From Algoriella xinjiangensis (GTDB taxonomy: Bacteria; Bacteroidota; Bacteroidia; Flavobacteriales; Weeksellaceae), in NCBI RefSeq assembly GCF_900115015.1, contig NZ_FOUZ01000006.1:62001-126000 (forward strand): DNA of 64,000 bases. The letters run 5' to 3'. The notes under the pieces are model-generated. The model was not told the DNA's origin, did not search any database, and saw only the letters and a program-made list of their open reading frames with translations. Shown piece after piece: positions 1 through 64,000 of the stretch. Every line of letters starts with the position of its first letter. Within the stretch, counting starts at the first letter, position 1. The translations under genes and the position numbers were made by a program.

Positions 1-1
1 T

Positions 2-529
2 GTAACAAATGAACTTCAGAATTTTATTGTAAATCATCGTTTTGCGTATATTAATGTCGAAGAAAATCCATATTTACCTTCAACTAATATTCAAGAAGCA
101 GATTGGATTGTCAATTTTGTAAAAGAAATTATAACTTTATATCAACTCAATAATAAACCATTTGATCCGAAAAAAACAATTGGAATTATTGCGCCTTTTC
201 GAAATCAAATTGCATTAATTAAGCAAAAATTAGAGTTAGCAAATATTCCGAATTATGAGCAAATTACAGTTGATACGGTTGAGCGTTATCAAGGCAGTCA
301 GCGCGATATTATCTTGTATAGTTTTGCGGTTACCTATTCTTCTCAGCTAAATTCGCTTGTTAATATGAATGATGAAGGAAATGTTGACCGAAAACTAAAT
401 GTTGCTTTGACACGTGCAAAAGAGCAATTGTTTTTGATTGGAAATCAAACGATTTTAAAGGAAAATAAAATTATCAAAACATTAATTGACTATTTAGCTC
501 AAAAATCTGAACATAAACTGACAATCTAA
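2..529 (+). CDS. Superfamily 1 DNA/RNA helicase, C-terminal fragment
   Basis: The reading frame is open from the window edge, so only the last 175 residues of a larger protein are present. They form the second RecA-like domain of an SF1 helicase of the UPF1/DNA2 type. The stretch GIIAPFRNQ, the motif V region VERYQGSQRD and the motif VI region NVALTRAKEQLFLIG with its arginine finger are all visible. The protein should unwind nucleic acid using ATP. The ATP-binding domain lies outside the window, so the exact subfamily cannot be told. No terminator is seen before the next promoter at 563. Confidence 0.85.
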   Translation, partial: VTNELQNFIVNHRFAYINVEENPYLPSTNIQEADWIVNFVKEIITLYQLNNKPFDPKKTIGIIAPFRNQIALIKQKLELANIPNYEQITVDTVERYQGSQRDIILYSFAVTYSSQLNSLVNMNDEGNVDRKLNVALTRAKEQLFLIGNQTILKENKIIKTLIDYLAQKSEHKLTI

Positions 530-562
530 CCAAAATCAGTTCATTTTTCGTTTATAATTCAG

Positions 563-570
563 TAAATTTG
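563..570 (+). promoter_or_regulatory. Bacteroidota -7 box of hemL
   Basis: TAAATTTG fits the Bacteroidota -7 consensus TAnnTTTG. It lies 23 bases before the ATG at 594. It also argues against the GTG at 570, which sits inside the box and would be upstream of any transcript start. Confidence 0.55.
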
Positions 571-593
571 TGCATCTTTTTTTTATAAAAATT

Positions 594-1877
594 ATGTTGT
601 ATCAAAGAAGCAGCGCATTATTTAAAGACGCGCAAGAATATATTCCTGGAGGTGTAAACTCACCTGTTCGTGCATTCAAATCTGTAGGCGGAACACCAAT
701 TTTCATTAAAAAAGCCGAAGGCGCTTATATTTATGATGAAGATGGACGTGCTTATGTTGATTACATAAACTCTTGGGGACCAATGATTGTTGGACACACA
801 CATCCAGAAGTTTTGAGCGCGACTGTAGAACAAATGAAAAACGGTTTTTCTTTTGGTACACCAACTGAATTAGAAACAGAAATTGCAAAATTAATTACAT
901 CTGTTGTACCAAATATCGACATGGTTCGTATGGTAAATTCTGGTACAGAAGCTTGTATGTCTGCAATTCGTTTGGCTAGAGGTTATACAAATCGTGATAA
1001 AATTGTAAAATTTGAAGGTTGTTACCACGGTCATTCAGATTCTTTTTTGATAAAAGCAGGTTCTGGTGCTGCGACATTTGGTAATCCAAATTCGCCAGGT
1101 GTAACACAAGGAACTGCGAAAGATACGTTATTGGCAGAGTACAATAATTTGGATGAAGTAAAAGCTTTATTCGAAAATAATAAAGACCAAATTGCGGCAA
1201 TTATTGTAGAACCAATTGCAGGAAACATGGGATGTATTCTTCCAGAAAAAGGTTTCTTAGAAGGTTTAAGACAAATTTGTGATGAAAACGGTGCTTTATT
1301 AATTTTTGATGAAGTTATGACTGGTTTTCGCCAAGCAATGGGTGGATCACAAGAACGTTTAAACATCAAAGCTGATATTGTAACTTTTGGAAAAGTAATT
1401 GGTGGTGGTTTTCCGGTTGGTGCATTTGCTGCGCGTCGCGAAATAATGAATCACCTTGCTCCTCTTGGTCCTGTTTATCAAGCGGGTACTTTGTCTGGAA
1501 ACCCAATTGCAATGCGTGCTGGTATTACAACTTTGAACATTATTAATAACGATCGTGAATTATTTACGCGTATTGATAAAGCTACTGAAACGTTGGATGT
1601 AGAGATTTCTAAAATCTTAGCAGAAAAAGGAATTGCAAATAAAATTAATCGTTTAGGATCGATGATGTCATTGTTTTTTACAAAACAAGATGAAATCAAT
1701 AATTTTACGGCTGTTACAAAATGTAATCACGATAGTTTCAATAAATTTTTCCATCATTTATTAGCCAATGGAGTTTATTTAGCGCCTTCTGGTTACGAAA
1801 CATGGTTTATTTCTGATGCAATTAAAGATACCGAAATTAATAAAACATTAGATGCTGTTCGTTCATTCGAAATCTAA
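594..1877 (+). CDS. hemL: Glutamate-1-semialdehyde 2,1-aminomutase
   Basis: This is a PLP enzyme of the cytoplasm that converts glutamate-1-semialdehyde to 5-aminolevulinate, the tetrapyrrole precursor in the C5 pathway. The 427-residue length is normal for HemL. Family landmarks are the N-terminal [12 protein letters not shown], the NSGTEA cofactor-binding loop, CYHGHSD, the aspartate of [11 protein letters not shown], and the PLP lysine in TFGKVIGGG near residue 267. The ATG at 594 is chosen because the family begins just before YQRS and because the GTG at 570 overlaps the promoter. The gene is followed by a strong bidirectional hairpin. hemW at 55.5 kb is a second gene of heme metabolism in the window. 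Confidence 0.97.
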
Positions 1878-1902
1878 TTGTTAAAACATAAATTCATAAA
1901 AA

Positions 1903-1930
1903 ATGCAGTAGAAATCTACTGCATTTTTTT
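1903..1930. terminator. Bidirectional terminator, hemL / DUF4286
   Basis: Perfect 10-bp stem (1903-1912 with 1915-1924) and a T run on the plus strand, with an A run on the other side. It lies between two convergent genes, so it can serve both. Confidence 0.85.
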
Positions 1931-1932
1931 AT

Positions 1933-2247
1933 TTAATTATAATCGCTAATATGCTCCATTTCACTCATAAAAGTCAAAACTTTTGTTGCATATTTTTGAA
2001 GTGATTTTTGTTGTATATCTGTTAAAAAATTATTTTTAAATTGATCTAACGTTAATTCGTCATTACAAAATAATTGCAACGAATATGAGATAAATCCTGG
2101 TTCTGAATGTGACGTTATTTTTCCTAATCGCGCACCTAAAAAACAATTTGATTTTAAATAATCATTTATATGTTCTTCTTTTAACCACAAAAACCAATCA
2201 TCATGTACAGCTTCTTCCACAATAAAAGTGGTATTGAATAAAATCAT
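1933..2247 (-). CDS. DUF4286 family protein
   Basis: A small soluble protein of 104 residues. It opens with ILFNTTFIVEE, then has a WFLWLKEEHI segment and a C-F-L-G-ARLGKI stretch, the pattern of DUF4286, a ferredoxin-like family common in Bacteroidota with no known function. The ATG at 2247 is preferred over one nine codons upstream because the family starts at MILFN and because a TATCTTTG promoter box lies between the two. The gene is alone and convergent with hemL. Confidence 0.75.
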   Translation of the reverse strand: MILFNTTFIVEEAVHDDWFLWLKEEHINDYLKSNCFLGARLGKITSHSEPGFISYSLQLFCNDELTLDQFKNNFLTDIQQKSLQKYATKVLTFMSEMEHISDYN

Positions 2248-2263
2248 TCTTTTAAATTTTGTG

Positions 2264-2271
2264 CAAAGATA
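2264..2271 (-). promoter_or_regulatory. -7 box of the DUF4286 gene
   Basis: TATCTTTG on the minus strand matches TAnnTTTG exactly. The ATG at 2247 would be only about 10 bases after the expected transcript start. Confidence 0.6.
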
Positions 2272-2360
2272 CAAAGGTTTTGCAATTATATTTTTTTAAG
2301 AAAAAATTACTCAACTAAAGATTTATGCTTAAATTTACCTATTAGTCATAACAAACAAAG

Positions 2361-3743
2361 ATGAACAATACGCAAAAATTTATACAAGAAAATAAACAAC
2401 GTTTTCTTGATGAATTAATCGAATTATTAAAAATTCCATCAATTAGTGCTGATCCAGCCTACACGCAAGACGTAAATGATGCTGCTGATTTAGTTGCAAA
2501 ATATTTAAAAGAAGCTGGTGCTGACAATGTAGAAGTATGCGAAACAGAAGGTTTTCCAGTTATCTACGGAGAAAAAATCATCGATCCATCAAAACCAACA
2601 GTTTTAGTTTATGGACATTATGATGTACAACCTGCTGATCCATTAGAATTATGGGAATCTGGACCATTTGAACCAGTTATCAAGAAAACAGAAATTCACC
2701 CAGAAGGTGCAATTTTTGCGCGTGGTTCTGCAGATGATAAAGGTCAAATGTACATGCATGTAAAGGCATTTGAAGCTTTAAATAAAGCAAATGAATTGCC
2801 TTGTAATGTAAAATTTATGATAGAAGGTGAAGAAGAAATTGGTTCTCCTTCATTAGTAAATTTTGTAAAAGACAATAAAGAGAAATTAAAAAACGATGTT
2901 ATTTTAATTTCTGACACTTCTATGATTTCTAACGAACAACCTTCAATATCAGTTGGTTTACGTGGTTTATCTTATGTAGAGGTTGAAGTAAAAGGAGCTA
3001 ATCGCGATATGCATTCTGGTGTTTATGGTGGTGCAGTTCCAAATCCAATTAATGTATTAGCTACAATGATTGGTAAATTAATTGACGAAAAAGGACACAT
3101 TACAATTCCTGGATTTTATGATACAGTTTTAGAGTTAACAGAAGACGAAAGAGCTGATATGGCTAAAATTCCTTTCGATTTAGATGCTTACAAAAAATCA
3201 ATCGGAATTGCAGATATTCAAGGAGAAGATGGTTTCTCTACAATTGAAAGAGCCTCTATTCGTCCAACTTTAGATGTAAACGGAATTTGGGGTGGATATC
3301 TTGGTGAAGGTGCAAAAACAGTTATTCCTTCTCATGCTTATGCAAAAATCTCGATGCGTTTAGTTCCAGGTCAAGATCCTGATGTTGTGACAAAACAATT
3401 TGAAGATTATTTTCCAACATTAGCGCCATCATCTGTAGAAGTAAAAGTAAAACCACATCACGGTGGTAAACCTTACATTTTACCTACAAACCACAAAGGT
3501 TTTATTGCTGCGAAAAAAGCATTGGCAGAAACTTTTGAAAAAGAAGCATTGGCAGAAAGAGCTGGAGGATCTATTCCTATTGTTGCATTATTTGAAGAAG
3601 AATTAGGAACAAAATCTGTTTTAATGGGATTCGGATTAAACTCTGACGTTATCCACTCACCTAACGAACATTATGGATTATTCAATTTCTACAAAGGAAT
3701 CGAAACTATTCCATATTTCTACAAATATTTTAACGAACTATAA
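2361..3743 (+). CDS. M20 family metallodipeptidase
   Basis: A cytoplasmic zinc peptidase of 460 residues, the usual length of CNDP/PepV-like dipeptidases in Bacteroidota. Metal ligands are visible: H86 and D88 in VYGHYDVQP, the aspartate in RGSADDKGQ, the catalytic glutamates in EGEEEIGSPS, and the late histidine in VIHSPNEH. The middle section, with the HSGVYGG segment, is the lid/dimerisation domain. It should cleave dipeptides during peptide catabolism. It is a single gene and ends at a 12-bp-stem terminator. There is no signal peptide. Confidence 0.93.
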   Translation: MNNTQKFIQENKQRFLDELIELLKIPSISADPAYTQDVNDAADLVAKYLKEAGADNVEVCETEGFPVIYGEKIIDPSKPTVLVYGHYDVQPADPLELWESGPFEPVIKKTEIHPEGAIFARGSADDKGQMYMHVKAFEALNKANELPCNVKFMIEGEEEIGSPSLVNFVKDNKEKLKNDVILISDTSMISNEQPSISVGLRGLSYVEVEVKGANRDMHSGVYGGAVPNPINVLATMIGKLIDEKGHITIPGFYDTVLELTEDERADMAKIPFDLDAYKKSIGIADIQGEDGFSTIERASIRPTLDVNGIWGGYLGEGAKTVIPSHAYAKISMRLVPGQDPDVVTKQFEDYFPTLAPSSVEVKVKPHHGGKPYILPTNHKGFIAAKKALAETFEKEALAERAGGSIPIVALFEEELGTKSVLMGFGLNSDVIHSPNEHYGLFNFYKGIETIPYFYKYFNEL

Positions 3744-3764
3744 TTCATTAAAAATATAATATCT

Positions 3765-3797
3765 AAAAGCGAGTTTATTTAAACTCGCTTTTATTTT
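3765..3797 (+). terminator. Terminator of the M20 peptidase gene
   Basis: Stem of 12 bp (3765-3776 with 3781-3792), ATTT loop, then a T-rich tail. Confidence 0.85.
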
Positions 3798-3818
3798 ATC
3801 AATTTATGACAGAATGAC

Positions 3819-3826
3819 TATTTTTG
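3819..3826 (+). promoter_or_regulatory. -7 box of the FAD monooxygenase gene
   Basis: TATTTTTG fits TAnnTTTG and lies about 30 bases before the ATG at 3857. Confidence 0.45.
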
Positions 3827-3856
3827 TCATCCAAATACAAGTTTAGAAATAGACGA

Positions 3857-5008
3857 ATGAGTAAAAAATTCTTAATTGCAGGAGCCGGAATTGCAGGTTT
3901 AACTTTAGCAAAAGCCTTGCAAGATTTAAATTATGAATACGAAATATTTGAAGCTTCGGCTGATGTTCGTGGTATTGGAGCGGGTTTTGGCTTAGCTTCT
4001 AATGCAATGAAAGCTTTTGAAATATTAGATTTAGCCGAAGAAGTAATTCCGCTTGGACATATGCTCGAGGATTTTGAAATACAAGATTGGCAAGAAAAAA
4101 CAATTTTAAAAGCAGATACCGAAAAATTAAGAAAAAGTTATAATACCGAGAATTTTGCGATACATCGCGCAGATTTACATCGGTTTTTAATTTCTAAAAT
4201 TGACGCTTCAAAAATTCATACATCTAAAAAAGTTCGTTTGTTTGAGCAAAGTTTTGAAAAAGTAATTCTACATTTTGAGGACGGAACTTCTACTGAAGGA
4301 GATTATTTAATTGCTTCGGATGGAATAAATTCTGCTATTCGTCAACAATTACTTAAACAAGCCACACCTCGTTATGCAGGTTATGTGTGTTGGCGCGCAA
4401 TTGTAGAAGATAAAACTTTTGATTCTAAAAAAAGTATCGAAACTTGGGGTCCAAATGGTCGATTTGGTTTAACACCTTTAATTAACAATCAAATTTATTG
4501 GTATGCCTGTGTTAATGCGCCACTCAATTCAGATATTTACAATTATACGTTAAACGATATTAAAAATCAGTTTAAAGATTATTCTGGTCAAATACGTTCT
4601 ACTTTACAAAAAACAGATCCAAATAATGTGATTACAACACCTGTTATGGATATAAAACCGATTAGTAATTATGCGTTTAATCGTGTATTGCTTATAGGTG
4701 ATGCAGCGCATGCAACAACGCCAAATATGGGTCAAGGCGCTTGTATGGCTGTAGAAGATGTTTGCGTTTTATATGATGAATTAACAAAAAAAGACACGGA
4801 TATTTTATTGGCTTTTGAGCATTATAATCTACGTCGATTAAAACGTACGCATTATATTATCGACACTTCTCGTTTGGCAGGAAAAGTAGCGCAAATTGAT
4901 AATAAATTTTTGATTGGAATTAGAAATTTTGCATTCAGAAATTTACCAAATTCAATTATGCAAAGTCCTTTAGATGATTTATTAGAAGAAGATTTTATGA
5001 AACTTTAA
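3857..5008 (+). CDS. FAD-dependent monooxygenase (PHBH fold)
   Basis: A 383-residue flavoprotein of the p-hydroxybenzoate hydroxylase class, which uses NAD(P)H and O2 to hydroxylate small molecules. The dinucleotide-binding GAGIAGLTLAKAL is at the very N-terminus. The DG motif lies in ASDGINSAIR, and the second FAD motif is LLIGDAAHATTPNMGQGACMAVED. The ATG at 3857 puts the Rossmann strand at residues 4-8; the upstream 11 codons do not look conserved. The nearest families are zeaxanthin-epoxidase-like and urate-hydroxylase-like enzymes. It lacks the distinctive Tet(X) residues, so tetracycline inactivation is not supported. Substrate unknown. Confidence 0.88.
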   Translation: MSKKFLIAGAGIAGLTLAKALQDLNYEYEIFEASADVRGIGAGFGLASNAMKAFEILDLAEEVIPLGHMLEDFEIQDWQEKTILKADTEKLRKSYNTENFAIHRADLHRFLISKIDASKIHTSKKVRLFEQSFEKVILHFEDGTSTEGDYLIASDGINSAIRQQLLKQATPRYAGYVCWRAIVEDKTFDSKKSIETWGPNGRFGLTPLINNQIYWYACVNAPLNSDIYNYTLNDIKNQFKDYSGQIRSTLQKTDPNNVITTPVMDIKPISNYAFNRVLLIGDAAHATTPNMGQGACMAVEDVCVLYDELTKKDTDILLAFEHYNLRRLKRTHYIIDTSRLAGKVAQIDNKFLIGIRNFAFRNLPNSIMQSPLDDLLEEDFMKL

Positions 5009-5034
5009 ACTTCTTTATTCAACTTATATAAAAC

Positions 5035-5067
5035 AAAAAATCAACTTATTACTAAGTTGATTTTTTT
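5035..5067. terminator. Bidirectional terminator
   Basis: A stem of about 14 bp, with an A run on one side and a T run on the other, between convergent genes. It overlaps the last bases of the minus-strand gene that ends at 5066. Confidence 0.85.
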
Positions 5068-5368
5068 ATTTTAGAATAACACTGTCTTCTAATTCTTTTT
5101 TCGAAACTTGGAAATGATTTTCAAATTCATTTTCAAAAGATTCTAAATCTAAGGTAATTTCCCAATCTCCAAATTCATTTTGAAAAAGTGTTTTTAAATG
5201 TTCTTTCAAATCATTTAATTTTTGTTTAATCAATTCGTTATTTTCAATATCAATTGATTTTTTATCTTCTAATTGTACCGTTTGATTGATTTTTTTAAGA
5301 ATTAATGCATTCACAAATTCTTCGTGCACATTCATAAAATCCTCTATTGTACCAGTATACTGCGTCAT
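5066..5368 (-). CDS. Hypothetical acidic helical protein
   Basis: I do not recognise this 100-residue protein. It is charged and probably mostly helical, with heptad-like spacing around residues 30-65, and has no signal peptide or membrane segment. The start is the only ATG before the conserved-looking body. It ends inside a shared bidirectional terminator, convergent with the monooxygenase gene. Codon use looks like its neighbours, which supports a real gene. Confidence 0.55.
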   Translation of the reverse strand: MTQYTGTIEDFMNVHEEFVNALILKKINQTVQLEDKKSIDIENNELIKQKLNDLKEHLKTLFQNEFGDWEITLDLESFENEFENHFQVSKKELEDSVILK

Positions 5369-5506
5369 TTATTATAATTTTTCCTGTAATCGGAAATAAA
5401 TATAAAGCAAATTTTATAACTACAAATCATTTTTGACAATCTATCAATCACTTTTAACAGAAGATTTAACGAATTCTTAGTACTAATTTTTTTAAAGAAT
5501 GAACTA

Positions 5507-5514
5507 AATTTGAA
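5507..5514 (+). promoter_or_regulatory. -7 box of the aldo/keto reductase gene
   Basis: TAAATTTG, an exact TAnnTTTG match, 52 bases before the ATG at 5566. Confidence 0.5.
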
Positions 5515-5565
5515 AGAAGCTTACAGTTTTAGGTAAGAAATTAGAATCAATTAATATTGAATAAG

Positions 5566-6405
5566 ATGAAAAATTTCACACTATCAAATCAAGTAGAAAT
5601 TCCTGCAATTGGATTTGGAACTTGGTTATTAGAAGGAGAAAAAGTTACAGAACCTTTAAAAATAGCTTTAGCTAAAGGTTATACACATATCGATACAGCT
5701 GCAATTTATCAGAATGAAAAAGAAATTGGTCATGTTTTAAAAACGGCTAATATTGATCGTGAAAAATTATTTATTACCTCAAAATGTTGGAATTCTGAAC
5801 GTGGATACGAAAAAGCTTTAGCTGCTTTTGACCAAACTTTGGCAGATTTACAACTAGATTATATTGATTTATATTTAATACATTGGCCAGCAAATGAAAC
5901 TCAATTTCCAGAAAATTGGGAAGAATTAAACGCTGAAACTTGGCGCGCTTTTGAGGAAATTTACAAATCAGGAAAAGCAAAATCCATTGGAGTTAGTAAT
6001 TTTAACATCAATCATTTAGAAGCTTTATCTAAAAGTGTTACTATAAGTCCAATGATCAATCAAATTGAGTTTCATCCAGGACATTCTCAACCAGAATTAG
6101 TAGAATATTGTAAACAAAATAATTTGTTAATTGAAGCGTGGAGTCCACTTGGATCTGGACGAATTTTAGAAAATGAATTAATCATTTCTTTGGCAAAAAA
6201 ATACGACGTTTCTGTAGGACAAATTTGTATTAATTATTGTTTAGCGAAAGAAATTTTACCATTGCCTCGCTCCTCTTCAGAAAAAAATATTGAAGCTAAT
6301 TTACATTCGGCTGATTTCGAATTGAGTAAAGAAGATATCAAAGCGATTGACGAAATGCCTGCTGATGGTTTTTCTGGATTAAATCCTTCAACAGTTGAAT
6401 TTTAA
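5566..6405 (+). CDS. Aldo/keto reductase
   Basis: A 279-residue NADPH-dependent (alpha/beta)8 barrel oxidoreductase that reduces aldehydes or ketones. All four catalytic residues are visible: aspartate and tyrosine in HIDTAAIYQNE, lysine in ITSKCW, and histidine in YLIHWPAN. The cofactor-binding end PLPRSSSEKNIEANL is also intact. It resembles the 2,5-diketo-D-gluconate reductase subgroup. The ATG at 5566 is preferred to a TTG three codons upstream. Single gene with its own promoter and terminator; substrate not predictable. Confidence 0.93.
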   Translation: MKNFTLSNQVEIPAIGFGTWLLEGEKVTEPLKIALAKGYTHIDTAAIYQNEKEIGHVLKTANIDREKLFITSKCWNSERGYEKALAAFDQTLADLQLDYIDLYLIHWPANETQFPENWEELNAETWRAFEEIYKSGKAKSIGVSNFNINHLEALSKSVTISPMINQIEFHPGHSQPELVEYCKQNNLLIEAWSPLGSGRILENELIISLAKKYDVSVGQICINYCLAKEILPLPRSSSEKNIEANLHSADFELSKEDIKAIDEMPADGFSGLNPSTVEF

Positions 6406-6438
6406 ATAGTTACTAAATTCATTCAAAAATAAATAATT

Positions 6439-6466
6439 AAAACCTCTGTTTTGCAGAGGTTTTTTC
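6439..6466 (+). terminator. Terminator of the aldo/keto reductase gene
   Basis: Ten-bp stem (6439-6448 with 6454-6463), then six T bases in the tail. Confidence 0.85.
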
Positions 6467-6529
6467 ATTTTAATTCTTTAAAAATTCAATACTTTTACTT
6501 TTTAAAAATCGAACGAAAAAATAAACAAT

Positions 6530-7624
6530 ATGAACCATTCAACTGAAAATCCATTCAAAACCTATTTTGACCAAACATTAGACAGATGTGGTTTTGATGA
6601 AGATTTTAAAGCTGGAATTCTATTTTTTTTAGGAGAAAGTTGTATCAGTGCAAATACCAATCAATTGATGAATATGTTTACAGAAGAACAGAAAATTCAT
6701 CAAGAATTTCATCGATTAATTACTTTGTATGCCGTTTCTACAAACGATTATAATCCATACGAAGAATTAGATACAACGCCAATTAAGCAATTAATATATA
6801 CTTATAATCAGATTTATGTAAATGAAATTCGTCAAAAAGGTTTCAATTTTGATCAAGTAATTAAAGCGGACTTAAAAACAGATTTGCTTGAAGATTTTGT
6901 ACAAGAATTTAACGGAAAAGAGTATAAATTAATTACTTCTCACCAACTAAATACTTCTTTTTTTAGACGAATTGGCGCATATTTAAATCAATTTGAATTA
7001 AGTCTCCAAGATATTTATTTGGCTGGAGTTAATTATTATCAAAAGAATCAAAAAGCAGATTTTGAAGGCACAAATCTTCTAAATCTTAATATAATTGATA
7101 GTTTTTCGCCGTTGTATATGACATTGTTTCATTATCCGTTACTTTTTACGTATTACCCTAATAATCTGAATGCGAATCATTTATTTAGCTCTATTTTACA
7201 ATTCCTTTATTTACATACCAATACCGATATTGCGAAACATATACATGCGTTTCATCAACATGTTTTTTACGAAGCAAATCCGCGTAGAGTTCGTACTGGT
7301 TGGGAGTTTGAGACAAAAGAACGTGGAGTTTTAATTTCTCAAACTTTGCATAATGCACTAAATATTCGTCAATCTCCTTTATTTAAAACTCGTCCAGATT
7401 TTTTGAATTCGGATAAATATTTAATGAATGAATTAAAAGATCAATCAATTTCTTTGGATGCATTTAAAACATTGATGACAAAAACAATTGAAGAATATTA
7501 CGAAACAAATATTGATGAAGTGGTGAATGGAAAATTAAATCATGCTGAATTTTTACAACTTTTAGCGATTATTTTCTACGAAACTGCTGCAAATAGTATG
7601 ATAATTAAGGAATGGACAAAATAA
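6530..7624 (+). CDS. Hypothetical protein, 364 residues
   Basis: I do not recognise a family. The protein looks soluble and largely helical, rich in aromatic residues and histidine (for example FHYPLLFTYYP, and HAFHQHVFYEANPRR near residue 240). There is no signal peptide. Its last 13 bases overlap the start of the next small gene, so the two are almost certainly co-transcribed and translationally coupled. Composition matches the chromosome, so no sign of recent transfer. Confidence 0.65.
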   Translation: MNHSTENPFKTYFDQTLDRCGFDEDFKAGILFFLGESCISANTNQLMNMFTEEQKIHQEFHRLITLYAVSTNDYNPYEELDTTPIKQLIYTYNQIYVNEIRQKGFNFDQVIKADLKTDLLEDFVQEFNGKEYKLITSHQLNTSFFRRIGAYLNQFELSLQDIYLAGVNYYQKNQKADFEGTNLLNLNIIDSFSPLYMTLFHYPLLFTYYPNNLNANHLFSSILQFLYLHTNTDIAKHIHAFHQHVFYEANPRRVRTGWEFETKERGVLISQTLHNALNIRQSPLFKTRPDFLNSDKYLMNELKDQSISLDAFKTLMTKTIEEYYETNIDEVVNGKLNHAEFLQLLAIIFYETAANSMIIKEWTK

Positions 7625-7872
7625 ATAAGGAAAACAAAATTAAATTAGAAGATCATTTTGGTGCTGAATTATTAGATCGTTTGCCTTTTGATAAGATTTC
7701 TTTTTACGAATCAAGTAATTCGTGGGAAGGTCAAATTGAGTATAATTTGAATTTAAAATCGGGCGAATTAACGTATAATACTATAGAAGATACAACGCAT
7801 CAACTCGAAATTTCTGATGAAATGATGCAACGCATCGAAAGTGAAATTATTTTGATGTTAGAAAATTTATAA
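7612..7872 (+). CDS. Hypothetical small acidic protein
   Basis: An 86-residue protein of unknown function, with no membrane segment. The ATG lies inside the 3' end of the upstream gene (13-base overlap), typical of translational coupling. A central SSNSWEGQIEYNLNLKSGELTYN segment predicts beta strands, with helices on both sides. It probably works with the upstream protein, but nothing in either sequence says how. A bidirectional terminator follows at once. Confidence 0.6.
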   Translation: MDKINKENKIKLEDHFGAELLDRLPFDKISFYESSNSWEGQIEYNLNLKSGELTYNTIEDTTHQLEISDEMMQRIESEIILMLENL

Positions 7873-7877
7873 GATTT

Positions 7878-7908
7878 AAAGAGAATTGATTCGTTGATTC
7901 TCTTTTTA
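7878..7908. terminator. Bidirectional terminator
   Basis: Nine-bp stem (7878-7886 with 7897-7905), T run on the plus strand. It lies between convergent genes and overlaps the 3' end of the minus-strand gene. Confidence 0.75.
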
Positions 7909-8298
7909 TTTAGCTTTTTCTTTTGCGGTAAATAAATGCGAAATAACCTCTAAACGATCTTTATCAAAAAGTGATAAATCATTGAGATAAAAAGGCGTAA
8001 AATGAAAAGAAGCCATATCTATAATTCCAAATTCTTTGGTATTTGGTTCAAAAACAACAAAACCTTTGCGCGTATATGGTTTGGTTAAAACTTTGTACAA
8101 AACAATATCATTTGTATAAAGACGGCGATTTCGTCTATCCAAAATTTCTACGCCAACATCTATCGTATCAAACTGTAAAGGATTTTTATGCCACGTAAAT
8201 TCATTGTAACCTTTAAAAAAAGTTACACCATTTACTTCTTTCGCATATCCTTCCACTTTTTTTTCGTTTCTTAAACGATAATGTTTCACCAAATTCAT
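7906..8298 (-). CDS. Hypothetical protein (weakly YopX-like)
   Basis: A 130-residue protein of unknown function, starting at MNLVKHYRL; an ATG five codons upstream is less likely. The middle has a beta-rich pattern, ILDRRNRRLYTNDIVLYKV, that faintly recalls the DKNGKEIYEGDIV signature of YopX-like SH3-barrel proteins. The likeness is too weak for a firm call. The neighbours are not phage genes. A fold search of residues 45-110 would settle it. Confidence 0.55.
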   Translation of the reverse strand: MNLVKHYRLRNEKKVEGYAKEVNGVTFFKGYNEFTWHKNPLQFDTIDVGVEILDRRNRRLYTNDIVLYKVLTKPYTRKGFVVFEPNTKEFGIIDMASFHFTPFYLNDLSLFDKDRLEVISHLFTAKEKAK

Positions 8299-8388
8299 TT
8301 GACAAATTTGCAATAAAAATTTTTAAAATAGAAATCCTCGATATTAAAATATGATGATTAAATTTACCATTCGAAAACGACTATAAAA

Positions 8389-8922
8389 ATGTACAAAGTA
8401 TATCCACAAAAAAGATACAACGAGACTTTAGCGCTACTAAATAAATTTGCAAAACCTACAGATAAAATTCTTGATTTAGGTGTAAAAAACCCGTTTACTG
8501 ATGTTATGTTAGAGAATGGTTTTGATGTAAAAAACACCAACGGCGACGATTTAGATTATCATTATAACGATTTACAAAATTATGATGCTAACTTTGTAAC
8601 AGCTTTAGAAATTTTAGAACACTTGGTTAATCCAATGGAAGTTTTAAGAAATTTACCAGGCGACAAATTATTGGCCTCAATACCAATGCGTTTGTGGTTT
8701 TCATCAGCATATCGCAATCAAAATGATCCGCGCGATGTACATTATCACGAATTTGAAGATTGGCAATTTGATATGTTAATGGAAAAAGCTGGTTGGGAAG
8801 TTATTCATCGTCACAAATGGACGCATCCTACAAATAAATTAGGAATTAGACCTTTATTAAGAAGTATTACACCAAGATATTATGCTGTCTACGCAGAACG
8901 AAAAAAAGACTTTGTTTACTAA
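8389..8922 (+). CDS. Class I SAM-dependent methyltransferase-like protein
   Basis: A 177-residue protein with a shortened Rossmann methyltransferase core. Motif I is visible as KILDLGVKNPF at residues 26-36, and the post-I and motif II area as ALEILEHLVNPMEVLRNL near residue 80. Motif I lacks the usual GxGxG (it reads LGVKNP), so SAM binding is likely but not certain. It overlaps the downstream glycosyltransferase gene by 41 bases, so both are made from one transcript. Small methyltransferases next to GT2 enzymes usually act on surface sugars or lipids. Confidence 0.75.
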   Translation: MYKVYPQKRYNETLALLNKFAKPTDKILDLGVKNPFTDVMLENGFDVKNTNGDDLDYHYNDLQNYDANFVTALEILEHLVNPMEVLRNLPGDKLLASIPMRLWFSSAYRNQNDPRDVHYHEFEDWQFDMLMEKAGWEVIHRHKWTHPTNKLGIRPLLRSITPRYYAVYAERKKDFVY

Positions 8923-9769
8923 ATATTCAATTGTTATACCCGCACATAACGAAGAAGATTTTATTACCGTTACCCTAAATGCAATTATAAACCAGACGGT
9001 TTTACCGCATGAAGTGATTGTTGTTAACGATCATTCTACCGATAAAACGCAACAAATTGTGGAAGAATTTTCGGCAAAATATTCTTTTATTAAACTTCGA
9101 AATATTCTTTCGAAAAGTGAACATCAACCCGGAAGTAAAGTTGTACAAGCTTTTTTAAAAGGATACGAAATCATTGATCCTAATTATGATATCATCGTAA
9201 AACTGGATGCCGACTTAGATATTCCGTTCAATTATTTCGAAACTATTTTGCATCATTTTAACCAAGATTCGCAAATTGCAATGGTTGGTGGTTTTGCTTA
9301 TATCGAGAAAGATGGAAAATGGATTTTAGAAAGTTTAACAGATAAAGACCATATTAGAGGCGCTTTTAAAGCGTATCGAAAAAATTGTTACGAAAAAATT
9401 GGTGGTCTTCGTCCGCACATGGGTTGGGATACCGTTGATGAATTGTTGTGCAAATATTATGGTTGGAAAGTTGTAACAGACGAATCATTGCAGATTAAGC
9501 ATTTAAAACCGACTGGTGCGAGTTACAATAAATCGGCGTTGTATAAACAAGGTTCGGCTTATTATGCGCTTGGTTATGGATTTTGGATAACTTTAATTGC
9601 TGGCACAAAATTAGCTTTACGTAAAAAGAAACCATCGTATATTTTGTATTATTTGAAAGGTTTTTTTGAAGCTTCAAGTAATAATACGCCAAAAATGGTG
9701 AATAAAGACCAAGAAAAATTTGTTCGAAATTATCGTTGGTCAAAAATAAAACAAAAAGTAAAAGGTTAA
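8882..9769 (+). CDS. Family 2 glycosyltransferase
   Basis: A 295-residue GT-A fold glycosyltransferase. The N-terminal SIVIPAHNEE strand, VVNDHSTDKT and the metal-binding VKLDADLDIP are typical of GT2. The C-terminal half has a possible membrane-associating stretch (YYALGYGFWITLIAGT). It should transfer a sugar from a nucleotide donor to a lipid or polysaccharide. The ATG at 8882 is the only ATG before the conserved strand and creates the overlap with the methyltransferase gene; a TTG ten codons later is possible. The next gene starts four bases after its stop. Confidence 0.88.
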   Translation: MLSTQNEKKTLFTKYSIVIPAHNEEDFITVTLNAIINQTVLPHEVIVVNDHSTDKTQQIVEEFSAKYSFIKLRNILSKSEHQPGSKVVQAFLKGYEIIDPNYDIIVKLDADLDIPFNYFETILHHFNQDSQIAMVGGFAYIEKDGKWILESLTDKDHIRGAFKAYRKNCYEKIGGLRPHMGWDTVDELLCKYYGWKVVTDESLQIKHLKPTGASYNKSALYKQGSAYYALGYGFWITLIAGTKLALRKKKPSYILYYLKGFFEASSNNTPKMVNKDQEKFVRNYRWSKIKQKVKG

Positions 9770-9772
9770 TTT

Positions 9773-10537
9773 ATGCGCACTTGGTTAACGTACATTTTTC
9801 TATTCTCTACCCTAATTAGCTTTGCTCAAAATAAACTGATAACTGGTTCGGTTTTAATTGACGAAGGAAACGATTATGTTTCGACAACTGCTGGTATTCG
9901 TGTAGAAAATTTACGTTCGGAAGCACGTACATTTACCACTCCTTCAGGTTATTATTCGATTCAAGCCAATGTTGGTGATACAATTTCATTTGAAGCTGAT
10001 TTTCTAGTTCCAAGAAAAATTGTCATCAATCAAGCTATTTACACCAAAGGTTATTTACAAGCACATTTAAATATTGAAACGATAGAACTTGGTACCGCTG
10101 TAGTCGGAAATAATAAATTTGGACAAAAATTAGGTTACGATTCTAAAACAGATTTGTACGACAAAATGGGTTTAGATCAGCGTTTGCGAGATTTAGAACC
10201 CAGACGAGATTTGGCAAAATTTAAACCAATGGATGTTTTAAATCCAGTTCGATTAATTGGTCATATCAATGGTTTTTACCGCGATCAACGTAAAATTAGA
10301 AATTACGAAACCAAAGCATCTTTAATACAAGAGCTGAAACATTATTATCCACTTGATTATTTTACGGATGATTTACATCTACCCGAATATAAAATTGAAG
10401 AATTTTTGTATTATGTTAGCGATCGATATCCGCTAAAAGAAAAGGTTATTAATCGCCAATTTGAGCTTATTCAGATTGAATTGGGAGCTTTTGCTAAACA
10501 ATATTTAGAGGAATTGAATCAATCCAAAATACAATAA
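9773..10537 (+). CDS. Secreted CarboxypepD_reg-like domain protein (copy 1)
   Basis: A 254-residue exported protein. The signal peptide ends at ISFAQ near residue 19. It is followed by a beta-sandwich of the carboxypeptidase-regulatory-like type (GSVLIDEG..., ENLRSEARTFTTPSGYYSIQANVGDTISFEAD), as at the N-termini of TonB receptors. The rest is a charged C-terminal region of unknown role. It starts four bases after the glycosyltransferase gene. The next gene encodes a clear homologue with the same layout, so this is a local duplication. Confidence 0.75.
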   Translation: MRTWLTYIFLFSTLISFAQNKLITGSVLIDEGNDYVSTTAGIRVENLRSEARTFTTPSGYYSIQANVGDTISFEADFLVPRKIVINQAIYTKGYLQAHLNIETIELGTAVVGNNKFGQKLGYDSKTDLYDKMGLDQRLRDLEPRRDLAKFKPMDVLNPVRLIGHINGFYRDQRKIRNYETKASLIQELKHYYPLDYFTDDLHLPEYKIEEFLYYVSDRYPLKEKVINRQFELIQIELGAFAKQYLEELNQSKIQ

Positions 10538-10636
10538 TTCTTAATAGAATTCTAAATTTAAGCCAATAAACGTTAACATATTCGTCGATATTTTTTTAAG
10601 ACTTATATTCGTACAAGAAATTAATACATCACACAA

Positions 10637-11464
10637 TTGAAACCATTTTTAACATTCACTATTTTATTATTCGCACAGTTCATTTTTGCACAGGAAAAAT
10701 GGGTTCAAGGAAATATTATTATTGATGATTCCGAAGAAAACGCCGAAGGTGTTTATGTGACAAATACGCGCACAAACCACACGACGATTACTAATTTTGC
10801 TGGAATATTTTTTATTCAAGCAAAAGAAAATGACACCCTAAAAATGCAATCGGATTGGTACGAAAATAGATCAATTATTTTGAAACCTAATCTATACAAA
10901 AAACCAGTAATTGTGGTACATTTAGCTGTTCAAACTATTCAATTAAATACTGCTTTTATTGGTCCAAAATTAACTGGAATTCTAGAAAAAGATGTGAAAA
11001 ATGGTCGTAAAGTTGATGTAATTACCAAACTTTACAAAGATTTGGGTGTTAATCCTGATCTAAAACCTATAAAAGATACTTCTGCTCTTAGCGCAGGTTT
11101 TTTAAGCGGAGATATTACATTGACGCGTTTGGATATTGGACGAATTTTTGACGTCGTTTCGGGTAAAGCTAAACAACGAAAGGCGCTTATAGATTACGAA
11201 ACGAAGTACGATAAAATAACGAAAATTAAGAACTATTTTGGTGAAAATTATTTTACAAATGATTTGAAAATACCTTCGTTCAAAATCCGAGATTTTATTG
11301 ATAATGCGTTAACAAATACAGGAAATAACATACAGTTAAATGATGTAAATTATTTCAAACTATTGCAAATATTAAGTTCGTATAGTAAAATTTATTTGGA
11401 GTTTTTATATGGCGAAAAGCCTAATACAACCAAAGTTCAGGTGAGGGATACAATAGATGATTAA
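10637..11464 (+). CDS. Secreted CarboxypepD_reg-like domain protein (copy 2), TTG start
   Basis: A 275-residue paralogue of the preceding protein: signal peptide KPFLTFTILLFAQFIFAQ, then QGNIIIDDSEENAEGVYV and TNFAGIFFIQAKENDTL in the same beta-sandwich pattern. The C-terminal part is also alike (NYFTNDLKIPSFKIRDFI here, DYFTDDLHLPEYKIEEFL in copy 1). No ATG lies before the signal peptide. The TTG at 10637 fits the expected first residue, so it is the likely start. Probably periplasmic or outer-membrane associated; function unknown. Confidence 0.72.
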   Translation: MKPFLTFTILLFAQFIFAQEKWVQGNIIIDDSEENAEGVYVTNTRTNHTTITNFAGIFFIQAKENDTLKMQSDWYENRSIILKPNLYKKPVIVVHLAVQTIQLNTAFIGPKLTGILEKDVKNGRKVDVITKLYKDLGVNPDLKPIKDTSALSAGFLSGDITLTRLDIGRIFDVVSGKAKQRKALIDYETKYDKITKIKNYFGENYFTNDLKIPSFKIRDFIDNALTNTGNNIQLNDVNYFKLLQILSSYSKIYLEFLYGEKPNTTKVQVRDTIDD

Positions 11465-11480
11465 AAAGATTTATTAATAT

Positions 11481-11512
11481 AAAAAGCTACTCAATACGAG
11501 TAGCTTTTTATA
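11481..11512 (+). terminator. Terminator after the secreted-protein pair
   Basis: Eleven-bp stem around loop AATAC with a T-rich tail. Confidence 0.85.
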
Positions 11513-11564
11513 TTTTAATGAGATAACCAACTTAAATTTAATCTCAATCAGAAATATTTTAAAT

Positions 11565-11572
11565 TACTTTTG
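11565..11572 (+). promoter_or_regulatory. -7 box of the HD-domain gene (near-leaderless)
   Basis: TACTTTTG matches TAnnTTTG. It ends only four bases before the ATG at 11577, so the transcript would be leaderless or nearly so. Confidence 0.5.
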
Positions 11573-11576
11573 TTAA

Positions 11577-12203
11577 ATGGAAACAGCTGATCTAAAAGAT
11601 TTTTTTATAAAAAACTTAAACCAATTTTCAGAAAATGAAACGCTTAATGACATGTATTGGCGCGAGATTAATTGGTTCTATGATCACAAAAATTTGCATT
11701 ATCATACTTTACAACACATTAGTGATATGTTGATTGAGTTGCTAAATGTAAAGGTTTTTATAAAAGATTGGAATGCTGTTGTATTTGCTCTTTTTTACCA
11801 CGATTGTGTTTACAATACTGCTAATTTTGATAATGAAGAACAAAGTGCTAAAATTGCTTATCAACGATTATCGGAGATTAATGTTCCGCAAGAAATACTT
11901 TCTAAAGTCAACGAATTAATTTTGGCAACAAAATATCATCGTAAAAATCAAGATCAAGATATTAATTATTTTATAGATGCTGATCTCTCTATTTTAGGAC
12001 AATCTACGGCGAAATATTCTGTTTATTCTGAAAATATAAGAAAAGAATATGAACAATTTCCTACCGAAATTTATAATCCTAGTCGAAAAAATGTGCTTAA
12101 AAAATTTATCACTCAAGAGAAAATTTATATAACCGATCATTTTAATTATTTGTACGAACAACAAGCTAGAGAAAATTTAGATTTCGAAATTAATCAGTTA
12201 TAA
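11577..12203 (+). CDS. Predicted HD-superfamily metal-dependent phosphohydrolase
   Basis: A 208-residue soluble protein with the HD hydrolase metal site: first histidine in HYHTLQHI, the HD pair in ALFYHDCVYN near residue 75, a histidine in ATKYHRK, and an aspartate in IDADLSILGQ. It belongs to the uncharacterised short HD family that is widespread in bacteria; substrates are probably phosphorylated small molecules or nucleotides. The gene has its own promoter box, and the promoter of the next gene begins just after its stop. Confidence 0.8.
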   Translation: METADLKDFFIKNLNQFSENETLNDMYWREINWFYDHKNLHYHTLQHISDMLIELLNVKVFIKDWNAVVFALFYHDCVYNTANFDNEEQSAKIAYQRLSEINVPQEILSKVNELILATKYHRKNQDQDINYFIDADLSILGQSTAKYSVYSENIRKEYEQFPTEIYNPSRKNVLKKFITQEKIYITDHFNYLYEQQARENLDFEINQL

Positions 12204-12205
12204 TG

Positions 12206-12213
12206 TAACTTTG
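12206..12213 (+). promoter_or_regulatory. -7 box of the RluA-like gene
   Basis: TAACTTTG, an exact TAnnTTTG match three bases after the HD gene stop and 21 bases before the ATG at 12234. Confidence 0.5.
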
Positions 12214-12233
12214 CTGAGAATTTATATTTTACA

Positions 12234-13916
12234 ATGTCCAATTACTTTCAGTATTTCAAACAATCTATTTCAGCATTCGAGATTCCAACAAAATTTGATT
12301 ATCCATTTTATTATCAACCTCATGCAATCGCAAAATTAGCGTGCAAAGAGGTACAAGATTATTTAGAAAATCAGACCGATTTTACCCATAATTTTGGATT
12401 AGACAAAACCGAATTGTCGCTTACTATTGGTAAAATGTTTGGTGTTTTGGTAGTTAAAAATCAAGCAAATGAAATTGGTTATTTGGCCGCTGTTTCGGGT
12501 AAATTGGCAAATACAAATCAGCACAAAATATTTGTTCCTCCAGTTTTTGATATGCTAAATAAAAACGGTTTTTTCTTAGAACAAGAAGAACGTTTAAATG
12601 AAATAAATCGACTTCTTGAGCAATTAGAAAACAACCCAAATCTACATCAATTACGTTCTAATTATACTGCATTTGAGATTGAAGAAAAGTCTAAAATTGA
12701 GGCTGGAAAACAACTTCTAAAAACAAATAAAAAGGAACGAAAAACACAACGCGATACAATTATTCCTACATTAAATGAACAAGAAACTGCAATTTTTGAA
12801 AATGATTTAATTAAACAAAGTTTACGAGATAAGCACGAATTTAGACAACTAAATAAAGAATTAGAAACTGAACGAAATAAACTTCAGGAAGAAATTTTTG
12901 TTTTTGACGAAGAAATAAATCAGCTAAAAGAAGAACGAAAATTAAAATCTAATTCACTTCAAAATCAATTATTTGACCAATATCAATTCATTAATAAGTT
13001 TAAGCAAGAAAAAGGTTTACGAGATATATTTGAACAAACTTCTTTTCAACAACCTCCTGCAGCTGCTGGCGAATGTGCGGCTCCAAAATTATTGCAATAT
13101 GCTTTTCAAGAAAATTTAGAACCAATTTGTATGGCCGAATTTTGGTGGGGAGATTCTCCAAAATCTGAAGTCAGAAAACATCAACATTTTTATCCAGCTT
13201 GTACGGGAAAATGTGAACCAATTTTGGGACATATGTTACAAGGAATTGAGCTTGATGATAATCTTTTGCTTCAACAAAATTCGAATGTAGATCAACTAGA
13301 AATTATCTACCAAGATGATGATATTTTGGTTGTAAATAAACCCGAAGAATTTCTTTCTGTTCCTGGAATTGAGATTACAGATTCTGTTTATATTCGTATT
13401 AAAAAACAATTTCCGAATGCAACTGGACCGTTAATTGTACATCGTTTGGATATGTCAACTTCGGGAATTTTGGTTTTGGCTTTAAACAAAGAAAGTCATA
13501 AAACTATACAACAGCAATTTATAAAACGTAAAGTTAAAAAACGTTACATCGCACTATTAGACGGTAATGTAGAAAATGATAACGGAACAATTGATTTGCC
13601 TTTGCGTGTAGATTTAGACGATCGTCCGCGACAAATGGTTTGTTATGAACATGGTAAAAATGCAAAAACAGATTATCAAGTAATAAAACGTAAAGATGGT
13701 AAAACCTTGATTTATTTTTATCCAATAACTGGTCGTACACATCAATTAAGAATGCATGCTTCGCATCATTTAGGTTTAAATATCGCAATTGTTGGTGATG
13801 ATTTGTATGGTACAAAAGCCAATCGTTTGCATTTACATGCCGAATATTTAGAATTTATACATCCTACAACAAAAGAATTGATGAAATTTCAGGTCGAACC
13901 AAATTTTAATCTATAA
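12234..13916 (+). CDS. RluA-family pseudouridine synthase with long N-terminal extension
   Basis: A 560-residue RNA-modifying enzyme. The C-terminal 210 residues are an RluA catalytic domain: the aspartate in HRLDMSTSGILVLAL, the KRYIALLDG strand, and GRTHQLRMHASH. The first 350 residues hold a charged coiled coil (about 130-260) and a cysteine-bearing block (GECAAPKLLQYAF ... MAEFWWGDSP ... FYPACTGKCEPIL). The same two-part architecture is known in other bacterial RluA homologues. It should convert uridine to pseudouridine in rRNA or tRNA; the extension may set the target. Possible overlapping promoter for the next gene at its 3' end. Confidence 0.9.
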   Translation: MSNYFQYFKQSISAFEIPTKFDYPFYYQPHAIAKLACKEVQDYLENQTDFTHNFGLDKTELSLTIGKMFGVLVVKNQANEIGYLAAVSGKLANTNQHKIFVPPVFDMLNKNGFFLEQEERLNEINRLLEQLENNPNLHQLRSNYTAFEIEEKSKIEAGKQLLKTNKKERKTQRDTIIPTLNEQETAIFENDLIKQSLRDKHEFRQLNKELETERNKLQEEIFVFDEEINQLKEERKLKSNSLQNQLFDQYQFINKFKQEKGLRDIFEQTSFQQPPAAAGECAAPKLLQYAFQENLEPICMAEFWWGDSPKSEVRKHQHFYPACTGKCEPILGHMLQGIELDDNLLLQQNSNVDQLEIIYQDDDILVVNKPEEFLSVPGIEITDSVYIRIKKQFPNATGPLIVHRLDMSTSGILVLALNKESHKTIQQQFIKRKVKKRYIALLDGNVENDNGTIDLPLRVDLDDRPRQMVCYEHGKNAKTDYQVIKRKDGKTLIYFYPITGRTHQLRMHASHHLGLNIAIVGDDLYGTKANRLHLHAEYLEFIHPTTKELMKFQVEPNFNL

Positions 13917-13922
13917 TTTTGT
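13915..13922 (+). promoter_or_regulatory. -7 box of the gene at 13938
   Basis: TAATTTTG, an exact TAnnTTTG match overlapping the RluA-like stop codon. Confidence 0.4.
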
Positions 13923-13937
13923 AAGATAATATAGACA

Positions 13938-14291
13938 ATGGAAGAAAAAGAATTAACAATAAGAGATGTTATTTACCGTGATATGGATACGCTAATCATG
14001 GCTAAATTACAAAATGGTGGAAATATTTCGATTGATGATTTAATTGACATTTCATCTTATTTAGCAGCAAGTTTATTTAGAACGCGTTGGCAACAAAAAG
14101 GAGAATTGAGCAAAGAAGAAGTAAATGTTGTTTTGGGAAATATTGGTGATTTTTGCCACGAACATTTTGGTGAATATTTTTCTCAGAATGATTTTGATAA
14201 GATTGCAAAAATCTCTCAATTATTGCTTCAAAAACCTACATTTGATGACGAATCCAAAGAATATTTTGAAAATATCTTAAAAACAGAATAA
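13938..14291 (+). CDS. Hypothetical protein, 117 residues
   Basis: I do not recognise this protein. It is soluble, acidic and predicted helical, without a signal peptide. The stretch YLAASLFRTRWQQKGELSKEEVN in the middle is its most basic part. The start is the first ATG after a good promoter box. It is convergent with the efflux operon and separated from it by a shared hairpin. Confidence 0.6.
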   Translation: MEEKELTIRDVIYRDMDTLIMAKLQNGGNISIDDLIDISSYLAASLFRTRWQQKGELSKEEVNVVLGNIGDFCHEHFGEYFSQNDFDKIAKISQLLLQKPTFDDESKEYFENILKTE

Positions 14292-14301
14292 TCTTATACA
14301 T

Positions 14302-14331
14302 AAAAAAAGCTTCAGATAAATCTGAAGCTTT
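14302..14331. terminator. Bidirectional terminator at the end of the efflux operon
   Basis: Eleven-bp perfect stem (14306-14316 with 14321-14331). The A run on its left gives a long U tract on the minus strand, so it mainly ends the efflux operon. Confidence 0.82.
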
Positions 14332-14352
14332 AATTCAATTAGATAAATAAGT

Positions 14353-15759
14353 TTATTGCCATCCTCCTCCAACAGCACGGTATAATTCTACCATCGAAGT
14401 TAAAGATGTTAATTTTGCATCAACTACATTCAATTCAGCATTCAAACCACTATCTCTAGCCGTAATTACTTCTAAGTAATTTGCCATACCATAATTTAAT
14501 AACTCTTCAGAATAAGTTATTGCTTGGCTGTATAATTGATATTCTTTTTGTTTGTATTCAGTCTTTTTAACCGATGCATCGTAGTTATACAAAGCATCAG
14601 AAACTTCTTTACTTGCATTCAAAATTTTACTTTTATAGTTAATCAAAGCATTTTCTTGATTAGCCAAAGCAACTTCTTTTTGTGTACGAATTGCACGTTT
14701 GTTAAGAATTGGTTGAGCAATTCCGCCAACTAACGTCGCAAATAAAGATTGTGCACTAAATAATTTATCAATGTCAATTCCTTGTACTCCTCCAGTTGCA
14801 GAAATTGTTAACGACGGATAAAAATTAGCCGTTGCAACATTTACATTCTCAAAAGAGTTTATCAAACCAAATTCTGCTGCTTTGATATCTGGGCGATTTT
14901 CTAATAATTGCGCCGGAACACCAACAGTTAAATTTGTATTCGCTTTTTGAGAAGCTAAATTTGTACGATTGATTGATTGTGGATTTGTCCCTAATAAAAC
15001 ACTTAAAACGTTTTCGTTTAATTTGATTCCGTTTTCTACATCAACTAACAATGATTTCACATTGTATAATTGTGCTTCTGTTTGGTTAACTGCAACTTCG
15101 GTTACGCTACCAGCATCTTTTAATGCTTTTGTCGTTTCTAAACTTTGTTCGCGGTTAATTAATGTTTTATCTAAAATACGTTTTTGCTCGTCTAACGCTA
15201 ATAATGCGTAGTACGAGTTTGCTATAGACGCAACAATTTGTGTTTTTACAGCTTTGTGCGCTTCTATAGTTTGTAAATAAGTTGCTGCACTTGCGCGTTG
15301 ATTACTTCTAATCTTTCCCCAAATGTCAGCTTCCCAACTTAATGATCCTGATACTTCGTATTGGCTTTGTCCTCTTTTTTGCATCATAGCACCAAATTGA
15401 GTATTAAGCGAATTTTCTGTAAATGTATATTTAGGACCAACAGTTAATGTAGGTAAATAACCCGATTTACCTTGTTTGGCATACGCCTCGGCAACTGCAA
15501 TATTTTGCAGTGCCGAACGAATGTCCAAGTTATTTTGTAATCCTTGATTAATTAAAGCTTGTAATTGTGTATCTGTAAAAATTTGTTTCCAAGATACAGT
15601 TGCTACACTTGCGCTATCTTTCGAAATAACATCTGTTCTAAAATTTGCCTCATTTACAACAGCTTCAGGACGTTTATAGTCTTTTGCCACGAAACAAGAT
15701 TGAACAGCGAACAATCCAGCCGCAACTAAAGTAATGTTTAAAATTCTGTACTTTTTCAT
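14353..15759 (-). CDS. TolC/OprM-like outer-membrane efflux lipoprotein
   Basis: The outer-membrane channel of a tripartite RND pump. It has 468 residues, normal for the NodT/OprM group. A lipoprotein signal ends at VQSC near residue 22. The two repeated efflux domains are rich in long helices with Ala, Asn and Gln. LLENRPDIKAAEFGLI is a typical OprM segment. It is the last gene of the operon, two bases after the pump gene, and is followed by a strong terminator. Confidence 0.93.
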   Translation of the reverse strand: MKKYRILNITLVAAGLFAVQSCFVAKDYKRPEAVVNEANFRTDVISKDSASVATVSWKQIFTDTQLQALINQGLQNNLDIRSALQNIAVAEAYAKQGKSGYLPTLTVGPKYTFTENSLNTQFGAMMQKRGQSQYEVSGSLSWEADIWGKIRSNQRASAATYLQTIEAHKAVKTQIVASIANSYYALLALDEQKRILDKTLINREQSLETTKALKDAGSVTEVAVNQTEAQLYNVKSLLVDVENGIKLNENVLSVLLGTNPQSINRTNLASQKANTNLTVGVPAQLLENRPDIKAAEFGLINSFENVNVATANFYPSLTISATGGVQGIDIDKLFSAQSLFATLVGGIAQPILNKRAIRTQKEVALANQENALINYKSKILNASKEVSDALYNYDASVKKTEYKQKEYQLYSQAITYSEELLNYGMANYLEVITARDSGLNAELNVVDAKLTSLTSMVELYRAVGGGWQ

Positions 15760-15761
15760 GA

Positions 15762-18700
15762 TTAGATTGATTTATTATGTTCAATTTCTCCTTCTGGACG
15801 ATCAAATTTTATTGGTTTGATTTTTTCTTGTAATGTTTGGAAAATAACAAACAATACTGGAATAATAAATAAACCTAAAATAGTTCCGATTAATAATCCG
15901 AATGCCGCACCAGTAGCTACCGAACGGTTACCCGCAGAAGAAACTCCTGTTGCAAAAACCAATGGCATTAATCCTAAAATAAAGGCAAATGATGTCATTA
16001 AGATTGGACGTAAACGTGCTTTTGCACCGTCAATTGCAGCTTGTACAATTGTCATTCCGTGCATACGTCTTTGTAAAGCGAACTCTACAATCAAAATGGC
16101 ATTCTTGGCCAGTAATCCTACTAACATGATTAAGGCAATCTGGAAATAGATATTATTTTCTAATCCTGCAATCCATTGAGAGAAATAAGCCCCCATAATA
16201 CCAGAAGGTACTGCTAACAATACTGATAATGGTAAAACATACGACTCATATTGTGCTGATAAGATAAAGTATACGAATACGATACATAAAGCAAAAATCA
16301 TTACTGTTTGAGAACCAGAACTAATCTCCTCACGTGTTAAACCTGTAAAGTCTGTTCCGTAAGAAGTTGATAATGTTTGTTCAGAAACTTGATTAATTGC
16401 TGTAATTGCATCTCCCGTAGAAAATCCTGGTTTTACAGCACCTGTAATATTAGCAGATGTAAATAAGTTGAAACGGTTTACAGAGTTAGGACCATATACA
16501 CGATTTAATGTTACAAATTGTGATACAGGTGTCATTGCTCCTGTTGATGTTTTAACAAACATTTTGTTTAAACTCATTTCATTGATACGATCATCTGGTA
16601 ACGCTTGGATATAAACACGGTATTGTTTACCAAAACGTGTAAAATCGGCCGCATATAAACCACCAATATAACCTTGTAATGTAGAGAAGATAGAACTTAC
16701 AGAAACACCTGCTTGTTTTGCTCTTTCAATATTTACATCAATTTCGTATTGTGGGAAATTTGTATTTAATGATGTTTGTGCGTACTGAATTTCTGGACGT
16801 TGCATTAATGCACCAATGTATTCTTTTGCTACTTTATCAAAATCTGCAATATCTCCACCTGTTTTATCTAATAATTTTAATTCGAAACCAGAAGACATTC
16901 CAAAACCTGGAATTGCTGGTGGTTGGAAGAAAATCATTTGCGCATCTGTAAATTGTGCTGCTGCACCAAATAATTGACCTGTAATTGCTTGAACTGATAA
17001 ATCTGGTGTTGTACGTTCTTCAAAAGATTTTAATTTGATAAACATCATACCATAGTTAGAACCAGCTCCAGAAATAATAGAGTTACCAGAAATGATTGTT
17101 GCTTTATCAATTCCAGGAATATTTTCGATTGCTTTCTGAAATTGTTTTTCAACTTCGAACACACGGTCCATAGATGCACCAGCAGGTAACTCAATATTAC
17201 CAATGATAAATCCATTATCTTCCGCAGGTACAAAACCTGTTGGCATCAATTTTCCTAATCCTAAAATACCAGCTCCAGAAATAATAATGATTAAAAATGT
17301 TACCCATTTGTGTTTAATTAAAAACTTGAATGAGTTTCCATATTTATGCGTCATTGTATTGAAAGCTGTATTAAAAGCATCAAAGAAACGTTGAATAAAA
17401 TTACGTTTTTGTTCACCTTCTTGGTGTGGTTTTAAAAATAACGCACACAATGCTGGTGATAATGTTAAGGCATTTAAGGCAGAAATTAAAATGGCAACAA
17501 TTAAGGTAATACCAAATTGTTTATAGAAAACTCCTGTTGGTCCCGAGATAAATGTTACCGGTACAAATACCGCACACATTACTAATGTAATAGAGATAAT
17601 TGCTCCAGAAATTTCGTCCATCGCATTTTTCGTGGCATCCATAGGTGTTTCGTGATGAGACTCCATGCGCGCATGCACAGCCTCTACCACCACAATGGCA
17701 TCATCCACCACAATACCAATGGCGAGCACTAAGGCAAATAACGTTAATAAGTTTAACGAGAATCCTGCTAAATTTAAGAAGAAGAATGTACCGATAATCG
17801 AAACTGGTACAGCAATTAATGGTACTAATGTAGAACGGAAATCTTGTAAAAAGATGTACACTACAATAAATACTAAAATAAATGCTTCTATCATTGTATG
17901 AACTACTTTCTCGATAGATGCATCTAAGAATGTATTTGTATCCATCAAAATAGTATAAGAAACACCTTCTGGTAATAATTCGCTAGCTTTTTCTAACTCA
18001 GTTCTCAAATTCACAATAATTTCTTGTGCATTAGATCCTGGTGTTTGATAAACCGCAAATACAGCAGATGGATCACCATTCATAGCCGATCTACTTGCGT
18101 AAGATTGCGCTCCAAATTCTATTGTTGCAACATCTTTTAATCTTAAAACTTGTCCGTTTCCTAAAGATTTTATTACAATATTACGGTATTGATCTTCTGT
18201 TTTATAACGACCAGAGTATGTAATTGAGTATTGGAAAGATTGTCCAGAGTTTTCTCCTAATGCACCCGCAGCAGCCTCAAGAGATTCTTGAGATAAAGCA
18301 GCAGAAACATCTGATGGAACTAAACCGTAACTTGCCATACGAGATGGATCTAACCAAATACGCATAGAGTATGTCATGGCACCAAAAACGGTAGCATCAC
18401 CTACACCACTTACACGTTTTAAGGCTGGTATAATATTAATATTTAAGTAATTCTGTAAATATGTTTCGTCATATTTAGGATTTGTAGAACTAAAAGTAGT
18501 AAACATCAAGGCAGATGTTTGTTGCTTTTGTGTTACAACTCCAGAACGTGTTACCTCCGCTGGTAATAAAGGTGTTGCACGAGCTACACGATTTTGTACA
18601 TTTACTTGCGCAATATCCCCGTCTACTCCGGGTTTAAAGATAACATCGATAGATGCAGAACCGTTGTTTGATGCAGTAGATTGGATATAATCCATTCCTT

Positions 18701-18917
18701 CTACACCATTCACCTGTTCTTCTATCGGAATAATAACAGACTCCATTACTGTTTTTGCATTCGCACCTGGATATGAGGCAGAAATTTTAACAGTTGCCGG
18801 AGCAATGTCTGGATATTGGGTTACCGGAAGCGAAATAAGCCCCAGTATACCTAATATCAATATGATAATAGAAATAACCGTTGATAAAACGGGTCTTTCA
18901 ATAAACTTTTTTAACAT
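15762..18917 (-). CDS. RND multidrug efflux transporter (AcrB/MexB-like)
   Basis: Inner-membrane proton/drug antiporter of 1051 residues, the full AcrB length. It starts with MLKKFIERPVLSTVISIII, the hallmark of the hydrophobe/amphiphile exporter family. The proton-relay aspartate pair is visible in GIVVDDAIVVVEAV in TM4. The periplasmic pore and docking loops and the C-terminal half-repeat (LLAKNAILIVEFA) are intact. It captures drugs or bile-like compounds from the periplasm and passes them to the TolC-like channel. It sits between its periplasmic adaptor and its channel in one operon. Confidence 0.96.
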   Translation of the reverse strand: MLKKFIERPVLSTVISIIILILGILGLISLPVTQYPDIAPATVKISASYPGANAKTVMESVIIPIEEQVNGVEGMDYIQSTASNNGSASIDVIFKPGVDGDIAQVNVQNRVARATPLLPAEVTRSGVVTQKQQTSALMFTTFSSTNPKYDETYLQNYLNINIIPALKRVSGVGDATVFGAMTYSMRIWLDPSRMASYGLVPSDVSAALSQESLEAAAGALGENSGQSFQYSITYSGRYKTEDQYRNIVIKSLGNGQVLRLKDVATIEFGAQSYASRSAMNGDPSAVFAVYQTPGSNAQEIIVNLRTELEKASELLPEGVSYTILMDTNTFLDASIEKVVHTMIEAFILVFIVVYIFLQDFRSTLVPLIAVPVSIIGTFFFLNLAGFSLNLLTLFALVLAIGIVVDDAIVVVEAVHARMESHHETPMDATKNAMDEISGAIISITLVMCAVFVPVTFISGPTGVFYKQFGITLIVAILISALNALTLSPALCALFLKPHQEGEQKRNFIQRFFDAFNTAFNTMTHKYGNSFKFLIKHKWVTFLIIIISGAGILGLGKLMPTGFVPAEDNGFIIGNIELPAGASMDRVFEVEKQFQKAIENIPGIDKATIISGNSIISGAGSNYGMMFIKLKSFEERTTPDLSVQAITGQLFGAAAQFTDAQMIFFQPPAIPGFGMSSGFELKLLDKTGGDIADFDKVAKEYIGALMQRPEIQYAQTSLNTNFPQYEIDVNIERAKQAGVSVSSIFSTLQGYIGGLYAADFTRFGKQYRVYIQALPDDRINEMSLNKMFVKTSTGAMTPVSQFVTLNRVYGPNSVNRFNLFTSANITGAVKPGFSTGDAITAINQVSEQTLSTSYGTDFTGLTREEISSGSQTVMIFALCIVFVYFILSAQYESYVLPLSVLLAVPSGIMGAYFSQWIAGLENNIYFQIALIMLVGLLAKNAILIVEFALQRRMHGMTIVQAAIDGAKARLRPILMTSFAFILGLMPLVFATGVSSAGNRSVATGAAFGLLIGTILGLFIIPVLFVIFQTLQEKIKPIKFDRPEGEIEHNKSI

Positions 18918-18929
18918 AATTTATTTCAA

Positions 18930-20168
18930 TTAGAATACTTTTTTAGTAGAGTTTACGATCGAATCAAAGTTTGCTGGCATTTGTTTAACTGCCGTTTTAT
19001 CACGTAATTTACCTACACCTTGCGCAACAACTTTGTCACCTTTCTTAACTCCTTCTTTTACAACAGCCATGTTACCTGCTCTTTCTACAACTGTAATTGG
19101 TGTTGCATACGCTGTATCTTTTGTTACTTTGTAAACATAAGTCATACCTTGTTGTTCGAAAGTTGCTGCTTCTGGAACAACCAATACATCAACAAATGTT
19201 TTTGGAACACGAATACGACCTGAGTTTCCATTTGCTAAAATTTTAGCTTCATTGTTAAATGATACACGGAAATCAATAGTACCTGTTGTTGGATTAATTT
19301 GTCCTGTTACTGTTTGAATTTTTCCTTTTTCTGGATAAATTTCTCCATTTGCTAAAACTAAATCTACCAATGGAATTTTATTTAATTTATCTTTTAAAGT
19401 TGATCCTTCAGCTTTCGAAATAAAGTTTAAATACTCTTTCTCATTCATAGAAAAATATGCGTAAACTTTACTTGTATTAGAAACAACTGTAATTGGTGTT
19501 TGGTCTGTTGGACCAACTAATGTCCCTTGACGGAAATTAATTGCACCTAAAACTCCACTTATTGGGCTACGAACTACAGAATAATCTACATTAGCTTGTG
19601 CACCTTTATAACTTGCTTGCGCTTGCGAAACACCAGCTTGTGCTTGGCTTAAGCCAGCTTGCGCTTGATTGTAACCAGCTTGTGCTTTTGCTAAATTAGC
19701 TTTTGCAGTTTCTAATTGTACATTACTAATAATATTTTTTTGTACTAACGGAGTCAATTTATTTACTTCAACTTGTGCTGCATTTACAGACGCTTTTGCT
19801 GCACTTACATTTGCTTGTGCCGCTTTTACATTTGCTTGTGCTGCACCAACACCAGATCTTAAAGCATCTGCGTTTTGTGTTAATACATTCGTTTCTAATT
19901 TAAACAAAGGTTGTCCCGCAGTTACGTACTGACCTTCATCAACATAAACTTCTGTAATGTAACCTTGTATTTTTGCACGAACATCATTATTCACAATACC
20001 TTCTATATTAGTTGGGTATTCATCATAACTTGTTACCACTTTAGTTGGTACATCAACCACCGGATATGGTGTTGGACCTTGTGCTTGCTGTGCAGCATCG
20101 TTCTTCTTACCACAAGAACTTAGCGCAACAGCTAAAGCACCAACCATCATAACGTTAACGTTTTTCAT
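18930..20168 (-). CDS. RND periplasmic adaptor (membrane fusion lipoprotein)
   Basis: A 412-residue AcrA-like adaptor. The signal peptide carries a lipobox (ALSSCGKK, cysteine 19). Then come a lipoyl half (DVRAKIQGYITEVYVDEGQYV), a long Ala/Gln/Asn-rich coiled-coil hairpin at roughly 85-200 with near-repeats of QAQAG, the second lipoyl half (VDYSVVRSPISG) and the beta-barrel. The repeated codons in the hairpin are likely to vary between strains. It bridges pump and channel. It is the first structural gene, directly behind the regulator. Confidence 0.94.
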   Translation of the reverse strand: MKNVNVMMVGALAVALSSCGKKNDAAQQAQGPTPYPVVDVPTKVVTSYDEYPTNIEGIVNNDVRAKIQGYITEVYVDEGQYVTAGQPLFKLETNVLTQNADALRSGVGAAQANVKAAQANVSAAKASVNAAQVEVNKLTPLVQKNIISNVQLETAKANLAKAQAGYNQAQAGLSQAQAGVSQAQASYKGAQANVDYSVVRSPISGVLGAINFRQGTLVGPTDQTPITVVSNTSKVYAYFSMNEKEYLNFISKAEGSTLKDKLNKIPLVDLVLANGEIYPEKGKIQTVTGQINPTTGTIDFRVSFNNEAKILANGNSGRIRVPKTFVDVLVVPEAATFEQQGMTYVYKVTKDTAYATPITVVERAGNMAVVKEGVKKGDKVVAQGVGKLRDKTAVKQMPANFDSIVNSTKKVF

Positions 20169-20169
20169 A

Positions 20170-20664
20170 TTACTTATTTTCTAGTTGAATTTTATTAATT
20201 TTTTGTATTGTTTCGTCTAATAACGTTTTTGTTTGAGTTAAATGATCTAAATAAATATCAATTACTCTATTATCATGATTTTTTGATAAGGTATCATTTC
20301 CTATTTTGTGTTGTTTAATACGATTTGTAAAAACAATATCTTGAGAAATCATATCAAATAAAAAATCTAACTTTTCAGTCAAATAGCTAAGATTTAATCT
20401 AAAATGTCGCTTGCGCGAATCTATTTTATTGATATATTCGATTTGTTTCATGGACAGTAGATAGTTAATAGAGTTAGATAATGAGCTTTTACTTACATTA
20501 AAAACTTCTAATAATTCTTCAAATGTAAAACCAACATCATTTGACTCTAAAACCATATATGCCTGTAATTTAGCCGTCAATGGAGGATATTTGTACGTTT
20601 TCTCCAAAAAAGCGCTGAAACTACAAAAAAGATCTAAATCACAAAGCGGATTTTCTTTACTCAT
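20170..20664 (-). CDS. MarR/GbsR-type winged-helix repressor of the efflux operon
   Basis: A 164-residue DNA-binding protein. Residues 25-90 form a winged helix: GFTFEELLEVFNVSKSSLSNSINYLL is the helix-turn-helix and EYINKIDSRKRHFRLN the wing. The C-terminal helices would dimerise. It is the first gene of the efflux operon, with one base between its stop and the adaptor start. The palindrome at 20703-20728 upstream of its promoter fits auto-repression. The family (GbsR/MarR-like, often annotated TetR-like in Bacteroidota) is only approximately assigned; the effector is probably a pump substrate. Confidence 0.8.
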   Translation of the reverse strand: MSKENPLCDLDLFCSFSAFLEKTYKYPPLTAKLQAYMVLESNDVGFTFEELLEVFNVSKSSLSNSINYLLSMKQIEYINKIDSRKRHFRLNLSYLTEKLDFLFDMISQDIVFTNRIKQHKIGNDTLSKNHDNRVIDIYLDHLTQTKTLLDETIQKINKIQLENK

Positions 20665-20689
20665 AATATATAATTCTGATAAATCTGTG

Positions 20690-20697
20690 CAAATATA
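20690..20697 (-). promoter_or_regulatory. -7 box of the efflux operon
   Basis: TATATTTG on the minus strand, an exact TAnnTTTG match, 26 bases before the regulator ATG at 20664. Confidence 0.65.
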
Positions 20698-20702
20698 AAA
20701 AA

Positions 20703-20728
20703 GTTAGTTCGGTTAAAACAGAACTAAT
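20703..20728. promoter_or_regulatory. Palindromic operator of the efflux operon
   Basis: GTTAGTTC and GAACTAAT form an inverted repeat with a 10-bp spacer (seven exact pairs, one mismatch). It begins five bases upstream of the -7 box, so a bound dimer would cover the -33 region. The autogenous MarR/GbsR-type regulator is the obvious ligand; that link is inference. Confidence 0.65.
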
Positions 20729-20884
20729 CATACTTTTTATAAAATTTAACTATAATTTAATTTTATAATGTCTGTACAATACCTCTATTATAATGCAAAA
20801 AATCCTTAGGTAATAGAATTTATTCTTATCAAAAAATAGACCGTTTTAACAATTTAAATGCTGTTTAATAAATAGATACAATAA

Positions 20885-20912
20885 AAAAAGCCACTCAAAT
20901 TGAGTAGCTTTT
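20885..20912 (-). terminator. Terminator of the gene at 20895
   Basis: Stem of about 10 bp with one mismatch that includes the last codons of the gene; a run of seven A on the plus strand gives a U tract on the minus strand. Confidence 0.65.
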
Positions 20913-21485
20913 ATCTATATTATTAATGATTAATTCATCTTTTAGTGGCGTGTCTTTCAAAAAATCGTCAATTTTTTTCAGTTCATCCATATAATCATAT
21001 TGCAAATCTTCGTGAAATTTTTCGAACATTGTTCGTATTAATTTTAATCGACCTGCTTGATATTTATACAATTTATCTGCATTTTCTCCTGTTGTATTTT
21101 TAGCAAATAAATAGGGATAACGGTTAAATGATTCTTGTAAAATATACTTTCTTAATTCGAATTCTGATGTTTTATCTTTTGTAATTTGAACATGATAATT
21201 CACCAAACCACTCAACGATTTTAAGCACAAAAGCAATTGACGATGACTTCTATTTATATTAATCTGATTAATTAAATGATGTGCTTTTTTAAACTGATTA
21301 TCAATCTTTTCGTAAATTATATTAACACGATCAATCAAATCATTTTCATCTTCTAATAATTGAAAATGAAGATGCTCTACAAGCGTTTCATCTTTATTAA
21401 TTAACCGTAAAAGTATTTTATCTTTTTCTTTAGAAGGCAAATCTAAAATTGCATTTTTCAATTCCGGAACTTGCTTTAAATTCAT
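20895..21485 (-). CDS. Hypothetical protein, 196 residues
   Basis: An all-helical, highly charged soluble protein that I cannot name. It begins with a short motif LPSKEKDKILLRLINKDETLVEHLHFQLLED that looks like a helical repeat. No signal peptide or membrane segment is present. Single gene on the minus strand whose stop codon lies inside its own terminator hairpin. Base composition is like the chromosome. Confidence 0.6.
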   Translation of the reverse strand: MNLKQVPELKNAILDLPSKEKDKILLRLINKDETLVEHLHFQLLEDENDLIDRVNIIYEKIDNQFKKAHHLINQININRSHRQLLLCLKSLSGLVNYHVQITKDKTSEFELRKYILQESFNRYPYLFAKNTTGENADKLYKYQAGRLKLIRTMFEKFHEDLQYDYMDELKKIDDFLKDTPLKDELIINNIDKSYSI

Positions 21486-21575
21486 AGCGTTATTTGTTTG
21501 CTGTTTTCGTTTTCTAAATTACAATTTTCTTTCTAAAGAAATTGTATATTTAAAAACTGATTAAAAAAACTTACA

Positions 21576-22181
21576 TTGACTAAAACAATCAAATACTATA
21601 TTATTGTATCGATTATAATTTTTTCGGTACTAATAATTCTATCACAAGTCAATCTGCAAATAAAAGGAGAATACACGTATCAAATAATTGCTTGGAGTTG
21701 GATTGTATTTACGCTTTATATTATCATTAAATTTAGAAAAATAATCTACATCAAAATTTACGCAATCGTACTTCTTGCTTTGGTTGGATTAAGTATTTTA
21801 CCAATGGCAATCCCATTTTTTGTAATAATAAATTTTCTATTTAATACAGATACAATTCAAACTATAAAATTAAATAACGAATACAAAATTGAGGTTAATA
21901 AAAAAATATTAGCGATGAAAAGAGTTTATATTTATAAAACAAAATCTAAATTTTTGGTTTTAGAAAAAAATGATAATTTAGTTAGACCTAATTACAGTGA
22001 AATTGTTGCAAAAACTCTTGATATTAATTCTGATGACCCAAATTTATATAATTACGAATCTGAACCCATTCAAAACGCAAAATTTATTACTATAAATAAG
22101 GATAGTATTGGTATTGAATATCAGATTCTTGATAAAAAGAAAATAATTTATCATAATCTTAACGAAACTTATGGTTATTAA
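21576..22181 (+). CDS. Hypothetical membrane protein, TTG start
   Basis: A 201-residue protein of unknown function. Three hydrophobic helices lie in the first 100 residues (about 7-27, 36-51 and 58-88). A soluble C-terminal domain of about 100 residues follows, with beta-strand pattern (IKLNNEYKIEVNKKI, SIGIEYQILDKKKIIYHNL). No ATG is available before the first helix; the TTG at 21576 starts MTKTIKYY and is the likely initiator. It is divergent from the preceding gene. Codon use is very AT-rich, slightly more than its neighbours. Confidence 0.55.
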   Translation: MTKTIKYYIIVSIIIFSVLIILSQVNLQIKGEYTYQIIAWSWIVFTLYIIIKFRKIIYIKIYAIVLLALVGLSILPMAIPFFVIINFLFNTDTIQTIKLNNEYKIEVNKKILAMKRVYIYKTKSKFLVLEKNDNLVRPNYSEIVAKTLDINSDDPNLYNYESEPIQNAKFITINKDSIGIEYQILDKKKIIYHNLNETYGY

Positions 22182-22206
22182 CCTTATTTCATAATTTAAT
22201 AATATG

Positions 22207-22214
22207 TACTTTTG
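22207..22214 (+). promoter_or_regulatory. -7 box of the J-domain/KTSC gene
   Basis: TACTTTTG matches TAnnTTTG, 25 bases before the ATG at 22239. It rules out the start at 22212, which overlaps the box. Confidence 0.55.
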
Positions 22215-22238
22215 CAAACTGAAATAAGGATTGAAATT

Positions 22239-22685
22239 ATGAAAAGAGTTGTTGAGCACAGAAAATTACTTGGAGTTGATAAAACTGCTACATTAAAGGA
22301 GTTAAAAACAATTTACAGAAATACGATGAAAGATGCTCATCCTGATAAATTTATTAATGATGAAGCAGGAAAATTAGAAGCAGAAGAAAAAAGCAAAACT
22401 GTGATTGAGGCTTACCACTTTTTAGTAAGTATTAACCCAGAAACGCACGAAAAATATAAAGAAGAATATACTGAAACAACAACAAAATCTAATATTCATG
22501 ACTTTTACATGGATAAACAGATTTTAAAAGTTGAGCATTTAGACGGAAATATTTATGAATATCTTGGTGTTCCTAAAAATACGTACGTAAAAATGGTAAA
22601 TGCAGATTCGCCAAGTCGTTTTGCAAGAAGACATATTTACGGAAAATTCGTATACAGAAAATCAGGTGAAGCAATGCAAGCTTAA
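22239..22685 (+). CDS. J-domain protein with C-terminal KTSC domain
   Basis: A 148-residue two-domain protein. Residues 5-70 are a J domain: LLGVDKTATLKELKTIYRN, the catalytic HPD in KDAHPDKF, and the helix leading to AYHFLVSINP. Residues 90-145 match the KTSC fold (VEHLDGNIYEYLGVPKNTYVKMVNADSPSRFARRHIYGKF). The J domain should stimulate an Hsp70 ATPase, probably the main DnaK; KTSC is a small domain of unclear, possibly nucleic-acid, function. Monocistronic, with its own promoter and a perfect terminator. Confidence 0.88.
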   Translation: MKRVVEHRKLLGVDKTATLKELKTIYRNTMKDAHPDKFINDEAGKLEAEEKSKTVIEAYHFLVSINPETHEKYKEEYTETTTKSNIHDFYMDKQILKVEHLDGNIYEYLGVPKNTYVKMVNADSPSRFARRHIYGKFVYRKSGEAMQA

Positions 22686-22726
22686 TTTTTTAGATAAAAA
22701 TATACAAAGGATTAATTTCCTTTTTT

Positions 22727-22762
22727 AAAATAAGTGATCAGTAATGATCACTTATTTTTTTT
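22727..22762 (+). terminator. Terminator of the J-domain/KTSC gene
   Basis: Perfect 14-bp stem (22727-22740 with 22745-22758), GTAA loop, eight T in a row. Confidence 0.9.
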
Positions 22763-22783
22763 GCATAATATTTATATATCAAC

Positions 22784-22818
22784 AACAAAAAAACCGCCTC
22801 AAAATAATGAGACGGTTG
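22784..22818 (-). terminator. Terminator of the polyamine operon
   Basis: Nine-bp stem with one mismatch (ACCGCCTCA with TGAGACGGT) and a seven-A run that becomes a U tract on the minus strand, directly after the gene ending at 22844. Confidence 0.75.
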
Positions 22819-22843
22819 TATATAAACGTTAAAAAACGATTTA

Positions 22844-23818
22844 TTAGTGACCTAAAATATAGCTAAAAATTAATGGCGCTACAATTGTTGCGTCAGATTC
22901 TATCATAAACTTAGGTGTATCAACATCTAATTTTCCCCACGTAATCTTTTCGTTTGGTACAGCTCCTGAATAAGAACCATAAGAAGTTGTTGAGTCAGAA
23001 ATTTGACAGAAATATGACCAGAAAGGAACATCAGTCCATTCTAAATCTTGGTACATCATTGGAACAACACAAATTGGGAAATCACCAGAAATACCACCTG
23101 CAATTTGAAAGAAACCTACTCCTTTTCCATCAGAATTTGCACGATACCATTCTGTTAAATAAATCATGTATTCAATCCCAGATTTAACTGTTGAAGCTTT
23201 TAAGTTTCCTTTGATAACATTAGATGCAAAAATATTACCTGTAGTAGAATCTTCCCATCCTGGACAAACAATTGGTAAATTTTTCTTTGCAGCTTCTACA
23301 ATCCAAGAATCTTTAGGATCTATTTCATAATATTGCTCTAAAACCCCAGAATTTACAACTTGGTATAAAAATTCGTGTGGTAAATATCTTTCTCCTTTAG
23401 CTTCTGCAGCATGCCAAACATCTTCTAAATGTTCTTGCAAACGACGAAATGCTTCTTCTTCGGGAATACAAGTATCTGTAACACGATTATAATGTGCGTC
23501 TAATAATTCGCGCTCTTGTTCTGGTGTTAAATCTCTGTAGTTAGGTATTCTTTTGTAGTGAGAATGCGCAACTAAATTCATTACATCCTCCTCTAAATTT
23601 GCACCTGTACAAGAAATGAAATGTACTTTGTCTTGACGAATCATTTCTGCTAACGAAATTCCTAATTCAGCAGTAGACATTGCACCACCTAAAGAAATTA
23701 ACATTTTACCACCTTCTAACAAGTGTGCTTCATATCCTTTTGCCGCATCTACTAATGCAGCTGCATTAAAGTGTCTATAATTGTGCTCTATAAACTGACT
23801 GATTGGTCCTTTGCTCAT
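22844..23818 (-). CDS. Deoxyhypusine-synthase-family protein (polyamine biosynthesis)
   Basis: A 324-residue NAD-dependent enzyme of the deoxyhypusine synthase (DHS) superfamily. GGAMSTAELGISLAEMIRQ, the SCTGANLEEDV block and the active-site lysine in EKITWGKL (K296, matching the VSWGK of eukaryotic DHS) are seen. Bacteria have no eIF5A, and known bacterial DHS homologues act on small polyamines (for example homospermidine synthase). Lying 27 bases behind arginine decarboxylase, it probably transfers an aminobutyl group from one polyamine to another. The exact product cannot be told from sequence. Confidence 0.88.
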   Translation of the reverse strand: MSKGPISQFIEHNYRHFNAAALVDAAKGYEAHLLEGGKMLISLGGAMSTAELGISLAEMIRQDKVHFISCTGANLEEDVMNLVAHSHYKRIPNYRDLTPEQERELLDAHYNRVTDTCIPEEEAFRRLQEHLEDVWHAAEAKGERYLPHEFLYQVVNSGVLEQYYEIDPKDSWIVEAAKKNLPIVCPGWEDSTTGNIFASNVIKGNLKASTVKSGIEYMIYLTEWYRANSDGKGVGFFQIAGGISGDFPICVVPMMYQDLEWTDVPFWSYFCQISDSTTSYGSYSGAVPNEKITWGKLDVDTPKFMIESDATIVAPLIFSYILGH

Positions 23819-23845
23819 TTTATTATCTTTTTATTTTATTAAATT

Positions 23846-25231
23846 TTATTTATTGTAACCCAATGTTTCTAATACATTTTGATGCGTTTGCTCTTCCGAA
23901 TATACTTTTGCTTCGTAATTTTCGTCGATTAAGATATATTTTGGTTGAGGAATTAAACAGTGATTAATTCCACCAAATCCACTAATATTATCTTGATAAG
24001 CACCTGTATTAAAAAATCCGATATACAATGGTTTTGCCGAATCGTATTTTGGTAAATAAATGGCATTTACATGTTGCTCAGAATTGTAATAATCATCCGA
24101 ATCACAAGTTAATCCACCCAACAATACGCGTTCATATTTATCGTACCAACGGTTAATTGGTAACATTACAAATCGTTTCGAAATTGCCCAAGCATCTGGT
24201 AAAGTTGTCATGAAAGATGAATCAATCATATCCCAATATTCCTTATCATTTTGTTTCTTTTGATAAAGAATTTTATATACAACTCCTCCACTTTCTCCTA
24301 CAGTATACGATCCAAATTCTGTAAAAATATTAGGAACTGGAATTCCTTCTTCATCACAAATTGCTTTTATTTGTAACAAAATTTCCTTCGCCATATACGG
24401 ATAATCGTAAGAAAAACTAAGCGAATTTTTGATTGGGAATCCTCCACCAATATTTAAACTATCTAATTCGGGACAAACTTTTTTCAGATTTACATAAACC
24501 TTCAAACATTTTGTCAACTCATTCCAATAATAAGAAGTATCCTTAATACCTGTATTAATAAAGAAATGAAGCATTTTTAATTTAATGCGCTCGTTTGGTT
24601 TAACCATTGTTTGATAAAAAGGCACAATATCCTTGTATCCAATTCCTAAACGAGACGTATAAAACTCAAATTTTGGTTCCTCTTCTGATGCAATACGAAT
24701 TCCGATTTCAAAATCGCCTTCAATTGCTTCCGAAAACAAATCTACTTCTTCGTAATTATCTATTACAGTAATCGTTTTGCGGTGTCCGTTATTTATTAAA
24801 CGTGCTATGTTTTCTACATATTCTTCACGCTTAAAACCATTACAAACAACGTATTGATTTTCATTAATTAATCCTTCTTTCATCAGATTTTCGACAATAT
24901 TAATGTCGAATGCCGAAGAAGTTTCGATGTGAATGTCATTTTTTAAGGCCTCGCCTAAAATGTGACGGAAATGCGAACTTTTGGTACAATAACAATAATT
25001 GTAAGTTCCTTCATAGTTTAACTCCTCACGTGCTTTTTCAAACCAACCTTTCGCTTTTTGTATGTTTTCAGAAATTTTTGGCAAATACGTAAATTTCAAT
25101 GGTGTTCCGTGTTCCTCTACCAAGGCTTTCAAATCAATTCCATTAAATTTTAAGTACTCTCCATCCATTTCGAATTCATCTTGTGGAAAGTCAAATGACT
25201 GCGTGATTAAATCTATGTATTTAGTTTTCAT
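23846..25231 (-). CDS. speA: Arginine decarboxylase (fold III PLP, short form)
   Basis: A 461-residue PLP enzyme of the alanine-racemase fold; E. coli SpeA is about 200 residues longer. The PLP lysine is in YCYCTKSSHFRH, the phosphate-binding glycines in LNIGGGFPIKNS, and the cofactor glutamate in FTEFGSYTVGESGG; the second-subunit cysteine may be in GGLTCDSDDYY. It makes agmatine from arginine as the first step to putrescine and larger polyamines. First gene of a two-gene operon. Its leader is about 236 bases and holds a 45-codon ORF. Lysine or diaminopimelate decarboxylation is less likely given the partner gene. Confidence 0.86.
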   Translation of the reverse strand: MKTKYIDLITQSFDFPQDEFEMDGEYLKFNGIDLKALVEEHGTPLKFTYLPKISENIQKAKGWFEKAREELNYEGTYNYCYCTKSSHFRHILGEALKNDIHIETSSAFDINIVENLMKEGLINENQYVVCNGFKREEYVENIARLINNGHRKTITVIDNYEEVDLFSEAIEGDFEIGIRIASEEEPKFEFYTSRLGIGYKDIVPFYQTMVKPNERIKLKMLHFFINTGIKDTSYYWNELTKCLKVYVNLKKVCPELDSLNIGGGFPIKNSLSFSYDYPYMAKEILLQIKAICDEEGIPVPNIFTEFGSYTVGESGGVVYKILYQKKQNDKEYWDMIDSSFMTTLPDAWAISKRFVMLPINRWYDKYERVLLGGLTCDSDDYYNSEQHVNAIYLPKYDSAKPLYIGFFNTGAYQDNISGFGGINHCLIPQPKYILIDENYEAKVYSEEQTHQNVLETLGYNK

Positions 25232-25298
25232 TATGCTTTTTAAGTGTTACGTGTATAGTATTATTTCTAAAATTTTTATAAGGTTAAATTTTAGGGTA

Positions 25299-25436
25299 CT
25301 ACAGACGTATGGCGTAATATACATTACGAAGCAACAATGGGAAAGAATAATTCTTTAATTCGTTTCTATTCATTAAAACTACTGCGTTAAAGCTCTTTCT
25401 ATTCTCTACGCTTCCGAATAAAAGGTTAAAACTCAT
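25299..25436 (-). CDS. Possible 45-residue leader peptide upstream of speA
   Basis: An ATG-started frame of 45 codons lies wholly inside the long speA leader, between the promoter box at 25474 and the speA ATG at 25231. The peptide begins MSFNLLFGSVENRK and ends NVYYAIRL. It has four arginines, three lysines and many asparagines and leucines, and looks like real protein rather than random translation. A short hairpin (25313-25328) overlaps its last codons. It could be a regulatory upstream ORF or a small protein. No ribosome-binding site is evident, but these bacteria rarely show one. Confidence 0.4.
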   Translation of the reverse strand: MSFNLLFGSVENRKSFNAVVLMNRNELKNYSFPLLLRNVYYAIRL

Positions 25437-25473
25437 CAACTTTTTTCTTGAAAAAATTATAAAATACTAGTCG

Positions 25474-25481
25474 CAAATATA
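25474..25481 (-). promoter_or_regulatory. -7 box of the polyamine operon
   Basis: TATATTTG on the minus strand. The predicted transcript start near 25467 gives a leader of about 236 bases before speA, unusually long for this window. Confidence 0.55.
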
Positions 25482-25621
25482 AGTTTTTTAATTCTGTTAA
25501 AAAAGATAAAAAATTGCTAAATTTTTGATTATATATTCTGAAGTTCTACAACTAAACTCAAATAAACGTCAATTGTTCAAAAATTTATTTTTTCTTTAAG
25601 GTTTCACTAATCTAAATATTG

Positions 25622-25629
25622 TATTTTTG
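25622..25629 (+). promoter_or_regulatory. -7 box of parA
   Basis: TATTTTTG, an exact TAnnTTTG match, 22 bases before the parA ATG. It is divergent from the polyamine promoter; about 140 bases between them hold no other feature I can see. Confidence 0.55.
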
Positions 25630-25650
25630 AAATCGTTTTGAACGTAAATT

Positions 25651-26424
25651 ATGGGTAAAATAATTGCAATTGCTAATCAGAAAGGTGGCGTAGGAAAAAC
25701 GACAACGTCGTTAAATCTTGCTGCATCTTTAGGAGTATTAGAAAAGAAAGTTTTATTAATTGACGCAGATCCGCAAGCAAATGCAACATCTGGTTTAGGT
25801 TTTGATTTAGACGAAATAGAAGCTGGAACTTATGAGGTTTTAGAACATGAAGTTTTGGCTAGTAAAGCTATTTTAAAATCAGAATCGCCAAACTTAGACG
25901 TAATGCCTGCTCATTTAGATTTAGTTGCGGCTGAAATAGAGATTGTAGATTACGAGAACCGCGAATATATGTTAAAAACTGCGTTGGATGAAATCAAAGA
26001 TCAGTATGATTATATTATTATAGATTGTGCGCCATCTTTGGGTTTAATCACTTTAAACGCTTTAACAGCGGCAGATTCTGTTATAATTCCTATTCAATGC
26101 GAGTATTTTGCGTTAGAAGGTTTGGGAAAATTATTGAATACAATAAAAGGAATTCAGCAACATCATAACAAAGAATTGGATATAGAAGGTTTATTGTTAA
26201 CAATGTACGATTCGCGTTTACGCCTTTCTAATCAAGTATTAGACGAGGTAAATAATCATTTTCCGCAAATGGTTTTTAAAACGATTATTACACGAAATGT
26301 GCGTTTGTCCGAAGCGCCAAGTTTTGGAGAAACCATTATTCAGTACGATGCAGCAAGTAAAGGTGCCGAAAATTATTTAAATTTAGCCCGAGAATTTTTA
26401 ATTAACAACAACGATACAAATTAA
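25651..26424 (+). CDS. parA: Chromosome-partitioning ATPase ParA (Soj)
   Basis: A 257-residue deviant-Walker ATPase. NQKGGVGKTTTSLNLAA at residues 8-24 is the signature P-loop with the extra lysine; the Walker A' DADPQANATSG and Walker B DYIIIDCAPSLG follow. No N-terminal helix-turn-helix is present, so it is the short chromosomal type. It binds DNA non-specifically as an ATP dimer and moves ParB-parS complexes for origin segregation. First gene of a conserved Flavobacteriia cluster, two bases before parB. Confidence 0.96.
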   Translation: MGKIIAIANQKGGVGKTTTSLNLAASLGVLEKKVLLIDADPQANATSGLGFDLDEIEAGTYEVLEHEVLASKAILKSESPNLDVMPAHLDLVAAEIEIVDYENREYMLKTALDEIKDQYDYIIIDCAPSLGLITLNALTAADSVIIPIQCEYFALEGLGKLLNTIKGIQQHHNKELDIEGLLLTMYDSRLRLSNQVLDEVNNHFPQMVFKTIITRNVRLSEAPSFGETIIQYDAASKGAENYLNLAREFLINNNDTN

Positions 26425-26426
26425 TA

Positions 26427-27323
26427 ATGGCAAAGCCAAATAAAAATAATCGCTTAGGACGCGGATTATCAGCTTTATTAAAAGATGAACCAACCGTAAA
26501 AACAGCACAAGACGAAGGTGCTAAAAAATTGGTGGGTAATATACTTGAGGTAGAGTTAGAAAAAATAACCGCTAATCCTTGGCAACCACGAACTAATTTT
26601 GATAAAAAATCTTTAGAAGAATTGGTTTCATCTATTTCTACATTAGGCGTAATACAACCAATTACAGTTCGTAAAAAAGATTCGGGAGAATACGAATTAA
26701 TATCTGGTGAAAGACGTTTTAGAGCATCACAATTAGCAGGTAAAAAATCTATACCAGCATACGTTCGTTTGGCTAATGACCAAGAAATGTTGGAAATGGC
26801 GTTGGTAGAAAACATACAACGACAAGATTTAGATGCAATAGAAATTGCACTTTCTTACCAACAATTAATAGACGAAATAAAATTAACACAAGAAGAATTA
26901 AGTAAACGAGTAGGGAAAGACAGAACGTCTATCACAAACTATTTGCGTTTATTAAAATTAGATCCAATTATACAAACAGGTATTCGCGACGGCATGATTT
27001 CTATGGGACATGGTCGTGCATTAATGGCGATTGATGATACGGATTTACAATTTGATATTTACGAAAAAATTGTCCGTAATAATTTATCTGTTCGTGATAC
27101 AGAACGTTTAATAAAATCGATAAAAGAAGGTGACGATGCTACAGCTAAAAAAGTAGTAAACGAATTGCCTACGCAATATAAAGAAGCATTAAGCTCAATT
27201 TCGAATTCATTAAGAACAAAAGTCGAAATTAAACGTGCAAATAATGGAAAAGGTAAAATTATTTTGAATTTTACTTCGGATGAAGAATTTGAACGATTAA
27301 GAAAATTTTTAAATGAAAATTAA
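26427..27323 (+). CDS. parB: Chromosome-partitioning protein ParB (Spo0J)
   Basis: A 298-residue parS-binding CTP switch protein. The N-terminal RLGRGLSALL is the ParA-interacting peptide. The CTPase motif area is in EYELISGERRFRASQLAG, and ENIQRQDLDAIEIA is the adjacent conserved helix. The KRVGKDRTSITNYLRLLKL helix-turn-helix and a C-terminal dimer domain follow. The gene overlaps the next by 11 bases. I found no exact parS-like palindrome in the window by eye. Confidence 0.95.
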   Translation: MAKPNKNNRLGRGLSALLKDEPTVKTAQDEGAKKLVGNILEVELEKITANPWQPRTNFDKKSLEELVSSISTLGVIQPITVRKKDSGEYELISGERRFRASQLAGKKSIPAYVRLANDQEMLEMALVENIQRQDLDAIEIALSYQQLIDEIKLTQEELSKRVGKDRTSITNYLRLLKLDPIIQTGIRDGMISMGHGRALMAIDDTDLQFDIYEKIVRNNLSVRDTERLIKSIKEGDDATAKKVVNELPTQYKEALSSISNSLRTKVEIKRANNGKGKIILNFTSDEEFERLRKFLNEN

Positions 27324-27882
27324 ATCATTATTTCTTGGGTTGATGATAACTTCTTCGGTTTCATTTGCTCAAGTAAAAACAGATTCGTTATTTATTGTTG
27401 ATAAAGTAATAAACGATTCAATTGCAACTAAAAGTGCCCTAACGGAAAAAAGTCCAATAAGAGCATCTTTATATTCTGCAATTTTACCTGGTGCAGGACA
27501 ACTTTACAATAAAAAATGGTGGAAAGCGCCTATTGCATTAGGTTTAGTTGGTACCGGAACTGGATTTACAATTTATTACAACAATTTATACAAAAAATAC
27601 CGCAAGGCTTATATTGCTGTTCGCGAAGGTACGCCAAACGAATTTACGGGTATTTTAACGGCGCAGCAATTGGCTGTAATACAAGACGATTACAAACGAA
27701 AACGAGATTATAGTGTTGCTTTAACTGCGTTAGTTTATTTATTAAATATTGTTGATGCAACAGTTGATGCACATTTATTTTCTATTCGTAATGACCCAGA
27801 GATGACTTTTAAACCAACTGTTTTACAAGACGAAATGACGTTAGAACCAGTATTAGGTCTCGCTTTTAATTTTAAATTTTAA
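27313..27882 (+). CDS. DUF5683 domain protein
   Basis: A 189-residue exported protein with a signal peptide ending at SVSFAQ near residue 19. The DUF5683 core is SPIRASLYSAILPGAGQLYNKKWWKAPIALGLVGTGTGF, with a GAGQ motif and a hydrophobic helix, followed by a second hydrophobic segment near 140 and a terminal aromatic residue. The family is typical of Bacteroidota, always near parB and lepB, with unknown function at the envelope. It overlaps parB by 11 bases and precedes dapB by eight. Confidence 0.85.
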   Translation: MKIKSLFLGLMITSSVSFAQVKTDSLFIVDKVINDSIATKSALTEKSPIRASLYSAILPGAGQLYNKKWWKAPIALGLVGTGTGFTIYYNNLYKKYRKAYIAVREGTPNEFTGILTAQQLAVIQDDYKRKRDYSVALTALVYLLNIVDATVDAHLFSIRNDPEMTFKPTVLQDEMTLEPVLGLAFNFKF

Positions 27883-27890
27883 TACAAAAA

Positions 27891-28595
27891 ATGAATATAG
27901 CTTTAATAGGATACGGAAGAATGGGTAAAGCCATCGAAGAAATTTTGATACAAAGAGGACACGATGTTGTACTAAAAATATCACGCACTCCACTTCCCGA
28001 AGAATTAAAAAATATAGATGTAGCAATCGAATTTTCTAAACCAGAATATGCTTTTGATAACCTTAAAGTATTACTTGAGAATAAAGTAGCAACAATATGT
28101 GGTACAACAGGATGGTTAGAAAATCAAGACGAAGTAAATAAATTAGCAATTACTAATAATACCGCTTTTTTATACGCTTCTAATTTTAGTTTAGGTGTAA
28201 ATTTATTCTTCGAACTTAATCAAGTTTTAGCACGAATGATGAATAAATACCGCAATGAATATCAAATTAATTTAGAAGAAATTCATCATACTCAAAAATT
28301 AGACGCACCTTCTGGAACAGCAATTACAATTGCAGAAGGAATTATAGAAAATACAACTTATAAAACATGGTCGATGGAAGAAAATTCGCAAGAAATTATT
28401 CCTATCGAAGCAAAACGAATAGAAAACGTACCAGGAACACATATCGTACAATATACGTCTGATGTTGATACTATCGAAATTTCTCATACCGCACATTCGC
28501 GCAAAGGTTTTGCGCTTGGAGCAGTAATTGCTGCTGAGTGGATTTGGAACAAAGAAGGTATTTTTACAATGAAAGATGTACTCGAATTAAACTAA
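27891..28595 (+). CDS. dapB: 4-hydroxy-tetrahydrodipicolinate reductase
   Basis: A 234-residue NAD(P)H enzyme of the lysine/diaminopimelate pathway, needed for peptidoglycan. The N-terminal IALIGYGRMGKAIEE is the dinucleotide fold. CGTTGW and the substrate signature EEIHHTQKLDAPSGTA with its catalytic histidine and lysine are clear. It is shorter than the 270-residue E. coli enzyme, as usual in Bacteroidota. It is the fourth gene of the parA cluster, just before lepB. Confidence 0.95.
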   Translation: MNIALIGYGRMGKAIEEILIQRGHDVVLKISRTPLPEELKNIDVAIEFSKPEYAFDNLKVLLENKVATICGTTGWLENQDEVNKLAITNNTAFLYASNFSLGVNLFFELNQVLARMMNKYRNEYQINLEEIHHTQKLDAPSGTAITIAEGIIENTTYKTWSMEENSQEIIPIEAKRIENVPGTHIVQYTSDVDTIEISHTAHSRKGFALGAVIAAEWIWNKEGIFTMKDVLELN

Positions 28596-28620
28596 TTAAA
28601 AATACTAATATCAAAGACTT

Positions 28621-30183
28621 ATGCACTTATTAATTTACTGGTTAATTGGTTTTATTATTGCCAATGTAATCTTTGGAGCTGCAACATGGAAACTATTTAA
28701 AAATGCAGGAAAACAAGCGTGGCAAGCCTATATTCCTTTTCTTAATATTTGGAAAGGTTTAGAAATTATTCACCGTCCAAAATGGTGGATTATTTTATTC
28801 TATTTGCCAATCGTAGGACCAATTTTTTGGTTAGTTTTCTTTGTAGATTTAGGTGATTCGTACGGAAAAATCGAAACAAAAGATAAAATCATTATGGTTT
28901 TAACTTTAGGTTTATACATTTTTGCCGTTAATTATTCTGATAATCCAAAATATTTAGGTCCAGAAAATCGCAAACCAACTTTTGTTTCTTCACTTATTTT
29001 TGCTTTAGTTTTAGCAACTATTGTACACAATTGGTTTGTACAACCTATGATTGTACCAACGGGTTCTATGGAAAATACGATCAAAATTGGTGATGCATTA
29101 TTTGTAGAAAAAATTAGTCATGGTGCACGTGTTCCGATGACGCCAATTGGTATTCCTTTCTCAGAATTTATTTACCGTGATGGCTTTATTGACAAAGCGC
29201 GTTTACCTTATATGAGAGTACCAGGTTGGAGAGATTTAAAGTCAAATGACATTGTTGTTTTCAACTATCCTACAGATTCTGTTTACTCGGCAATCGATCG
29301 CAAAGATGCTTATGTAAAGCGTTTGGTAGGTTTACCAGGAGAAACAATTCAGATTCGTAACGGAATTTTATATGTAAATGACAAAAAATTTATTCCCAAA
29401 AAAGATGCGCAAGTTCAACATTCGTATATGGTTGTTACAAAAGCGCCTTTTAGTGATAAATTATTGTACGATAATTTCGGAATTATTAGTACCGATTATA
29501 ATGCAGGAAAAAAAGAAGATGGTACATTTATTTACCAATTTGCAGCATTAACAGATGCGCACGTTACTGCAATGAAATCTAACGCAAACGTAGTATCGGT
29601 TGAACCAATTTTACAACCTGTTGGCGAAAAAACAGAACATATTGTAAAAGGTAAAATTGACAGTACAAATACAATTTTCCCTGTAAATAAAGCATGGAAT
29701 CCTGACCAATACGGTCCTTTGTATATTCCGAAAAAAGGAGATATTGTAGACATTAACAAAGAAACTTTACCACAATACATCAATATTATTCGCAAATACG
29801 AGCACAATGCTTTGCGTGTAGATTCTGCTGCGGGTAAATATGATATTTATATAGACGATAAAAAAACCAATAAATACGAGATTCAACAAAACTATTATTT
29901 TATGATGGGAGACAATAGAAACCAGTCGTTAGATGCGCGTTTCTTTGGTTATGTTGGCGAAGATCACGTAATTGGTCGTCCAATTATGATTTGGGCAAAT
30001 ATGAATGGAATGTTTGAAGCTGCGGCTCCAAAAAAATTCATTTGGAATCGTTTCTTTACTTCTATCAACAATGATAATCCAGACAAAACATCATACGGAA
30101 TTTACGTTTTGATTGCTTTAATTGGATGGATTGGATACGATGTTGTAAAAGCAAGAAAAGAGAAAAAGAAGAACAAATACTAA
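28621..30183 (+). CDS. lepB: Signal peptidase I, large Bacteroidota type
   Basis: The membrane protease that cuts signal peptides from exported proteins. The 520 residues are about 200 more than E. coli LepB, which is normal for Flavobacteriia. Several hydrophobic helices fill the first 140 residues. The catalytic serine is S149 in VPTGSMENTIKIGD, and the general-base lysine is about K233 in YVKRLVGLPGE. A long inserted domain separates these from the C-terminal signature MMGDNRNQSLDARFFGYV. One more membrane helix and a basic tail end the protein. Confidence 0.95.
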   Translation: MHLLIYWLIGFIIANVIFGAATWKLFKNAGKQAWQAYIPFLNIWKGLEIIHRPKWWIILFYLPIVGPIFWLVFFVDLGDSYGKIETKDKIIMVLTLGLYIFAVNYSDNPKYLGPENRKPTFVSSLIFALVLATIVHNWFVQPMIVPTGSMENTIKIGDALFVEKISHGARVPMTPIGIPFSEFIYRDGFIDKARLPYMRVPGWRDLKSNDIVVFNYPTDSVYSAIDRKDAYVKRLVGLPGETIQIRNGILYVNDKKFIPKKDAQVQHSYMVVTKAPFSDKLLYDNFGIISTDYNAGKKEDGTFIYQFAALTDAHVTAMKSNANVVSVEPILQPVGEKTEHIVKGKIDSTNTIFPVNKAWNPDQYGPLYIPKKGDIVDINKETLPQYINIIRKYEHNALRVDSAAGKYDIYIDDKKTNKYEIQQNYYFMMGDNRNQSLDARFFGYVGEDHVIGRPIMIWANMNGMFEAAAPKKFIWNRFFTSINNDNPDKTSYGIYVLIALIGWIGYDVVKARKEKKKNKY

Positions 30184-30193
30184 TCAAAATAAG

Positions 30194-30230
30194 TTGTGCA
30201 TTATGATAAAGTTATAATGCACAATTTTTA
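30194..30230 (+). terminator. Terminator after lepB
   Basis: Perfect 11-bp stem (30194-30204 with 30214-30224) and a T-rich tail. It shows that the GTG at 30196 and the ATG at 30217, both inside it, are not the start of the next gene. Confidence 0.85.
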
Positions 30231-30252
30231 TATTACAGAAGAAAAAATACGA

Positions 30253-30858
30253 ATGAAAAATACGTTTGCCGCATTTTATTTTGGTCCGATAGATTATTAT
30301 GCAGAAATGGTAAAAAGCCAAAATTTAAATATCGAAGTTTGTGAAAATTTTCAGAAACAAACCTATCGAAATAGATGTAATATTTTAGGTGCAAATGGCA
30401 AATTAATGCTCAATATACCTACGTTACATAATGGCAAAAAAACATTTGCAGATTTACAACCATCTTACGAACACCATTGGCAAAAAGAACACTTTCGATC
30501 AATAAAATCGGCATATCACGGTTCTCCTTACTTCGAATATTACGAACACGAACTTGCTCCTTTTTATGAAAAGAAAGAAAAATATTTATTAGATTTTAAT
30601 CTGAAAACAATTGATTTTATCAATCAAAAATTACGATTAGATTTAGAAATTTCAACAACCGAAACTTATGAAATAATTGATGCTGAACATGATTTCAGAA
30701 ATCAATTCTCAGCTAAAAAACCAGCTCAATATAATTTACCAGAATACATTCAAGTTTTTGATGATAAATTTGGATTTACTTCTGATTTAAGCATTATTGA
30801 TTTACTTTTTAGCGAAGGTCCAAGCGCCGCTATTTACTTAAAAAACTTAATAAAATAA
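30253..30858 (+). CDS. WbqC-family protein
   Basis: A 201-residue cytoplasmic protein of the WbqC family. TFAAFYFGPIDYYAEM opens the fold; ENFQKQTYRNRCNILGANGKLMLNIP and HWQKEHFRSIKSAYHGSPYFEYYEHEL are the conserved blocks. Family members occur in surface-polysaccharide and aromatic-amine clusters and may bind sugar nucleotides, but no reaction is firmly known. The ATG at 30253 is chosen because earlier starts fall in the lepB terminator. A WbqC gene behind lepB is a constant of Flavobacteriia genomes. Confidence 0.87.
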   Translation: MKNTFAAFYFGPIDYYAEMVKSQNLNIEVCENFQKQTYRNRCNILGANGKLMLNIPTLHNGKKTFADLQPSYEHHWQKEHFRSIKSAYHGSPYFEYYEHELAPFYEKKEKYLLDFNLKTIDFINQKLRLDLEISTTETYEIIDAEHDFRNQFSAKKPAQYNLPEYIQVFDDKFGFTSDLSIIDLLFSEGPSAAIYLKNLIK

Positions 30859-30862
30859 CAAC

Positions 30863-32464
30863 ATGAGAAAATTATTGATTGCAGTAGGATTTGCCTTTAC
30901 ATTAGGGTTTGCTCACGCACAAACGACAGAAGTTCCAAAAGAAAAATGGTACCATGCAGGCATCGAACAAACAAGTGTTTATGGTGTTAACACAGATCAA
31001 GCTTTACAATTTCTAAAAGAACACAAAAGAAAAGCTAACACAATTATAGTTGGTGTTTTGGATAGTGGTGTTGAGAATTTCCACGAAGATTTGAAAGCAA
31101 ATATGTGGAATAATCCGAAAGAAATTCCAGGAAACGGAATTGATGACGACAAAAACGGATACATTGACGATGTACACGGTTGGTCTTTTTTAGGAACTGC
31201 AAAAGGAATTAATTATAACGACGACACAACTGAATTAACACGTGTTTACAAACATTTAGCTGATAAATACGATACATATAACCAACAAGCAAATCACGAT
31301 GCGATGATGAAAAATCCATCTGAGTTTGCAGAATTTCAAGCCATTCAAAAAGAATATTTAAGCGCTGTTGGTAAAGCAAAATATAACCAACAAGTTGCAC
31401 AAGCAAAACTAAATTCTGTAGAAGGTGGAATTAATAAAATGGTGACTGAATTTGGTGAGACTAAATTATCAAAAGACATCTTAAAAAATTATCAACCAAC
31501 AGATTCACAAGTTTTAGAAGCGATGTGGATTTTTGGTGAATTAAAAGAAGAGCAATGGGTTGGTAAAACAATGAAAGAAGTTTCTAATACATATTTAGGA
31601 GCTGCTCGTCGTGCTGCAAAAGGAGAAACATTGTCTTCTCATCTAAACTTAAATTTAGTTGATCGTAAAGATGTTGATAATCCAAACGATAAAACAGAAC
31701 GTTTTTACGGAAACGGAGATTCTAATGGACCTGAATCTTCTCACGGAACTCACGTAGCTGGTATTATTGGTGCGGTGCGCGGAAATAATATTGGTTCTGA
31801 AGGAACAACTGGTGGTAATAATGTAAAAATCTTATCTGTTCGTACCGTTCCTAACGGAGATGAGCGTGATAAAGATGTTGCAAATGCAATTCGTTATGCA
31901 GTAGATAATGGTGCAAAAATATTGAATATGTCTTTTGGTAAAACATATTCTCCAGACAAACAAATCGTTTGGGATGCGTTTAAATATGCTTCTGATAAAA
32001 ATGTTTTGATTGTAAAAGCTGCAGGAAATAGTAACGAAGATATTGATGTTCACATTCATTATCCAACTAATTTTAAAGACAATAATCCTGTTTCTAAATC
32101 AGTTTTAACTGTTGGTGCTTCTACAAAAGATCCAAATGCATTAAAAGCGAGATTCTCTAACTTTGGTAAAAAATCTGTTGATGTTTTTGGTCCTGGACAA
32201 GAAATTTATGCAACATATCCTGGTGTAGATCAATACCGTTTCTTAAACGGAACTTCTATGGCTTCGCCTGCTGTTGCTGGTGTTGCGGCATTAGTTTGGT
32301 CACATTATCCAAAATTAACTGCGGAAGATATTCGTAATATTTTGATGGAAACTGTAAATAAAAATGATCAATTAAAAGATATTTCTGTTACTGGAGGTGT
32401 TGTAGACTCTTACAAAGCAGTACAAAAAGCGGAAGAAATTTACAAACAACGTAAATTAAAATAA
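30863..32464 (+). CDS. Secreted S8 (subtilisin-like) serine peptidase, copy 1
   Basis: A 533-residue exported protease. The signal peptide ends at AHAQ near residue 20. The catalytic triad is complete: D67 in VGVLDSGVE, histidine near 294 in SSHGTHVAGI, and serine near 464 in NGTSMASPAVAG. A roughly 200-residue insert between the aspartate and histidine regions is characteristic of a Bacteroidota S8 subgroup. It likely degrades proteins in the periplasm or outside the cell. The next gene is a close paralogue. There is no type-IX secretion tail. Confidence 0.94.
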   Translation: MRKLLIAVGFAFTLGFAHAQTTEVPKEKWYHAGIEQTSVYGVNTDQALQFLKEHKRKANTIIVGVLDSGVENFHEDLKANMWNNPKEIPGNGIDDDKNGYIDDVHGWSFLGTAKGINYNDDTTELTRVYKHLADKYDTYNQQANHDAMMKNPSEFAEFQAIQKEYLSAVGKAKYNQQVAQAKLNSVEGGINKMVTEFGETKLSKDILKNYQPTDSQVLEAMWIFGELKEEQWVGKTMKEVSNTYLGAARRAAKGETLSSHLNLNLVDRKDVDNPNDKTERFYGNGDSNGPESSHGTHVAGIIGAVRGNNIGSEGTTGGNNVKILSVRTVPNGDERDKDVANAIRYAVDNGAKILNMSFGKTYSPDKQIVWDAFKYASDKNVLIVKAAGNSNEDIDVHIHYPTNFKDNNPVSKSVLTVGASTKDPNALKARFSNFGKKSVDVFGPGQEIYATYPGVDQYRFLNGTSMASPAVAGVAALVWSHYPKLTAEDIRNILMETVNKNDQLKDISVTGGVVDSYKAVQKAEEIYKQRKLK

Positions 32465-32481
32465 TTTTAACACAACATTAT

Positions 32482-32511
32482 AAAAGGCTCCAAATTTTTG
32501 GAGCCTTTTTT
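32482..32511 (+). terminator. Terminator of the first S8 peptidase gene
   Basis: Stem of about 12 bp and six T in a row. Confidence 0.87.
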
Positions 32512-32575
32512 GTATCTTCCTTTTGCATAAAAAAATTAGTTCTACTACAATTTAAATATTAGTAAAAAAACAATT

Positions 32576-34207
32576 ATGAAGAAATTCTTATTAAGTATAG
32601 GAGTTGCAATGTTTATCGGAGTAACTTCATTCGCACAAGAAACAACTGCCCTACCATTACCAAAAGTTGATCAAAAATATTGGCAACACGAATCTTTAGA
32701 AGAATCTGGTGTTTATGGTGTAAATACACAAAAAGCAATTCAATTTTTAGAATCTAAAAAACGTAAACCATCCGAATTAATTGTTGGTGTTTTAGATAGC
32801 GGTGTAGAAATTGTTCATCCAGATTTAAAAGATAATATCTGGATCAATAAAAAAGAAATTGCTGGTAACGGAAAAGATGACGATAAAAATGGTTATGTAG
32901 ATGATGTTAATGGTTGGAATTTTATCGGAGGAAAAGATGGTAAAAATGTTGCGGGTGATACATTAGAATTGACTCGTTTATTGGTTAAATACAAAGATTT
33001 ATTCGAAACAAGTAAAGATGCAGCATCTAACAAAACAAAATTTGCTACTGAATTTGCTGAATATCAAAAAATAAAAGAACAATACGAAACTAAATTAGCC
33101 GAAGCAAAACAAGGTCTTGCTCAGATGACTCAATACCAAACAATGTTAAAAGCTCCTTTAGAAGCTTTAAATAGTGAATGGGGTGATAAAAAAATCACAA
33201 AAGAGTTGATGGCCAATTTTAAACCGAAATCTGAAGCTGCGAAAGAAGGAATGTTCTTTTTTGGACAAGTTCCAGAATCTGCATGGGAAGGTCTAACAAT
33301 GGCAGAATTTACCAAATCTACGTTAGATGAAATTAACGAAGGTTTTACATATTATAATGACCAAATCGAATATAATTTAAATACAGAATTAGATCCTCGT
33401 TCTATTGTTGGCGATAATTACGCTGATAAAACGGAACGTTTTTACGGAAATAATGACGTTGATGGTCCTGATGCTTTACACGGAACACACGTTTCGGGAA
33501 TTATTGCGGCAAAAGCTGGAAATGGTATCGGAATGGACGGAATTGCTGGTAACGGTTATGTAAAAATTATGTCAGTTCGTACCGTTCCAAATGGTGATGA
33601 GCGCGATAAAGATGTTGCAAACGCAATACGATATGCTGCTGATAATGGCGCAAAAATATTGAATATGTCTTTCGGAAAAGCGTATTCTCCAGACAAACAA
33701 ATTGTTTGGGATGCGTTTAAATACGCAGAGAAAAAAGGTTTATTATTGATAAAAGCTGCAGGTAATGACAACGAAAATGTAGATACAGAAAATAATTTTC
33801 CGACTATTTTTAACGAAAAAGGAGAAGCAATTGTAAATAATGTAATTACGGTTGGTGCAAACACAATGGATCCTACTATTTTAAGATCAAGTTTTTCTAA
33901 CTTTGGTAAGAAATCTGTAGACGTTTTCGCGCCAGGTTCAAAAATTTATTCAACTGTTCCTAAAAAAGACGGAGAATACAAAGATTTAGATGGAACATCA
34001 ATGGCATCGCCAGTTGTAGCAGGAGTTGCAGCTTTGGTTTGGGCACATTATCCAAAATTATCTGCTTTAGACATTAAGAAAATCTTGATGGAATCTGTTA
34101 ATACAAATCCTCAATTAGCAGATATTTCTGTTACGGGCGGAGTTGTAGATGCATACAAAGCGGTACAATTAGCTGAAAAAATGTACACAGCTAAAAAATT
34201 AAAATAA
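32576..34207 (+). CDS. Secreted S8 (subtilisin-like) serine peptidase, copy 2
   Basis: A 543-residue paralogue of the preceding protease. It has a signal peptide (ending near TSFAQE) and a complete triad: aspartate in VGVLDSGVE, histidine in LHGTHVSGI, serine in DGTSMASPVVAG. The block around SVRTVPNGDERDKDVANAIRYA is shared almost unchanged with copy 1, whereas the insert is diverged. This points to an old tandem duplication with different substrate recognition. Each copy has its own terminator, so they can be regulated separately. Confidence 0.94.
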   Translation: MKKFLLSIGVAMFIGVTSFAQETTALPLPKVDQKYWQHESLEESGVYGVNTQKAIQFLESKKRKPSELIVGVLDSGVEIVHPDLKDNIWINKKEIAGNGKDDDKNGYVDDVNGWNFIGGKDGKNVAGDTLELTRLLVKYKDLFETSKDAASNKTKFATEFAEYQKIKEQYETKLAEAKQGLAQMTQYQTMLKAPLEALNSEWGDKKITKELMANFKPKSEAAKEGMFFFGQVPESAWEGLTMAEFTKSTLDEINEGFTYYNDQIEYNLNTELDPRSIVGDNYADKTERFYGNNDVDGPDALHGTHVSGIIAAKAGNGIGMDGIAGNGYVKIMSVRTVPNGDERDKDVANAIRYAADNGAKILNMSFGKAYSPDKQIVWDAFKYAEKKGLLLIKAAGNDNENVDTENNFPTIFNEKGEAIVNNVITVGANTMDPTILRSSFSNFGKKSVDVFAPGSKIYSTVPKKDGEYKDLDGTSMASPVVAGVAALVWAHYPKLSALDIKKILMESVNTNPQLADISVTGGVVDAYKAVQLAEKMYTAKKLK

Positions 34208-34225
34208 TAAATACACAACATAATA

Positions 34226-34257
34226 AAAGCCTCTCAATTTGAGAGGCTTTGTTTTTT
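34226..34257. terminator. Bidirectional terminator between S8 peptidase and LytTR genes
   Basis: Twelve-bp near-perfect stem with T run on the plus strand. It overlaps the last codons of the minus-strand regulator gene. Confidence 0.85.
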
Positions 34258-34935
34258 TATATCAAATTCAATTCTATATTTTTCAGAAATTGAAAACTCT
34301 TTTTTCTTAATCGTTAAATGATTTTTTCCGAAAGAATCTATCTTTTTAAAATTTACAATTTGCGAACGATTAATTTGAAGATAATTATCATTCAACATTT
34401 CACTCAATTTTTTTAGAGTCATCAACGGAATATAAGGTACCTCCCGCTCTTCGCTGTAAATTTTTACATAATCTTTCATACTTTCGATGTATGTAATTGT
34501 AGAAAGATTAAGTTTAACTTGCTTTGAATCTATTTTGATAAAAATAAATTCTTCTTCTAAAGTTGCTAAACGTTTTTGAATCTTTATTTTCTCAACACTT
34601 TGCTCAAAATCATCATAACTGTAAGGTTTTAACAAAAAATCGGTCGCAGAAACTTTAAAACCATCAATTGCATATTTGCTATACGCCGAAACAAAAACAA
34701 CCAATGATTTTTGATTTTTTTTGGCTAATATTTTAGCAAATTCAACACCATTTAAATCTGGCATTTCAACATCTAAAAAAATACAATCAACCAAATTATT
34801 CTCTAAGAATTTTAGTGCATTTTTAGCAGAATTAAAGCTTGAAATCAATTCTAAATCTTGATTTTTTTCTACAAAACTTGAAATTAATTTCAATGCAAAT
34901 GGTTCATCATCAACTGTAATACAACTCAATTTCAT
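34234..34935 (-). CDS. LytTR-type response regulator
   Basis: A 233-residue regulator. Residues 1-120 are a receiver: acidic VDDEP, phospho-aspartate in DCIFLDVEMPDLNG, and lysine in LLKPYSYDDF. Residues 130-230 are a LytTR DNA-binding domain (FIFIKIDSKQVKLNLSTITYIESMKDYVKIYS ... LQINRSQIVNF). The ATG at 34935 overlaps the TGA of the kinase gene (ATGA), so the pair is translationally coupled. It should be phosphorylated by that kinase. Targets are unknown. Confidence 0.93.
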   Translation of the reverse strand: MKLSCITVDDEPFALKLISSFVEKNQDLELISSFNSAKNALKFLENNLVDCIFLDVEMPDLNGVEFAKILAKKNQKSLVVFVSAYSKYAIDGFKVSATDFLLKPYSYDDFEQSVEKIKIQKRLATLEEEFIFIKIDSKQVKLNLSTITYIESMKDYVKIYSEEREVPYIPLMTLKKLSEMLNDNYLQINRSQIVNFKKIDSFGKNHLTIKKKEFSISEKYRIEFDIKKQSLSN

Positions 34936-35990
34936 GCTAATTTTATTTTTAAGAAACATTCATAAATTATCTCATCATTATTTATCAAATATTCAAATTG
35001 ATTTGGGTAAATAATGTTTAATCGTTTCAACGTATTTTCAATACCAATTCCTTTTTTACGTGTTAAATTTTGTTTAGTAAACTGTTGATTTTTTGTTTTT
35101 AAAACCATTGTTTTATCTTCTAAGTCTAATTTCAAAATCAACTCAATTTCACAATTAATATCCGTGGAAATCCCGTGTTGAAAAGCATTTTCTACAAATG
35201 GTAATAAAATCATTGGTGCAATTTTTACATCATTTTCTGGTATAGAAAAATCAATTTTTAATTTTATATTTTCAGTTAATCTAAAGCGCATCAAATCAAT
35301 ATAATTTTCAATAAAACTGATTTCATCTTTTAAAGAAACCTTGTTTAATTTTTCTTCATTCATCACAAAACGCATCATTTTTGCCAATTGTTGAATTGCA
35401 ATTCGAGATTTATCAACCTCAAAATAAGTTAAAGAATGAATTGTATTTAACGTATTAAAAAAGAAATGCGGATTAATTTGCGCTTTTAAAGTGTCTAATT
35501 CTGCTTTCGATTTCTGAACTTTTAATTCGAGCTTTTTAGTTTGTTCTTTATTCCAACTTTTAATCAAATGATTTGCAATTCCGACCAAAAAAATTAACAA
35601 CGAAAAAATACTAATGTAAACCGAAATAAAAAATAAATTCTGACTCGAATTATAAACCTGATTTGGATGTAAACGTTGATGAATTTTAAAATTAAGTTGT
35701 AAAATATGCTCTATTTGATTCATAAATACAATTAATGCAACAGTAAAAATGATGAAAAAAGCCAAGTAAATTATTCCATTTTTTCGCCAAATAACACGAG
35801 GTAAAATTAATTTTGAATTAACATAATACACGATAAATAATACGGAAAACAAAATAAAATGGTAAATATAATGCTCTATCGGAAGCGAAATTTTGTACAT
35901 CATCGGGAATAAAACAAAGAAAATGACAGCCAAAATGCTCCATCCTAAAAGATGTAAAATGAGTCCTGATTTTTCTTTAAAAAATTCCAT
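34932..35990 (-). CDS. LytS/AlgZ-type membrane sensor histidine kinase
   Basis: A 352-residue kinase. Four hydrophobic helices occupy residues 10-150, followed by a short coiled coil. The His_kinase motif ALKAQINPHFFFNTLNTIHSL carries the phospho-histidine. A shortened HATPase follows, with N-box LPFVENAFQHG and a late GIGIENTLKRL. It lacks a large extracellular sensor, so the membrane helices probably sense the signal. It is the first gene of the two-component pair. Confidence 0.92.
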   Translation of the reverse strand: MEFFKEKSGLILHLLGWSILAVIFFVLFPMMYKISLPIEHYIYHFILFSVLFIVYYVNSKLILPRVIWRKNGIIYLAFFIIFTVALIVFMNQIEHILQLNFKIHQRLHPNQVYNSSQNLFFISVYISIFSLLIFLVGIANHLIKSWNKEQTKKLELKVQKSKAELDTLKAQINPHFFFNTLNTIHSLTYFEVDKSRIAIQQLAKMMRFVMNEEKLNKVSLKDEISFIENYIDLMRFRLTENIKLKIDFSIPENDVKIAPMILLPFVENAFQHGISTDINCEIELILKLDLEDKTMVLKTKNQQFTKQNLTRKKGIGIENTLKRLNIIYPNQFEYLINNDEIIYECFLKIKLA

Positions 35991-36097
35991 ACAAAATATT
36001 TATGCGAAGTAACAAAAAGGATTTGGGCTAATGTAAAAATTCGTCGCGAAAAATTTGTAATTGGTCGATTATAATTGTTTAATAAATAAGTGACTTC

Positions 36098-36105
36098 TAC
36101 ATTTG
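36098..36105 (+). promoter_or_regulatory. -7 box of the DUF420 gene
   Basis: TACATTTG, an exact TAnnTTTG match 18 bases before the ATG at 36123; it supports that start over one 11 codons upstream. Confidence 0.55.
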
Positions 36106-36122
36106 ACAAAAATTTAAACAAA

Positions 36123-36575
36123 ATGAATTACAGCTTAATAGTCGTCTATGGTATGTTGACCTTATCTATATTTACACCATTTGTCGCATTATATGCCGTA
36201 AAATTGGCGAAAGAAAAAAAATATGCACAACACATAAAAATACAACGCAATTTATTTCATACCTGTGTAACTGGAGTTATTTTATTAGAATTAACGATTA
36301 GATTATCGGGAGGTTCGGGAAGTTTAGTAGAATCTAGCCCATATATCGCCACATCATTTTTCAAGAATTTACTTTGGGCACATATTACTGGAGCAGTCTT
36401 AACTTATATTGTTTGGGCATTTACTATTTTCAAATCAGGGAAGCAAAATAAAAAATCTAATCTTCCAGGAAAATTTAGAATAACACACCGAAAATTAGGA
36501 TATTTTGTGATTATTGGTCTTTTTTATACCGGAATTACTGCTTTTATCGTATGTGCTATGGCTTACTTTTTATAG
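36123..36575 (+). CDS. DUF420-like four-helix membrane protein
   Basis: A 150-residue membrane protein with four hydrophobic helices. Histidines lie near helix ends in the spacing typical of DUF420/CtaM-like proteins (FHTCVTG, LWAHITGAVLTYIVW, ITHRKLGYF). Relatives take part in cytochrome oxidase assembly or bind heme; here no oxidase genes are nearby, so the role is open. Monocistronic, with a promoter box and a terminator of its own. Confidence 0.72.
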   Translation: MNYSLIVVYGMLTLSIFTPFVALYAVKLAKEKKYAQHIKIQRNLFHTCVTGVILLELTIRLSGGSGSLVESSPYIATSFFKNLLWAHITGAVLTYIVWAFTIFKSGKQNKKSNLPGKFRITHRKLGYFVIIGLFYTGITAFIVCAMAYFL

Positions 36576-36590
36576 CTTTTACATTTACTA

Positions 36591-36622
36591 AAAAATCCAG
36601 TTAAAAATTAACTGGATTTTTA
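36591..36622. terminator. Bidirectional terminator
   Basis: Stem of about 14 bp flanked by A and T runs, between the convergent DUF420 and peptidase E genes. Confidence 0.87.
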
Positions 36623-36632
36623 TATGATATAT

Positions 36633-37355
36633 TTATCTCAAATAAATTTCTTCTGAAACTATTCCAGATTCTATTTCGATTGGTGTTTGATCTTGCTTAA
36701 AAATACGAGCAGATAAAGTTCCTTTCAGCTCCACCACTCCATTTTCTACACGTAACCAACTTCCTTCTCGTAATCCTACAACAACTTGATGATTAAATTT
36801 ATGAAACTCATTAATACGCGTTTCTCTTGTTTCTCCTTTGTGTTTAGAATCTGGATCTGGGTCCAAATAATGTGGATTCAGATTGAATGGTAAAAATTGT
36901 AAAGCATCAAAACTTGGCGGATAAACTATCGGCATATCATTTGTTGTGCCTATTGTTAAACCAGTCAAATTACTTCCTGCACTTGTACCAATATAAGGCG
37001 TTCCATTATGCACAGCACTTCTTAATTCTTCTACCAAACCTTGTTCGTACAAGGTTTTAAGCAATAAAAATGTATTTCCTCCACCAATAAAAATTGCTTT
37101 CGCATGTAAAATAGCTTCTTTCTTATTCTCAAAAGTATGCAAGCCTTTTACAGAAATTCCAATTGGTTCTAAAGCATCTTTTACATTCTGAGTATAATCA
37201 TCATACGAAACTCCCGAAGGACGCGCATACGGTACAAATATTATCTCGTCTGATTGAATGAATTCCTTGATTTCATCTTTAATATATTCTAAAAAACTAT
37301 AACCGTAAATTGTACTCGTACTAATTACCAATAGTCGATCGTTAGAGTTAATCAT
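36633..37355 (-). CDS. pepE: Peptidase E (S51 family aspartyl dipeptidase)
   Basis: A 240-residue cytoplasmic serine peptidase that cleaves Asp-X dipeptides. The nucleophile elbow is IGTSAGSNLTG. KAIFIGGGNTFLLL and NPHYLDPDPDSKHKGETRETRI are further family blocks. The ATG at 37355 is chosen; the earlier TTG overlaps the promoter box. The gene lies just outside the left end of the integrated element and was originally downstream of the ABC permease gene now 14.5 kb away. Confidence 0.9.
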   Translation of the reverse strand: MINSNDRLLVISTSTIYGYSFLEYIKDEIKEFIQSDEIIFVPYARPSGVSYDDYTQNVKDALEPIGISVKGLHTFENKKEAILHAKAIFIGGGNTFLLLKTLYEQGLVEELRSAVHNGTPYIGTSAGSNLTGLTIGTTNDMPIVYPPSFDALQFLPFNLNPHYLDPDPDSKHKGETRETRINEFHKFNHQVVVGLREGSWLRVENGVVELKGTLSARIFKQDQTPIEIESGIVSEEIYLR

Positions 37356-37370
37356 ATTTTTATTTTTTTT

Positions 37371-37378
37371 CAAATTTA
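37371..37378 (-). promoter_or_regulatory. -7 box of the peptidase E gene
   Basis: TAAATTTG on the minus strand, 16 bases before the ATG. Confidence 0.5.
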
Positions 37379-37390
37379 GTTTTAAATCAC

Positions 37391-37421
37391 AAAAAATCCG
37401 AATGAAATTTCACTCGGTTTA
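37391..37421 (-). terminator. Original terminator of the ABC permease gene, now stranded
   Basis: Ten-bp stem on the minus strand (37408-37417 with 37398-37407, one G-U pair) followed by A and six U. It starts about 10 bases past the TAA at 37427-37429 that ended the permease gene before the element inserted. It now terminates only transcripts leaving the left end of the element. Confidence 0.78.
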
Positions 37422-37427
37422 TATTTT

Positions 37428-37460
37428 TAGTTTTTATAAGAAATCCATTTAATCATTTCT
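37428..37460. repeat. Left att repeat with the displaced permease 3' end
   Basis: 33 bp matching 51877-51909 at 29 positions, including an 18-bp identical core (37443-37460). Read on the minus strand it encodes MIKWISYKN then TAA, against MIKWIGYKN then TAG at the right end. It is thus the old 3' end of the ABC permease gene. Confidence 0.9.
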
Positions 37461-37510
37461 ATACAAAAAACTATACTGTATATCAATTAGTTAGCTCCTT
37501 AATACATGCG

Positions 37511-37530
37511 AGGGGTATTCTCAGGGGTAT
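37511..37530 (+). repeat. Integrase arm-type repeats, left end
   Basis: Two direct copies of AGGGGTAT (37511 and 37523), 12 bases apart. The same pair at the same spacing is found at the right end. About 50 bases inside the att repeat, the place expected for integrase arm sites. Confidence 0.65.
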
Positions 37531-37607
37531 CAAGTTCTCAAAGTCAATCGAAACAAACATACTACTAATAATTTGGTTGGCACAACTTAAACTTGGTTTT
37601 ATTAGAT

Positions 37608-37823
37608 TTACAACTCAACAATTATCGTTTCTTGTTTGGTGTGATGAAAATAATGGTTGAATATATGTTCCGTTTTGATTTTCATATAACCTGTTGTTGT
37701 GCCATAACCTAAGTGGGTAGAGAAATAGGCAACATAATAAACTGCACCTATTGTAGCACAAGAAATATTTTGAATCAAACTTACAATTAAAGTTTGCCGT
37801 CTATAAAAAATGATGCAAATGCG
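37608..37823 (-). pseudogene. Open frame remnant near the left end
   Basis: A 71-codon open frame with no start codon at its beginning; the first methionine is in GYMKIKT, past the middle. The first half looks like a membrane helix (TLIVSLIQNISCATIGAVYY) and the tail reads YFHHTKQETIIVEL before TAA. The residue pattern looks protein-like, so it may be the 3' end of a truncated gene. I do not recognise the family. Otherwise the 370 bases between the att repeat and the AraC gene hold only the arm repeats. Confidence 0.3.
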
Positions 37824-37833
37824 TCAATCAAAG

Positions 37834-38640
37834 TTAGCTGTGGTTTTTAACTTCCGATGGGTTAATTTTAAATTCGGTTTTAAATGCTCGAGAGAAATGA
37901 GCCAAGCTTACAAAACCAATATCATAATAAACTTCAACGGGCTTCTTGTTTTGTTTAGTGATTAGAAAATGTGCTAAATCTAATCGCTTTTTTATGAGCC
38001 ATTTATTTGGTGTTACTTTAGAAATTTGTTGAAAATCTCTCTTAAAAGTTGAAATGCTTCGTCCTGTTAATTTTGCAAATTGTTCTATCGGAATATTGTG
38101 TGTGAAATTTCTATTCATATAAGCTTCTAAGTCAATCTTGAAGGCATCTTGAAAATTGAAAAGAATATTTTGCATTTGAGTTTGCTTAATCAAAATTTCT
38201 ATTAATTCGTTTGTTTTGATGTTTACCAAATTTTCTGTTAATGCATCTGGATTCTCAAAATAGGGAACAATAGAATTGAAGAAAGCCATCAAAAACGGGT
38301 CCTGAGGAAATATAAAATTAGGTTTTCCTGTATATTGTCCTTTTGGCAACATGTTGTTTTGTTTAGAAAAATTGTAAAGCGTTTCTTTGGCTAAAAAAAT
38401 ACTAATTGCTATAAATGGTTTATTATCTCGTGGTAGTTTTTGCGTTTTTACCAATTGATTTTTGGATATAAAACCTATTTCACCTGTATTATATTCGGTA
38501 GTTTCTGCTCCGTCATTAATTATCATTATTCCATTTAATACATAAGTTAAAGCAAAATCTTGAACAAATGGTTCAAAATCTTTTTTTGCTTCGCCTGTGC
38601 AAGAGAAAAGAATATTTAATTTGGTTCTGTCTTGAAGCAT
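37834..38640 (-). CDS. AraC-family transcriptional regulator
   Basis: A 268-residue regulator. The N-terminal 150 residues form a small cupin-like sensing domain with a cysteine near the start (LFSCTGEAKKD). The C-terminal 100 residues are the double helix-turn-helix: IPIEQFAKLTGRSISTFKRDF and VYYDIGFVSLAHFSRAFKTEFKINPSE. It is the last gene of a three-gene minus-strand cassette with a small membrane protein and an SDR, which it probably controls. Part of the accessory cargo of the element. Confidence 0.9.
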   Translation of the reverse strand: MLQDRTKLNILFSCTGEAKKDFEPFVQDFALTYVLNGIMIINDGAETTEYNTGEIGFISKNQLVKTQKLPRDNKPFIAISIFLAKETLYNFSKQNNMLPKGQYTGKPNFIFPQDPFLMAFFNSIVPYFENPDALTENLVNIKTNELIEILIKQTQMQNILFNFQDAFKIDLEAYMNRNFTHNIPIEQFAKLTGRSISTFKRDFQQISKVTPNKWLIKKRLDLAHFLITKQNKKPVEVYYDIGFVSLAHFSRAFKTEFKINPSEVKNHS

Positions 38641-38647
38641 TTTAAAT

Positions 38648-39139
38648 TTAAGATTTGAAGTTGATTAATTTTTCATAATAAATTGTCGCTCTTTCTTTTG
38701 AAAAGTAGTCAATTATTGCAAATGCACTTCCAAATAATATTAATGAAATGGCGATTGCTTGCCATTGTACATTTTTTACAAAATATAACAAGCCTAGTGC
38801 AACAGCAAAACAAACTAAACTAATGCCAATTGACATGGGATAAAGGTATTGGAAATCTTCAACTCGTTTTTTTTCTGCCTCAATAAATGCCACTTTATCT
38901 TTTGTGTATGTTGCTACAACTTCTGAAACTTTCTTTTGGTTCGACCTACTCATATTCGCTCCAATTGCAGTAAATATGCTACCAATTACAATCAAAGGAA
39001 TTAACAACGCTTTTGCCGTTGGGACGCTTCCGTAAAAGTAAAATAATAATCCTACGATAATGGTAATTACTCCAAATCCTAAAATAAATCTGGCTTCAAA
39101 TATTTCCCCAGTGTACCAAGTGAGTGTATTTTGTATCAT
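38648..39139 (-). CDS. Hypothetical four-helix membrane protein
   Basis: A 163-residue membrane protein with two pairs of hydrophobic helices (about 15-58 and 100-150) separated by a charged loop, SRSNQKKVSEVVATYTKDKVAFIEAEKKRVEDF. I do not know a named family. It lies between the SDR and AraC genes with short gaps, so it shares their transcript. Proteins of this kind accompany AraC/SDR cassettes in Bacteroidota accessory regions. Confidence 0.65.
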   Translation of the reverse strand: MIQNTLTWYTGEIFEARFILGFGVITIIVGLLFYFYGSVPTAKALLIPLIVIGSIFTAIGANMSRSNQKKVSEVVATYTKDKVAFIEAEKKRVEDFQYLYPMSIGISLVCFAVALGLLYFVKNVQWQAIAISLILFGSAFAIIDYFSKERATIYYEKLINFKS

Positions 39140-39207
39140 CTTTTTTATTTTAAAAAGGTAATGGCTACCTGAATTTCAGATAGCCAATTTACCTATATTT
39201 TTTTGAA

Positions 39208-39954
39208 TTATTTTGCGTTATAACCACCGTCAATATTTAAGATTGTTCCCGTCATAAATGTATTTTCATCCGAAGCTAAAAAATAAATTGCTTTAGCAAT
39301 ATCTTCCACTTCGCCCAATTTATTCATTGGATGTATTGAAGCGATGCTTTCTTCGGTGTACGTTCCAGCATCTAATGCACTTTGAAAAACGGAAGTTTTA
39401 ATCGCTCCTGGAGCAACAGCATTGATGCGAATTCCTTGCGTTGCATAATCAATAGCCGCACCTTTTGTTAATCCTACAACAGCATGTTTCGATGCGTTGT
39501 ACTGAGCAGTTGCATATAAACCATTGATGCCTGCAATTGAAGCCAAATTTACAACCGTTCCACCACCAGTTTTCAGCATTGCTTTGATGGCGTATTTCAT
39601 TCCATAATAAACACCCATAACATTGGTGTCAAGCATTTGTTTTAGATCATCAGAGTTTGTATCCGCTAATTCAGCACCGCCTAATGAAATACCAGAATTA
39701 TTTACTATAGAATCTAATTTTCCAAATTTTTCAACTGTTTTTGAAATCACAGATGCTACTTGTTCTTCATTTGTTACGTCTAAAGGGAAGAATGTAACCT
39801 CTAAACCATTGTGCTTAAATTCAGAAACTATTTCTGTTTCTTTTTTTGCGTCTCTACTTGTTACAACAACATTATAATCGTTTTTCGCGAAATGCAAAGC
39901 AGTTGCTTTACCAATTCCTGTAGTTCCGCCTGTTATAATTACTGTTTTATTCAT
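39208..39954 (-). CDS. Short-chain dehydrogenase/reductase
   Basis: A 248-residue classical SDR. TGGTTGIGKATALHFA binds the cofactor; the arginine after VVVTSRD suggests NADP(H). NNSGIS, the catalytic serine in VNLASIAG, and the tyrosine and lysine in YNASKHAVVG complete the site. It ends with the usual ILNIDGGYNAK. It reduces or oxidises an unknown alcohol or ketone. First gene of the AraC cassette with a clear promoter. Confidence 0.92.
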   Translation of the reverse strand: MNKTVIITGGTTGIGKATALHFAKNDYNVVVTSRDAKKETEIVSEFKHNGLEVTFFPLDVTNEEQVASVISKTVEKFGKLDSIVNNSGISLGGAELADTNSDDLKQMLDTNVMGVYYGMKYAIKAMLKTGGGTVVNLASIAGINGLYATAQYNASKHAVVGLTKGAAIDYATQGIRINAVAPGAIKTSVFQSALDAGTYTEESIASIHPMNKLGEVEDIAKAIYFLASDENTFMTGTILNIDGGYNAK

Positions 39955-39980
39955 TTGTTTTATTTTAATGATTTATACAG

Positions 39981-39988
39981 CAAAGATA
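39981..39988 (-). promoter_or_regulatory. -7 box of the SDR-AraC cassette
   Basis: TATCTTTG on the minus strand, an exact TAnnTTTG match 26 bases before the SDR ATG. Confidence 0.6.
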
Positions 39989-40066
39989 AATCGGCGTTAA
40001 GAATAGTATTTGACTCTAAGGTTCAATTTAATTGTCTGTTGAGATTGTTGTAGCAGATTTAAAAAA

Positions 40067-40122
40067 TGTATCAAAACATTAACTGTATCATTTTATATCT
40101 ATTTTAATTAAATAATGATACA
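40067..40122. promoter_or_regulatory. Repeat cluster upstream of the serine recombinase gene
   Basis: TGTATCA occurs at 40067 and 40084, and its complement at 40116. TGTATCATT (40084-40092) and AATGATACA (40114-40122) form a 9-bp perfect inverted repeat with a 21-bp spacer. Just upstream of the -7 box, it could be an operator or a recombination (res-like) site for the neighbouring recombinase. Confidence 0.45.
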
Positions 40123-40140
40123 ATATTTCGTATTATTTTA

Positions 40141-40148
40141 TATCTTTG
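40141..40148 (+). promoter_or_regulatory. -7 box of the serine recombinase gene
   Basis: TATCTTTG, exact TAnnTTTG, 19 bases before the ATG at 40167. Confidence 0.6.
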
Positions 40149-40166
40149 ATTTAAATTAATACACCT

Positions 40167-40796
40167 ATGAAACAAACTGCTGTTATTATCGCGCGATGTT
40201 CCACAAATGAGACAAAACAAGATGTTAGTCGTCAAATCAAGGATTTGATAGATAATTACGCTGGAATCTATGAAATTATACATACCTATAGCTACTATAA
40301 ATCTGGTCTTGACAATGATGCCGAGAATAAAGAAATCCTAAAATATGTAATTGAGAATAAGGTACAGAATGTTCTTGTTACAGAAGTTTCAAGAGTTTCT
40401 AGAAAAATCTCATCATTTTCTTTGTTTTTGGAAGCATGCAATGACGCATCAATTAATTTGATAATAGATAATTATAAGCTACATACCTTCATTAAAGGTA
40501 AAGAAAACACTATGGCGCAGGCAATGTTACAGATAGCTGCTGTTATGGCTAGAAACGAACTAGAATTGACGAAAGAGCGTTTGAATTCTGGAAGAAACAA
40601 GTACATTGCCGAAGGTGGAAAACTAGGTAGGAATGTCGGAACCAAGGAAAACAAGAACGATTTTTTGTCCAAATATCCTAAGGCAATCCGTTGTTTAAAA
40701 TCTAACAAATCTGTACGAGAAGTAATGAAGCTATGTGATCTAAGCTCTGGAACAGTGCAAAAAATTAAAAAGTATATAAATGAAAAAGAGGTTTAA
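40167..40796 (+). CDS. Serine recombinase (resolvase/invertase family)
   Basis: A 209-residue small serine recombinase. The catalytic serine is S12 in IIARCSTNE, preceded by R10; further active-site arginines lie in TEVSRVSRK. The long E-helix region (QAMLQIAAVMARNELELTKERLNSGRNKYIAEGGKLGR) and a C-terminal helix-turn-helix (KSVREVMKLCDLSSGTVQKIKKY) complete the family layout. It cuts and rejoins DNA at paired sites. Inside the element it could resolve dimers or mark a nested insertion of the SDR-AraC cassette. It is divergent from that cassette and convergent with the kinase-AAA operon. Confidence 0.9.
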   Translation: MKQTAVIIARCSTNETKQDVSRQIKDLIDNYAGIYEIIHTYSYYKSGLDNDAENKEILKYVIENKVQNVLVTEVSRVSRKISSFSLFLEACNDASINLIIDNYKLHTFIKGKENTMAQAMLQIAAVMARNELELTKERLNSGRNKYIAEGGKLGRNVGTKENKNDFLSKYPKAIRCLKSNKSVREVMKLCDLSSGTVQKIKKYINEKEV

Positions 40797-40815
40797 CAAA
40801 ATCTCTTTTTATATT
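40783..40815 (+). terminator. Terminator of the serine recombinase gene
   Basis: An eight-bp outer stem (40783-40790 with 40803-40810) followed by a T-rich tail; it includes the stop codon. Confidence 0.6.
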
Positions 40816-40853
40816 TTAATTCTATTCTCTAAAATTAATCACTAAATAATACT

Positions 40854-42605
40854 CTAAAAACCAATTTTTGGTTTATCTATGTTGTTGTTATTTTTTCCTT
40901 CCATTTTAGCTTTGACTATTAAGTAGCTGTTCAACTCCTGCAAAGAAATTGACGGTTTGTTGCTTCGGATTGTTTCCAGTACGATTGTTTTTGTAATTCT
41001 TAAATTGTCTTTTAATGCCTTTCTTGAAGCTTCATCACATAAGAATTTAATGTCGCTTGAAACATAGTTCTCTGTTGCCTTGGCTAATTCTTCGTAATTC
41101 AAACCGATTTCTGTCGGTCGCTTTTTTAAATACAACTCAAACATCAATTTACGAGCTTCAAAATCAGGAGGTGCCAAATAAAGGTGTTTGTCTAATCTTC
41201 CTGAACGTAAAATTGCAGGGTCAATAGCATTTGGTCTATTTGTGGCACCGATTATAAAAATTCCATCATCTCCACAATTATTCATTTGTGCTAAAAATTC
41301 ATTGACTGCACTTGTGTTCATATGGCTAATGTTGGATGTATCTCTATTCGGAACAAGTGCATCTAATTCATCGATTAAAATTATACTTGGTGCGTTTTGT
41401 TTTGCTTCATCAAACAAATTTTTGATATTTTCCTGCGAAGCATTTACAAATTTACTTTGAATGTCAGAAGGTTTTATTTGATAAAAATTAAACCCGATTT
41501 CTTCTGCCATTTTCTCTGCAAAAAATGTTTTTCCGCAACCTGGCGGACCATACAGCAACATTCCGTTTGGAATTGTTAAACCATATTCCGCATAACGGTC
41601 CTTTTCATTTAATGCGTCAATAACATCTAATTGAATAGTATTTTTCAATTCTTGCATTCCTGCAATGGAAGCAAATCCTTTACCTTTTTTATTTTCTTTG
41701 GATTGGATTTTAGCAACTTTTTCTTCTGGAATTGAAAGTTCAACTTCTAATTCTCCGTTCAATGTTTGGATAAATTCTTTTACAGATTTAAAACGGTGTT
41801 CTGCTTTTGGCTGTAATGCTTTACGAATAATATTTTGCGTTTGTTCGTCTATTTTATCCGAAAATTTCAAAGGCTTTTTTCTTTCGTCTAAAATAACTTC
41901 CTCTAATTGTATTTTATCTGATTTGTATTTTGAAATTTCTATAAAATAAGGCGACAAACCTGTCAATAAATGATAATACAACGCACCAACAGAATAAATA
42001 TCACTCTGAAATGAAAAGACTTTATTAAAAGTTTCATTGGCTGTGTAGAAAAAATTCAGTCCATCTTTCAAAAACTCTTTATTAGATTGTTGCAGATAAC
42101 GAGCATATCCAAAATCAATAATTTTTGAAATAGCAACATTACCTGACAAATCCAACATTACATTTTGGTTGGTAATATCGTTATGAATGATTTGCTTGTT
42201 GTGTAGATAATTCAAGCCGTTTAGAATACTCAGTATGATATTTTTTGCTTCATAAGAATTGAATGTGTTTTCACGTTTCATTTTATCCGTTAAAGTTTCT
42301 CCACTGATAAAATCCAACACTACAAAAGCCAATTTTTGGTTGTCAATTATAATATTTCCGCTATCGTTGTATTTAACCAAATTGGAATGTTTGATTTGTT
42401 TCAGCATTTCAATTTCCAGAATTTCTCCGCTTTCTGTAAACTGTGTTCGATGTAATTTAGCAAAGTCAAAAAGTTTGAGAAACTTAGCTTCATTCGCTTG
42501 ATTTTGTACACGATAAGTTTCGGCATAGCTTCCTTTTTTAAGAAAGAAGCTAACCGAATATTTATTATCAATGATTTGTCCTTTGGACAATATAGACTTA
42601 CTCAT
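40854..42605 (-). CDS. Protein kinase fused to a Cdc48/Vps4-like AAA+ ATPase
   Basis: A 583-residue fusion. Residues 12-285 are an eukaryotic-like Ser/Thr kinase: glycine loop KKGSYAETY, lysine K44, catalytic loop HNDITNQN (D143; the usual HRD arginine is Asn, so a non-RD kinase) and DFG at 164-166. Residues 310-560 are a single AAA+ domain: Walker A GPPGCGKT (353-360), Walker B ILIDELDA and the arginine-finger block ATNRPNAIDPAILRSGRLD. No membrane segment. It is the last gene of the Hsp70 operon and overlaps its neighbour by eight bases. The kinase may control the AAA+ unfoldase or the chaperones; a DnaK-ClpB style division of labour is plausible. Confidence 0.93.
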   Translation of the reverse strand: MSKSILSKGQIIDNKYSVSFFLKKGSYAETYRVQNQANEAKFLKLFDFAKLHRTQFTESGEILEIEMLKQIKHSNLVKYNDSGNIIIDNQKLAFVVLDFISGETLTDKMKRENTFNSYEAKNIILSILNGLNYLHNKQIIHNDITNQNVMLDLSGNVAISKIIDFGYARYLQQSNKEFLKDGLNFFYTANETFNKVFSFQSDIYSVGALYYHLLTGLSPYFIEISKYKSDKIQLEEVILDERKKPLKFSDKIDEQTQNIIRKALQPKAEHRFKSVKEFIQTLNGELEVELSIPEEKVAKIQSKENKKGKGFASIAGMQELKNTIQLDVIDALNEKDRYAEYGLTIPNGMLLYGPPGCGKTFFAEKMAEEIGFNFYQIKPSDIQSKFVNASQENIKNLFDEAKQNAPSIILIDELDALVPNRDTSNISHMNTSAVNEFLAQMNNCGDDGIFIIGATNRPNAIDPAILRSGRLDKHLYLAPPDFEARKLMFELYLKKRPTEIGLNYEELAKATENYVSSDIKFLCDEASRKALKDNLRITKTIVLETIRSNKPSISLQELNSYLIVKAKMEGKNNNNIDKPKIGF

Positions 42606-42891
42606 TTTTTTTATTTTTCACCAAACTTACCAATAATCCAACGCCAACAATCACATCTATAATATTCCACAATTCTCGACCTAATGCAATTTTAAAAAAC
42701 GGTTGAAATAATAATGCTAACGCTCCATAGATAAACATTTCAGTTTGTCGGCTTTTTTGATTAGCTTGATAGCACAACACTCCAAAACCAATTAACGCTA
42801 TAAAACGCACCAGTTGATAATAACCATAAGGCATATCCAAAAGACAACTAAACATTAAAATCGCTAATCCTATTTTGATTATTTTTTCCAT
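42598..42891 (-). CDS. Small membrane protein of the Hsp70 operon
   Basis: A 97-residue protein with about three hydrophobic helices (roughly 4-20, 25-40 and 65-90), resembling small DUF6804-like membrane proteins; that family link is weak. The ATG at 42891 lies one base after the TAG of the lipoprotein gene, and its stop overlaps the kinase-AAA start by eight bases, so translation is coupled on both sides. It may give the complex a membrane contact. An upstream ATG (42939) inside the previous gene is less likely. Confidence 0.7.
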   Translation of the reverse strand: MEKIIKIGLAILMFSCLLDMPYGYYQLVRFIALIGFGVLCYQANQKSRQTEMFIYGALALLFQPFFKIALGRELWNIIDVIVGVGLLVSLVKNKKNE

Positions 42892-42892
42892 T

Positions 42893-43567
42893 CTATAATG
42901 CTTCTTCTGGATCACTTGGCTGTGTACTGAAATTTCCATTATCCTGCATAATTAATTCATACGCTAAAATATTATTATAAAGTGATTGAGGTTCGTCTTT
43001 TCCAAATTCTTCACTTGAAATAAAACCACCTTGCATTTCACCATTTTTCATTTCTTTTATTGGACTCCAACCTTTTCCATAGTAGAAGAAAGCTTGGTAT
43101 ATTCCATTAGGAAAAGAAAATGTATAACTGTCACCAGCTTGAATAAATGCGTGTCTTACAACTTTGTCATTTTTTTTTATTGTAACCAATACATCCGAAT
43201 TGCTAGTTCTTACTTTTATTTGCGAACATCCATAATCATTACAAGAAGAGTTTCTTCCATAATATTTGGAATATGGAGTTGAGCCAGTTTGCAAAGAATT
43301 CGAAATATACCTATCGTAAATTTCTTGCTGTTTTCTATCTTTCTCTATTTGCGCCTCTCTTACAACACGCTCAGCCTCTGCTTGTTTTTCTTGCTGAATG
43401 CGGCCCTGTTCCACCCGAATAGTTTCAGATTTTTGTTCTTCTTGCTGTTTTTGATCGTATTCAATACGTTCTTTTTCTTCAATTGCGTCACGTGATTTTC
43501 TTACTTGTTCTGACTCACAAGAAGTCAAAAGTAAAATAATGAACACGTTAGTTAATAGTTTTTTCAT
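42893..43567 (-). CDS. Coiled-coil lipoprotein of the Hsp70 operon
   Basis: A 224-residue lipoprotein. The signal peptide ends in LLLTSC (cysteine 17). A Glu/Gln/Lys-rich coiled coil covers about residues 20-90. A globular C-terminal domain has strands such as SQIKVRTSNSDVLVTIKKNDKVVRHAFIQAGDSYTFSFPNGIYQAFFYYG; this reads like a small beta-sandwich. A cysteine pair lies in NSSCNDYGCS. It faces the periplasm, so the operon spans both sides of the inner membrane. I do not know a named family. Confidence 0.75.
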   Translation of the reverse strand: MKKLLTNVFIILLLTSCESEQVRKSRDAIEEKERIEYDQKQQEEQKSETIRVEQGRIQQEKQAEAERVVREAQIEKDRKQQEIYDRYISNSLQTGSTPYSKYYGRNSSCNDYGCSQIKVRTSNSDVLVTIKKNDKVVRHAFIQAGDSYTFSFPNGIYQAFFYYGKGWSPIKEMKNGEMQGGFISSEEFGKDEPQSLYNNILAYELIMQDNGNFSTQPSDPEEAL

Positions 43568-43577
43568 AATTTACAGT

Positions 43578-46100
43578 TTACCCAACCAAAACAGTATCAT
43601 CTCCGCTTGGTTTTTCTGTATCTGGTAATAAATTAATTAAGTCAATAACAATAGGATGTAAATCTTCAGTAGTTGGATTTTCTCCGATTTGTTGTAAACC
43701 ATCGTTTAGTAATTGTCTTGCTCGGTTACTGTCTTTCCAATGGTATGAACCAAAATTTTGATTGTGTTGTCTGATGAAATTAATCAATTGATATACTAAA
43801 GTCATTTGAAAAAATACAGAATGTATTTCTTCTGCTAATGCTTTACCTAATTTAATATCCTGAGTTTTCAAAACCTCTTCCAATTGATTTCGCAACTGAT
43901 TAACAACTTGTGTTGAACGTTCATTTCCTAAATCTTTATTAGCTTTTTCTAATCTGTAAAATTCTTCTTTTAGCTCTTCTTCTAATTTTGGCCATTCTGT
44001 GGTTTCGCTTAATTCATCAATGGTTTTAAGCGTTTTTCTAAGATTGGTTAAAACTTCTTGTTTACTATCAACATCATTTCTGTTGTTCTCAAATTTTCTT
44101 TCTAATTCAGTAATTTCAGTTTCAGCATTTTGAACTTTATCTTCATAAATTCCTTCGTCTTTCAGTTCTTTAATGCTTCCTTTTGCTTTACGAATTTCAT
44201 TGGAAAGCCAATTGGAATCAACTGAAGATATAGTTCTTTCAACAGTAGCTTCATAAGAAAAATCTAGGTAAGGAAAATAAGCAGTTACGGTAATTTGCTC
44301 TGATTTATCAAGATTTACCGTTAAATCTACATCGCTATTTTCGGGTAACAATGCAGGTAATTCTGCTCCGCTTATGACAATATCAGTAACGTGATTATTA
44401 TAAATAGCTCTTGTTCCTTCTGCCTCATGTTCTCCTTCGAAAATTGGAATTTTAATAAAATCCGATTCCATTCCAGGGCGAATTTGTTTTTGAGTTTTTA
44501 ATCCATTTCTTGTTCCAGTTGCTGGGATTGAAGTGTTTTTTTCTAATCCTTTAAGCGTTTCAAAAACAATTTTTCCTGTATCTCTTTTCTTAATTTCAAT
44601 TCCAAAATTATAGGCCAGCGTTGCACTTCCAATTTTTGAACCTTGGATTACATTAAATTCTTTTGGCTCACTCTCTAAAATGTTTCCTTTATCATCAAAC
44701 AATGTAATTTCAAAACTATTGGTTTTGCCTTCTAGTAATTGCGTTTCAATCACTTCTCCGATTCCATTGATCTCTACCTTTCCACTTGACCAAGCCTTAT
44801 CGCTTCTTGTAATTTCGGCAAGAACTTTATCTGGGATTTCTCCTTCAGTTTTATCTGCGAGAATTTTTAATGTAACAAATTCTTCCAATTCCACGGTTGA
44901 TGATTCATGACCGATTTCGATTTGAATCTTTGATTTATCTCTTGTTTGTTCTTTTATCTGCTCCGAAATTTCAACTGTAGAAGCGTATAAAGCTGCACCT
45001 TTTGAAACAACCGTCATTGGGTCAACACTTGTATCTGGTTGACAGATTTGTTGGTCCAACATTTTTCTTGCGACTGGAGAAAATGTTGGGCCGCCAACCA
45101 AGATGAGTGAATCTAGGGATGAACCTTTTAAATTTTTACGTTCTAAAAGTTTTTTACAAATATCAATGGCTTTCTGAAAAATAGGACCTAAAGCTCTTTC
45201 CATATCACTTTGGGTTACCGTAATATCTAATTCAAACTCTTCTCCATTATCGTCTTCTCCAGGAATATCTCCCAAATCCGACAAAATATTATGGGTGTCA
45301 TTAAAAGATAATTTTATTTTAGTTTCTTCTGCGTAAAACTTCATCGCATCACGAAGAATTTGTTTTTTGTTGTCATCTGCTAAAATGGAAGTTATCTCAT
45401 AATTTTCTTTGATATAAGGTAAAATAATCTCATCAACAATTGCTAAGTCCAGATTTTTCCCTCCAAGATAATTATCTCCTTCTGTATCTATCACATTCAT
45501 AATGCCGTCTTCTACTTTAAGAATAGCTGCATCAAAGGTTCCTCCTCCAAAATCGAAAACCAACCAAAAACCGTCTTTCTTCTTGTTCTCTAAACCATAA
45601 GCCATTGCAGCAGCAACTGGTTCTTGCAACAATTCTACATTATTAAAACCAGCTAATTTTGCAGCTTCTCTTGTAGCTTCTTTTTGATTATTGCCAAATG
45701 CAGCAGGAACGGTAATTACAACAGCATTCACATTTTCATCTTTAATAAAAGATTTTAAAGTTTTTATAACTTCAGCAGATAATTCTTCTGAGGTTAATTC
45801 TTTTCCCAAATTGGAACTAGAGTATTTTTTATCCGTTCCTATTGTTCTTTTGAACTCTATATAAGAATTGGAATCACTATCATCCCAATTTTTCATAGCA
45901 CTTAATTTATCCCGTTTTAGAGCATTATATGCACTATCACCAACTTGAATTGCTTGTTTCTTATTGATGAAAACAGAGGACGGCATTGTGTCTTTTAATG
46001 TATCCGTTTTTTTAATCGTAGCCTCGCCATTTTCTATTCTTGAAATAGCGGAATTGGTTGTTCCTAGGTCGATACCGTAATCTATTTTAGTTCTTGCCAT
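43578..46100 (-). CDS. Divergent Hsp70-family chaperone with enlarged C-terminal half
   Basis: An 840-residue Hsp70; DnaK has about 640. The nucleotide-binding domain (1 to about 400) is intact: phosphate loop 1 GIDLGTTNSAIS, TVPAAFGNNQKEATREAAKLAGF, phosphate loop 2 VFDFGGGTFDAAIL, and the adenosine block ILVGGPTFSPVARKML. The normal hydrophobic interdomain linker and DnaK-type substrate domain are not evident. Instead there are beta-rich segments (about 410-650) and a long charged helical region (650-800). The C-terminus ends DDTVLVG, without an EEVD-type tail. No signal peptide, so cytoplasmic. The genes before it encode putative J-like and GrpE-like partners. Confidence 0.9.
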   Translation of the reverse strand: MARTKIDYGIDLGTTNSAISRIENGEATIKKTDTLKDTMPSSVFINKKQAIQVGDSAYNALKRDKLSAMKNWDDSDSNSYIEFKRTIGTDKKYSSSNLGKELTSEELSAEVIKTLKSFIKDENVNAVVITVPAAFGNNQKEATREAAKLAGFNNVELLQEPVAAAMAYGLENKKKDGFWLVFDFGGGTFDAAILKVEDGIMNVIDTEGDNYLGGKNLDLAIVDEIILPYIKENYEITSILADDNKKQILRDAMKFYAEETKIKLSFNDTHNILSDLGDIPGEDDNGEEFELDITVTQSDMERALGPIFQKAIDICKKLLERKNLKGSSLDSLILVGGPTFSPVARKMLDQQICQPDTSVDPMTVVSKGAALYASTVEISEQIKEQTRDKSKIQIEIGHESSTVELEEFVTLKILADKTEGEIPDKVLAEITRSDKAWSSGKVEINGIGEVIETQLLEGKTNSFEITLFDDKGNILESEPKEFNVIQGSKIGSATLAYNFGIEIKKRDTGKIVFETLKGLEKNTSIPATGTRNGLKTQKQIRPGMESDFIKIPIFEGEHEAEGTRAIYNNHVTDIVISGAELPALLPENSDVDLTVNLDKSEQITVTAYFPYLDFSYEATVERTISSVDSNWLSNEIRKAKGSIKELKDEGIYEDKVQNAETEITELERKFENNRNDVDSKQEVLTNLRKTLKTIDELSETTEWPKLEEELKEEFYRLEKANKDLGNERSTQVVNQLRNQLEEVLKTQDIKLGKALAEEIHSVFFQMTLVYQLINFIRQHNQNFGSYHWKDSNRARQLLNDGLQQIGENPTTEDLHPIVIDLINLLPDTEKPSGDDTVLVG

Positions 46101-46111
46101 AGTTCTATTTT

Positions 46112-47017
46112 TTATTCTCCAACACTTACTTCAATTTGTGCAGATTGTATCATTTCATTTTTAAAATTAACTTGAGGTTTTATAATTCTGGTTATAATCT
46201 GTTTTCCTGCTCCCAAATCTTGACTTGGAATAAAATTGGCGATGACTTTCATTCCTTCATTGTATTCTTTTCCTAACATATCTACCAATTCATATCCATT
46301 GGAAGCGAAATTTTCCTGAATTCTTTTTACAGAGGCGGAAAGTTGTTTTAGTCCTTTTGTATTTGCGTCCATCTGTTGTAGATTTTTATGAATACGGATA
46401 ATCTCGTCAGCCACTTTTAAAGCCAAAGAATGGTCAATTTCAGTAGTTGGATTTGCAGAAACAATTTGTTTTTCTTCTTGTTTCAATTTCAACTGTGATT
46501 CCAAAACTTCCACCAATTTGCTATCTAATTTGATGCTTTCTTCTTCTAAAGATTTTTTGGTGTTTTTGATTTGAGTTTCTACATCGGTTTTGCTGGTTGC
46601 GATACGTTTGCCTAATAACCAATATAAGATACCACCTAAAAGTAATGTTGCTAATGTTACAATTATCCAATACAAACGGTTTGTACTAATGTCTTTATCT
46701 AACTTAGAAAAGCTATTTTTCGCAGTAGTTTCTGTTTGTTGGATTTTTGTTCCTAAATCATTAACAATTGTTTGAATGTTTTGAACATTTTTATTTGTTT
46801 CAATTTTCAGACTGTCGATTTGTCTATCTTGATTTTCTGTTTTTGCAGAAAGTTTTGCCAGTTCAGTTTTTTGCTGACTGATTATAGCTTGTTGATTGTT
46901 TAGTTTTTGGTTTAAGAAAACAATTTCTTGCTGTTGCTTTTGCAAGTCTGGATTTTTTTCTTGTGCAAAAATTATTGTTGTACAAAGAAGAATGGGTATG
47001 AGTATAGTTTTTTTCAT
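46112..47017 (-). CDS. Membrane-anchored coiled-coil protein with GrpE-like C-terminal domain
   Basis: A 301-residue protein. A signal peptide ends near residue 19 (IIFAQ). A periplasmic coiled coil covers 22-110, a transmembrane helix 114-136, and a second, cytoplasmic coiled coil about 140-238. The last 60 residues (NGYELVDMLGKEYNEGMKVIANF ... ITRIIKPQVNFKNEMIQSAQIEVSV) follow the pattern of the GrpE beta domain: G-x-E, D-x-G-x-x-(F/Y), then the strand pair ending in R-A-x-V-x-V. I infer a membrane-tethered nucleotide-exchange factor for the Hsp70 encoded 12 bases downstream. The membrane layout is clear; the GrpE link is pattern-based. Confidence 0.72.
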   Translation of the reverse strand: MKKTILIPILLCTTIIFAQEKNPDLQKQQQEIVFLNQKLNNQQAIISQQKTELAKLSAKTENQDRQIDSLKIETNKNVQNIQTIVNDLGTKIQQTETTAKNSFSKLDKDISTNRLYWIIVTLATLLLGGILYWLLGKRIATSKTDVETQIKNTKKSLEEESIKLDSKLVEVLESQLKLKQEEKQIVSANPTTEIDHSLALKVADEIIRIHKNLQQMDANTKGLKQLSASVKRIQENFASNGYELVDMLGKEYNEGMKVIANFIPSQDLGAGKQIITRIIKPQVNFKNEMIQSAQIEVSVGE

Positions 47018-47029
47018 TTATTCAATTAT

Positions 47030-48514
47030 TTAATTACACGCTTTTGATAAGATTATTAATAGAATTATACCACCGACCCAATATAACCAAGTTGGAATAC
47101 CTTCATTATTATTTGAATTACTTGTTGTTGATGTTGTTGGTCTACTTGTGGTTGTTTGAGTTGTGGAAACTGTTTTCCAATAGCAGATATATTTAATTTG
47201 ATTTTTTTGAGAATAATTCAATTTTCCAAGTATAAAATCAACCAAGGATTTATATTCTGTTATTTTGGTAAGTTTATCCGATTTTTTAATTTTTTCGATA
47301 CTTCTTAATGAAATAGTTTCTTTGATAAGTTCAATAACCTTATCCCAATCTAACGAATTAGCAATCATCTGATTTACTTTTGTCCAATTTATAGATTGGT
47401 TATAACCCATAGGCATTTCCAAAACTTCTTTAGTTATTTTTGCTTCATTTGTCTGAAAAGCTTGCTTAATGGATTTTAGAATATCTATTGCTTGATTAAG
47501 CTCTCTGTCTTTCATTCCTTCAAGCGAACTGATATTTTCTTTGGCTTTGCTTTTTGTTGTATCATTTACTGCTACGCTTTCAGCTAGTTTTGCCAGTTTC
47601 ATTGCTTCTTCGAGGTAATTATTATTTCTTTCAAGTTTCTGACTTTCATTAAAATAATCAATGGAACATTGCTGTAATTCTTTAGCAATATTATCTGCTA
47701 ACATTTTGTATTGCAGATTAGTATTCCCTACAATTGATTTTAAAAGTGTCAACTCGCTTTTAGTGTTGCTGTATAAATCTGTTCCATACTTATAAGCATT
47801 GCTTTTGTCCTTTGCACGTTTTTTAGTGCATTGTTCAATTTGAGTTTCAATTTTATGAATAGGTTCTTCAGTAAACTTTTTAGAAAGGTACTTTTGTGCA
47901 GTTCCATTGCAATTACTGAACAATTCTATTGTTTCAGCAGTTGAATACTTGTTTTTGAATTGCGATAGCAATTCATCAATCAATATTTCAATCTGTCTGT
48001 TTTTGTCTATAGAAAATGTTTCATCAGCAACCGTATGAACAAAGTCTTTAAAGTTCTCCGATACTATAAGTTTTATTTTGGCTGTAATTCCTTGTTTAAT
48101 TTCATCTTTGGAATTTTCCAATAAATAAAGTGTTCCAATATTGTTGAAAGCTGAAAAGTTTTTAGATGTAACTTCTTTTTCTTCCGTTAATTTGTACCAA
48201 ATCTCAATAGCCTTTTCTTTATTTCCTGATACTAAATGTTGGATTGCCGTATTGTCAACGGTGTTCAAGTTTGTAAACCAAAATAAAGAATGCACTACTT
48301 TATTCTGATTTTGTTCGATGTCAGAAAAAGCCTTGTCAATGATTGAATTAGTCCTTTGTATTGAATTCAGAAAAGAAAAATCATATTCTGAAGAAATTTC
48401 TTTACTTACTTTAACATACGCAGATATTCTACTTCTCCTACTTAGGACTTCTCTTGACGAAGCATTAGCTAAAATCCCGACAATCCTGTATGGATTATTT
48501 GTGATTGAATTCAT
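47030..48514 (-). CDS. Tail-anchored protein with degenerate J-like N-terminal domain
   Basis: A 494-residue protein, first in the Hsp70 operon. The N-terminus, NPYRIVGILANASSREVLSRRSRISAYVK, has the J-domain opening (N-Y-x-x-L-G-x-x-x-x-A-S-x-x-E-h), but the HPD motif needed for Hsp70 stimulation is absent. The following HSLFWFTN segment is part of the same domain. A long helical middle (about 90-440) resembles repeat or coiled-coil scaffolds. A Thr/Ser-rich linker leads to one C-terminal transmembrane helix (WLYWVGGIILLIILS, about 474-491), so the bulk is cytoplasmic. It probably docks the Hsp70 at the membrane. Confidence 0.7.
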   Translation of the reverse strand: MNSITNNPYRIVGILANASSREVLSRRSRISAYVKVSKEISSEYDFSFLNSIQRTNSIIDKAFSDIEQNQNKVVHSLFWFTNLNTVDNTAIQHLVSGNKEKAIEIWYKLTEEKEVTSKNFSAFNNIGTLYLLENSKDEIKQGITAKIKLIVSENFKDFVHTVADETFSIDKNRQIEILIDELLSQFKNKYSTAETIELFSNCNGTAQKYLSKKFTEEPIHKIETQIEQCTKKRAKDKSNAYKYGTDLYSNTKSELTLLKSIVGNTNLQYKMLADNIAKELQQCSIDYFNESQKLERNNNYLEEAMKLAKLAESVAVNDTTKSKAKENISSLEGMKDRELNQAIDILKSIKQAFQTNEAKITKEVLEMPMGYNQSINWTKVNQMIANSLDWDKVIELIKETISLRSIEKIKKSDKLTKITEYKSLVDFILGKLNYSQKNQIKYICYWKTVSTTQTTTSRPTTSTTSNSNNNEGIPTWLYWVGGIILLIILSKACN

Positions 48515-48561
48515 TAATTATTTTATGTTTTGCTAATCTAATACAAAAAATTATTGATAAA

Positions 48562-48577
48562 TTACGGTTTCCCGTAA
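48562..48577 (-). promoter_or_regulatory. Hairpin upstream of the Hsp70 operon
   Basis: TTACGG and CCGTAA pair perfectly around a four-base loop that reads GAAA on the operon strand, a stable GNRA tetraloop. It lies about 50 bases before the first ATG and could be an operator or an RNA structure. Confidence 0.4.
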
Positions 48578-48710
48578 ATCACATAATTTAGATGATTTTT
48601 TCCGTCAATAATATTTCAACATAACACCATATACCATTTGGTACAATGCTCTTCAGATTAAACTTTAGAAAGAATAAGGAGCAACAAATGATACATTAAC
48701 AGCTTATATT

Positions 48711-48735
48711 CTATTTTTACAACCCATAAAAATAG
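48711..48735. repeat. Nine-bp inverted repeat downstream of the HUH gene
   Basis: CTATTTTTA and TAAAAATAG with a seven-base spacer. The minus-strand copy is not followed by a U tract, so it is not a typical terminator. Hairpins of this kind are substrates for HUH enzymes, but the link is speculative. Confidence 0.35.
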
Positions 48736-48841
48736 ACAAAAAAAATATTAAACAATTAAAAAACAATAGTTTAGTAATTAAATTCAGTGTGTTTTACAAA
48801 AAAAAATAGAATACTATAGAAACACCTCATTTTGGCTATTA

Positions 48842-49468
48842 CTAATCGAGATAAACTAACCTTACTCCTCCTAGGCCATCATTTCCTTTTTTAAGGTATT
48901 GTTGATACGCACTATCTCTAAAAATTTTTTCGATAAGAACAGGTGAATAACTAGCATTATCAAACAGTCTTTCTGTATTAAAATTGAGCTCATCATAACC
49001 AAGATAATCATGCAGTAATTCTCTTAATTGAATCTTTATAACTTCAATTGCACCAGCACAACCTATGTGTATGTGATTGTAACCTTTTTCATCTTTTTCT
49101 ATCACATAATATAAACTGTGCCTATACTTTTGGCTAAGAAGATTAGCAATAGTAGAATAATATTTGCTATCATAATTTTCCTTAAAATTTATTGATATTG
49201 ATGTCTTGTATTTGATATCATAATTTTCTGCTCCATTAATCTCTAAACAATGTTCTTTGTTGCTTTTCTTTGCTTTTCGACTTCGATCTACAAGATGAAT
49301 TCTAGTACAGTCTACATGCCACTCTAAAACACCTCTTTTATTTTTTAGAAGCAATACTGCATCATTTCCTTCTTTATATATCTTTTTTATATTTCTTTTA
49401 AGCTGTTTCCTTGAAAGATTAATTATACCATTTTTTAGGTAATTAGTGATTGATTTATAATTATTCAT
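48842..49468 (-). CDS. HUH-type nuclease-like protein (Rep/relaxase-like)
   Basis: A 208-residue protein. A beta strand followed by GYNHIHIGCAG (H132, H134) is the metal-binding histidine-hydrophobic-histidine motif of HUH endonucleases. Candidate catalytic tyrosines follow at 174, 188 and 191. The first half is basic with a helical start. Such enzymes nick single-stranded DNA at hairpins in rolling-circle replication or transfer. With the integrase and an HTH protein it probably belongs to the mobility module. It is short, so it may be a minimal Rep or a relative that binds without cutting. Confidence 0.65.
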   Translation of the reverse strand: MNNYKSITNYLKNGIINLSRKQLKRNIKKIYKEGNDAVLLLKNKRGVLEWHVDCTRIHLVDRSRKAKKSNKEHCLEINGAENYDIKYKTSISINFKENYDSKYYSTIANLLSQKYRHSLYYVIEKDEKGYNHIHIGCAGAIEVIKIQLRELLHDYLGYDELNFNTERLFDNASYSPVLIEKIFRDSAYQQYLKKGNDGLGGVRLVYLD

Positions 49469-49724
49469 AATTGTCTAAACATATTGAGCATAATGCGCCC
49501 CTTTTATATATTTACCCATTATTTAAAAAAAGTGAATTTTTTTTGAAAAAAAAATATAAAAAAAATTCAAACAACTAATAAACAATACTTTATATAATAA
49601 TTTTTTTTAACATAATTTTGATCTTCTTTTAAAAATAGCTTTAATACCAAATATTATGTCCCCCTTAAATTTGAAAAATTTTAAAAAAAAATCTACCAAC
49701 CTGTATCGTTTATTAGAACAACAT

Positions 49725-49762
49725 AGGGAGGGAGGTAAAATTAAGAGGATACGGAGGGAGGG
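49725..49762 (+). repeat. Paired G-rich repeats
   Basis: GGAGGGAGG occurs at 49727 and 49753, 26 bases apart, inside a stretch that is otherwise almost pure A/T. Four GGG tracts could allow a quadruplex, or the repeats could be iterons. Confidence 0.5.
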
Positions 49763-49903
49763 TACTACAATTATCAATTTAAAAGAATAATGATTGAATT
49801 ATACTAAGTGTAGCATGTTGCAAATATAAGAATAGATTTTGACCTTCAATAAGTTACATGATTATTAATTAATAAACAAGTTTTATTTTGTTGATTTTTC
49901 GAC

Positions 49904-49911
49904 TATGTTTG
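49904..49911 (+). promoter_or_regulatory. -7 box of the excisionase-like gene
   Basis: TATGTTTG, exact TAnnTTTG, 67 bases before the ATG at 49979. Confidence 0.45.
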
Positions 49912-49978
49912 TAACATCAAGTTTGAAAGAATAAACAATAAAATGAAAGCAAAGTATTTAATGTTTAAAATTTGATAG

Positions 49979-50194
49979 ATGTCTCAAAAAGACAATAAAA
50001 GAGGTCAGTTAGTAGATTCAGCTTATATTTTAAAATACTTCAACATTACTCGTAATGCTCTTACGAGTTGGGACAAAAAAGGGTTTCCTGTTAACAAGTC
50101 ACCTATAACCAATAGGAAGTATTATTATTTAGAAGAATGTGAAGAGTTTCTAACAACTGGACAATTAAAAAGAAGTAAAAAAGCACCTAAATAA
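49979..50194 (+). CDS. Excisionase-like helix-turn-helix protein
   Basis: A 71-residue basic protein with a MerR/excisionase-type winged helix: VDSAYILKYFNITRNALTSWDKKGFPV, then the wing NRKYYYLEECEEFL. It ends in a basic tail (KRSKKAPK). It faces the integrase gene and shares a bidirectional terminator with it. Small proteins of this type act as recombination directionality factors or as integrase regulators. The palindrome in the integrase leader is a candidate target. Confidence 0.72.
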   Translation: MSQKDNKRGQLVDSAYILKYFNITRNALTSWDKKGFPVNKSPITNRKYYYLEECEEFLTTGQLKRSKKAPK

Positions 50195-50206
50195 GGTGCT
50201 TTTTTT
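50177..50206. terminator. Bidirectional terminator between the HTH and integrase genes
   Basis: Stem of about 9 bp flanked by a long A run and a T run, including the stop codon of the HTH gene. Confidence 0.85.
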
Positions 50207-50207
50207 A

Positions 50208-51647
50208 TCAATATTTATAAATAATTGAATCAAGATTTTTAGTTGAATTATAAAAAGTCTTAGCTCTATCAACTGCGCATGCATTGTCGTAAACATTAAA
50301 TGACGAAGAATTTTCTTCAAGCGTTTCGTGAGTCATACTTCTTACTACACTACTGTTTACACCAAGTTGAAGTAAATTTGTTACAAAAGTTTTGCGACAA
50401 TCATGTGAACTAACTACTTCAGCTACATTTCTTTCAGTTGTAACTATACCAATGATATGAACCCATTCATTTATAATCGTTTTGTCCTTAATTTTCATTT
50501 CTGTAAATAGGTCTCTTAGAGCTTTCGACAAATAATTTGTAAGAAAAACTTTCGGAAATGAATTATTGTTATTTCTATATATTTCCATTGCTGGAGCAAA
50601 AAGCGGCGAAATAATTTCAATTCCAGTTTTACTTGACTTATTTATTATTGCATAAAAAATACTCCCGTCTTTTGTAGTAATTTGCTTTACTTGTTCCTTG
50701 TACAATAAAGACACTGATTGATGTCTCATTCCTAAAGTACTCGCTAGTAATATATAGTCTCTTGCTCTAGCTGTTCGTTTAATTAATGGTCTGTGAAGAT
50801 AAATTTCTTCAAGTAAATCATTATTGTAATAAACTTTCTTTGCACTTTGAGCTTTCTTTCGTTTTAATCTTGAAGCTGCCAAATTTATTGATAATTCAAT
50901 TTCATCAGTATCTACTTTACGCAAAAATGATTTGAATTGAGCTAATAAATTATTGACAAAATTTACACTATAACCAAATTTATTACGTGATTTATTTTGA
51001 TTGGAGCAATAATTTTTCTTTATTTTTATTTCACCAATCATTATACCATTTGCAACATCAATTATCTCTAGCAGAGTCTTTACTTTTATATTTTCAATAT
51101 ATAATCTTTGCCCTTTATACTCTTGATAATTCAACAAATGATTATAAACATTTTGGTGAATTTTAATCGTTGACAATGCAAATTCTCTATTTCCATTTTT
51201 GTAGTCATCAACTTCTTTAGCTATCAAATCTTTCAAAAAGTCATCAAAAAAATGTTTACCATAATTTTCAAAATCTATTTTCTGGTATCCTTTTTTGGTG
51301 ATAATATTATCCTTAACAAGTAATTCAGTTAGCTTATTTTCAAACTCCAACTTACTAGGTAGCTTACCACTTACTTTGTAGTAGCTTGATAATACGTCAT
51401 GTTTTACAGTTATTTGATGTATTTTATCTCTAAGATGATTTGCTTCAAAACTACGTCCTTTAACTAAGTGATTTGGATCAAATGTATAATTACCAGCAGA
51501 TGTTCCGAAAGTTTCGGGTGTTACAGAAACACCCAAGGCTAATTTAATACGATCATTCTTTTTGGTTGGTGAAAATTCACCAGAGATCAATGCACTTACG
51601 GCACTTTTTTTTCCTAAAATTTTTTCTTTTAAAACGAAATTAATCAT
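50208..51647 (-). CDS. Tyrosine recombinase (integrase of the element)
   Basis: A 479-residue site-specific recombinase. The C-terminal catalytic domain has all residues: arginine in LGMRHQSVSLL, lysine in NKSSKTGIE, the HxxR of SHDCRKTFVTNLL, histidine in MTHETLEE, and the nucleophile tyrosine in FNVYDNA. The N-terminal 200 residues contain the arm-binding and SAM-like core-binding domains. The gene starts 229 bases inside the right att repeat, with the arm repeats in its upstream region. This is the usual layout for an integrase that controls its own site. Confidence 0.94.
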   Translation of the reverse strand: MINFVLKEKILGKKSAVSALISGEFSPTKKNDRIKLALGVSVTPETFGTSAGNYTFDPNHLVKGRSFEANHLRDKIHQITVKHDVLSSYYKVSGKLPSKLEFENKLTELLVKDNIITKKGYQKIDFENYGKHFFDDFLKDLIAKEVDDYKNGNREFALSTIKIHQNVYNHLLNYQEYKGQRLYIENIKVKTLLEIIDVANGIMIGEIKIKKNYCSNQNKSRNKFGYSVNFVNNLLAQFKSFLRKVDTDEIELSINLAASRLKRKKAQSAKKVYYNNDLLEEIYLHRPLIKRTARARDYILLASTLGMRHQSVSLLYKEQVKQITTKDGSIFYAIINKSSKTGIEIISPLFAPAMEIYRNNNNSFPKVFLTNYLSKALRDLFTEMKIKDKTIINEWVHIIGIVTTERNVAEVVSSHDCRKTFVTNLLQLGVNSSVVRSMTHETLEENSSSFNVYDNACAVDRAKTFYNSTKNLDSIIYKY

Positions 51648-51664
51648 ATTTTAATCATTTTTTA

Positions 51665-51702
51665 TTTTGGTGACTATAACTAATTATAGGATATCACCAA
51701 AA
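51665..51702. promoter_or_regulatory. Nested palindrome in the integrase leader
   Basis: TTTTGGTGA and TCACCAAAA form an outer inverted repeat; CTATAA and TTATAG form an inner one. It lies directly after the predicted transcript start of the integrase gene, so a bound protein or a folded RNA would limit integrase expression. Confidence 0.55.
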
Positions 51703-51710
51703 ATGTTAAA

Positions 51711-51718
51711 CAAATGTA
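51711..51718 (-). promoter_or_regulatory. -7 box of the integrase gene
   Basis: TACATTTG on the minus strand, exact TAnnTTTG, about 64 bases before the ATG. Confidence 0.5.
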
Positions 51719-51729
51719 ATATGACTTCG

Positions 51730-51818
51730 AGGGGTATGCAAAGGGGTATTCTGTAACTGTGCATAGTTATGCTAACATGTGCTAACTAATGATAAACAGT
51801 TCATTACAGAATACCCCT
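51730..51818. repeat. Integrase arm-type repeats, right end
   Basis: AGGGGTAT at 51730 and 51742 (direct, 12 apart) and inverted at 51811. The last two are part of a 15-bp perfect inverted repeat (51742-51756 with 51804-51818). GCTAAC also occurs twice between them (51771, 51781), and once inverted at 37490 near the left end. Confidence 0.65.
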
Positions 51819-51875
51819 TACAAATCATTTAAGTAATTATTAATTATTTATTCACTTAAATATCAGTACATTTAA

Positions 51876-53195
51876 CTAGTTTTTATATCCTATCCATTTA
51901 ATCATTTCTCTAACTGTTGGTTTTTTACCATAAATCAAAATTCCGATTCTGTAGATTTTTGAGGCAATGTAAACCATAAATATTGTACTAACCAATAAAA
52001 TACTTAGTGATAAAGCCAATTGCCACATTGGTACATCGAACGGAATTCGGGTAATCATCGAGATTGGAGATGTTAACGGAACCATTGATAACCAAAATGC
52101 TACGGGTCCATCAGGATTCTCAAAAGTAGTCATACTTCCGTACAAACCAATCATCATTGGTACTAACGGAAAATAAGTAAACTGCTGAGTATCAGTATCA
52201 TTGTCGACAGCAGAACCAATTGCCGCGAAAATTGAACTGTAAAATAAATAACCTAAAATAAAATAAGCAATAAAAGCAAAAATGATTAATGGATAATTAA
52301 AAGTCAATAAAACTTCGCTTACTTCCGTCATTTTTTGCATCATATCTGGATTTGCTTCCGCAACTTGCGCCTGATTCATCATTTGCTGTGTCATATCCAT
52401 TCGCGACGCTGCAATAGCCGGAAAAGCTAATAATAGAACCAATGTCATACCAATCCAAATTCCGAATTGTGTTAATGCAACCATTGTTGTTCCAACAATT
52501 TTTCCCATCATCAATTCGAATGGTTTTACAGATGATATGATAATTTCTACAACTCTGTTATTTTTTTCTTCGACTATAGAACGCATAACTTTTACACCAT
52601 AAATCATCACGAACATAAAAATAATGTAAGTCAAAAACATCGATAAACCAATCTTCAACTCCATTCCTTTGTCCTCTTTTCCGTCCGAAACATTAAAAAC
52701 ATTAAGATTTACATTTGCTTTAGAATTATTAAGCGCGGCGCTATCAATTCCTAATTTTATTTGTTTATCTTTTTCAATTTTAGAACTAATTACACGCGAT
52801 AATTTCTCACGATCCATAATTCCTAAATTTCCATTGGTAATTAACTGCGTATTCTTTTCGATATTTTCATAATTTCCATCTGTATTTTTAGGAATATGTA
52901 AAATCGCATTTAGATATTTACTGTCTTTTAAAGTATCCTTTATTGATTTTAATTCTTGAGGCGTATAAATACTAAACATCATTTGTTTAGACGATTTAAA
53001 CGATGTTACAAACTCTGTACTTTCATCAACAATCGCAATATTTTTAACCTCTGAATTATTTGCAGAACTTAATAAAAAAATGACAGCTCCTGCTCCAACA
53101 ATCAAAAGTGGAGAAAGAAAAGTCATGATAATAAATGCTTTATTTTTTACTTGAGAAAAGAATTCTCTTTGTGCTATTAAAAATATATTTTTCAT
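51876..53195 (-). CDS. ABC transporter permease (NatB-like), 3' end supplied by the element
   Basis: A 439-residue ABC-2 type export permease. The first helix (NKAFIIMTFLSPLLIVGAGAVIFLL) is followed by a large periplasmic domain (60-170) and five or six further helices. The segment SIVEEKNNRVVEIIISSVKPFELMMGKIVG is the family signature. It pairs with the ATPase encoded 11 bases upstream and probably exports ions, drugs or lipids. Its last nine codons (MIKWIGYKN) and TAG lie in the right att repeat, so the element restored a full-length protein with one Ser-to-Gly change. Confidence 0.9.
   Translation of the reverse strand: MKNIFLIAQREFFSQVKNKAFIIMTFLSPLLIVGAGAVIFLLSSANNSEVKNIAIVDESTEFVTSFKSSKQMMFSIYTPQELKSIKDTLKDSKYLNAILHIPKNTDGNYENIEKNTQLITNGNLGIMDREKLSRVISSKIEKDKQIKLGIDSAALNNSKANVNLNVFNVSDGKEDKGMELKIGLSMFLTYIIFMFVMIYGVKVMRSIVEEKNNRVVEIIISSVKPFELMMGKIVGTTMVALTQFGIWIGMTLVLLLAFPAIAASRMDMTQQMMNQAQVAEANPDMMQKMTEVSEVLLTFNYPLIIFAFIAYFILGYLFYSSIFAAIGSAVDNDTDTQQFTYFPLVPMMIGLYGSMTTFENPDGPVAFWLSMVPLTSPISMITRIPFDVPMWQLALSLSILLVSTIFMVYIASKIYRIGILIYGKKPTVREMIKWIGYKN
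51877..51909. repeat. Right att repeat, current permease 3' end
   Basis: 33 bp matching 37428-37460 at 29 positions, with the same 18-bp core (51892-51909). It contains the final permease codons. Confidence 0.9.
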
Positions 53196-53206
53196 TCGGA
53201 ATTGGC

Positions 53207-54139
53207 TTAAATATTAGATGACGAACTTTGTTTTACAGCTTCTAAAAACACATCATTCATTGATGGAATTATTTCTTTGAATTGATGAACTTGTCCTAAA
53301 TTCATTAATTTCATTAGAATTTCATTCGTCGGAATTGATTTATTGTATAACAAATTAAATTCAGTTCGTTGATTGATTTCTTTTACATCCGAAATATCAA
53401 ATTCGTTGGCTAAATTCTGTAAATTATCAGCCGAAATATCACCTAATTCTATCGAAAATTTACCTGTTTTAAATTGATTACGAACTTCTTCAATCGTACC
53501 ATCTAATACCTTATTTGCTTGATTAATTAAAGCAACATGATCACACATTTCTTCAACCGACTCCATTCTATGCGTCGAAAAAATAATAGTTGTTCCTTTA
53601 TCACGAAGTTCTAAAATTTCGTTCGCAATAATTTGTGCATTTACAGGATCAAAACCACTAAAAGGTTCATCAAAAATTAATAAAGACGGATTATGAATTA
53701 CTGTAATTACAAACTGAACTTTTTGTCCCATTCCTTTAGAAAGTTCGCTCAGTTTTTTGTTCCACCAAGACATCATGTCCAATTTCTCAAACCAAAATTC
53801 TGTTCTTTTTCTAGCTTCAGCAGCAGAAAGACCTTTCAATCTTGCAAAATAAAGTGCTTGTTCACCAACTTTCATGTTTTTGTACAAACCTCTTTCCTCG
53901 GGCATATAACCTACTTGCCCTATTGTTTTGCTTGTTAATGGCTCTCCATTCAATAAAATTGTACCGCTATCTGGCGCAGTAATTTGATTAACAATTCTAA
54001 TAAAAGTTGTTTTTCCAGCACCATTTGGTCCTAAAAGTCCGTAAATAGAACCTTTCGGAATATTGATACTAAAATTATTAAGCGCAACTTTATCTTTATA
54101 TTTCCTTGTTAAACCTTCGGCTTGCAATAAAAAATCCAT
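53207..54139 (-). CDS. ABC transporter ATP-binding protein (NatA-like)
   Basis: A 310-residue ATPase. Walker A GPNGAGKTT (36-44), the Q-loop in QVGYMPEERGLY, signature LSKGMGQK (a variant of LSGGQ), Walker B LLIFDEPFSGFDP and the H-loop STHRMESVEE are present. An 85-residue C-terminal domain of the DUF4162 type follows, typical of NatA-like exporters. It powers the permease whose gene is 11 bases downstream. The permease start is ATG 53195. Confidence 0.94.
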   Translation of the reverse strand: MDFLLQAEGLTRKYKDKVALNNFSINIPKGSIYGLLGPNGAGKTTFIRIVNQITAPDSGTILLNGEPLTSKTIGQVGYMPEERGLYKNMKVGEQALYFARLKGLSAAEARKRTEFWFEKLDMMSWWNKKLSELSKGMGQKVQFVITVIHNPSLLIFDEPFSGFDPVNAQIIANEILELRDKGTTIIFSTHRMESVEEMCDHVALINQANKVLDGTIEEVRNQFKTGKFSIELGDISADNLQNLANEFDISDVKEINQRTEFNLLYNKSIPTNEILMKLMNLGQVHQFKEIIPSMNDVFLEAVKQSSSSNI

Positions 54140-54202
54140 TTATCTTTTCAATTTAATATGTAAAGTTAGTAAGAAGAAAGTTAAAAATGTTACAAATAAA
54201 TA

Positions 54203-54535
54203 TCAGTTTCCTTCAGAAGGATTCCAAAGATGATTTTTAAAATCGACAACTTTGTCATTCTCAATCTTAATTCCTTCGTTTTCTAATAATTTTTGCATCA
54301 ATGTTGACGGATTAAAATGATGTTTACCAGTCAACAAACCATTTCTATTTACAACACGATGCGCAGGAACGTCTTCTCCTAAATGTGTATTGTTTAGTGC
54401 ATAACCAACAACACGAGCTGAAAATTTTTCGCCTATTTTTTGAGCAATTAAACCATAAGTACAAACTTTACCTTCTGGAATTTGACGCACCAACTCAAAT
54501 ATTTTTTCGTAGGTATCAGAAATGATTTTAGTCAT
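54203..54535 (-). CDS. MGMT-family alkyltransferase-like protein (no acceptor cysteine)
   Basis: A 110-residue protein matching the DNA-binding domain of O6-alkylguanine-DNA methyltransferases: IFELVRQIPEGKVCTYGLIAQKIG, then SARVVGYALNNT. The active-site motif PCHRV reads PAHRVVNRNG, so the methyl-accepting cysteine is replaced by alanine. It therefore belongs to the alkyltransferase-like (ATL) proteins, which bind alkylated guanine and hand it to nucleotide-excision repair. Single gene, divergent from the next. Confidence 0.88.
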   Translation of the reverse strand: MTKIISDTYEKIFELVRQIPEGKVCTYGLIAQKIGEKFSARVVGYALNNTHLGEDVPAHRVVNRNGLLTGKHHFNPSTLMQKLLENEGIKIENDKVVDFKNHLWNPSEGN

Positions 54536-54576
54536 ATTAAAACATTTGTTGTAAATTTAAGAAAAGCATAACTATT

Positions 54577-55119
54577 ATGAGCCAAAAAGTGCCAATTAAA
54601 TCTCTCTTAAGCCGTCCTCGTTTCAAAGTTTTTACGCAATTATCAAAGCAAGAATTTATTGATTTAATCAAAAAACATCTCGAAAAAAATTCGGTAGAAT
54701 ACGGTGGTTACGCCAATAATGAGATTGCAATGGTGCGTTTACGAAAAGATAAAGACAAATATTGGCATCCACAATTGCAAATTCGTATAGAAGAAGATGA
54801 AGATCATTTGGGCTATTTGGTTGTGCGCGGAATTATTGGTCCAAAACCTAATGTTTGGACATTTTTCGCTTTTTTATACGGTATAAGCGGCGCAATTTTT
54901 ATAACACTTGGTTCTTATGCCCTTTCAGAATATATTGTGCAAGGCACAAGCGTTTGGATTTGGGCTGTTCCTATTGCTTTATTAATTGGTTTAGGAACTT
55001 ATGCAGCAAGTTTGTACGGGCATTATATTGCAAAATTTCAACTCGGAAGATTGTATCATTTTGTAAATGATTTGTTGAATGATGCTGAATTTTATGAATC
55101 AAAAGATGAGTTAAATTAA
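54577..55119 (+). CDS. Hypothetical protein with two membrane helices
   Basis: A 180-residue protein. The first 90 residues are a soluble, charged domain with beta pattern (YGGYANNEIAMVRLRKDKDKYWHPQLQIRIEED). Two hydrophobic helices follow (about 90-115 and 122-145), and then a short cytoplasmic tail. I do not recognise a family. It is divergent from the ATL gene and convergent with the cold-shock gene. Confidence 0.6.
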   Translation: MSQKVPIKSLLSRPRFKVFTQLSKQEFIDLIKKHLEKNSVEYGGYANNEIAMVRLRKDKDKYWHPQLQIRIEEDEDHLGYLVVRGIIGPKPNVWTFFAFLYGISGAIFITLGSYALSEYIVQGTSVWIWAVPIALLIGLGTYAASLYGHYIAKFQLGRLYHFVNDLLNDAEFYESKDELN

Positions 55120-55121
55120 AA

Positions 55122-55149
55122 TAAAAAAGCGACCATAATTGGTCGCTTT
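55122..55149. terminator. Bidirectional terminator between the gene at 54577 and the cold-shock gene
   Basis: Nine-bp stem with a six-A run on the left that becomes a U tract for the minus-strand cold-shock gene. Confidence 0.75.
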
Positions 55150-55177
55150 ACAAGAAATATGTTGAGATAATAAATTC

Positions 55178-55369
55178 TTAAATTACTTTAACATTAACGG
55201 CATTAACACCTTTTTTTCCTTGTTCTAGATCAAATGATACTTTATCATTTTGTTCTACTTTGTCTGCTAAACCAGAAACGTGTACAAAGTACTCACTTCC
55301 TGTTTCGTCATCTTTAATAAATCCGTATCCTTTTTCGTCATTAAAGAATTTTACAGTTCCTTTATTCAT
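55178..55369 (-). CDS. Cold-shock domain protein
   Basis: A 63-residue OB-fold RNA/DNA-binding protein. RNP1 (KGYGFIKDD) and RNP2 (EYFVHVS) are intact. GTVKFFNDEKGYGFI at the start is diagnostic of the CspA family. It melts RNA structure at low temperature or in stress. The ATG at 55369 gives the normal length; the open frame extends 16 codons further but overlaps the promoter region. Confidence 0.93.
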   Translation of the reverse strand: MNKGTVKFFNDEKGYGFIKDDETGSEYFVHVSGLADKVEQNDKVSFDLEQGKKGVNAVNVKVI

Positions 55370-55387
55370 AGTATTATATTTTCGGGA

Positions 55388-55395
55388 TAAAGATA
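55388..55395 (-). promoter_or_regulatory. Probable -7 box of the cold-shock gene
   Basis: TATCTTTA on the minus strand, seven of eight matches to TAnnTTTG, 19 bases before the ATG. Confidence 0.4.
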
Positions 55396-55486
55396 TAAGT
55401 TTAATTTTAATAATCATTATGATTTAAAAAAATATTTTAAAAAAATAAATCTGCCATATTATTCCGTTTCAGATTTTTAAAAAACC

Positions 55487-55494
55487 TAATTTTG
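55487..55494 (+). promoter_or_regulatory. -7 box of hemW
   Basis: TAATTTTG, exact TAnnTTTG, 18 bases before the TTG start at 55512. Confidence 0.55.
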
Positions 55495-55511
55495 CAATTA
55501 AATAAATAACC

Positions 55512-56639
55512 TTGGCAGGAATCTACATTCACATCCCATATTGTAAGCAAAAATGCAGCTATTGCGATTTTCATTTTTCAACAAATCTTCAGTCAAAATC
55601 TTTGTTAATTAAAGCAATTAATAAAGAATTAGAAATGAGAAAAGATGAAATCAATCAACCATTAGAAACAATTTATTTTGGTGGCGGAACTCCTTCTATT
55701 CTATCAGAAAATGAATTAGAAAGCATTTTTAATACAATTTCTAAAAATTATTCGACCTCACAAATCAAAGAAATAACGTTAGAAGCAAATCCCGACGATT
55801 TAACAAAAGAAAAATTAGCTTTCTTAAAATCAACGCCAATCAATCGTCTTTCAATTGGAGTACAATCTTTTTTTGAAGAAGATTTACGTTTAATGAATCG
55901 CGCACACAATGCTTTAGAAGCGGAAAAATCTATAAAAATTGCTCAAGATTTTGGTTTTGACAACATTACTATTGATTTAATTTACGGCTCTACGACAACA
56001 ACGGATGATATGTGGCGAAAAAACCTTCAGAAAGCTATAGAATTAGAAGTTCCACATATTTCTTCTTATGCATTAACGGTAGAAGAAAAAACAGTTTTAG
56101 ATCATCAAATCAAAAAAGGAGAAACTAAACCAATAGATGATAATCGTCAAAATGATCAATTTCAAATTTTGGTTGATACTTTAACAAGTAACAATTTTAT
56201 ACAATACGAAATTTCTAATTTTGGAAAAGAAAATCACTTTTCTCATCACAATTCAAACTATTGGAAAGGAGTGCCTTATATCGGAATTGGACCTTCTGCG
56301 CATTCATATAACGGAAAACAACGCGCTTGGAATATTGCTAATAATTCGAAATATATACAATCTATTCAACAAAATATTTTTCCTCATGAGATTGAAGTTT
56401 TAAATGAACTAGAACAATTTAATGAAATGATTATGATTGGATTAAGAACTATTTATGGAATAGATTTAAATCGATTAAATTCAGAATTTTCTCCGAAACT
56501 TATTCAATATTTTAATCAAGAAATTGAGAAACTTTTACAAGAAAATCTTATTGAAAAACAAGCGAATAAAATTATTTTGAAACCAGAAGCAAAATTTTTC
56601 GCAGATGGAATTGCTTCAAGACTATTTTACGTCGATTAA
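55512..56639 (+). CDS. hemW: Heme chaperone HemW (radical SAM), TTG start
   Basis: A 375-residue radical-SAM protein. YIHIPYCKQKCSYCDFHF at residues 5-22 holds the CxxxCxxC cluster ligands plus the extra cysteine-phenylalanine typical of HemW; IYFGGGTPS is the SAM-binding strand. Although often named coproporphyrinogen dehydrogenase, short members of this family act as heme chaperones. The TTG at 55512 is needed because the family starts MAGIYIHIP and no ATG precedes it. It begins a cluster with murI, 18 bases downstream. Confidence 0.92.
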   Translation: MAGIYIHIPYCKQKCSYCDFHFSTNLQSKSLLIKAINKELEMRKDEINQPLETIYFGGGTPSILSENELESIFNTISKNYSTSQIKEITLEANPDDLTKEKLAFLKSTPINRLSIGVQSFFEEDLRLMNRAHNALEAEKSIKIAQDFGFDNITIDLIYGSTTTTDDMWRKNLQKAIELEVPHISSYALTVEEKTVLDHQIKKGETKPIDDNRQNDQFQILVDTLTSNNFIQYEISNFGKENHFSHHNSNYWKGVPYIGIGPSAHSYNGKQRAWNIANNSKYIQSIQQNIFPHEIEVLNELEQFNEMIMIGLRTIYGIDLNRLNSEFSPKLIQYFNQEIEKLLQENLIEKQANKIILKPEAKFFADGIASRLFYVD

Positions 56640-56656
56640 TTTGTTAAATTTGCTGT

Positions 56657-57463
56657 ATGAATGATAACAGACCAATTGGTGTTTTCGACTCTGGTGTTGG
56701 TGGTTTGACGTTTGCAAAAGAAATAAAACGTCTTTTGCCACACGAAAGTATGATTTACTTTGGCGATACGCAACATTTACCTTACGGTGAAAAATCTAGA
56801 GAAGCAATTACACGTTTTTCCGTTGATATTACAAATTTTTTAAAAGAAAATAATTGCAAAGCAATTTTAGTTGCCTGTAATTCTGCAACTTCTAACTCGA
56901 TTGATGCGATAAAAGAAGCGGCTGGAAATGATATTCCCGTAATTGATGTGATTTCTCCAGTTGCAGAAAAAATTGCTTTTGAGTTGAGAGAAAAAATTGG
57001 TGTTATTGCAACCAAAGCAACCATAAATTCTGGTGCATATAAAAAATCGATTCGTAAATTTAACAAACATCTAAAAGTTGTCGAAATGGCAACACCTCTA
57101 TTAGTACCGGTTATAGAAGAAGGTTTTGCAAATACATCTATCTCTAAAGCAGTTTTAGAAACGTATTTAACCAATAAAAAACTAGAAGGAATTGATTCGA
57201 TTATATTAGGATGTACACATTATCCTTTGGTCGAAAAAGAAATCAATCAGGTATTTGAAGGAAAAGTTACCATTGTAAATTCGCCTTTAATTGTCGTAAA
57301 TCAAATTATCTATCAATTAGGACGAGAAGGAAAACTAGCTTCGGAAGATAATATTCCGCAATACGATTTCTACTTATCCGATTACACAGATAATTTCTTG
57401 AAAGTTTCGAAAAAATTCTTCGGAAAAGATATTTCATTAACAGAAAAAAGATTAAATTCTTAA
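56657..57463 (+). CDS. murI: Glutamate racemase
   Basis: A 268-residue cofactor-independent racemase that makes D-glutamate for peptidoglycan. Both catalytic cysteines are visible: VACNSATSNSID near residue 74 and LGCTHYPLVE near residue 185. The N-terminal GVFDSGVGGLTFAKEI and GDTQHLPYGEKS are typical. Cytoplasmic. It ends at a strong terminator, so it may share the hemW transcript but not the rocD one. Confidence 0.96.
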   Translation: MNDNRPIGVFDSGVGGLTFAKEIKRLLPHESMIYFGDTQHLPYGEKSREAITRFSVDITNFLKENNCKAILVACNSATSNSIDAIKEAAGNDIPVIDVISPVAEKIAFELREKIGVIATKATINSGAYKKSIRKFNKHLKVVEMATPLLVPVIEEGFANTSISKAVLETYLTNKKLEGIDSIILGCTHYPLVEKEINQVFEGKVTIVNSPLIVVNQIIYQLGREGKLASEDNIPQYDFYLSDYTDNFLKVSKKFFGKDISLTEKRLNS

Positions 57464-57466
57464 CAT

Positions 57467-57495
57467 AAACCGACTTTTATTTTGTCGGTTTTTTT
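57467..57495 (+). terminator. Terminator after murI
   Basis: Eight-bp stem (57467-57474 with 57484-57491) and seven T. It shows that the ATG at 57496, at its edge, is not the rocD start. Confidence 0.82.
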
Positions 57496-57522
57496 ATGAT
57501 TAAATTACAAACAAACATAGCT

Positions 57523-58764
57523 ATGAGCACAAACGAAAAATCATCTGAGTTAATTGCACTTGAAGAAAAATACGGAGCACACAACTACCACCCACTTCCT
57601 GTTGTTTTAGAAAAAGGAGAAGGAATTTATGTATGGGATGTTGATGGTAAAAAATATTTTGACTTTTTATCTGCCTATTCAGCAGTAAATCAAGGACATT
57701 GTCACCCTCGTATTGTAAACAAATTAAAGGAACAAGCAGAAAAATTAACTTTAACTTCTCGCGCTTTTTACAATGCAGAATTAGGTAAATACGAAAAATT
57801 TATGACAGACCTTTTCGGTTTTGAGAAAATTTTACCAATGAATACTGGAGCCGAAGCAGTAGAAACAGCCTTAAAATTGGCCCGCAAATGGGGTTATGAG
57901 AAAAAAGGAATCGCTGCTGGTGAAGCAATAATTGTTGTTTGTAAAGATAATTTCCACGGACGTACAACAACTATTATTTCTTTTTCTAATGACGAAGATG
58001 CTCGTAAACATTTTGATCCGTACACAAGCGGTTTTATTGCTGTAGAATACAATGATGTTGATGCTTTGAAACAAGTTTTTGCAGAAAAAGCAGATAAAAT
58101 TTGTGGATTTTTAGTTGAACCAATTCAAGGAGAAGCTGGTGTAAATGTACCTTCTGAAGGATATTTAAAAGCTTGCGAAGAATTATGTAAGCAAAATAAT
58201 ATTTTATTTATTGCGGACGAAATTCAAACCGGAATTGCACGTACAGGTAAAATGTTAGCAATTGATCACGAAAATATTAATGCAGATGTATTAATCTTAG
58301 GTAAAGCAGTTTCTGGAGGAGCTTATCCTGTATCGGCAGTATTGGCGAATGATGAAATTATGAATGTTATAAAACCTGGTCAACACGGTTCTACTTACGG
58401 TGGAAATCCTTTGGCTTGCGCCGTTGCTATGGAAGCGATGCAAGTTGTTTTGGACGAAAAATTAGCAGATAATGCAGAAAAATTAGGACAACTTTTCCGT
58501 TCAGAAATTAATAAATTAATTCAAGATTTTCCTTTATTCAAATCTGTTCGTGGAAAAGGATTATTAAATGCAATTTTAATCAATGATACACCAGATTCTG
58601 AAACTGCTTGGAATTTCTGTGTTAAAATGATGGAAAACGGATTATTAGCTAAACCTACACACGGAAACATTATTCGTTTTGCACCACCATTGGTTATAAA
58701 TGAAGAACAATTACACGAATGTATTGCTGTTATTCGTAAAACTGCAGAAGAGTTTAATAAATAA
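57523..58764 (+). CDS. rocD: Ornithine-oxo-acid transaminase
   Basis: A 413-residue PLP aminotransferase (class III) that interconverts ornithine and glutamate semialdehyde in arginine and proline metabolism. [21 protein letters not shown] is the ornithine aminotransferase signature. [19 protein letters not shown], the aspartate in [14 protein letters not shown] and the PLP lysine in [13 protein letters not shown] are intact. The ATG at 57523 is chosen because the upstream ATG overlaps the murI terminator. It connects to the arginine decarboxylase at 25 kb through arginine use, not position. Confidence 0.95.
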
Positions 58765-58785
58765 TATACAATAAAATATTTAAGC

Positions 58786-58817
58786 AAAAACCTGATGATG
58801 TTTCATCAGGTTTTTTT
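58786..58817. terminator. Bidirectional terminator between rocD and pdxH
   Basis: Thirteen-bp stem (58786-58798 with 58803-58815) and a seven-T run. Confidence 0.88.
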
Positions 58818-58834
58818 ATTTATAAATTATTATT

Positions 58835-59482
58835 TTAAGGCGCTAAACGCTCTTTTTTCCAATCAAAATCTTCTTGTAAAACATAACGAACACGATCGTG
58901 TAAACGACTTGGACGACCTTGCCAAAATTCAATTTCAGTTGGGCGAACTAAAAAGCCACCCCAATGTGCTGGGCGAGGAATTTCTTTACCTTCGTATGTT
59001 TTTTCTAATTCGATTTCTTCAGCAGCTAAATCTTCATTTTCATCAATTACAGCACTTTGATCCGATAACCAAGCACCTAATTGGCTGCTTCTTGGTCGTG
59101 TTTCAAAATAACCATCAGATGTATTGTCCGATGTTTTTTCTGCAATTCCTTTTATTATAATTTGACGTTCTAAAAATGGCCAGAAAAATGAAATACAAAC
59201 CTTCGGATTTTCTAACAAAGCTTTTCCTTTTTGACTATTGTAATTGGTATAAAAAATAAAACCTTCGTCTGTATAACGTTTCAACAAAACAACTCGCGTT
59301 CTTGGAAAACCATCGTCACCAATCGTCGCAACCGACATTGCATTAGCTTCGTCTACTCCATCCGATTCTTCTGCTTGTACAAACCAATCTCTAAATTGTT
59401 CGATCGGATTATCTCTCAACGAATCAAAATTCATCGCTTGTTTTTCGTAGACCTTTCTTTTATAACTTAAATCTTGTTTCAT
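58835..59482 (-). CDS. pdxH: Pyridoxamine 5'-phosphate oxidase
   Basis: A 215-residue FMN enzyme that makes pyridoxal phosphate from pyridoxamine or pyridoxine phosphate. The FMN-binding RVVLLKRYTDEGFIFYTNYNSQKGKAL and the C-terminal signature EFWQGRPSRLHDRVRY ... W-KKERLAP are complete. The ATG at 59482 gives the normal length. It supplies the cofactor used by HemL, SpeA and RocD in this window. Convergent with rocD. Confidence 0.96.
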   Translation of the reverse strand: MKQDLSYKRKVYEKQAMNFDSLRDNPIEQFRDWFVQAEESDGVDEANAMSVATIGDDGFPRTRVVLLKRYTDEGFIFYTNYNSQKGKALLENPKVCISFFWPFLERQIIIKGIAEKTSDNTSDGYFETRPRSSQLGAWLSDQSAVIDENEDLAAEEIELEKTYEGKEIPRPAHWGGFLVRPTEIEFWQGRPSRLHDRVRYVLQEDFDWKKERLAP

Positions 59483-59568
59483 TAATATTTTCTTTATATT
59501 TTTAAACCATATCACTGATTTTTTAATCAGACTTTATAAAACCTAAAACAACAAAAACATCATTTGAT

Positions 59569-60120
59569 ATGTCTATCAAAAGTATTAAAAAAGGAGCTAT
59601 TTTAATTGCAAAACCTGCATTAACTAACGATATTTTTCAGCGTAGTGTCATTTTGATTACAGAACATCTTGAATCTGGTAGTATTGGTTTTATTTTGAAC
59701 CGATCTTCGCATCTGCCAATTAGTATTTTTGTATCTGAAATGGAGGCTGGATCTATTGTTTTTGAAGGCGGACCAGTTGATAAAGAAAATATTTATTATA
59801 TACACAAGCGTCCAGATTTGATTAGAAATAGCGAATGGATTGCGGATGATATTTATTGGTCTGGCGTTTACGAAGATGTGCGCGAGGCAATTAATCAGGA
59901 TTTAATAAAAGAGGACGAAATCAAGTTTTTTATTGGGTATTGCGGTTGGTCTCCAAAACAAATTGTAAATGAATTGGATGATAATTCGTGGGAAATTACC
60001 GATTTAGATTTTGATCTTTTTGAGAATTGGAATTCGGATTTGTGGAAAAAATTGATGAAAGAACTTGGAGGTGAAAACTTAATTTGGCTAAACACCCCCG
60101 CTGATCCTTCTATGAATTAA
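59569..60120 (+). CDS. YqgE/AlgH family protein (DUF179)
   Basis: A 183-residue soluble protein of the UPF0301/YqgE family: KGAILIAKPALTNDIFQRSVILITEHLESGSIGFILNR at the N-terminus and IGYCGWSPKQIVNEL near residue 125. The family is widespread and has no settled function; an early link to alginate regulation (AlgH) is weak. Its stop overlaps the end of the convergent aminotransferase gene by four bases. Confidence 0.93.
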   Translation: MSIKSIKKGAILIAKPALTNDIFQRSVILITEHLESGSIGFILNRSSHLPISIFVSEMEAGSIVFEGGPVDKENIYYIHKRPDLIRNSEWIADDIYWSGVYEDVREAINQDLIKEDEIKFFIGYCGWSPKQIVNELDDNSWEITDLDFDLFENWNSDLWKKLMKELGGENLIWLNTPADPSMN

Positions 60121-60935
60121 TTCGATTTTAGAAGATTAAAAATCGATTTTGTTTTAGTTGAAGTATATATTTTCTTTCGATTTTGAGTAATTGGTAAAAT
60201 TCCAATTCCGTCAATCAAAATAAAAACTTCTTCTGCTTTCTGAATTTCGAATGGAAAAATTTCTGCTTCTTCTACTGTAAATTCTTCTGCTTTATTTATT
60301 TTTTTAATGAAATTATTTCGCAATACGCTTGTAATTACTCCTTCTTCTTTTTTAGGAGTTCTGATTGTTTGATCGTTTAAAACAAAAATATTTCCTTTTA
60401 ATGATCTTGCCATTCTTTTGTTGGCGTTTAACAAGATAATATCGGCGTAATCATTCTCAAGACGATAAATTTCTGCAATATTTTCTTCTGGACGATATGT
60501 GTTTACTAACGAATAAAAAGCTGTATTTATAGCGTAATCCTTGTAAACATCAATCTCGTTTTCATGCTCTAAAAACATCCAATCTTCGCTACTATTTTCG
60601 ATAGAAACAACATAATTGATTGTCGCTTTTAAATAATCTGCTTCATCATTACGGAATGCCAAAAATTCTACCTTTCCTGATGTTGTTTGATTGGCTTGTG
60701 CAAGTAAATTTATTTGATCTTGAAAAAATTCTGGCGTAAAATCTAAAGGAATATTCATGCGGTAAATACGCATAGAAGCCATTAAATTAAAATAATGATC
60801 TTCCCAATCTATAATTTCACCGTTTACGTAGCGTAAAATCTCTTTTACAGCGTCACCATTTCGAAAAGCTCTATTTTGTTGTCCTATTACTGCATTTACT
60901 TGTTCGGTGATAACGCCACCTAAATTAATTTTCAA
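60117..60935 (-). CDS. Class IV aminotransferase homologue, possibly inactive
   Basis: A 272-residue protein with the two-domain fold of BCAT/aminodeoxychorismate lyase: RNGDAVKEILRYVNGEIIDWEDHYFNLMASM, then NANKRMARSLKGNIFVLNDQTIRTP. At the place of the PLP lysine (normally in an xKxxxY/N-type segment before the ENDYADIILLN strand) I see FYSLVNTYRPEENIAEIYRLE with no lysine. The glutamate of the usual EgsxsN loop is also missing. It may be a non-catalytic relative. It precedes the START-like gene only in position; no operon partners in the same pathway. Confidence 0.78.
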   Translation of the reverse strand: MKINLGGVITEQVNAVIGQQNRAFRNGDAVKEILRYVNGEIIDWEDHYFNLMASMRIYRMNIPLDFTPEFFQDQINLLAQANQTTSGKVEFLAFRNDEADYLKATINYVVSIENSSEDWMFLEHENEIDVYKDYAINTAFYSLVNTYRPEENIAEIYRLENDYADIILLNANKRMARSLKGNIFVLNDQTIRTPKKEEGVITSVLRNNFIKKINKAEEFTVEEAEIFPFEIQKAEEVFILIDGIGILPITQNRKKIYTSTKTKSIFNLLKSN

Positions 60936-60947
60936 AATAATAGATTT

Positions 60948-61331
60948 TTAAACTGATCCTAATATTTTTTTAAGATCTTCAATTTGACTTTCCCATAATT
61001 GTTTAGACTCTTCTACTTCGTCTTCTTCTGCAAAATCTGTAATCACAATTGAAACATCATTTGTTAAATCATCTTCTACAATTGTTAATTCGAAGAAATA
61101 TTTTGTGTCTTCGTCATATTCCCATTGAAAACGAACATAGCTGTCTTGCTTTGATTTCATCAAAAACGCAGATTCTTCGTGACCATCCCAAATAAAAGTA
61201 TACTTTTCTCCACGAGAGTTTACATTGTCTGCAAACCATTCTGACAATCCTGAAGGATTTGATATATAGTTATATAGCAATGATGGAGATGACTTAATTG
61301 AAAATTCTACTTGATATTTCTTTTTCGGCAT
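60948..61331 (-). CDS. START-like (AHSA1/SRPBCC) domain protein
   Basis: A 127-residue soluble protein with the START-like helix-grip fold: VEFSIKSSPSLLYNYISNPSGLSEWFADNV and a late amphipathic helix (SKQLWESQIEDLKKILGS). Members bind hydrophobic ligands or assist Hsp90-type chaperones. The ATG at 61331 gives the conserved MPKKKYQVEF start; the 20-codon extension is outside the domain. It lies 12 bases before the aminotransferase homologue and is probably co-transcribed with it. Confidence 0.8.
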   Translation of the reverse strand: MPKKKYQVEFSIKSSPSLLYNYISNPSGLSEWFADNVNSRGEKYTFIWDGHEESAFLMKSKQDSYVRFQWEYDEDTKYFFELTIVEDDLTNDVSIVITDFAEEDEVEESKQLWESQIEDLKKILGSV

Positions 61332-61446
61332 AATTCTATTTAATTGAAGTCGCAAGATATAAAATGAATTGTATCTACCAAAGAAAATCAAAATAAGTTT
61401 TGCATTGATTATTCAAAAAAATTATCTTTGCAAAAATTAATATTTC

Positions 61447-61520
61447 GGCGAGGTAGCTCAGATGGTTAGAGCGCAGGATTCATAACCCTGAGGTCGGCAG
61501 TTCGATTCTGCTCTTCGCTA
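61447..61520 (+). tRNA. tRNA-Met (CAT anticodon)
   Basis: Full cloverleaf in 74 bases: acceptor GGCGAGG with CTTCGCT (two G-U pairs), D arm GCTC...GAGC, anticodon loop TTCATAA, and T loop TTCGATT. The CCA end is not encoded. The initiator features (C1-A72 mismatch, three G-C pairs at the anticodon stem end) are absent, so it is elongator-like; a lysidine-modified tRNA-Ile2 cannot be excluded. A strong terminator follows. Confidence 0.93.
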
Positions 61521-61521
61521 C

Positions 61522-61563
61522 AAAAAATCCCACAACAAGATAACTTGTTGTGGGATTTTTATT
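61522..61563 (+). terminator. Terminator of tRNA-Met
   Basis: Very long stem (about 17 bp, 61523-61539 with 61544-61560) ending in five T. Confidence 0.9.
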
Positions 61564-61594
61564 CACCTAAAACCTAACTTATGTATTCTTTTTT

Positions 61595-62422
61595 TTAATC
61601 TAAATAACCTACTACCTGATAAGCTCTTGTACCTCTATCATAAAATTTTTGGTACAAAGTTCCTCCAAATTCATATAAATTTTCGCCTTCATAATTTACT
61701 CTTTCATAACCTGCAGGCAAAGCATATACAATTGCTCCAATTGGTGCTTCTATTACTTCAAAGTAATTTCTGTATGGTTTGTAGTAAACTCCTTCGTAAA
61801 AATAATACGGATTTCTACCTAAATCTATCGTTACAAAACCTCTTGGTAATATATTAATTCTAAATCCTATACTTGGCATGTAACGTACATATCCTTTGTT
61901 GTAAGATCTGTAATATATACCATCATTTCCGTAAAAATTATTGTTATTGTACGAGTATTTTTGATAACGATTAAAATCAATATTAGATACTGGACGGTAA
62001 TTTCTACTGTACGAACTATTGTTTATTCTGATTGGATTGTTTTTATAATTACGCTCCGAATTTCTGTTATCATTATTTCTATTTCCGTTGTTCCTATCAC
62101 GGTTACTTGTTGGTCTACTACCAACTACCGCCGTGTTGTCTTTGGAAATACGATCATTATTTGTACTTGGTCGTGTTGTTCTATTTACATCACTTCTATT
62201 TGTATCTCTCGAAACTCTATCTGTTCTATTCGCATCAACTCGTGTACTAACTCTATTTTCGTTTTTCGCAACTTCTGATCGTCCATTATTTGTTTGTACT
62301 CTAGTTGTTTCGCGCGAATTTCCATCGCTTCCTCTCCTATTTCCTCTCTCTTGTGCATTTACTCCAACAGCCATCATTGCTGTAAACGCAACTCCTAAAA
62401 GTGTAAATTTAATCTTTCTCAT
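61595..62422 (-). CDS. Secreted DUF6515 family protein, Asn/Arg-rich
   Basis: A 275-residue exported protein. The signal peptide ends near residue 23 (GVNAQE). A low-complexity region rich in Asn, Arg, Ser and Asp covers 24-150 and is probably disordered and positively charged. The C-terminal 120 residues (PSIGFRINILPRGFVTIDLGRNPYYFYEGVYYKPYRNYFEVIEAPIGAIVYALP) match the DUF6515 pattern, with paired YYxYxGxYY units. Probably an envelope protein; function unknown. Confidence 0.8.
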   Translation of the reverse strand: MRKIKFTLLGVAFTAMMAVGVNAQERGNRRGSDGNSRETTRVQTNNGRSEVAKNENRVSTRVDANRTDRVSRDTNRSDVNRTTRPSTNNDRISKDNTAVVGSRPTSNRDRNNGNRNNDNRNSERNYKNNPIRINNSSYSRNYRPVSNIDFNRYQKYSYNNNNFYGNDGIYYRSYNKGYVRYMPSIGFRINILPRGFVTIDLGRNPYYFYEGVYYKPYRNYFEVIEAPIGAIVYALPAGYERVNYEGENLYEFGGTLYQKFYDRGTRAYQVVGYLD

Positions 62423-62552
62423 TTCCTATTTTTTAAATAAATTAAGACATCTAGCATATTACTATTTCCGTGCCATAAATCCTTAAAATATCATTCTAAA
62501 ACTACATTTTATTTAAAATTATTTTTAACTAATTAATTATCAATATTTTACA

Positions 62553-62578
62553 TTGACAATTTTGTTTGACAATTTTGT
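62553..62578 (+). repeat. Tandem 13-bp duplication
   Basis: TTGACAATTTTGT occurs twice in direct succession in the region between the DUF6515 and NdpA-like genes, about 35 bases upstream of the NdpA-like promoter box. Each unit contains TTG-like promoter elements. Confidence 0.75.
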
Positions 62579-62613
62579 TAATATTTTTATTCCGGACATC
62601 AATTGATTTTCAT

Positions 62614-62621
62614 TAATTTTG
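62614..62621 (+). promoter_or_regulatory. -7 box of the NdpA-like gene
   Basis: TAATTTTG, exact TAnnTTTG, 20 bases before the ATG at 62642. Confidence 0.55.
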
Positions 62622-62641
62622 CTTCATATAGTATACTAACG

Positions 62642-63691
62642 ATGATTGACGTAAAAAATGCATATATCGCCCATATAAGTTTGCAAAAAGTTGGACATAA
62701 AGTTCGCGAAGAAGCAAATATATTTGCCGATAAAACACTTGAATATGATGAAAGTAAAGAAGAACAATTGATTCCTTTTTTGCTAAATCCGTTCAAAAAA
62801 TCGCTCGAAATTAATCATTTTACTCATTATACCGAAAAATTAGAGTTTAATGTTTTGTACAATCAATGTGCGCAAATGTTTGAGGAAAAAGTAGATTTTA
62901 TTGACTTTTCGCAAGAAGTTTTAAGTCATTTGTACGAAAAATCATTGCATCCTCAAATAAAAACAGGTGAAGTATTTGTCACATTATTTGAAAACATGAT
63001 GTTCGACGGAATTCCTTGTCGCGGAATTGGTATTTATAAGTTAGAAAATAAAAAGAAATTTTTACGTTTTGACGAATCAAAAGGCTTAGATTATAACATT
63101 TGGAAAGGCTATAAACTTGAAGGAATTGACAAAGCTTGTATGATTTTGGATGTTCACAAAGAAGAAGGTTTTCGAGTTTTTTCTATTGATGATAAAAACG
63201 TTGAATCTGAATATTGGAAAAAGAGTTTCTTAGAAATTGATTTGATAAAAGATAACAATTACCATACAAAAAAGTATATGGAATTGATTACCGATTTTTC
63301 CAATGATTTTCTATTAGACAAGACTGATAAAAAGCAACAAGCAGAATTTATTTCGAACTCAATTAATGTCTTAAATTCTAACGAATTTGTAACAAATGAA
63401 ATAATTGAAGATCAAGTCTTAAAACCATTTGAGTTAATTGATGAGTTTAAAGAGTATAAAAAAGATTATAGCGAAAATAATCGTGTAGAATTTGTAGAAT
63501 CTTTTGAAGTTTCTGTACCTACATTGATGAAAGAAAGTAAGAAAATTAAGAGCGAAATAAAACTTGATACAAAGATTAATATCAAACTAGATTTAACAAA
63601 TCCAGATGCTGCCGAAGAATATTTGGAACGTGGATTTGACGAAGATAAAAAGATGTTTTATTACAAAGTTTATTTCAATACAGAACAATAA
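62642..63691 (+). CDS. Nucleoid-associated protein (NdpA/YejK family)
   Basis: A 349-residue protein of the 37-kDa nucleoid-associated family: IAHISLQKVGHKVREEANIFADK at the start, the central GIGIYKLENKKKFLRF strand region with DKACMILDV, and HTKKYMELITDFSNDF. The family binds the nucleoid; the role is unclear. The ATG at 62642 is supported by the promoter box and by the conserved MIDVKNAYIAHIS start; the upstream 13 codons overlap the promoter. Monocistronic with a perfect terminator. Confidence 0.85.
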   Translation: MIDVKNAYIAHISLQKVGHKVREEANIFADKTLEYDESKEEQLIPFLLNPFKKSLEINHFTHYTEKLEFNVLYNQCAQMFEEKVDFIDFSQEVLSHLYEKSLHPQIKTGEVFVTLFENMMFDGIPCRGIGIYKLENKKKFLRFDESKGLDYNIWKGYKLEGIDKACMILDVHKEEGFRVFSIDDKNVESEYWKKSFLEIDLIKDNNYHTKKYMELITDFSNDFLLDKTDKKQQAEFISNSINVLNSNEFVTNEIIEDQVLKPFELIDEFKEYKKDYSENNRVEFVESFEVSVPTLMKESKKIKSEIKLDTKINIKLDLTNPDAAEEYLERGFDEDKKMFYYKVYFNTEQ

Positions 63692-63718
63692 AAAAAGCCT
63701 CAATATTGAGGCTTTTTT
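63691..63718. terminator. Bidirectional terminator after the NdpA-like gene
   Basis: A nearly perfect 28-bp palindrome with A and T runs, between convergent genes. Confidence 0.88.
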
Positions 63719-63719
63719 G

Positions 63720-64000
63720 TTATTTATCTAATTTTATTTTTTGTTGACTTTGTTGCAATTGATAAAGTTCAATTATATCTTCTATCGGATAATTAAACCA
63801 ATCTACTTGCTTTTTAATTTTAGAATTTTTGTCTAAATATAAATACGTAGTAAACTTCATCGGCGGAAATTTCATTCCATTATATGTATATCCAGAAAAT
63901 TCTCCGTTTGCAATAATCATCGTATCGTTTGTAAATAATTCTTTTACATTCAACAATTTATTGCCATCATATTGCATCGTTTGATCATTCCAACGAATAA
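63720..64000 (-). CDS. Hypothetical protein, N-terminus beyond the window
   Basis: The frame is open to the window edge, so at least 93 C-terminal residues are present and the start may lie outside. The strand pattern (TMIIANGEFSGYTYNGMKFPPMKFTTYLYLDKNSKIKKQVDWFNYPIEDIIELYQ) looks like a SnoaL/NTF2-like cone fold: an antiparallel sheet with a final helix. That is a fold guess only. It is convergent with the NdpA-like gene. Confidence 0.55.
   Translation of the reverse strand, partial: IRWNDQTMQYDGNKLLNVKELFTNDTMIIANGEFSGYTYNGMKFPPMKFTTYLYLDKNSKIKKQVDWFNYPIEDIIELYQLQQSQQKIKLDK

Follow-up and report, generated by a model that had tools for sequence, protein, structure and literature searches.

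A mobile six-gene operon predicted to encode a non-canonical, membrane-tethered Hsp70-AAA+ machine, with defence genes near its relatives

The operon described here seems to code for a mobile, non-canonical machine, in which an Hsp70 tethered to the membrane and an AAA+ ATPase would remodel proteins; its likeliest use, on balance, lies in defence, whether against phages or against other mobile DNA. The four genes at its core recur in a fixed order in Bacteroidota, with cousins in proteobacteria. As read from the aligned sequences, the canonical J-to-Hsp70 trigger is altered in its three parts (HPD, R167 and linker) together.

The operon and the element that carries it

The window, the whole stretch of 64,000 nucleotides analyzed, contains the six genes on its minus strand. 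The outermost, at 47030-48514, encodes a J-like protein of 494 aa, with an N-terminal J-like segment devoid of HPD, helical repeats and a hydrophobic tail (residues 471-491). It is followed by a GrpE-like protein of 301 aa (46112-47017), where a coiled coil, a single predicted transmembrane helix (114-137) and helices of the GrpE type are accompanied by a six-strand domain, and by the Hsp70 of 840 aa (43578-46100), where a nucleotide-binding domain (NBD, about 1-377), an inserted segment (about 378-490), an SBD-beta-like part (about 494-620) and a C-terminal part are distinguished. Two accessory genes, for a putative lipoprotein (42893-43567) and for the small membrane protein DUF6804 (42598-42939; PF20619), precede a Ser/Thr kinase domain fused to an FtsH/Cdc48-type AAA+ ATPase (40854-42605). 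All six open reading frames were confirmed, and their compact arrangement, already pointed out in the initial annotation, consists of gaps of 12, 11 and 10 bases, then of overlaps of 47 and 8. Four Pfam matches lie above the cut-offs, to Hsp70 (6.7e-60), Pkinase (4.2e-36), AAA (1.2e-37) and DUF6804 (3e-37); for the J-like, GrpE-like and lipoprotein sequences no match exceeds it, and no toxin or nuclease effector is recognized among the Pfam matches of the six proteins.

The location of the operon inside an integrated element, also proposed there, is borne out and made more precise, the element being larger than indicated there: it measures 14.5 kb and both its ends were mapped by 33-bp direct repeats, one attL-like (37428-37460), the other attR-like (51877-51909), identical at 29 of 33 positions, 18 of them consecutive (37443-37460 and 51892-51909). 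The right copy covers the 3' end of an ABC-2 permease gene (51876-53195; Pfam PF12698). A tyrosine recombinase, or integrase (50208-51647, minus strand), is found 229 bases inward of the right repeat, its matches to PF00589 (4e-4) and to the XerD model (9e-4) being both below the cut-off, while a serine recombinase of the resolvase type (40167-40796, plus strand) is recognized by Pfam PF00239 (5.8e-16).

Mobility is further supported by congeners lacking the element: in two of the five same-genus genomes compared (G511, G495) the flanks are joined over one repeat copy. The same site is occupied by other DNA in G478 (about 0.35 kb) and G503 (about 1.1 kb); in G490, no left flank could be located past the repeat. 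Distribution within the genus is patchy (2 of 14 genomes).

Conservation of the four core genes

Gene order was evaluated in the best 80 of 169 GrpE-like relatives found in genome contigs, a choice because of which the counts lean to close relatives. Once the 24 without room at the flanks were left out, 52 of the 56 with enough flanking sequence turned out to feature J-like, GrpE-like, Hsp70 and kinase/AAA+ genes in this order on one strand. This is more than chance, and the conserved co-occurrence which the initial annotation had asked to look for is found for the four core genes. Among the four misses, two consist of the GrpE-like gene alone (L094, L100), and in the other two the J-like gene is present, with an overlap exceeding the rule (L102, L108). 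An independent sample of the phylum gave matches in 7 of 395 genomes, with the core in five of the seven (not in G215 and G154). The divergence of the four core proteins is correlated over 61 loci, with r between 0.66 and 0.88, the best of 999 shuffles reaching 0.25.

Proteobacterial cousins, one of them a five-gene set of E. coli HeN100 (L238, 14630-21413), retain the same parts. AAA+ cousins are found in E. coli, Polaromonas, Aeromonas, Shewanella and Vibrio (E from 4e-53 to 8e-45); the GrpE-like proteins of Bacteroidota match those of the cousins at 95.8% by hhalign, the J-like ones at 70.6%, a value partly chosen, because the proteobacterial segments were selected with the help of an NPF-type motif, which 7 of 10 candidates passed. 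The resulting proteobacterial J-like profile also recovers the gene in Shewanella and Aeromonas, and gives no match in the Pseudomonas locus. In the tree, a 100/100 branch separates the Hsp70s of the module, proteobacterial ones included, from DnaK. The carriers vary, from an integrase element to a Tn7-like element, IncP and rhizobial plasmids and a chromosomal island; many cousins sit on plasmids. Viral contigs yielded no relative of the Hsp70 or of the GrpE-like family. Among 50,697 phage records, 45 match the Hsp70, but never along more than 80% of its length; the 15 such matches listed cover the NBD only.

Accessory genes are more variable. The lipoprotein family is present in 19 of 50 loci, with a lipobox-like pattern in 16 of its 20 members, and DUF6804, which features three hydrophobic segments, in 34 of 50. 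Signal-peptide-like proteins are encoded between the Hsp70 and kinase-AAA+ genes; the lipoprotein shows no kinship with exported proteins of 181 aa (1.6%), for which a PDB profile search found nothing useful. A TerB-like gene follows the module in 43 of 50 relatives, the window copy being without it; the TerB match is weak (Pfam 4.1e-5, just under the cut-off; PDB 0.0066). The initial annotation had not mentioned this gene, nor the altered J trigger, the Hsp70 insertion and the proteobacterial cousins.

A chaperone set with an altered trigger

The NBD of the Hsp70 is clear (PF00012, 203 bits), and its ATPase residues are kept: Thr11 and the equivalents of Pro143 and Glu171 are each present in 72 of 72 proteins. 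For Lys70, a KRxxG motif search is positive in 71 of 72, while the multiple alignment, where the position is misplaced, shows Lys in 11 of 72. The protein falls short of the DnaK equivalog TIGR02350, with 218.5 bits against a cut-off of 822.55. The motifs of SBD-beta are collinear, with a weak match (hhalign 3.5-7%); a PDB profile search with the C-terminal part returned no Hsp70 at E up to 1.

A published account (PMC7289447) presents the HPD of J domains as invariant, and describes the contact that it makes with Arg167, at the linker interface, as key to driving Hsp70. At the R167 position, occupied by Arg in 25 of 25 DnaK proteins, the Arg is replaced in all 72 module Hsp70s, by Glu in 66. 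The linker spacing is 126-135 residues (n=15), compared to 25 in one DnaK; about 106 residues are thus in excess, and the short conserved interdomain linker is absent. HPD, in turn, is missing from 69 of 69 J-like proteins. Judged from these positions, the usual on-switch between Hsp70 and its helper looks dismantled. R54 of the J-like protein is kept in 67 of 69 members, and it is tempting to imagine a candidate salt bridge between R54 and Glu156 of the Hsp70, in place of that between the Asp of HPD and Arg167.

The initial annotation described the J-like protein as tail-anchored, which holds for the window copy, but a hydrophobic tail is present in just 25 of 69 members, none of which has HPD. 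Its kinship with J domains is suggested by the predicted model (pLDDT 86.6), whose helix order agrees with that of a J domain, and by a weak hhalign match to the J domain of DnaJ (32% when restricted to the N-terminal part, 5.8% over the full profile). Helical repeats dominate the fold searches with the whole model, where no J domain is found among the 50 matches listed, a result neither for nor against a J domain; a PDB profile search with the family found nothing useful.

For the GrpE-like protein the evidence is structural. The predicted model, with a long helix, short helices and a six-strand domain, corresponds to the GrpE fold: the top 12 Foldseek matches are all GrpE (E from 1.4e-5 to 1e-2), the next being at 0.17. 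In the VIA comparison, BAG-domain three-helix bundles come first (Z 9.9, rmsd 2.5, 93 aligned), and GrpE is found lower (Z 8.3, rmsd 17.8, 169 aligned). Pfam GrpE matches 21 of 76 family members at E up to 1 (best 7.4e-7), the window protein not being among the matches listed. The comparison with a GrpE profile was null (hhalign 0.3%), perhaps a consequence of the narrow GrpE set (20 loci, one order), and a PDB profile search gave coiled coils only among the 60 matches listed. The assignment is therefore based on the fold result, not on the profile comparison; the model indicates a GrpE-fold partner of the module Hsp70, and a transmembrane helix is predicted in 75 of the 76 family members.

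In the AAA+ module, Walker A Lys, Walker B Glu and sensor Asn are each conserved in 68 of 68 proteins, and the two Arg of a candidate finger pair in 67 and 68. The FtsH (7e-55) and CDC48 (8e-54) models match with scores far below their cut-offs, the FtsH equivalog reaching 186.8 bits out of 600; no protease family is present among the 25 of 33 Pfam matches listed. Together with the GrpE-like model, its Foldseek matches and the transmembrane helix counts, these residues support the earlier proposal of a parallel Hsp70 set, with a membrane-spanning GrpE-fold partner and an AAA+ motor.

The accompanying proposal, that of a disaggregase which the fused kinase would switch by phosphorylation, is hardly credible. 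The window kinase does retain Lys44, Asp143 and Asp164, but in the family the catalytic Lys is conserved in 63 of 68 members, the DFG Asp in 59 and the HxD Asp in only 37, the 31 others featuring E (20), N (6), G (4) or R (1); moreover, in the cousins from Vibrio and Shewanella, what precedes AAA+ is not a kinase (0.09%). Because of these two facts, phosphorylation gating is not a core feature.

Possible function and relation to known systems

Defence genes adjoin the module in several lineages, in keeping with the hint drawn from its location by the initial annotation: GajA/GajB (Gabija) in S. meliloti, Polaromonas and, more weakly, Aminobacter; ZorA (Zorya) in Polaromonas; RdrB (RADAR), with a DptF remnant, in E. 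coli HeN100; BREX in Haliscomenobacter; a type IIG enzyme in S. meliloti. PADLOC shows an excess in the flanks, 167 models against 41, a count of redundant models and not of proteins; in the control, too, CRISPR-III, DrmB and four mad3 matches were present. Such company is only suggestive, because mobile islands gather defence genes in general. Within the operon, PADLOC-DB 2.0.0 makes no system-specific assignment: the kinase-AAA+ protein matches mad6 (1.2e-39), PD-T4-6 (2.1e-36) and IetA (9.1e-35) by its kinase or AAA part only, and the other five core and accessory proteins score 0.0027 at best. Neighbourhood and mobility suggest that the Hsp70-AAA+ machine is probably a defence accessory.

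There are mobile islands for quality control that carry ClpG and small Hsps, and the chaperone type of the core parts, along with the lipoprotein and membrane partners, which suggest the envelope, could also fit a stress-tolerance locus, a spare proteostasis machine against heat, oxidants and envelope damage without any role against phages. This is rather unlikely: an altered canonical trigger is not what one would expect of a spare DnaK, the Pfam matches listed for the six genes include neither a Clp nor a small Hsp family (the rest of the element being partly scanned for ClpG/ClpK and small Hsps), and the neighbours in several lineages are defence genes. The transmembrane helix of the GrpE-like proteins, the signal-peptide-like products and a peptidoglycan-binding domain borne by the Aminobacter J-like protein (L022) might instead point to a chaperone brought along as cargo and dedicated to the assembly or quality control of an envelope complex, be it for secretion, at the surface or linked to peptidoglycan; sporadic presence in the phylum and spread by plasmids and Tn7-like elements are ill-suited to a fixed host complex, and render it improbable. 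Still less probable is a chaperone serving the replication, transfer or stability of the mobile element itself. The plasmid location of many cousins would agree with it, as would the integrase and relaxase families (4 and 4 of the 138 flank proteins of relatives), but no relative was found in viral contigs, and the carriers differ, so that one cannot see a client which their elements would share.

In the proposed machine, the GrpE-type domain would face the cytoplasm and the GrpE-like coiled coil the periplasm; the latter, with the J-like repeats, would read an envelope or client signal. The Hsp70 would then seize the client by a new trigger of its own, probably the inserted segment, and the AAA+ motor would unfold or extract it. 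A bolder reading, put forward tentatively, is that of a clade of mobile Hsp70s, spread over at least two phyla, where the HPD-Arg167-linker trigger was lost as a whole and an inserted domain, together with a membrane GrpE and an AAA+ motor of its own, took its place: an envelope-anchored immune machine, which may recognize and dismantle proteins of phages or other invaders.

No curated family or publication naming the gene set was found, in agreement with the initial annotation, the literature search being without preprints and most subscription journals. DnaK-DnaJ-GrpE with ClpB shares with the module the Hsp70 ATPase core, GrpE-fold and J-like partners and an AAA+ motor; the module differs by the lack of HPD and R167, by the added linker residues, by the transmembrane helix of its GrpE-like protein and by a single FtsH/Cdc48-type AAA+ domain in place of ClpB. 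With the classic FtsH/Cdc48 ATPases it has the AAA+ module in common, without a protease domain among the matches listed, and with a kinase-type N-terminal domain in Bacteroidota. Degenerate J proteins of the Pam16 type, also devoid of HPD, work in the mitochondrial Hsp70 motor at the membrane, where Pam16 acts beside the HPD-bearing Pam18; the operon, in contrast, encodes no HPD partner. With Ter (tellurite/phage-inhibition) systems, most relatives have the TerB-like gene in common, but no TerC, TerD or TerY family is found among the matches of the six genes. The nearest published idea found is that of the GAP1-N2 conflict systems (Kaur et al. 2020, PMC7159879), GTPase-centred and described mostly from actinobacteria and firmicutes, in whose predicted neighbourhoods HSP70 and GrpE are joined by FNIII proteins with a fused DnaJ or TPR. 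Compared to what is described there, the module has AAA+, has lost HPD and shows no GTPase family among the Pfam matches of its six proteins.

A natural clade with altered HPD, R167 and linker, yet with ATPase residues and GrpE-fold and J-like partners kept, would show another way of triggering Hsp70, and allows tests of which trigger part is replaceable. Should the neighbourhood signal prove correct, an Hsp70-AAA+ machine would be added to bacterial immunity, where one case of a host chaperone, DnaJ in bNACHT25 sensing, is already described (PMC12169576). The E. coli copy makes testing in a laboratory strain easier.

The operon and its mobile element

Gene calling in the window bore out the coordinates and spacing proposed by the initial annotation for six minus-strand genes: they encode a J-like protein (47030–48514), a GrpE-like protein (46112–47017), an Hsp70 (43578–46100), a lipoprotein (42893–43567), a DUF6804 protein (42598–42939) and a kinase-AAA+ fusion (40854–42605). 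A Pfam scan of these proteins gave matches over the cut-off to Hsp70, protein kinase, AAA and DUF6804, and none for the J-like protein, the GrpE-like protein or the lipoprotein.

A direct repeat is found twice in the window, at 37428–37460 and 51877–51909. Five genomes of the same genus were compared at the insertion site. In two of them, G511 and G495, the window flanks join at one point, over a single common copy of the repeat; its doubling in the window thus delimits an element of about 14.5 kb. About 0.35 kb (G478) and 1.1 kb (G503) of other DNA lie between the flanks in two further genomes, and in G490 the left flank beyond the repeat was not found. The insertion point is the 3' end of an ABC-2 permease gene, and a tyrosine integrase sits at the right end of the element. 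Further cargo, left of the operon (37834–39954), comprises an AraC-type regulator, a small ORF and a short-chain dehydrogenase. Another, unassigned element gene, at 48842–49468, features an HIHIG motif and may encode a Rep or HUH-type nuclease. Of 14 genomes of this genus, 2 contain a match to the J-like protein. About 25 kb away from the operon, at 22263–22430, the window has a J-domain match (PF00226, 1.2e-9), and comparably weak ones are seen in further genomes of the genus.

Conservation of the gene set

Starting from the best 80 of 169 relatives of the GrpE-like protein, 80 loci were obtained, 56 of them with enough flank for a test of gene order. In 52 of the 56, J-like, GrpE-like, Hsp70 and kinase-AAA+ genes follow one another in this order on one strand; of the four exceptions, two hold all four core genes and fail the gap rule, and two contain the GrpE-like gene alone. 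Over 61 loci, pairwise distances are correlated among the four core proteins, with r of 0.66–0.88, the best of 999 shuffles being 0.25. The module is very probably a real, co-inherited machine, composed of Hsp70, GrpE-fold protein, J-like protein and, in most carriers seen, an AAA+ ATPase.

Among the 50 loci with room for further genes, a TerB-like gene is present in 43, DUF6804 in 34, a member of the lipoprotein family in 19 and a second Hsp70 in 4. The window operon belongs to the minority lacking the TerB-like gene. Second Hsp70-type genes near the first were noted at relatives' loci L029 (11163–16966), L062, L078, L080, L091 and L114. The slot between Hsp70 and kinase-AAA+, filled by the lipoprotein in the window, varies across relatives: a 181-aa family, with a signal-peptide-like start and SH3-like by eye, occupies it in L049, L050, L051, L063, L065 and L079, and proteins judged KilA-N-like by eye are found there in L048 (14181–15011), L080 (5826–6710) and L114 (15746–16567).

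Altered J trigger and partner proteins

The central finding, read directly from sequence, is that the HPD motif, Arg167 and the interdomain linker are all changed together in this system, i.e. that the canonical trigger is altered. In DnaK, according to PMC7289447, Arg167 can form pairs with the linker Asp and with an SBD Asp, pairs that the Asp of the HPD motif perturbs. HPD is absent in all 69 J-like proteins. The Arg167 position is Arg in 25 of 25 DnaK sequences; among 72 system Hsp70s it is Glu in 66, Gln in 5 and His in 1, and Glu also in the three full-length second copies tested. The distance from the motif ending the nucleotide-binding domain to that starting the substrate-binding domain (SBD) is 126–135 residues in 15 system Hsp70s versus 25 in one DnaK, indicating an insertion of about 106 residues at the linker. 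The nucleotide-binding domain is a good Hsp70 match; the SBD was assigned from motifs in collinear order, together with a weak profile match.

The N-terminal 90 residues of the J-like protein, which in most members start with NPYR..G, have their helices in the order seen in J domains. By hhalign this part matches DnaJ at 32% (5.8% for the whole profile) and GrpE at 1.8% at most. Asn7, Pro8, Gly13, Trp79 and Asp87 are invariant in the 69 proteins, and Arg54 is kept in 67. Structure-model searches describe the remainder as helical repeats. The C-terminus carries a hydrophobic tail in 25 proteins and a CFI-box pattern in 23; the other 21 have neither. The tail anchor initially attributed to the J-like protein is thus not a general feature.

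In the AlphaFold2 model of the GrpE-like protein (76 sequences, pLDDT 83.9, pTM 0.49), a single very long helix is accompanied by two short ones and six strands. GrpE and GrpEL1 make up the whole of its first 12 Foldseek matches (E 1.4e-5 to 1e-2; next 0.17); the large rmsd of these matches (17–28 Å) is probably due to a different course of the long helix. The VIA comparison ranks BAG-domain helix bundles first. Profile comparison by hhalign gave no match of the family to true GrpE; Pfam GrpE is matched in 21 of 76 members at E up to 1. From the predicted structure we conclude that the protein has a GrpE fold; it is probably remote kin of GrpE. Of the 76 members, 75 have a predicted transmembrane helix.

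In the kinase-AAA+ family, the AAA+ part is of FtsH/Cdc48 type, yet under the cut-offs of both models. All 68 proteins have the Walker A Lys, the Walker B Glu and the sensor Asn, and the two candidate finger arginines are conserved in 67 and 68 of them. In the kinase domain, the catalytic Lys is conserved in 63 proteins and the DFG Asp in 59; the HxD Asp position is D in 37, E in 20, N in 6, G in 4 and R in 1. Judged by these residues, the window kinase looks active; this is not so for many others of the family.

Relatives in Proteobacteria and gene company

The closest published idea concerns GAP1-N2 neighbourhoods with HSP70, GrpE and DnaJ, which are GTPase-centred (PMC7159879); no paper on this gene set was found in the literature searched, whose coverage is incomplete. 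Related sets occur on plasmids of Pseudomonas, Aminobacter, Vibrio, Shewanella, Aeromonas, Polaromonas and Sinorhizobium, and in one of 5,426 E. coli genomes. Seven of their Hsp70s group with the Bacteroidota ones across a 100/100 branch from DnaK. The linker insertion is common to the five that were aligned, in which the Arg167 position is taken by V, A, A, A or S; in E. coli and Polaromonas this position is A. A protein of about 117 aa preceding these Hsp70s matches the C-terminal domain of the GrpE-like protein (hhalign 95.8%, against at most 2.5% with other profiles). A J-like profile, built from the seven of ten candidates passing the J-like motif filter (three being near-identical Sinorhizobium copies), matches the Bacteroidota J-like N-terminus at 70.6% for this motif-filtered set (other profiles up to 1.3%). 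It also picks up a gene in Shewanella (1.3e-31) and Aeromonas (6.4e-33), and none in the Pseudomonas locus. An AAA+ gene adjoins Hsp70 in E. coli, Polaromonas, Aeromonas, Shewanella and Vibrio, matching over the AAA part only (E 4e-53 to 8e-45); the segment before it is no kinase in Vibrio and Shewanella (profile match 0.09%). No such AAA+ lies directly within the Pseudomonas, Aminobacter and Sinorhizobium sets.

Mobility and gene company tip the balance slightly towards a machine serving defence. Neighbours of the proteobacterial sets, inspected locus by locus without a matched control, include RdrB of RADAR, a DptF remnant and CbtA/YeeU (E. coli HeN100), ZorA and Gabija (Polaromonas), Gabija and a type IIG enzyme (S. 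meliloti), a weaker Gabija match (Aminobacter) and a DndC-like protein (Pseudomonas); the Shewanella and Aeromonas sets lie in a Tn7-like element. BREX is found next to the Haliscomenobacter set. In Bacteroidota, 167 PADLOC models are matched at 1e-15 by 138 flank proteins versus 41 by 138 control proteins, an excess treated as moderate evidence because the models are redundant. Among the models listed are type I methyltransferases, mad2, mad3, GajA and SspB for the flanks, and mad3 (in four), CRISPR-III, DrmB, SspA and DndA for the controls. Integrase and relaxase families are each found in 4 of the 138 flank proteins and do not figure in the 25 families listed for the controls.
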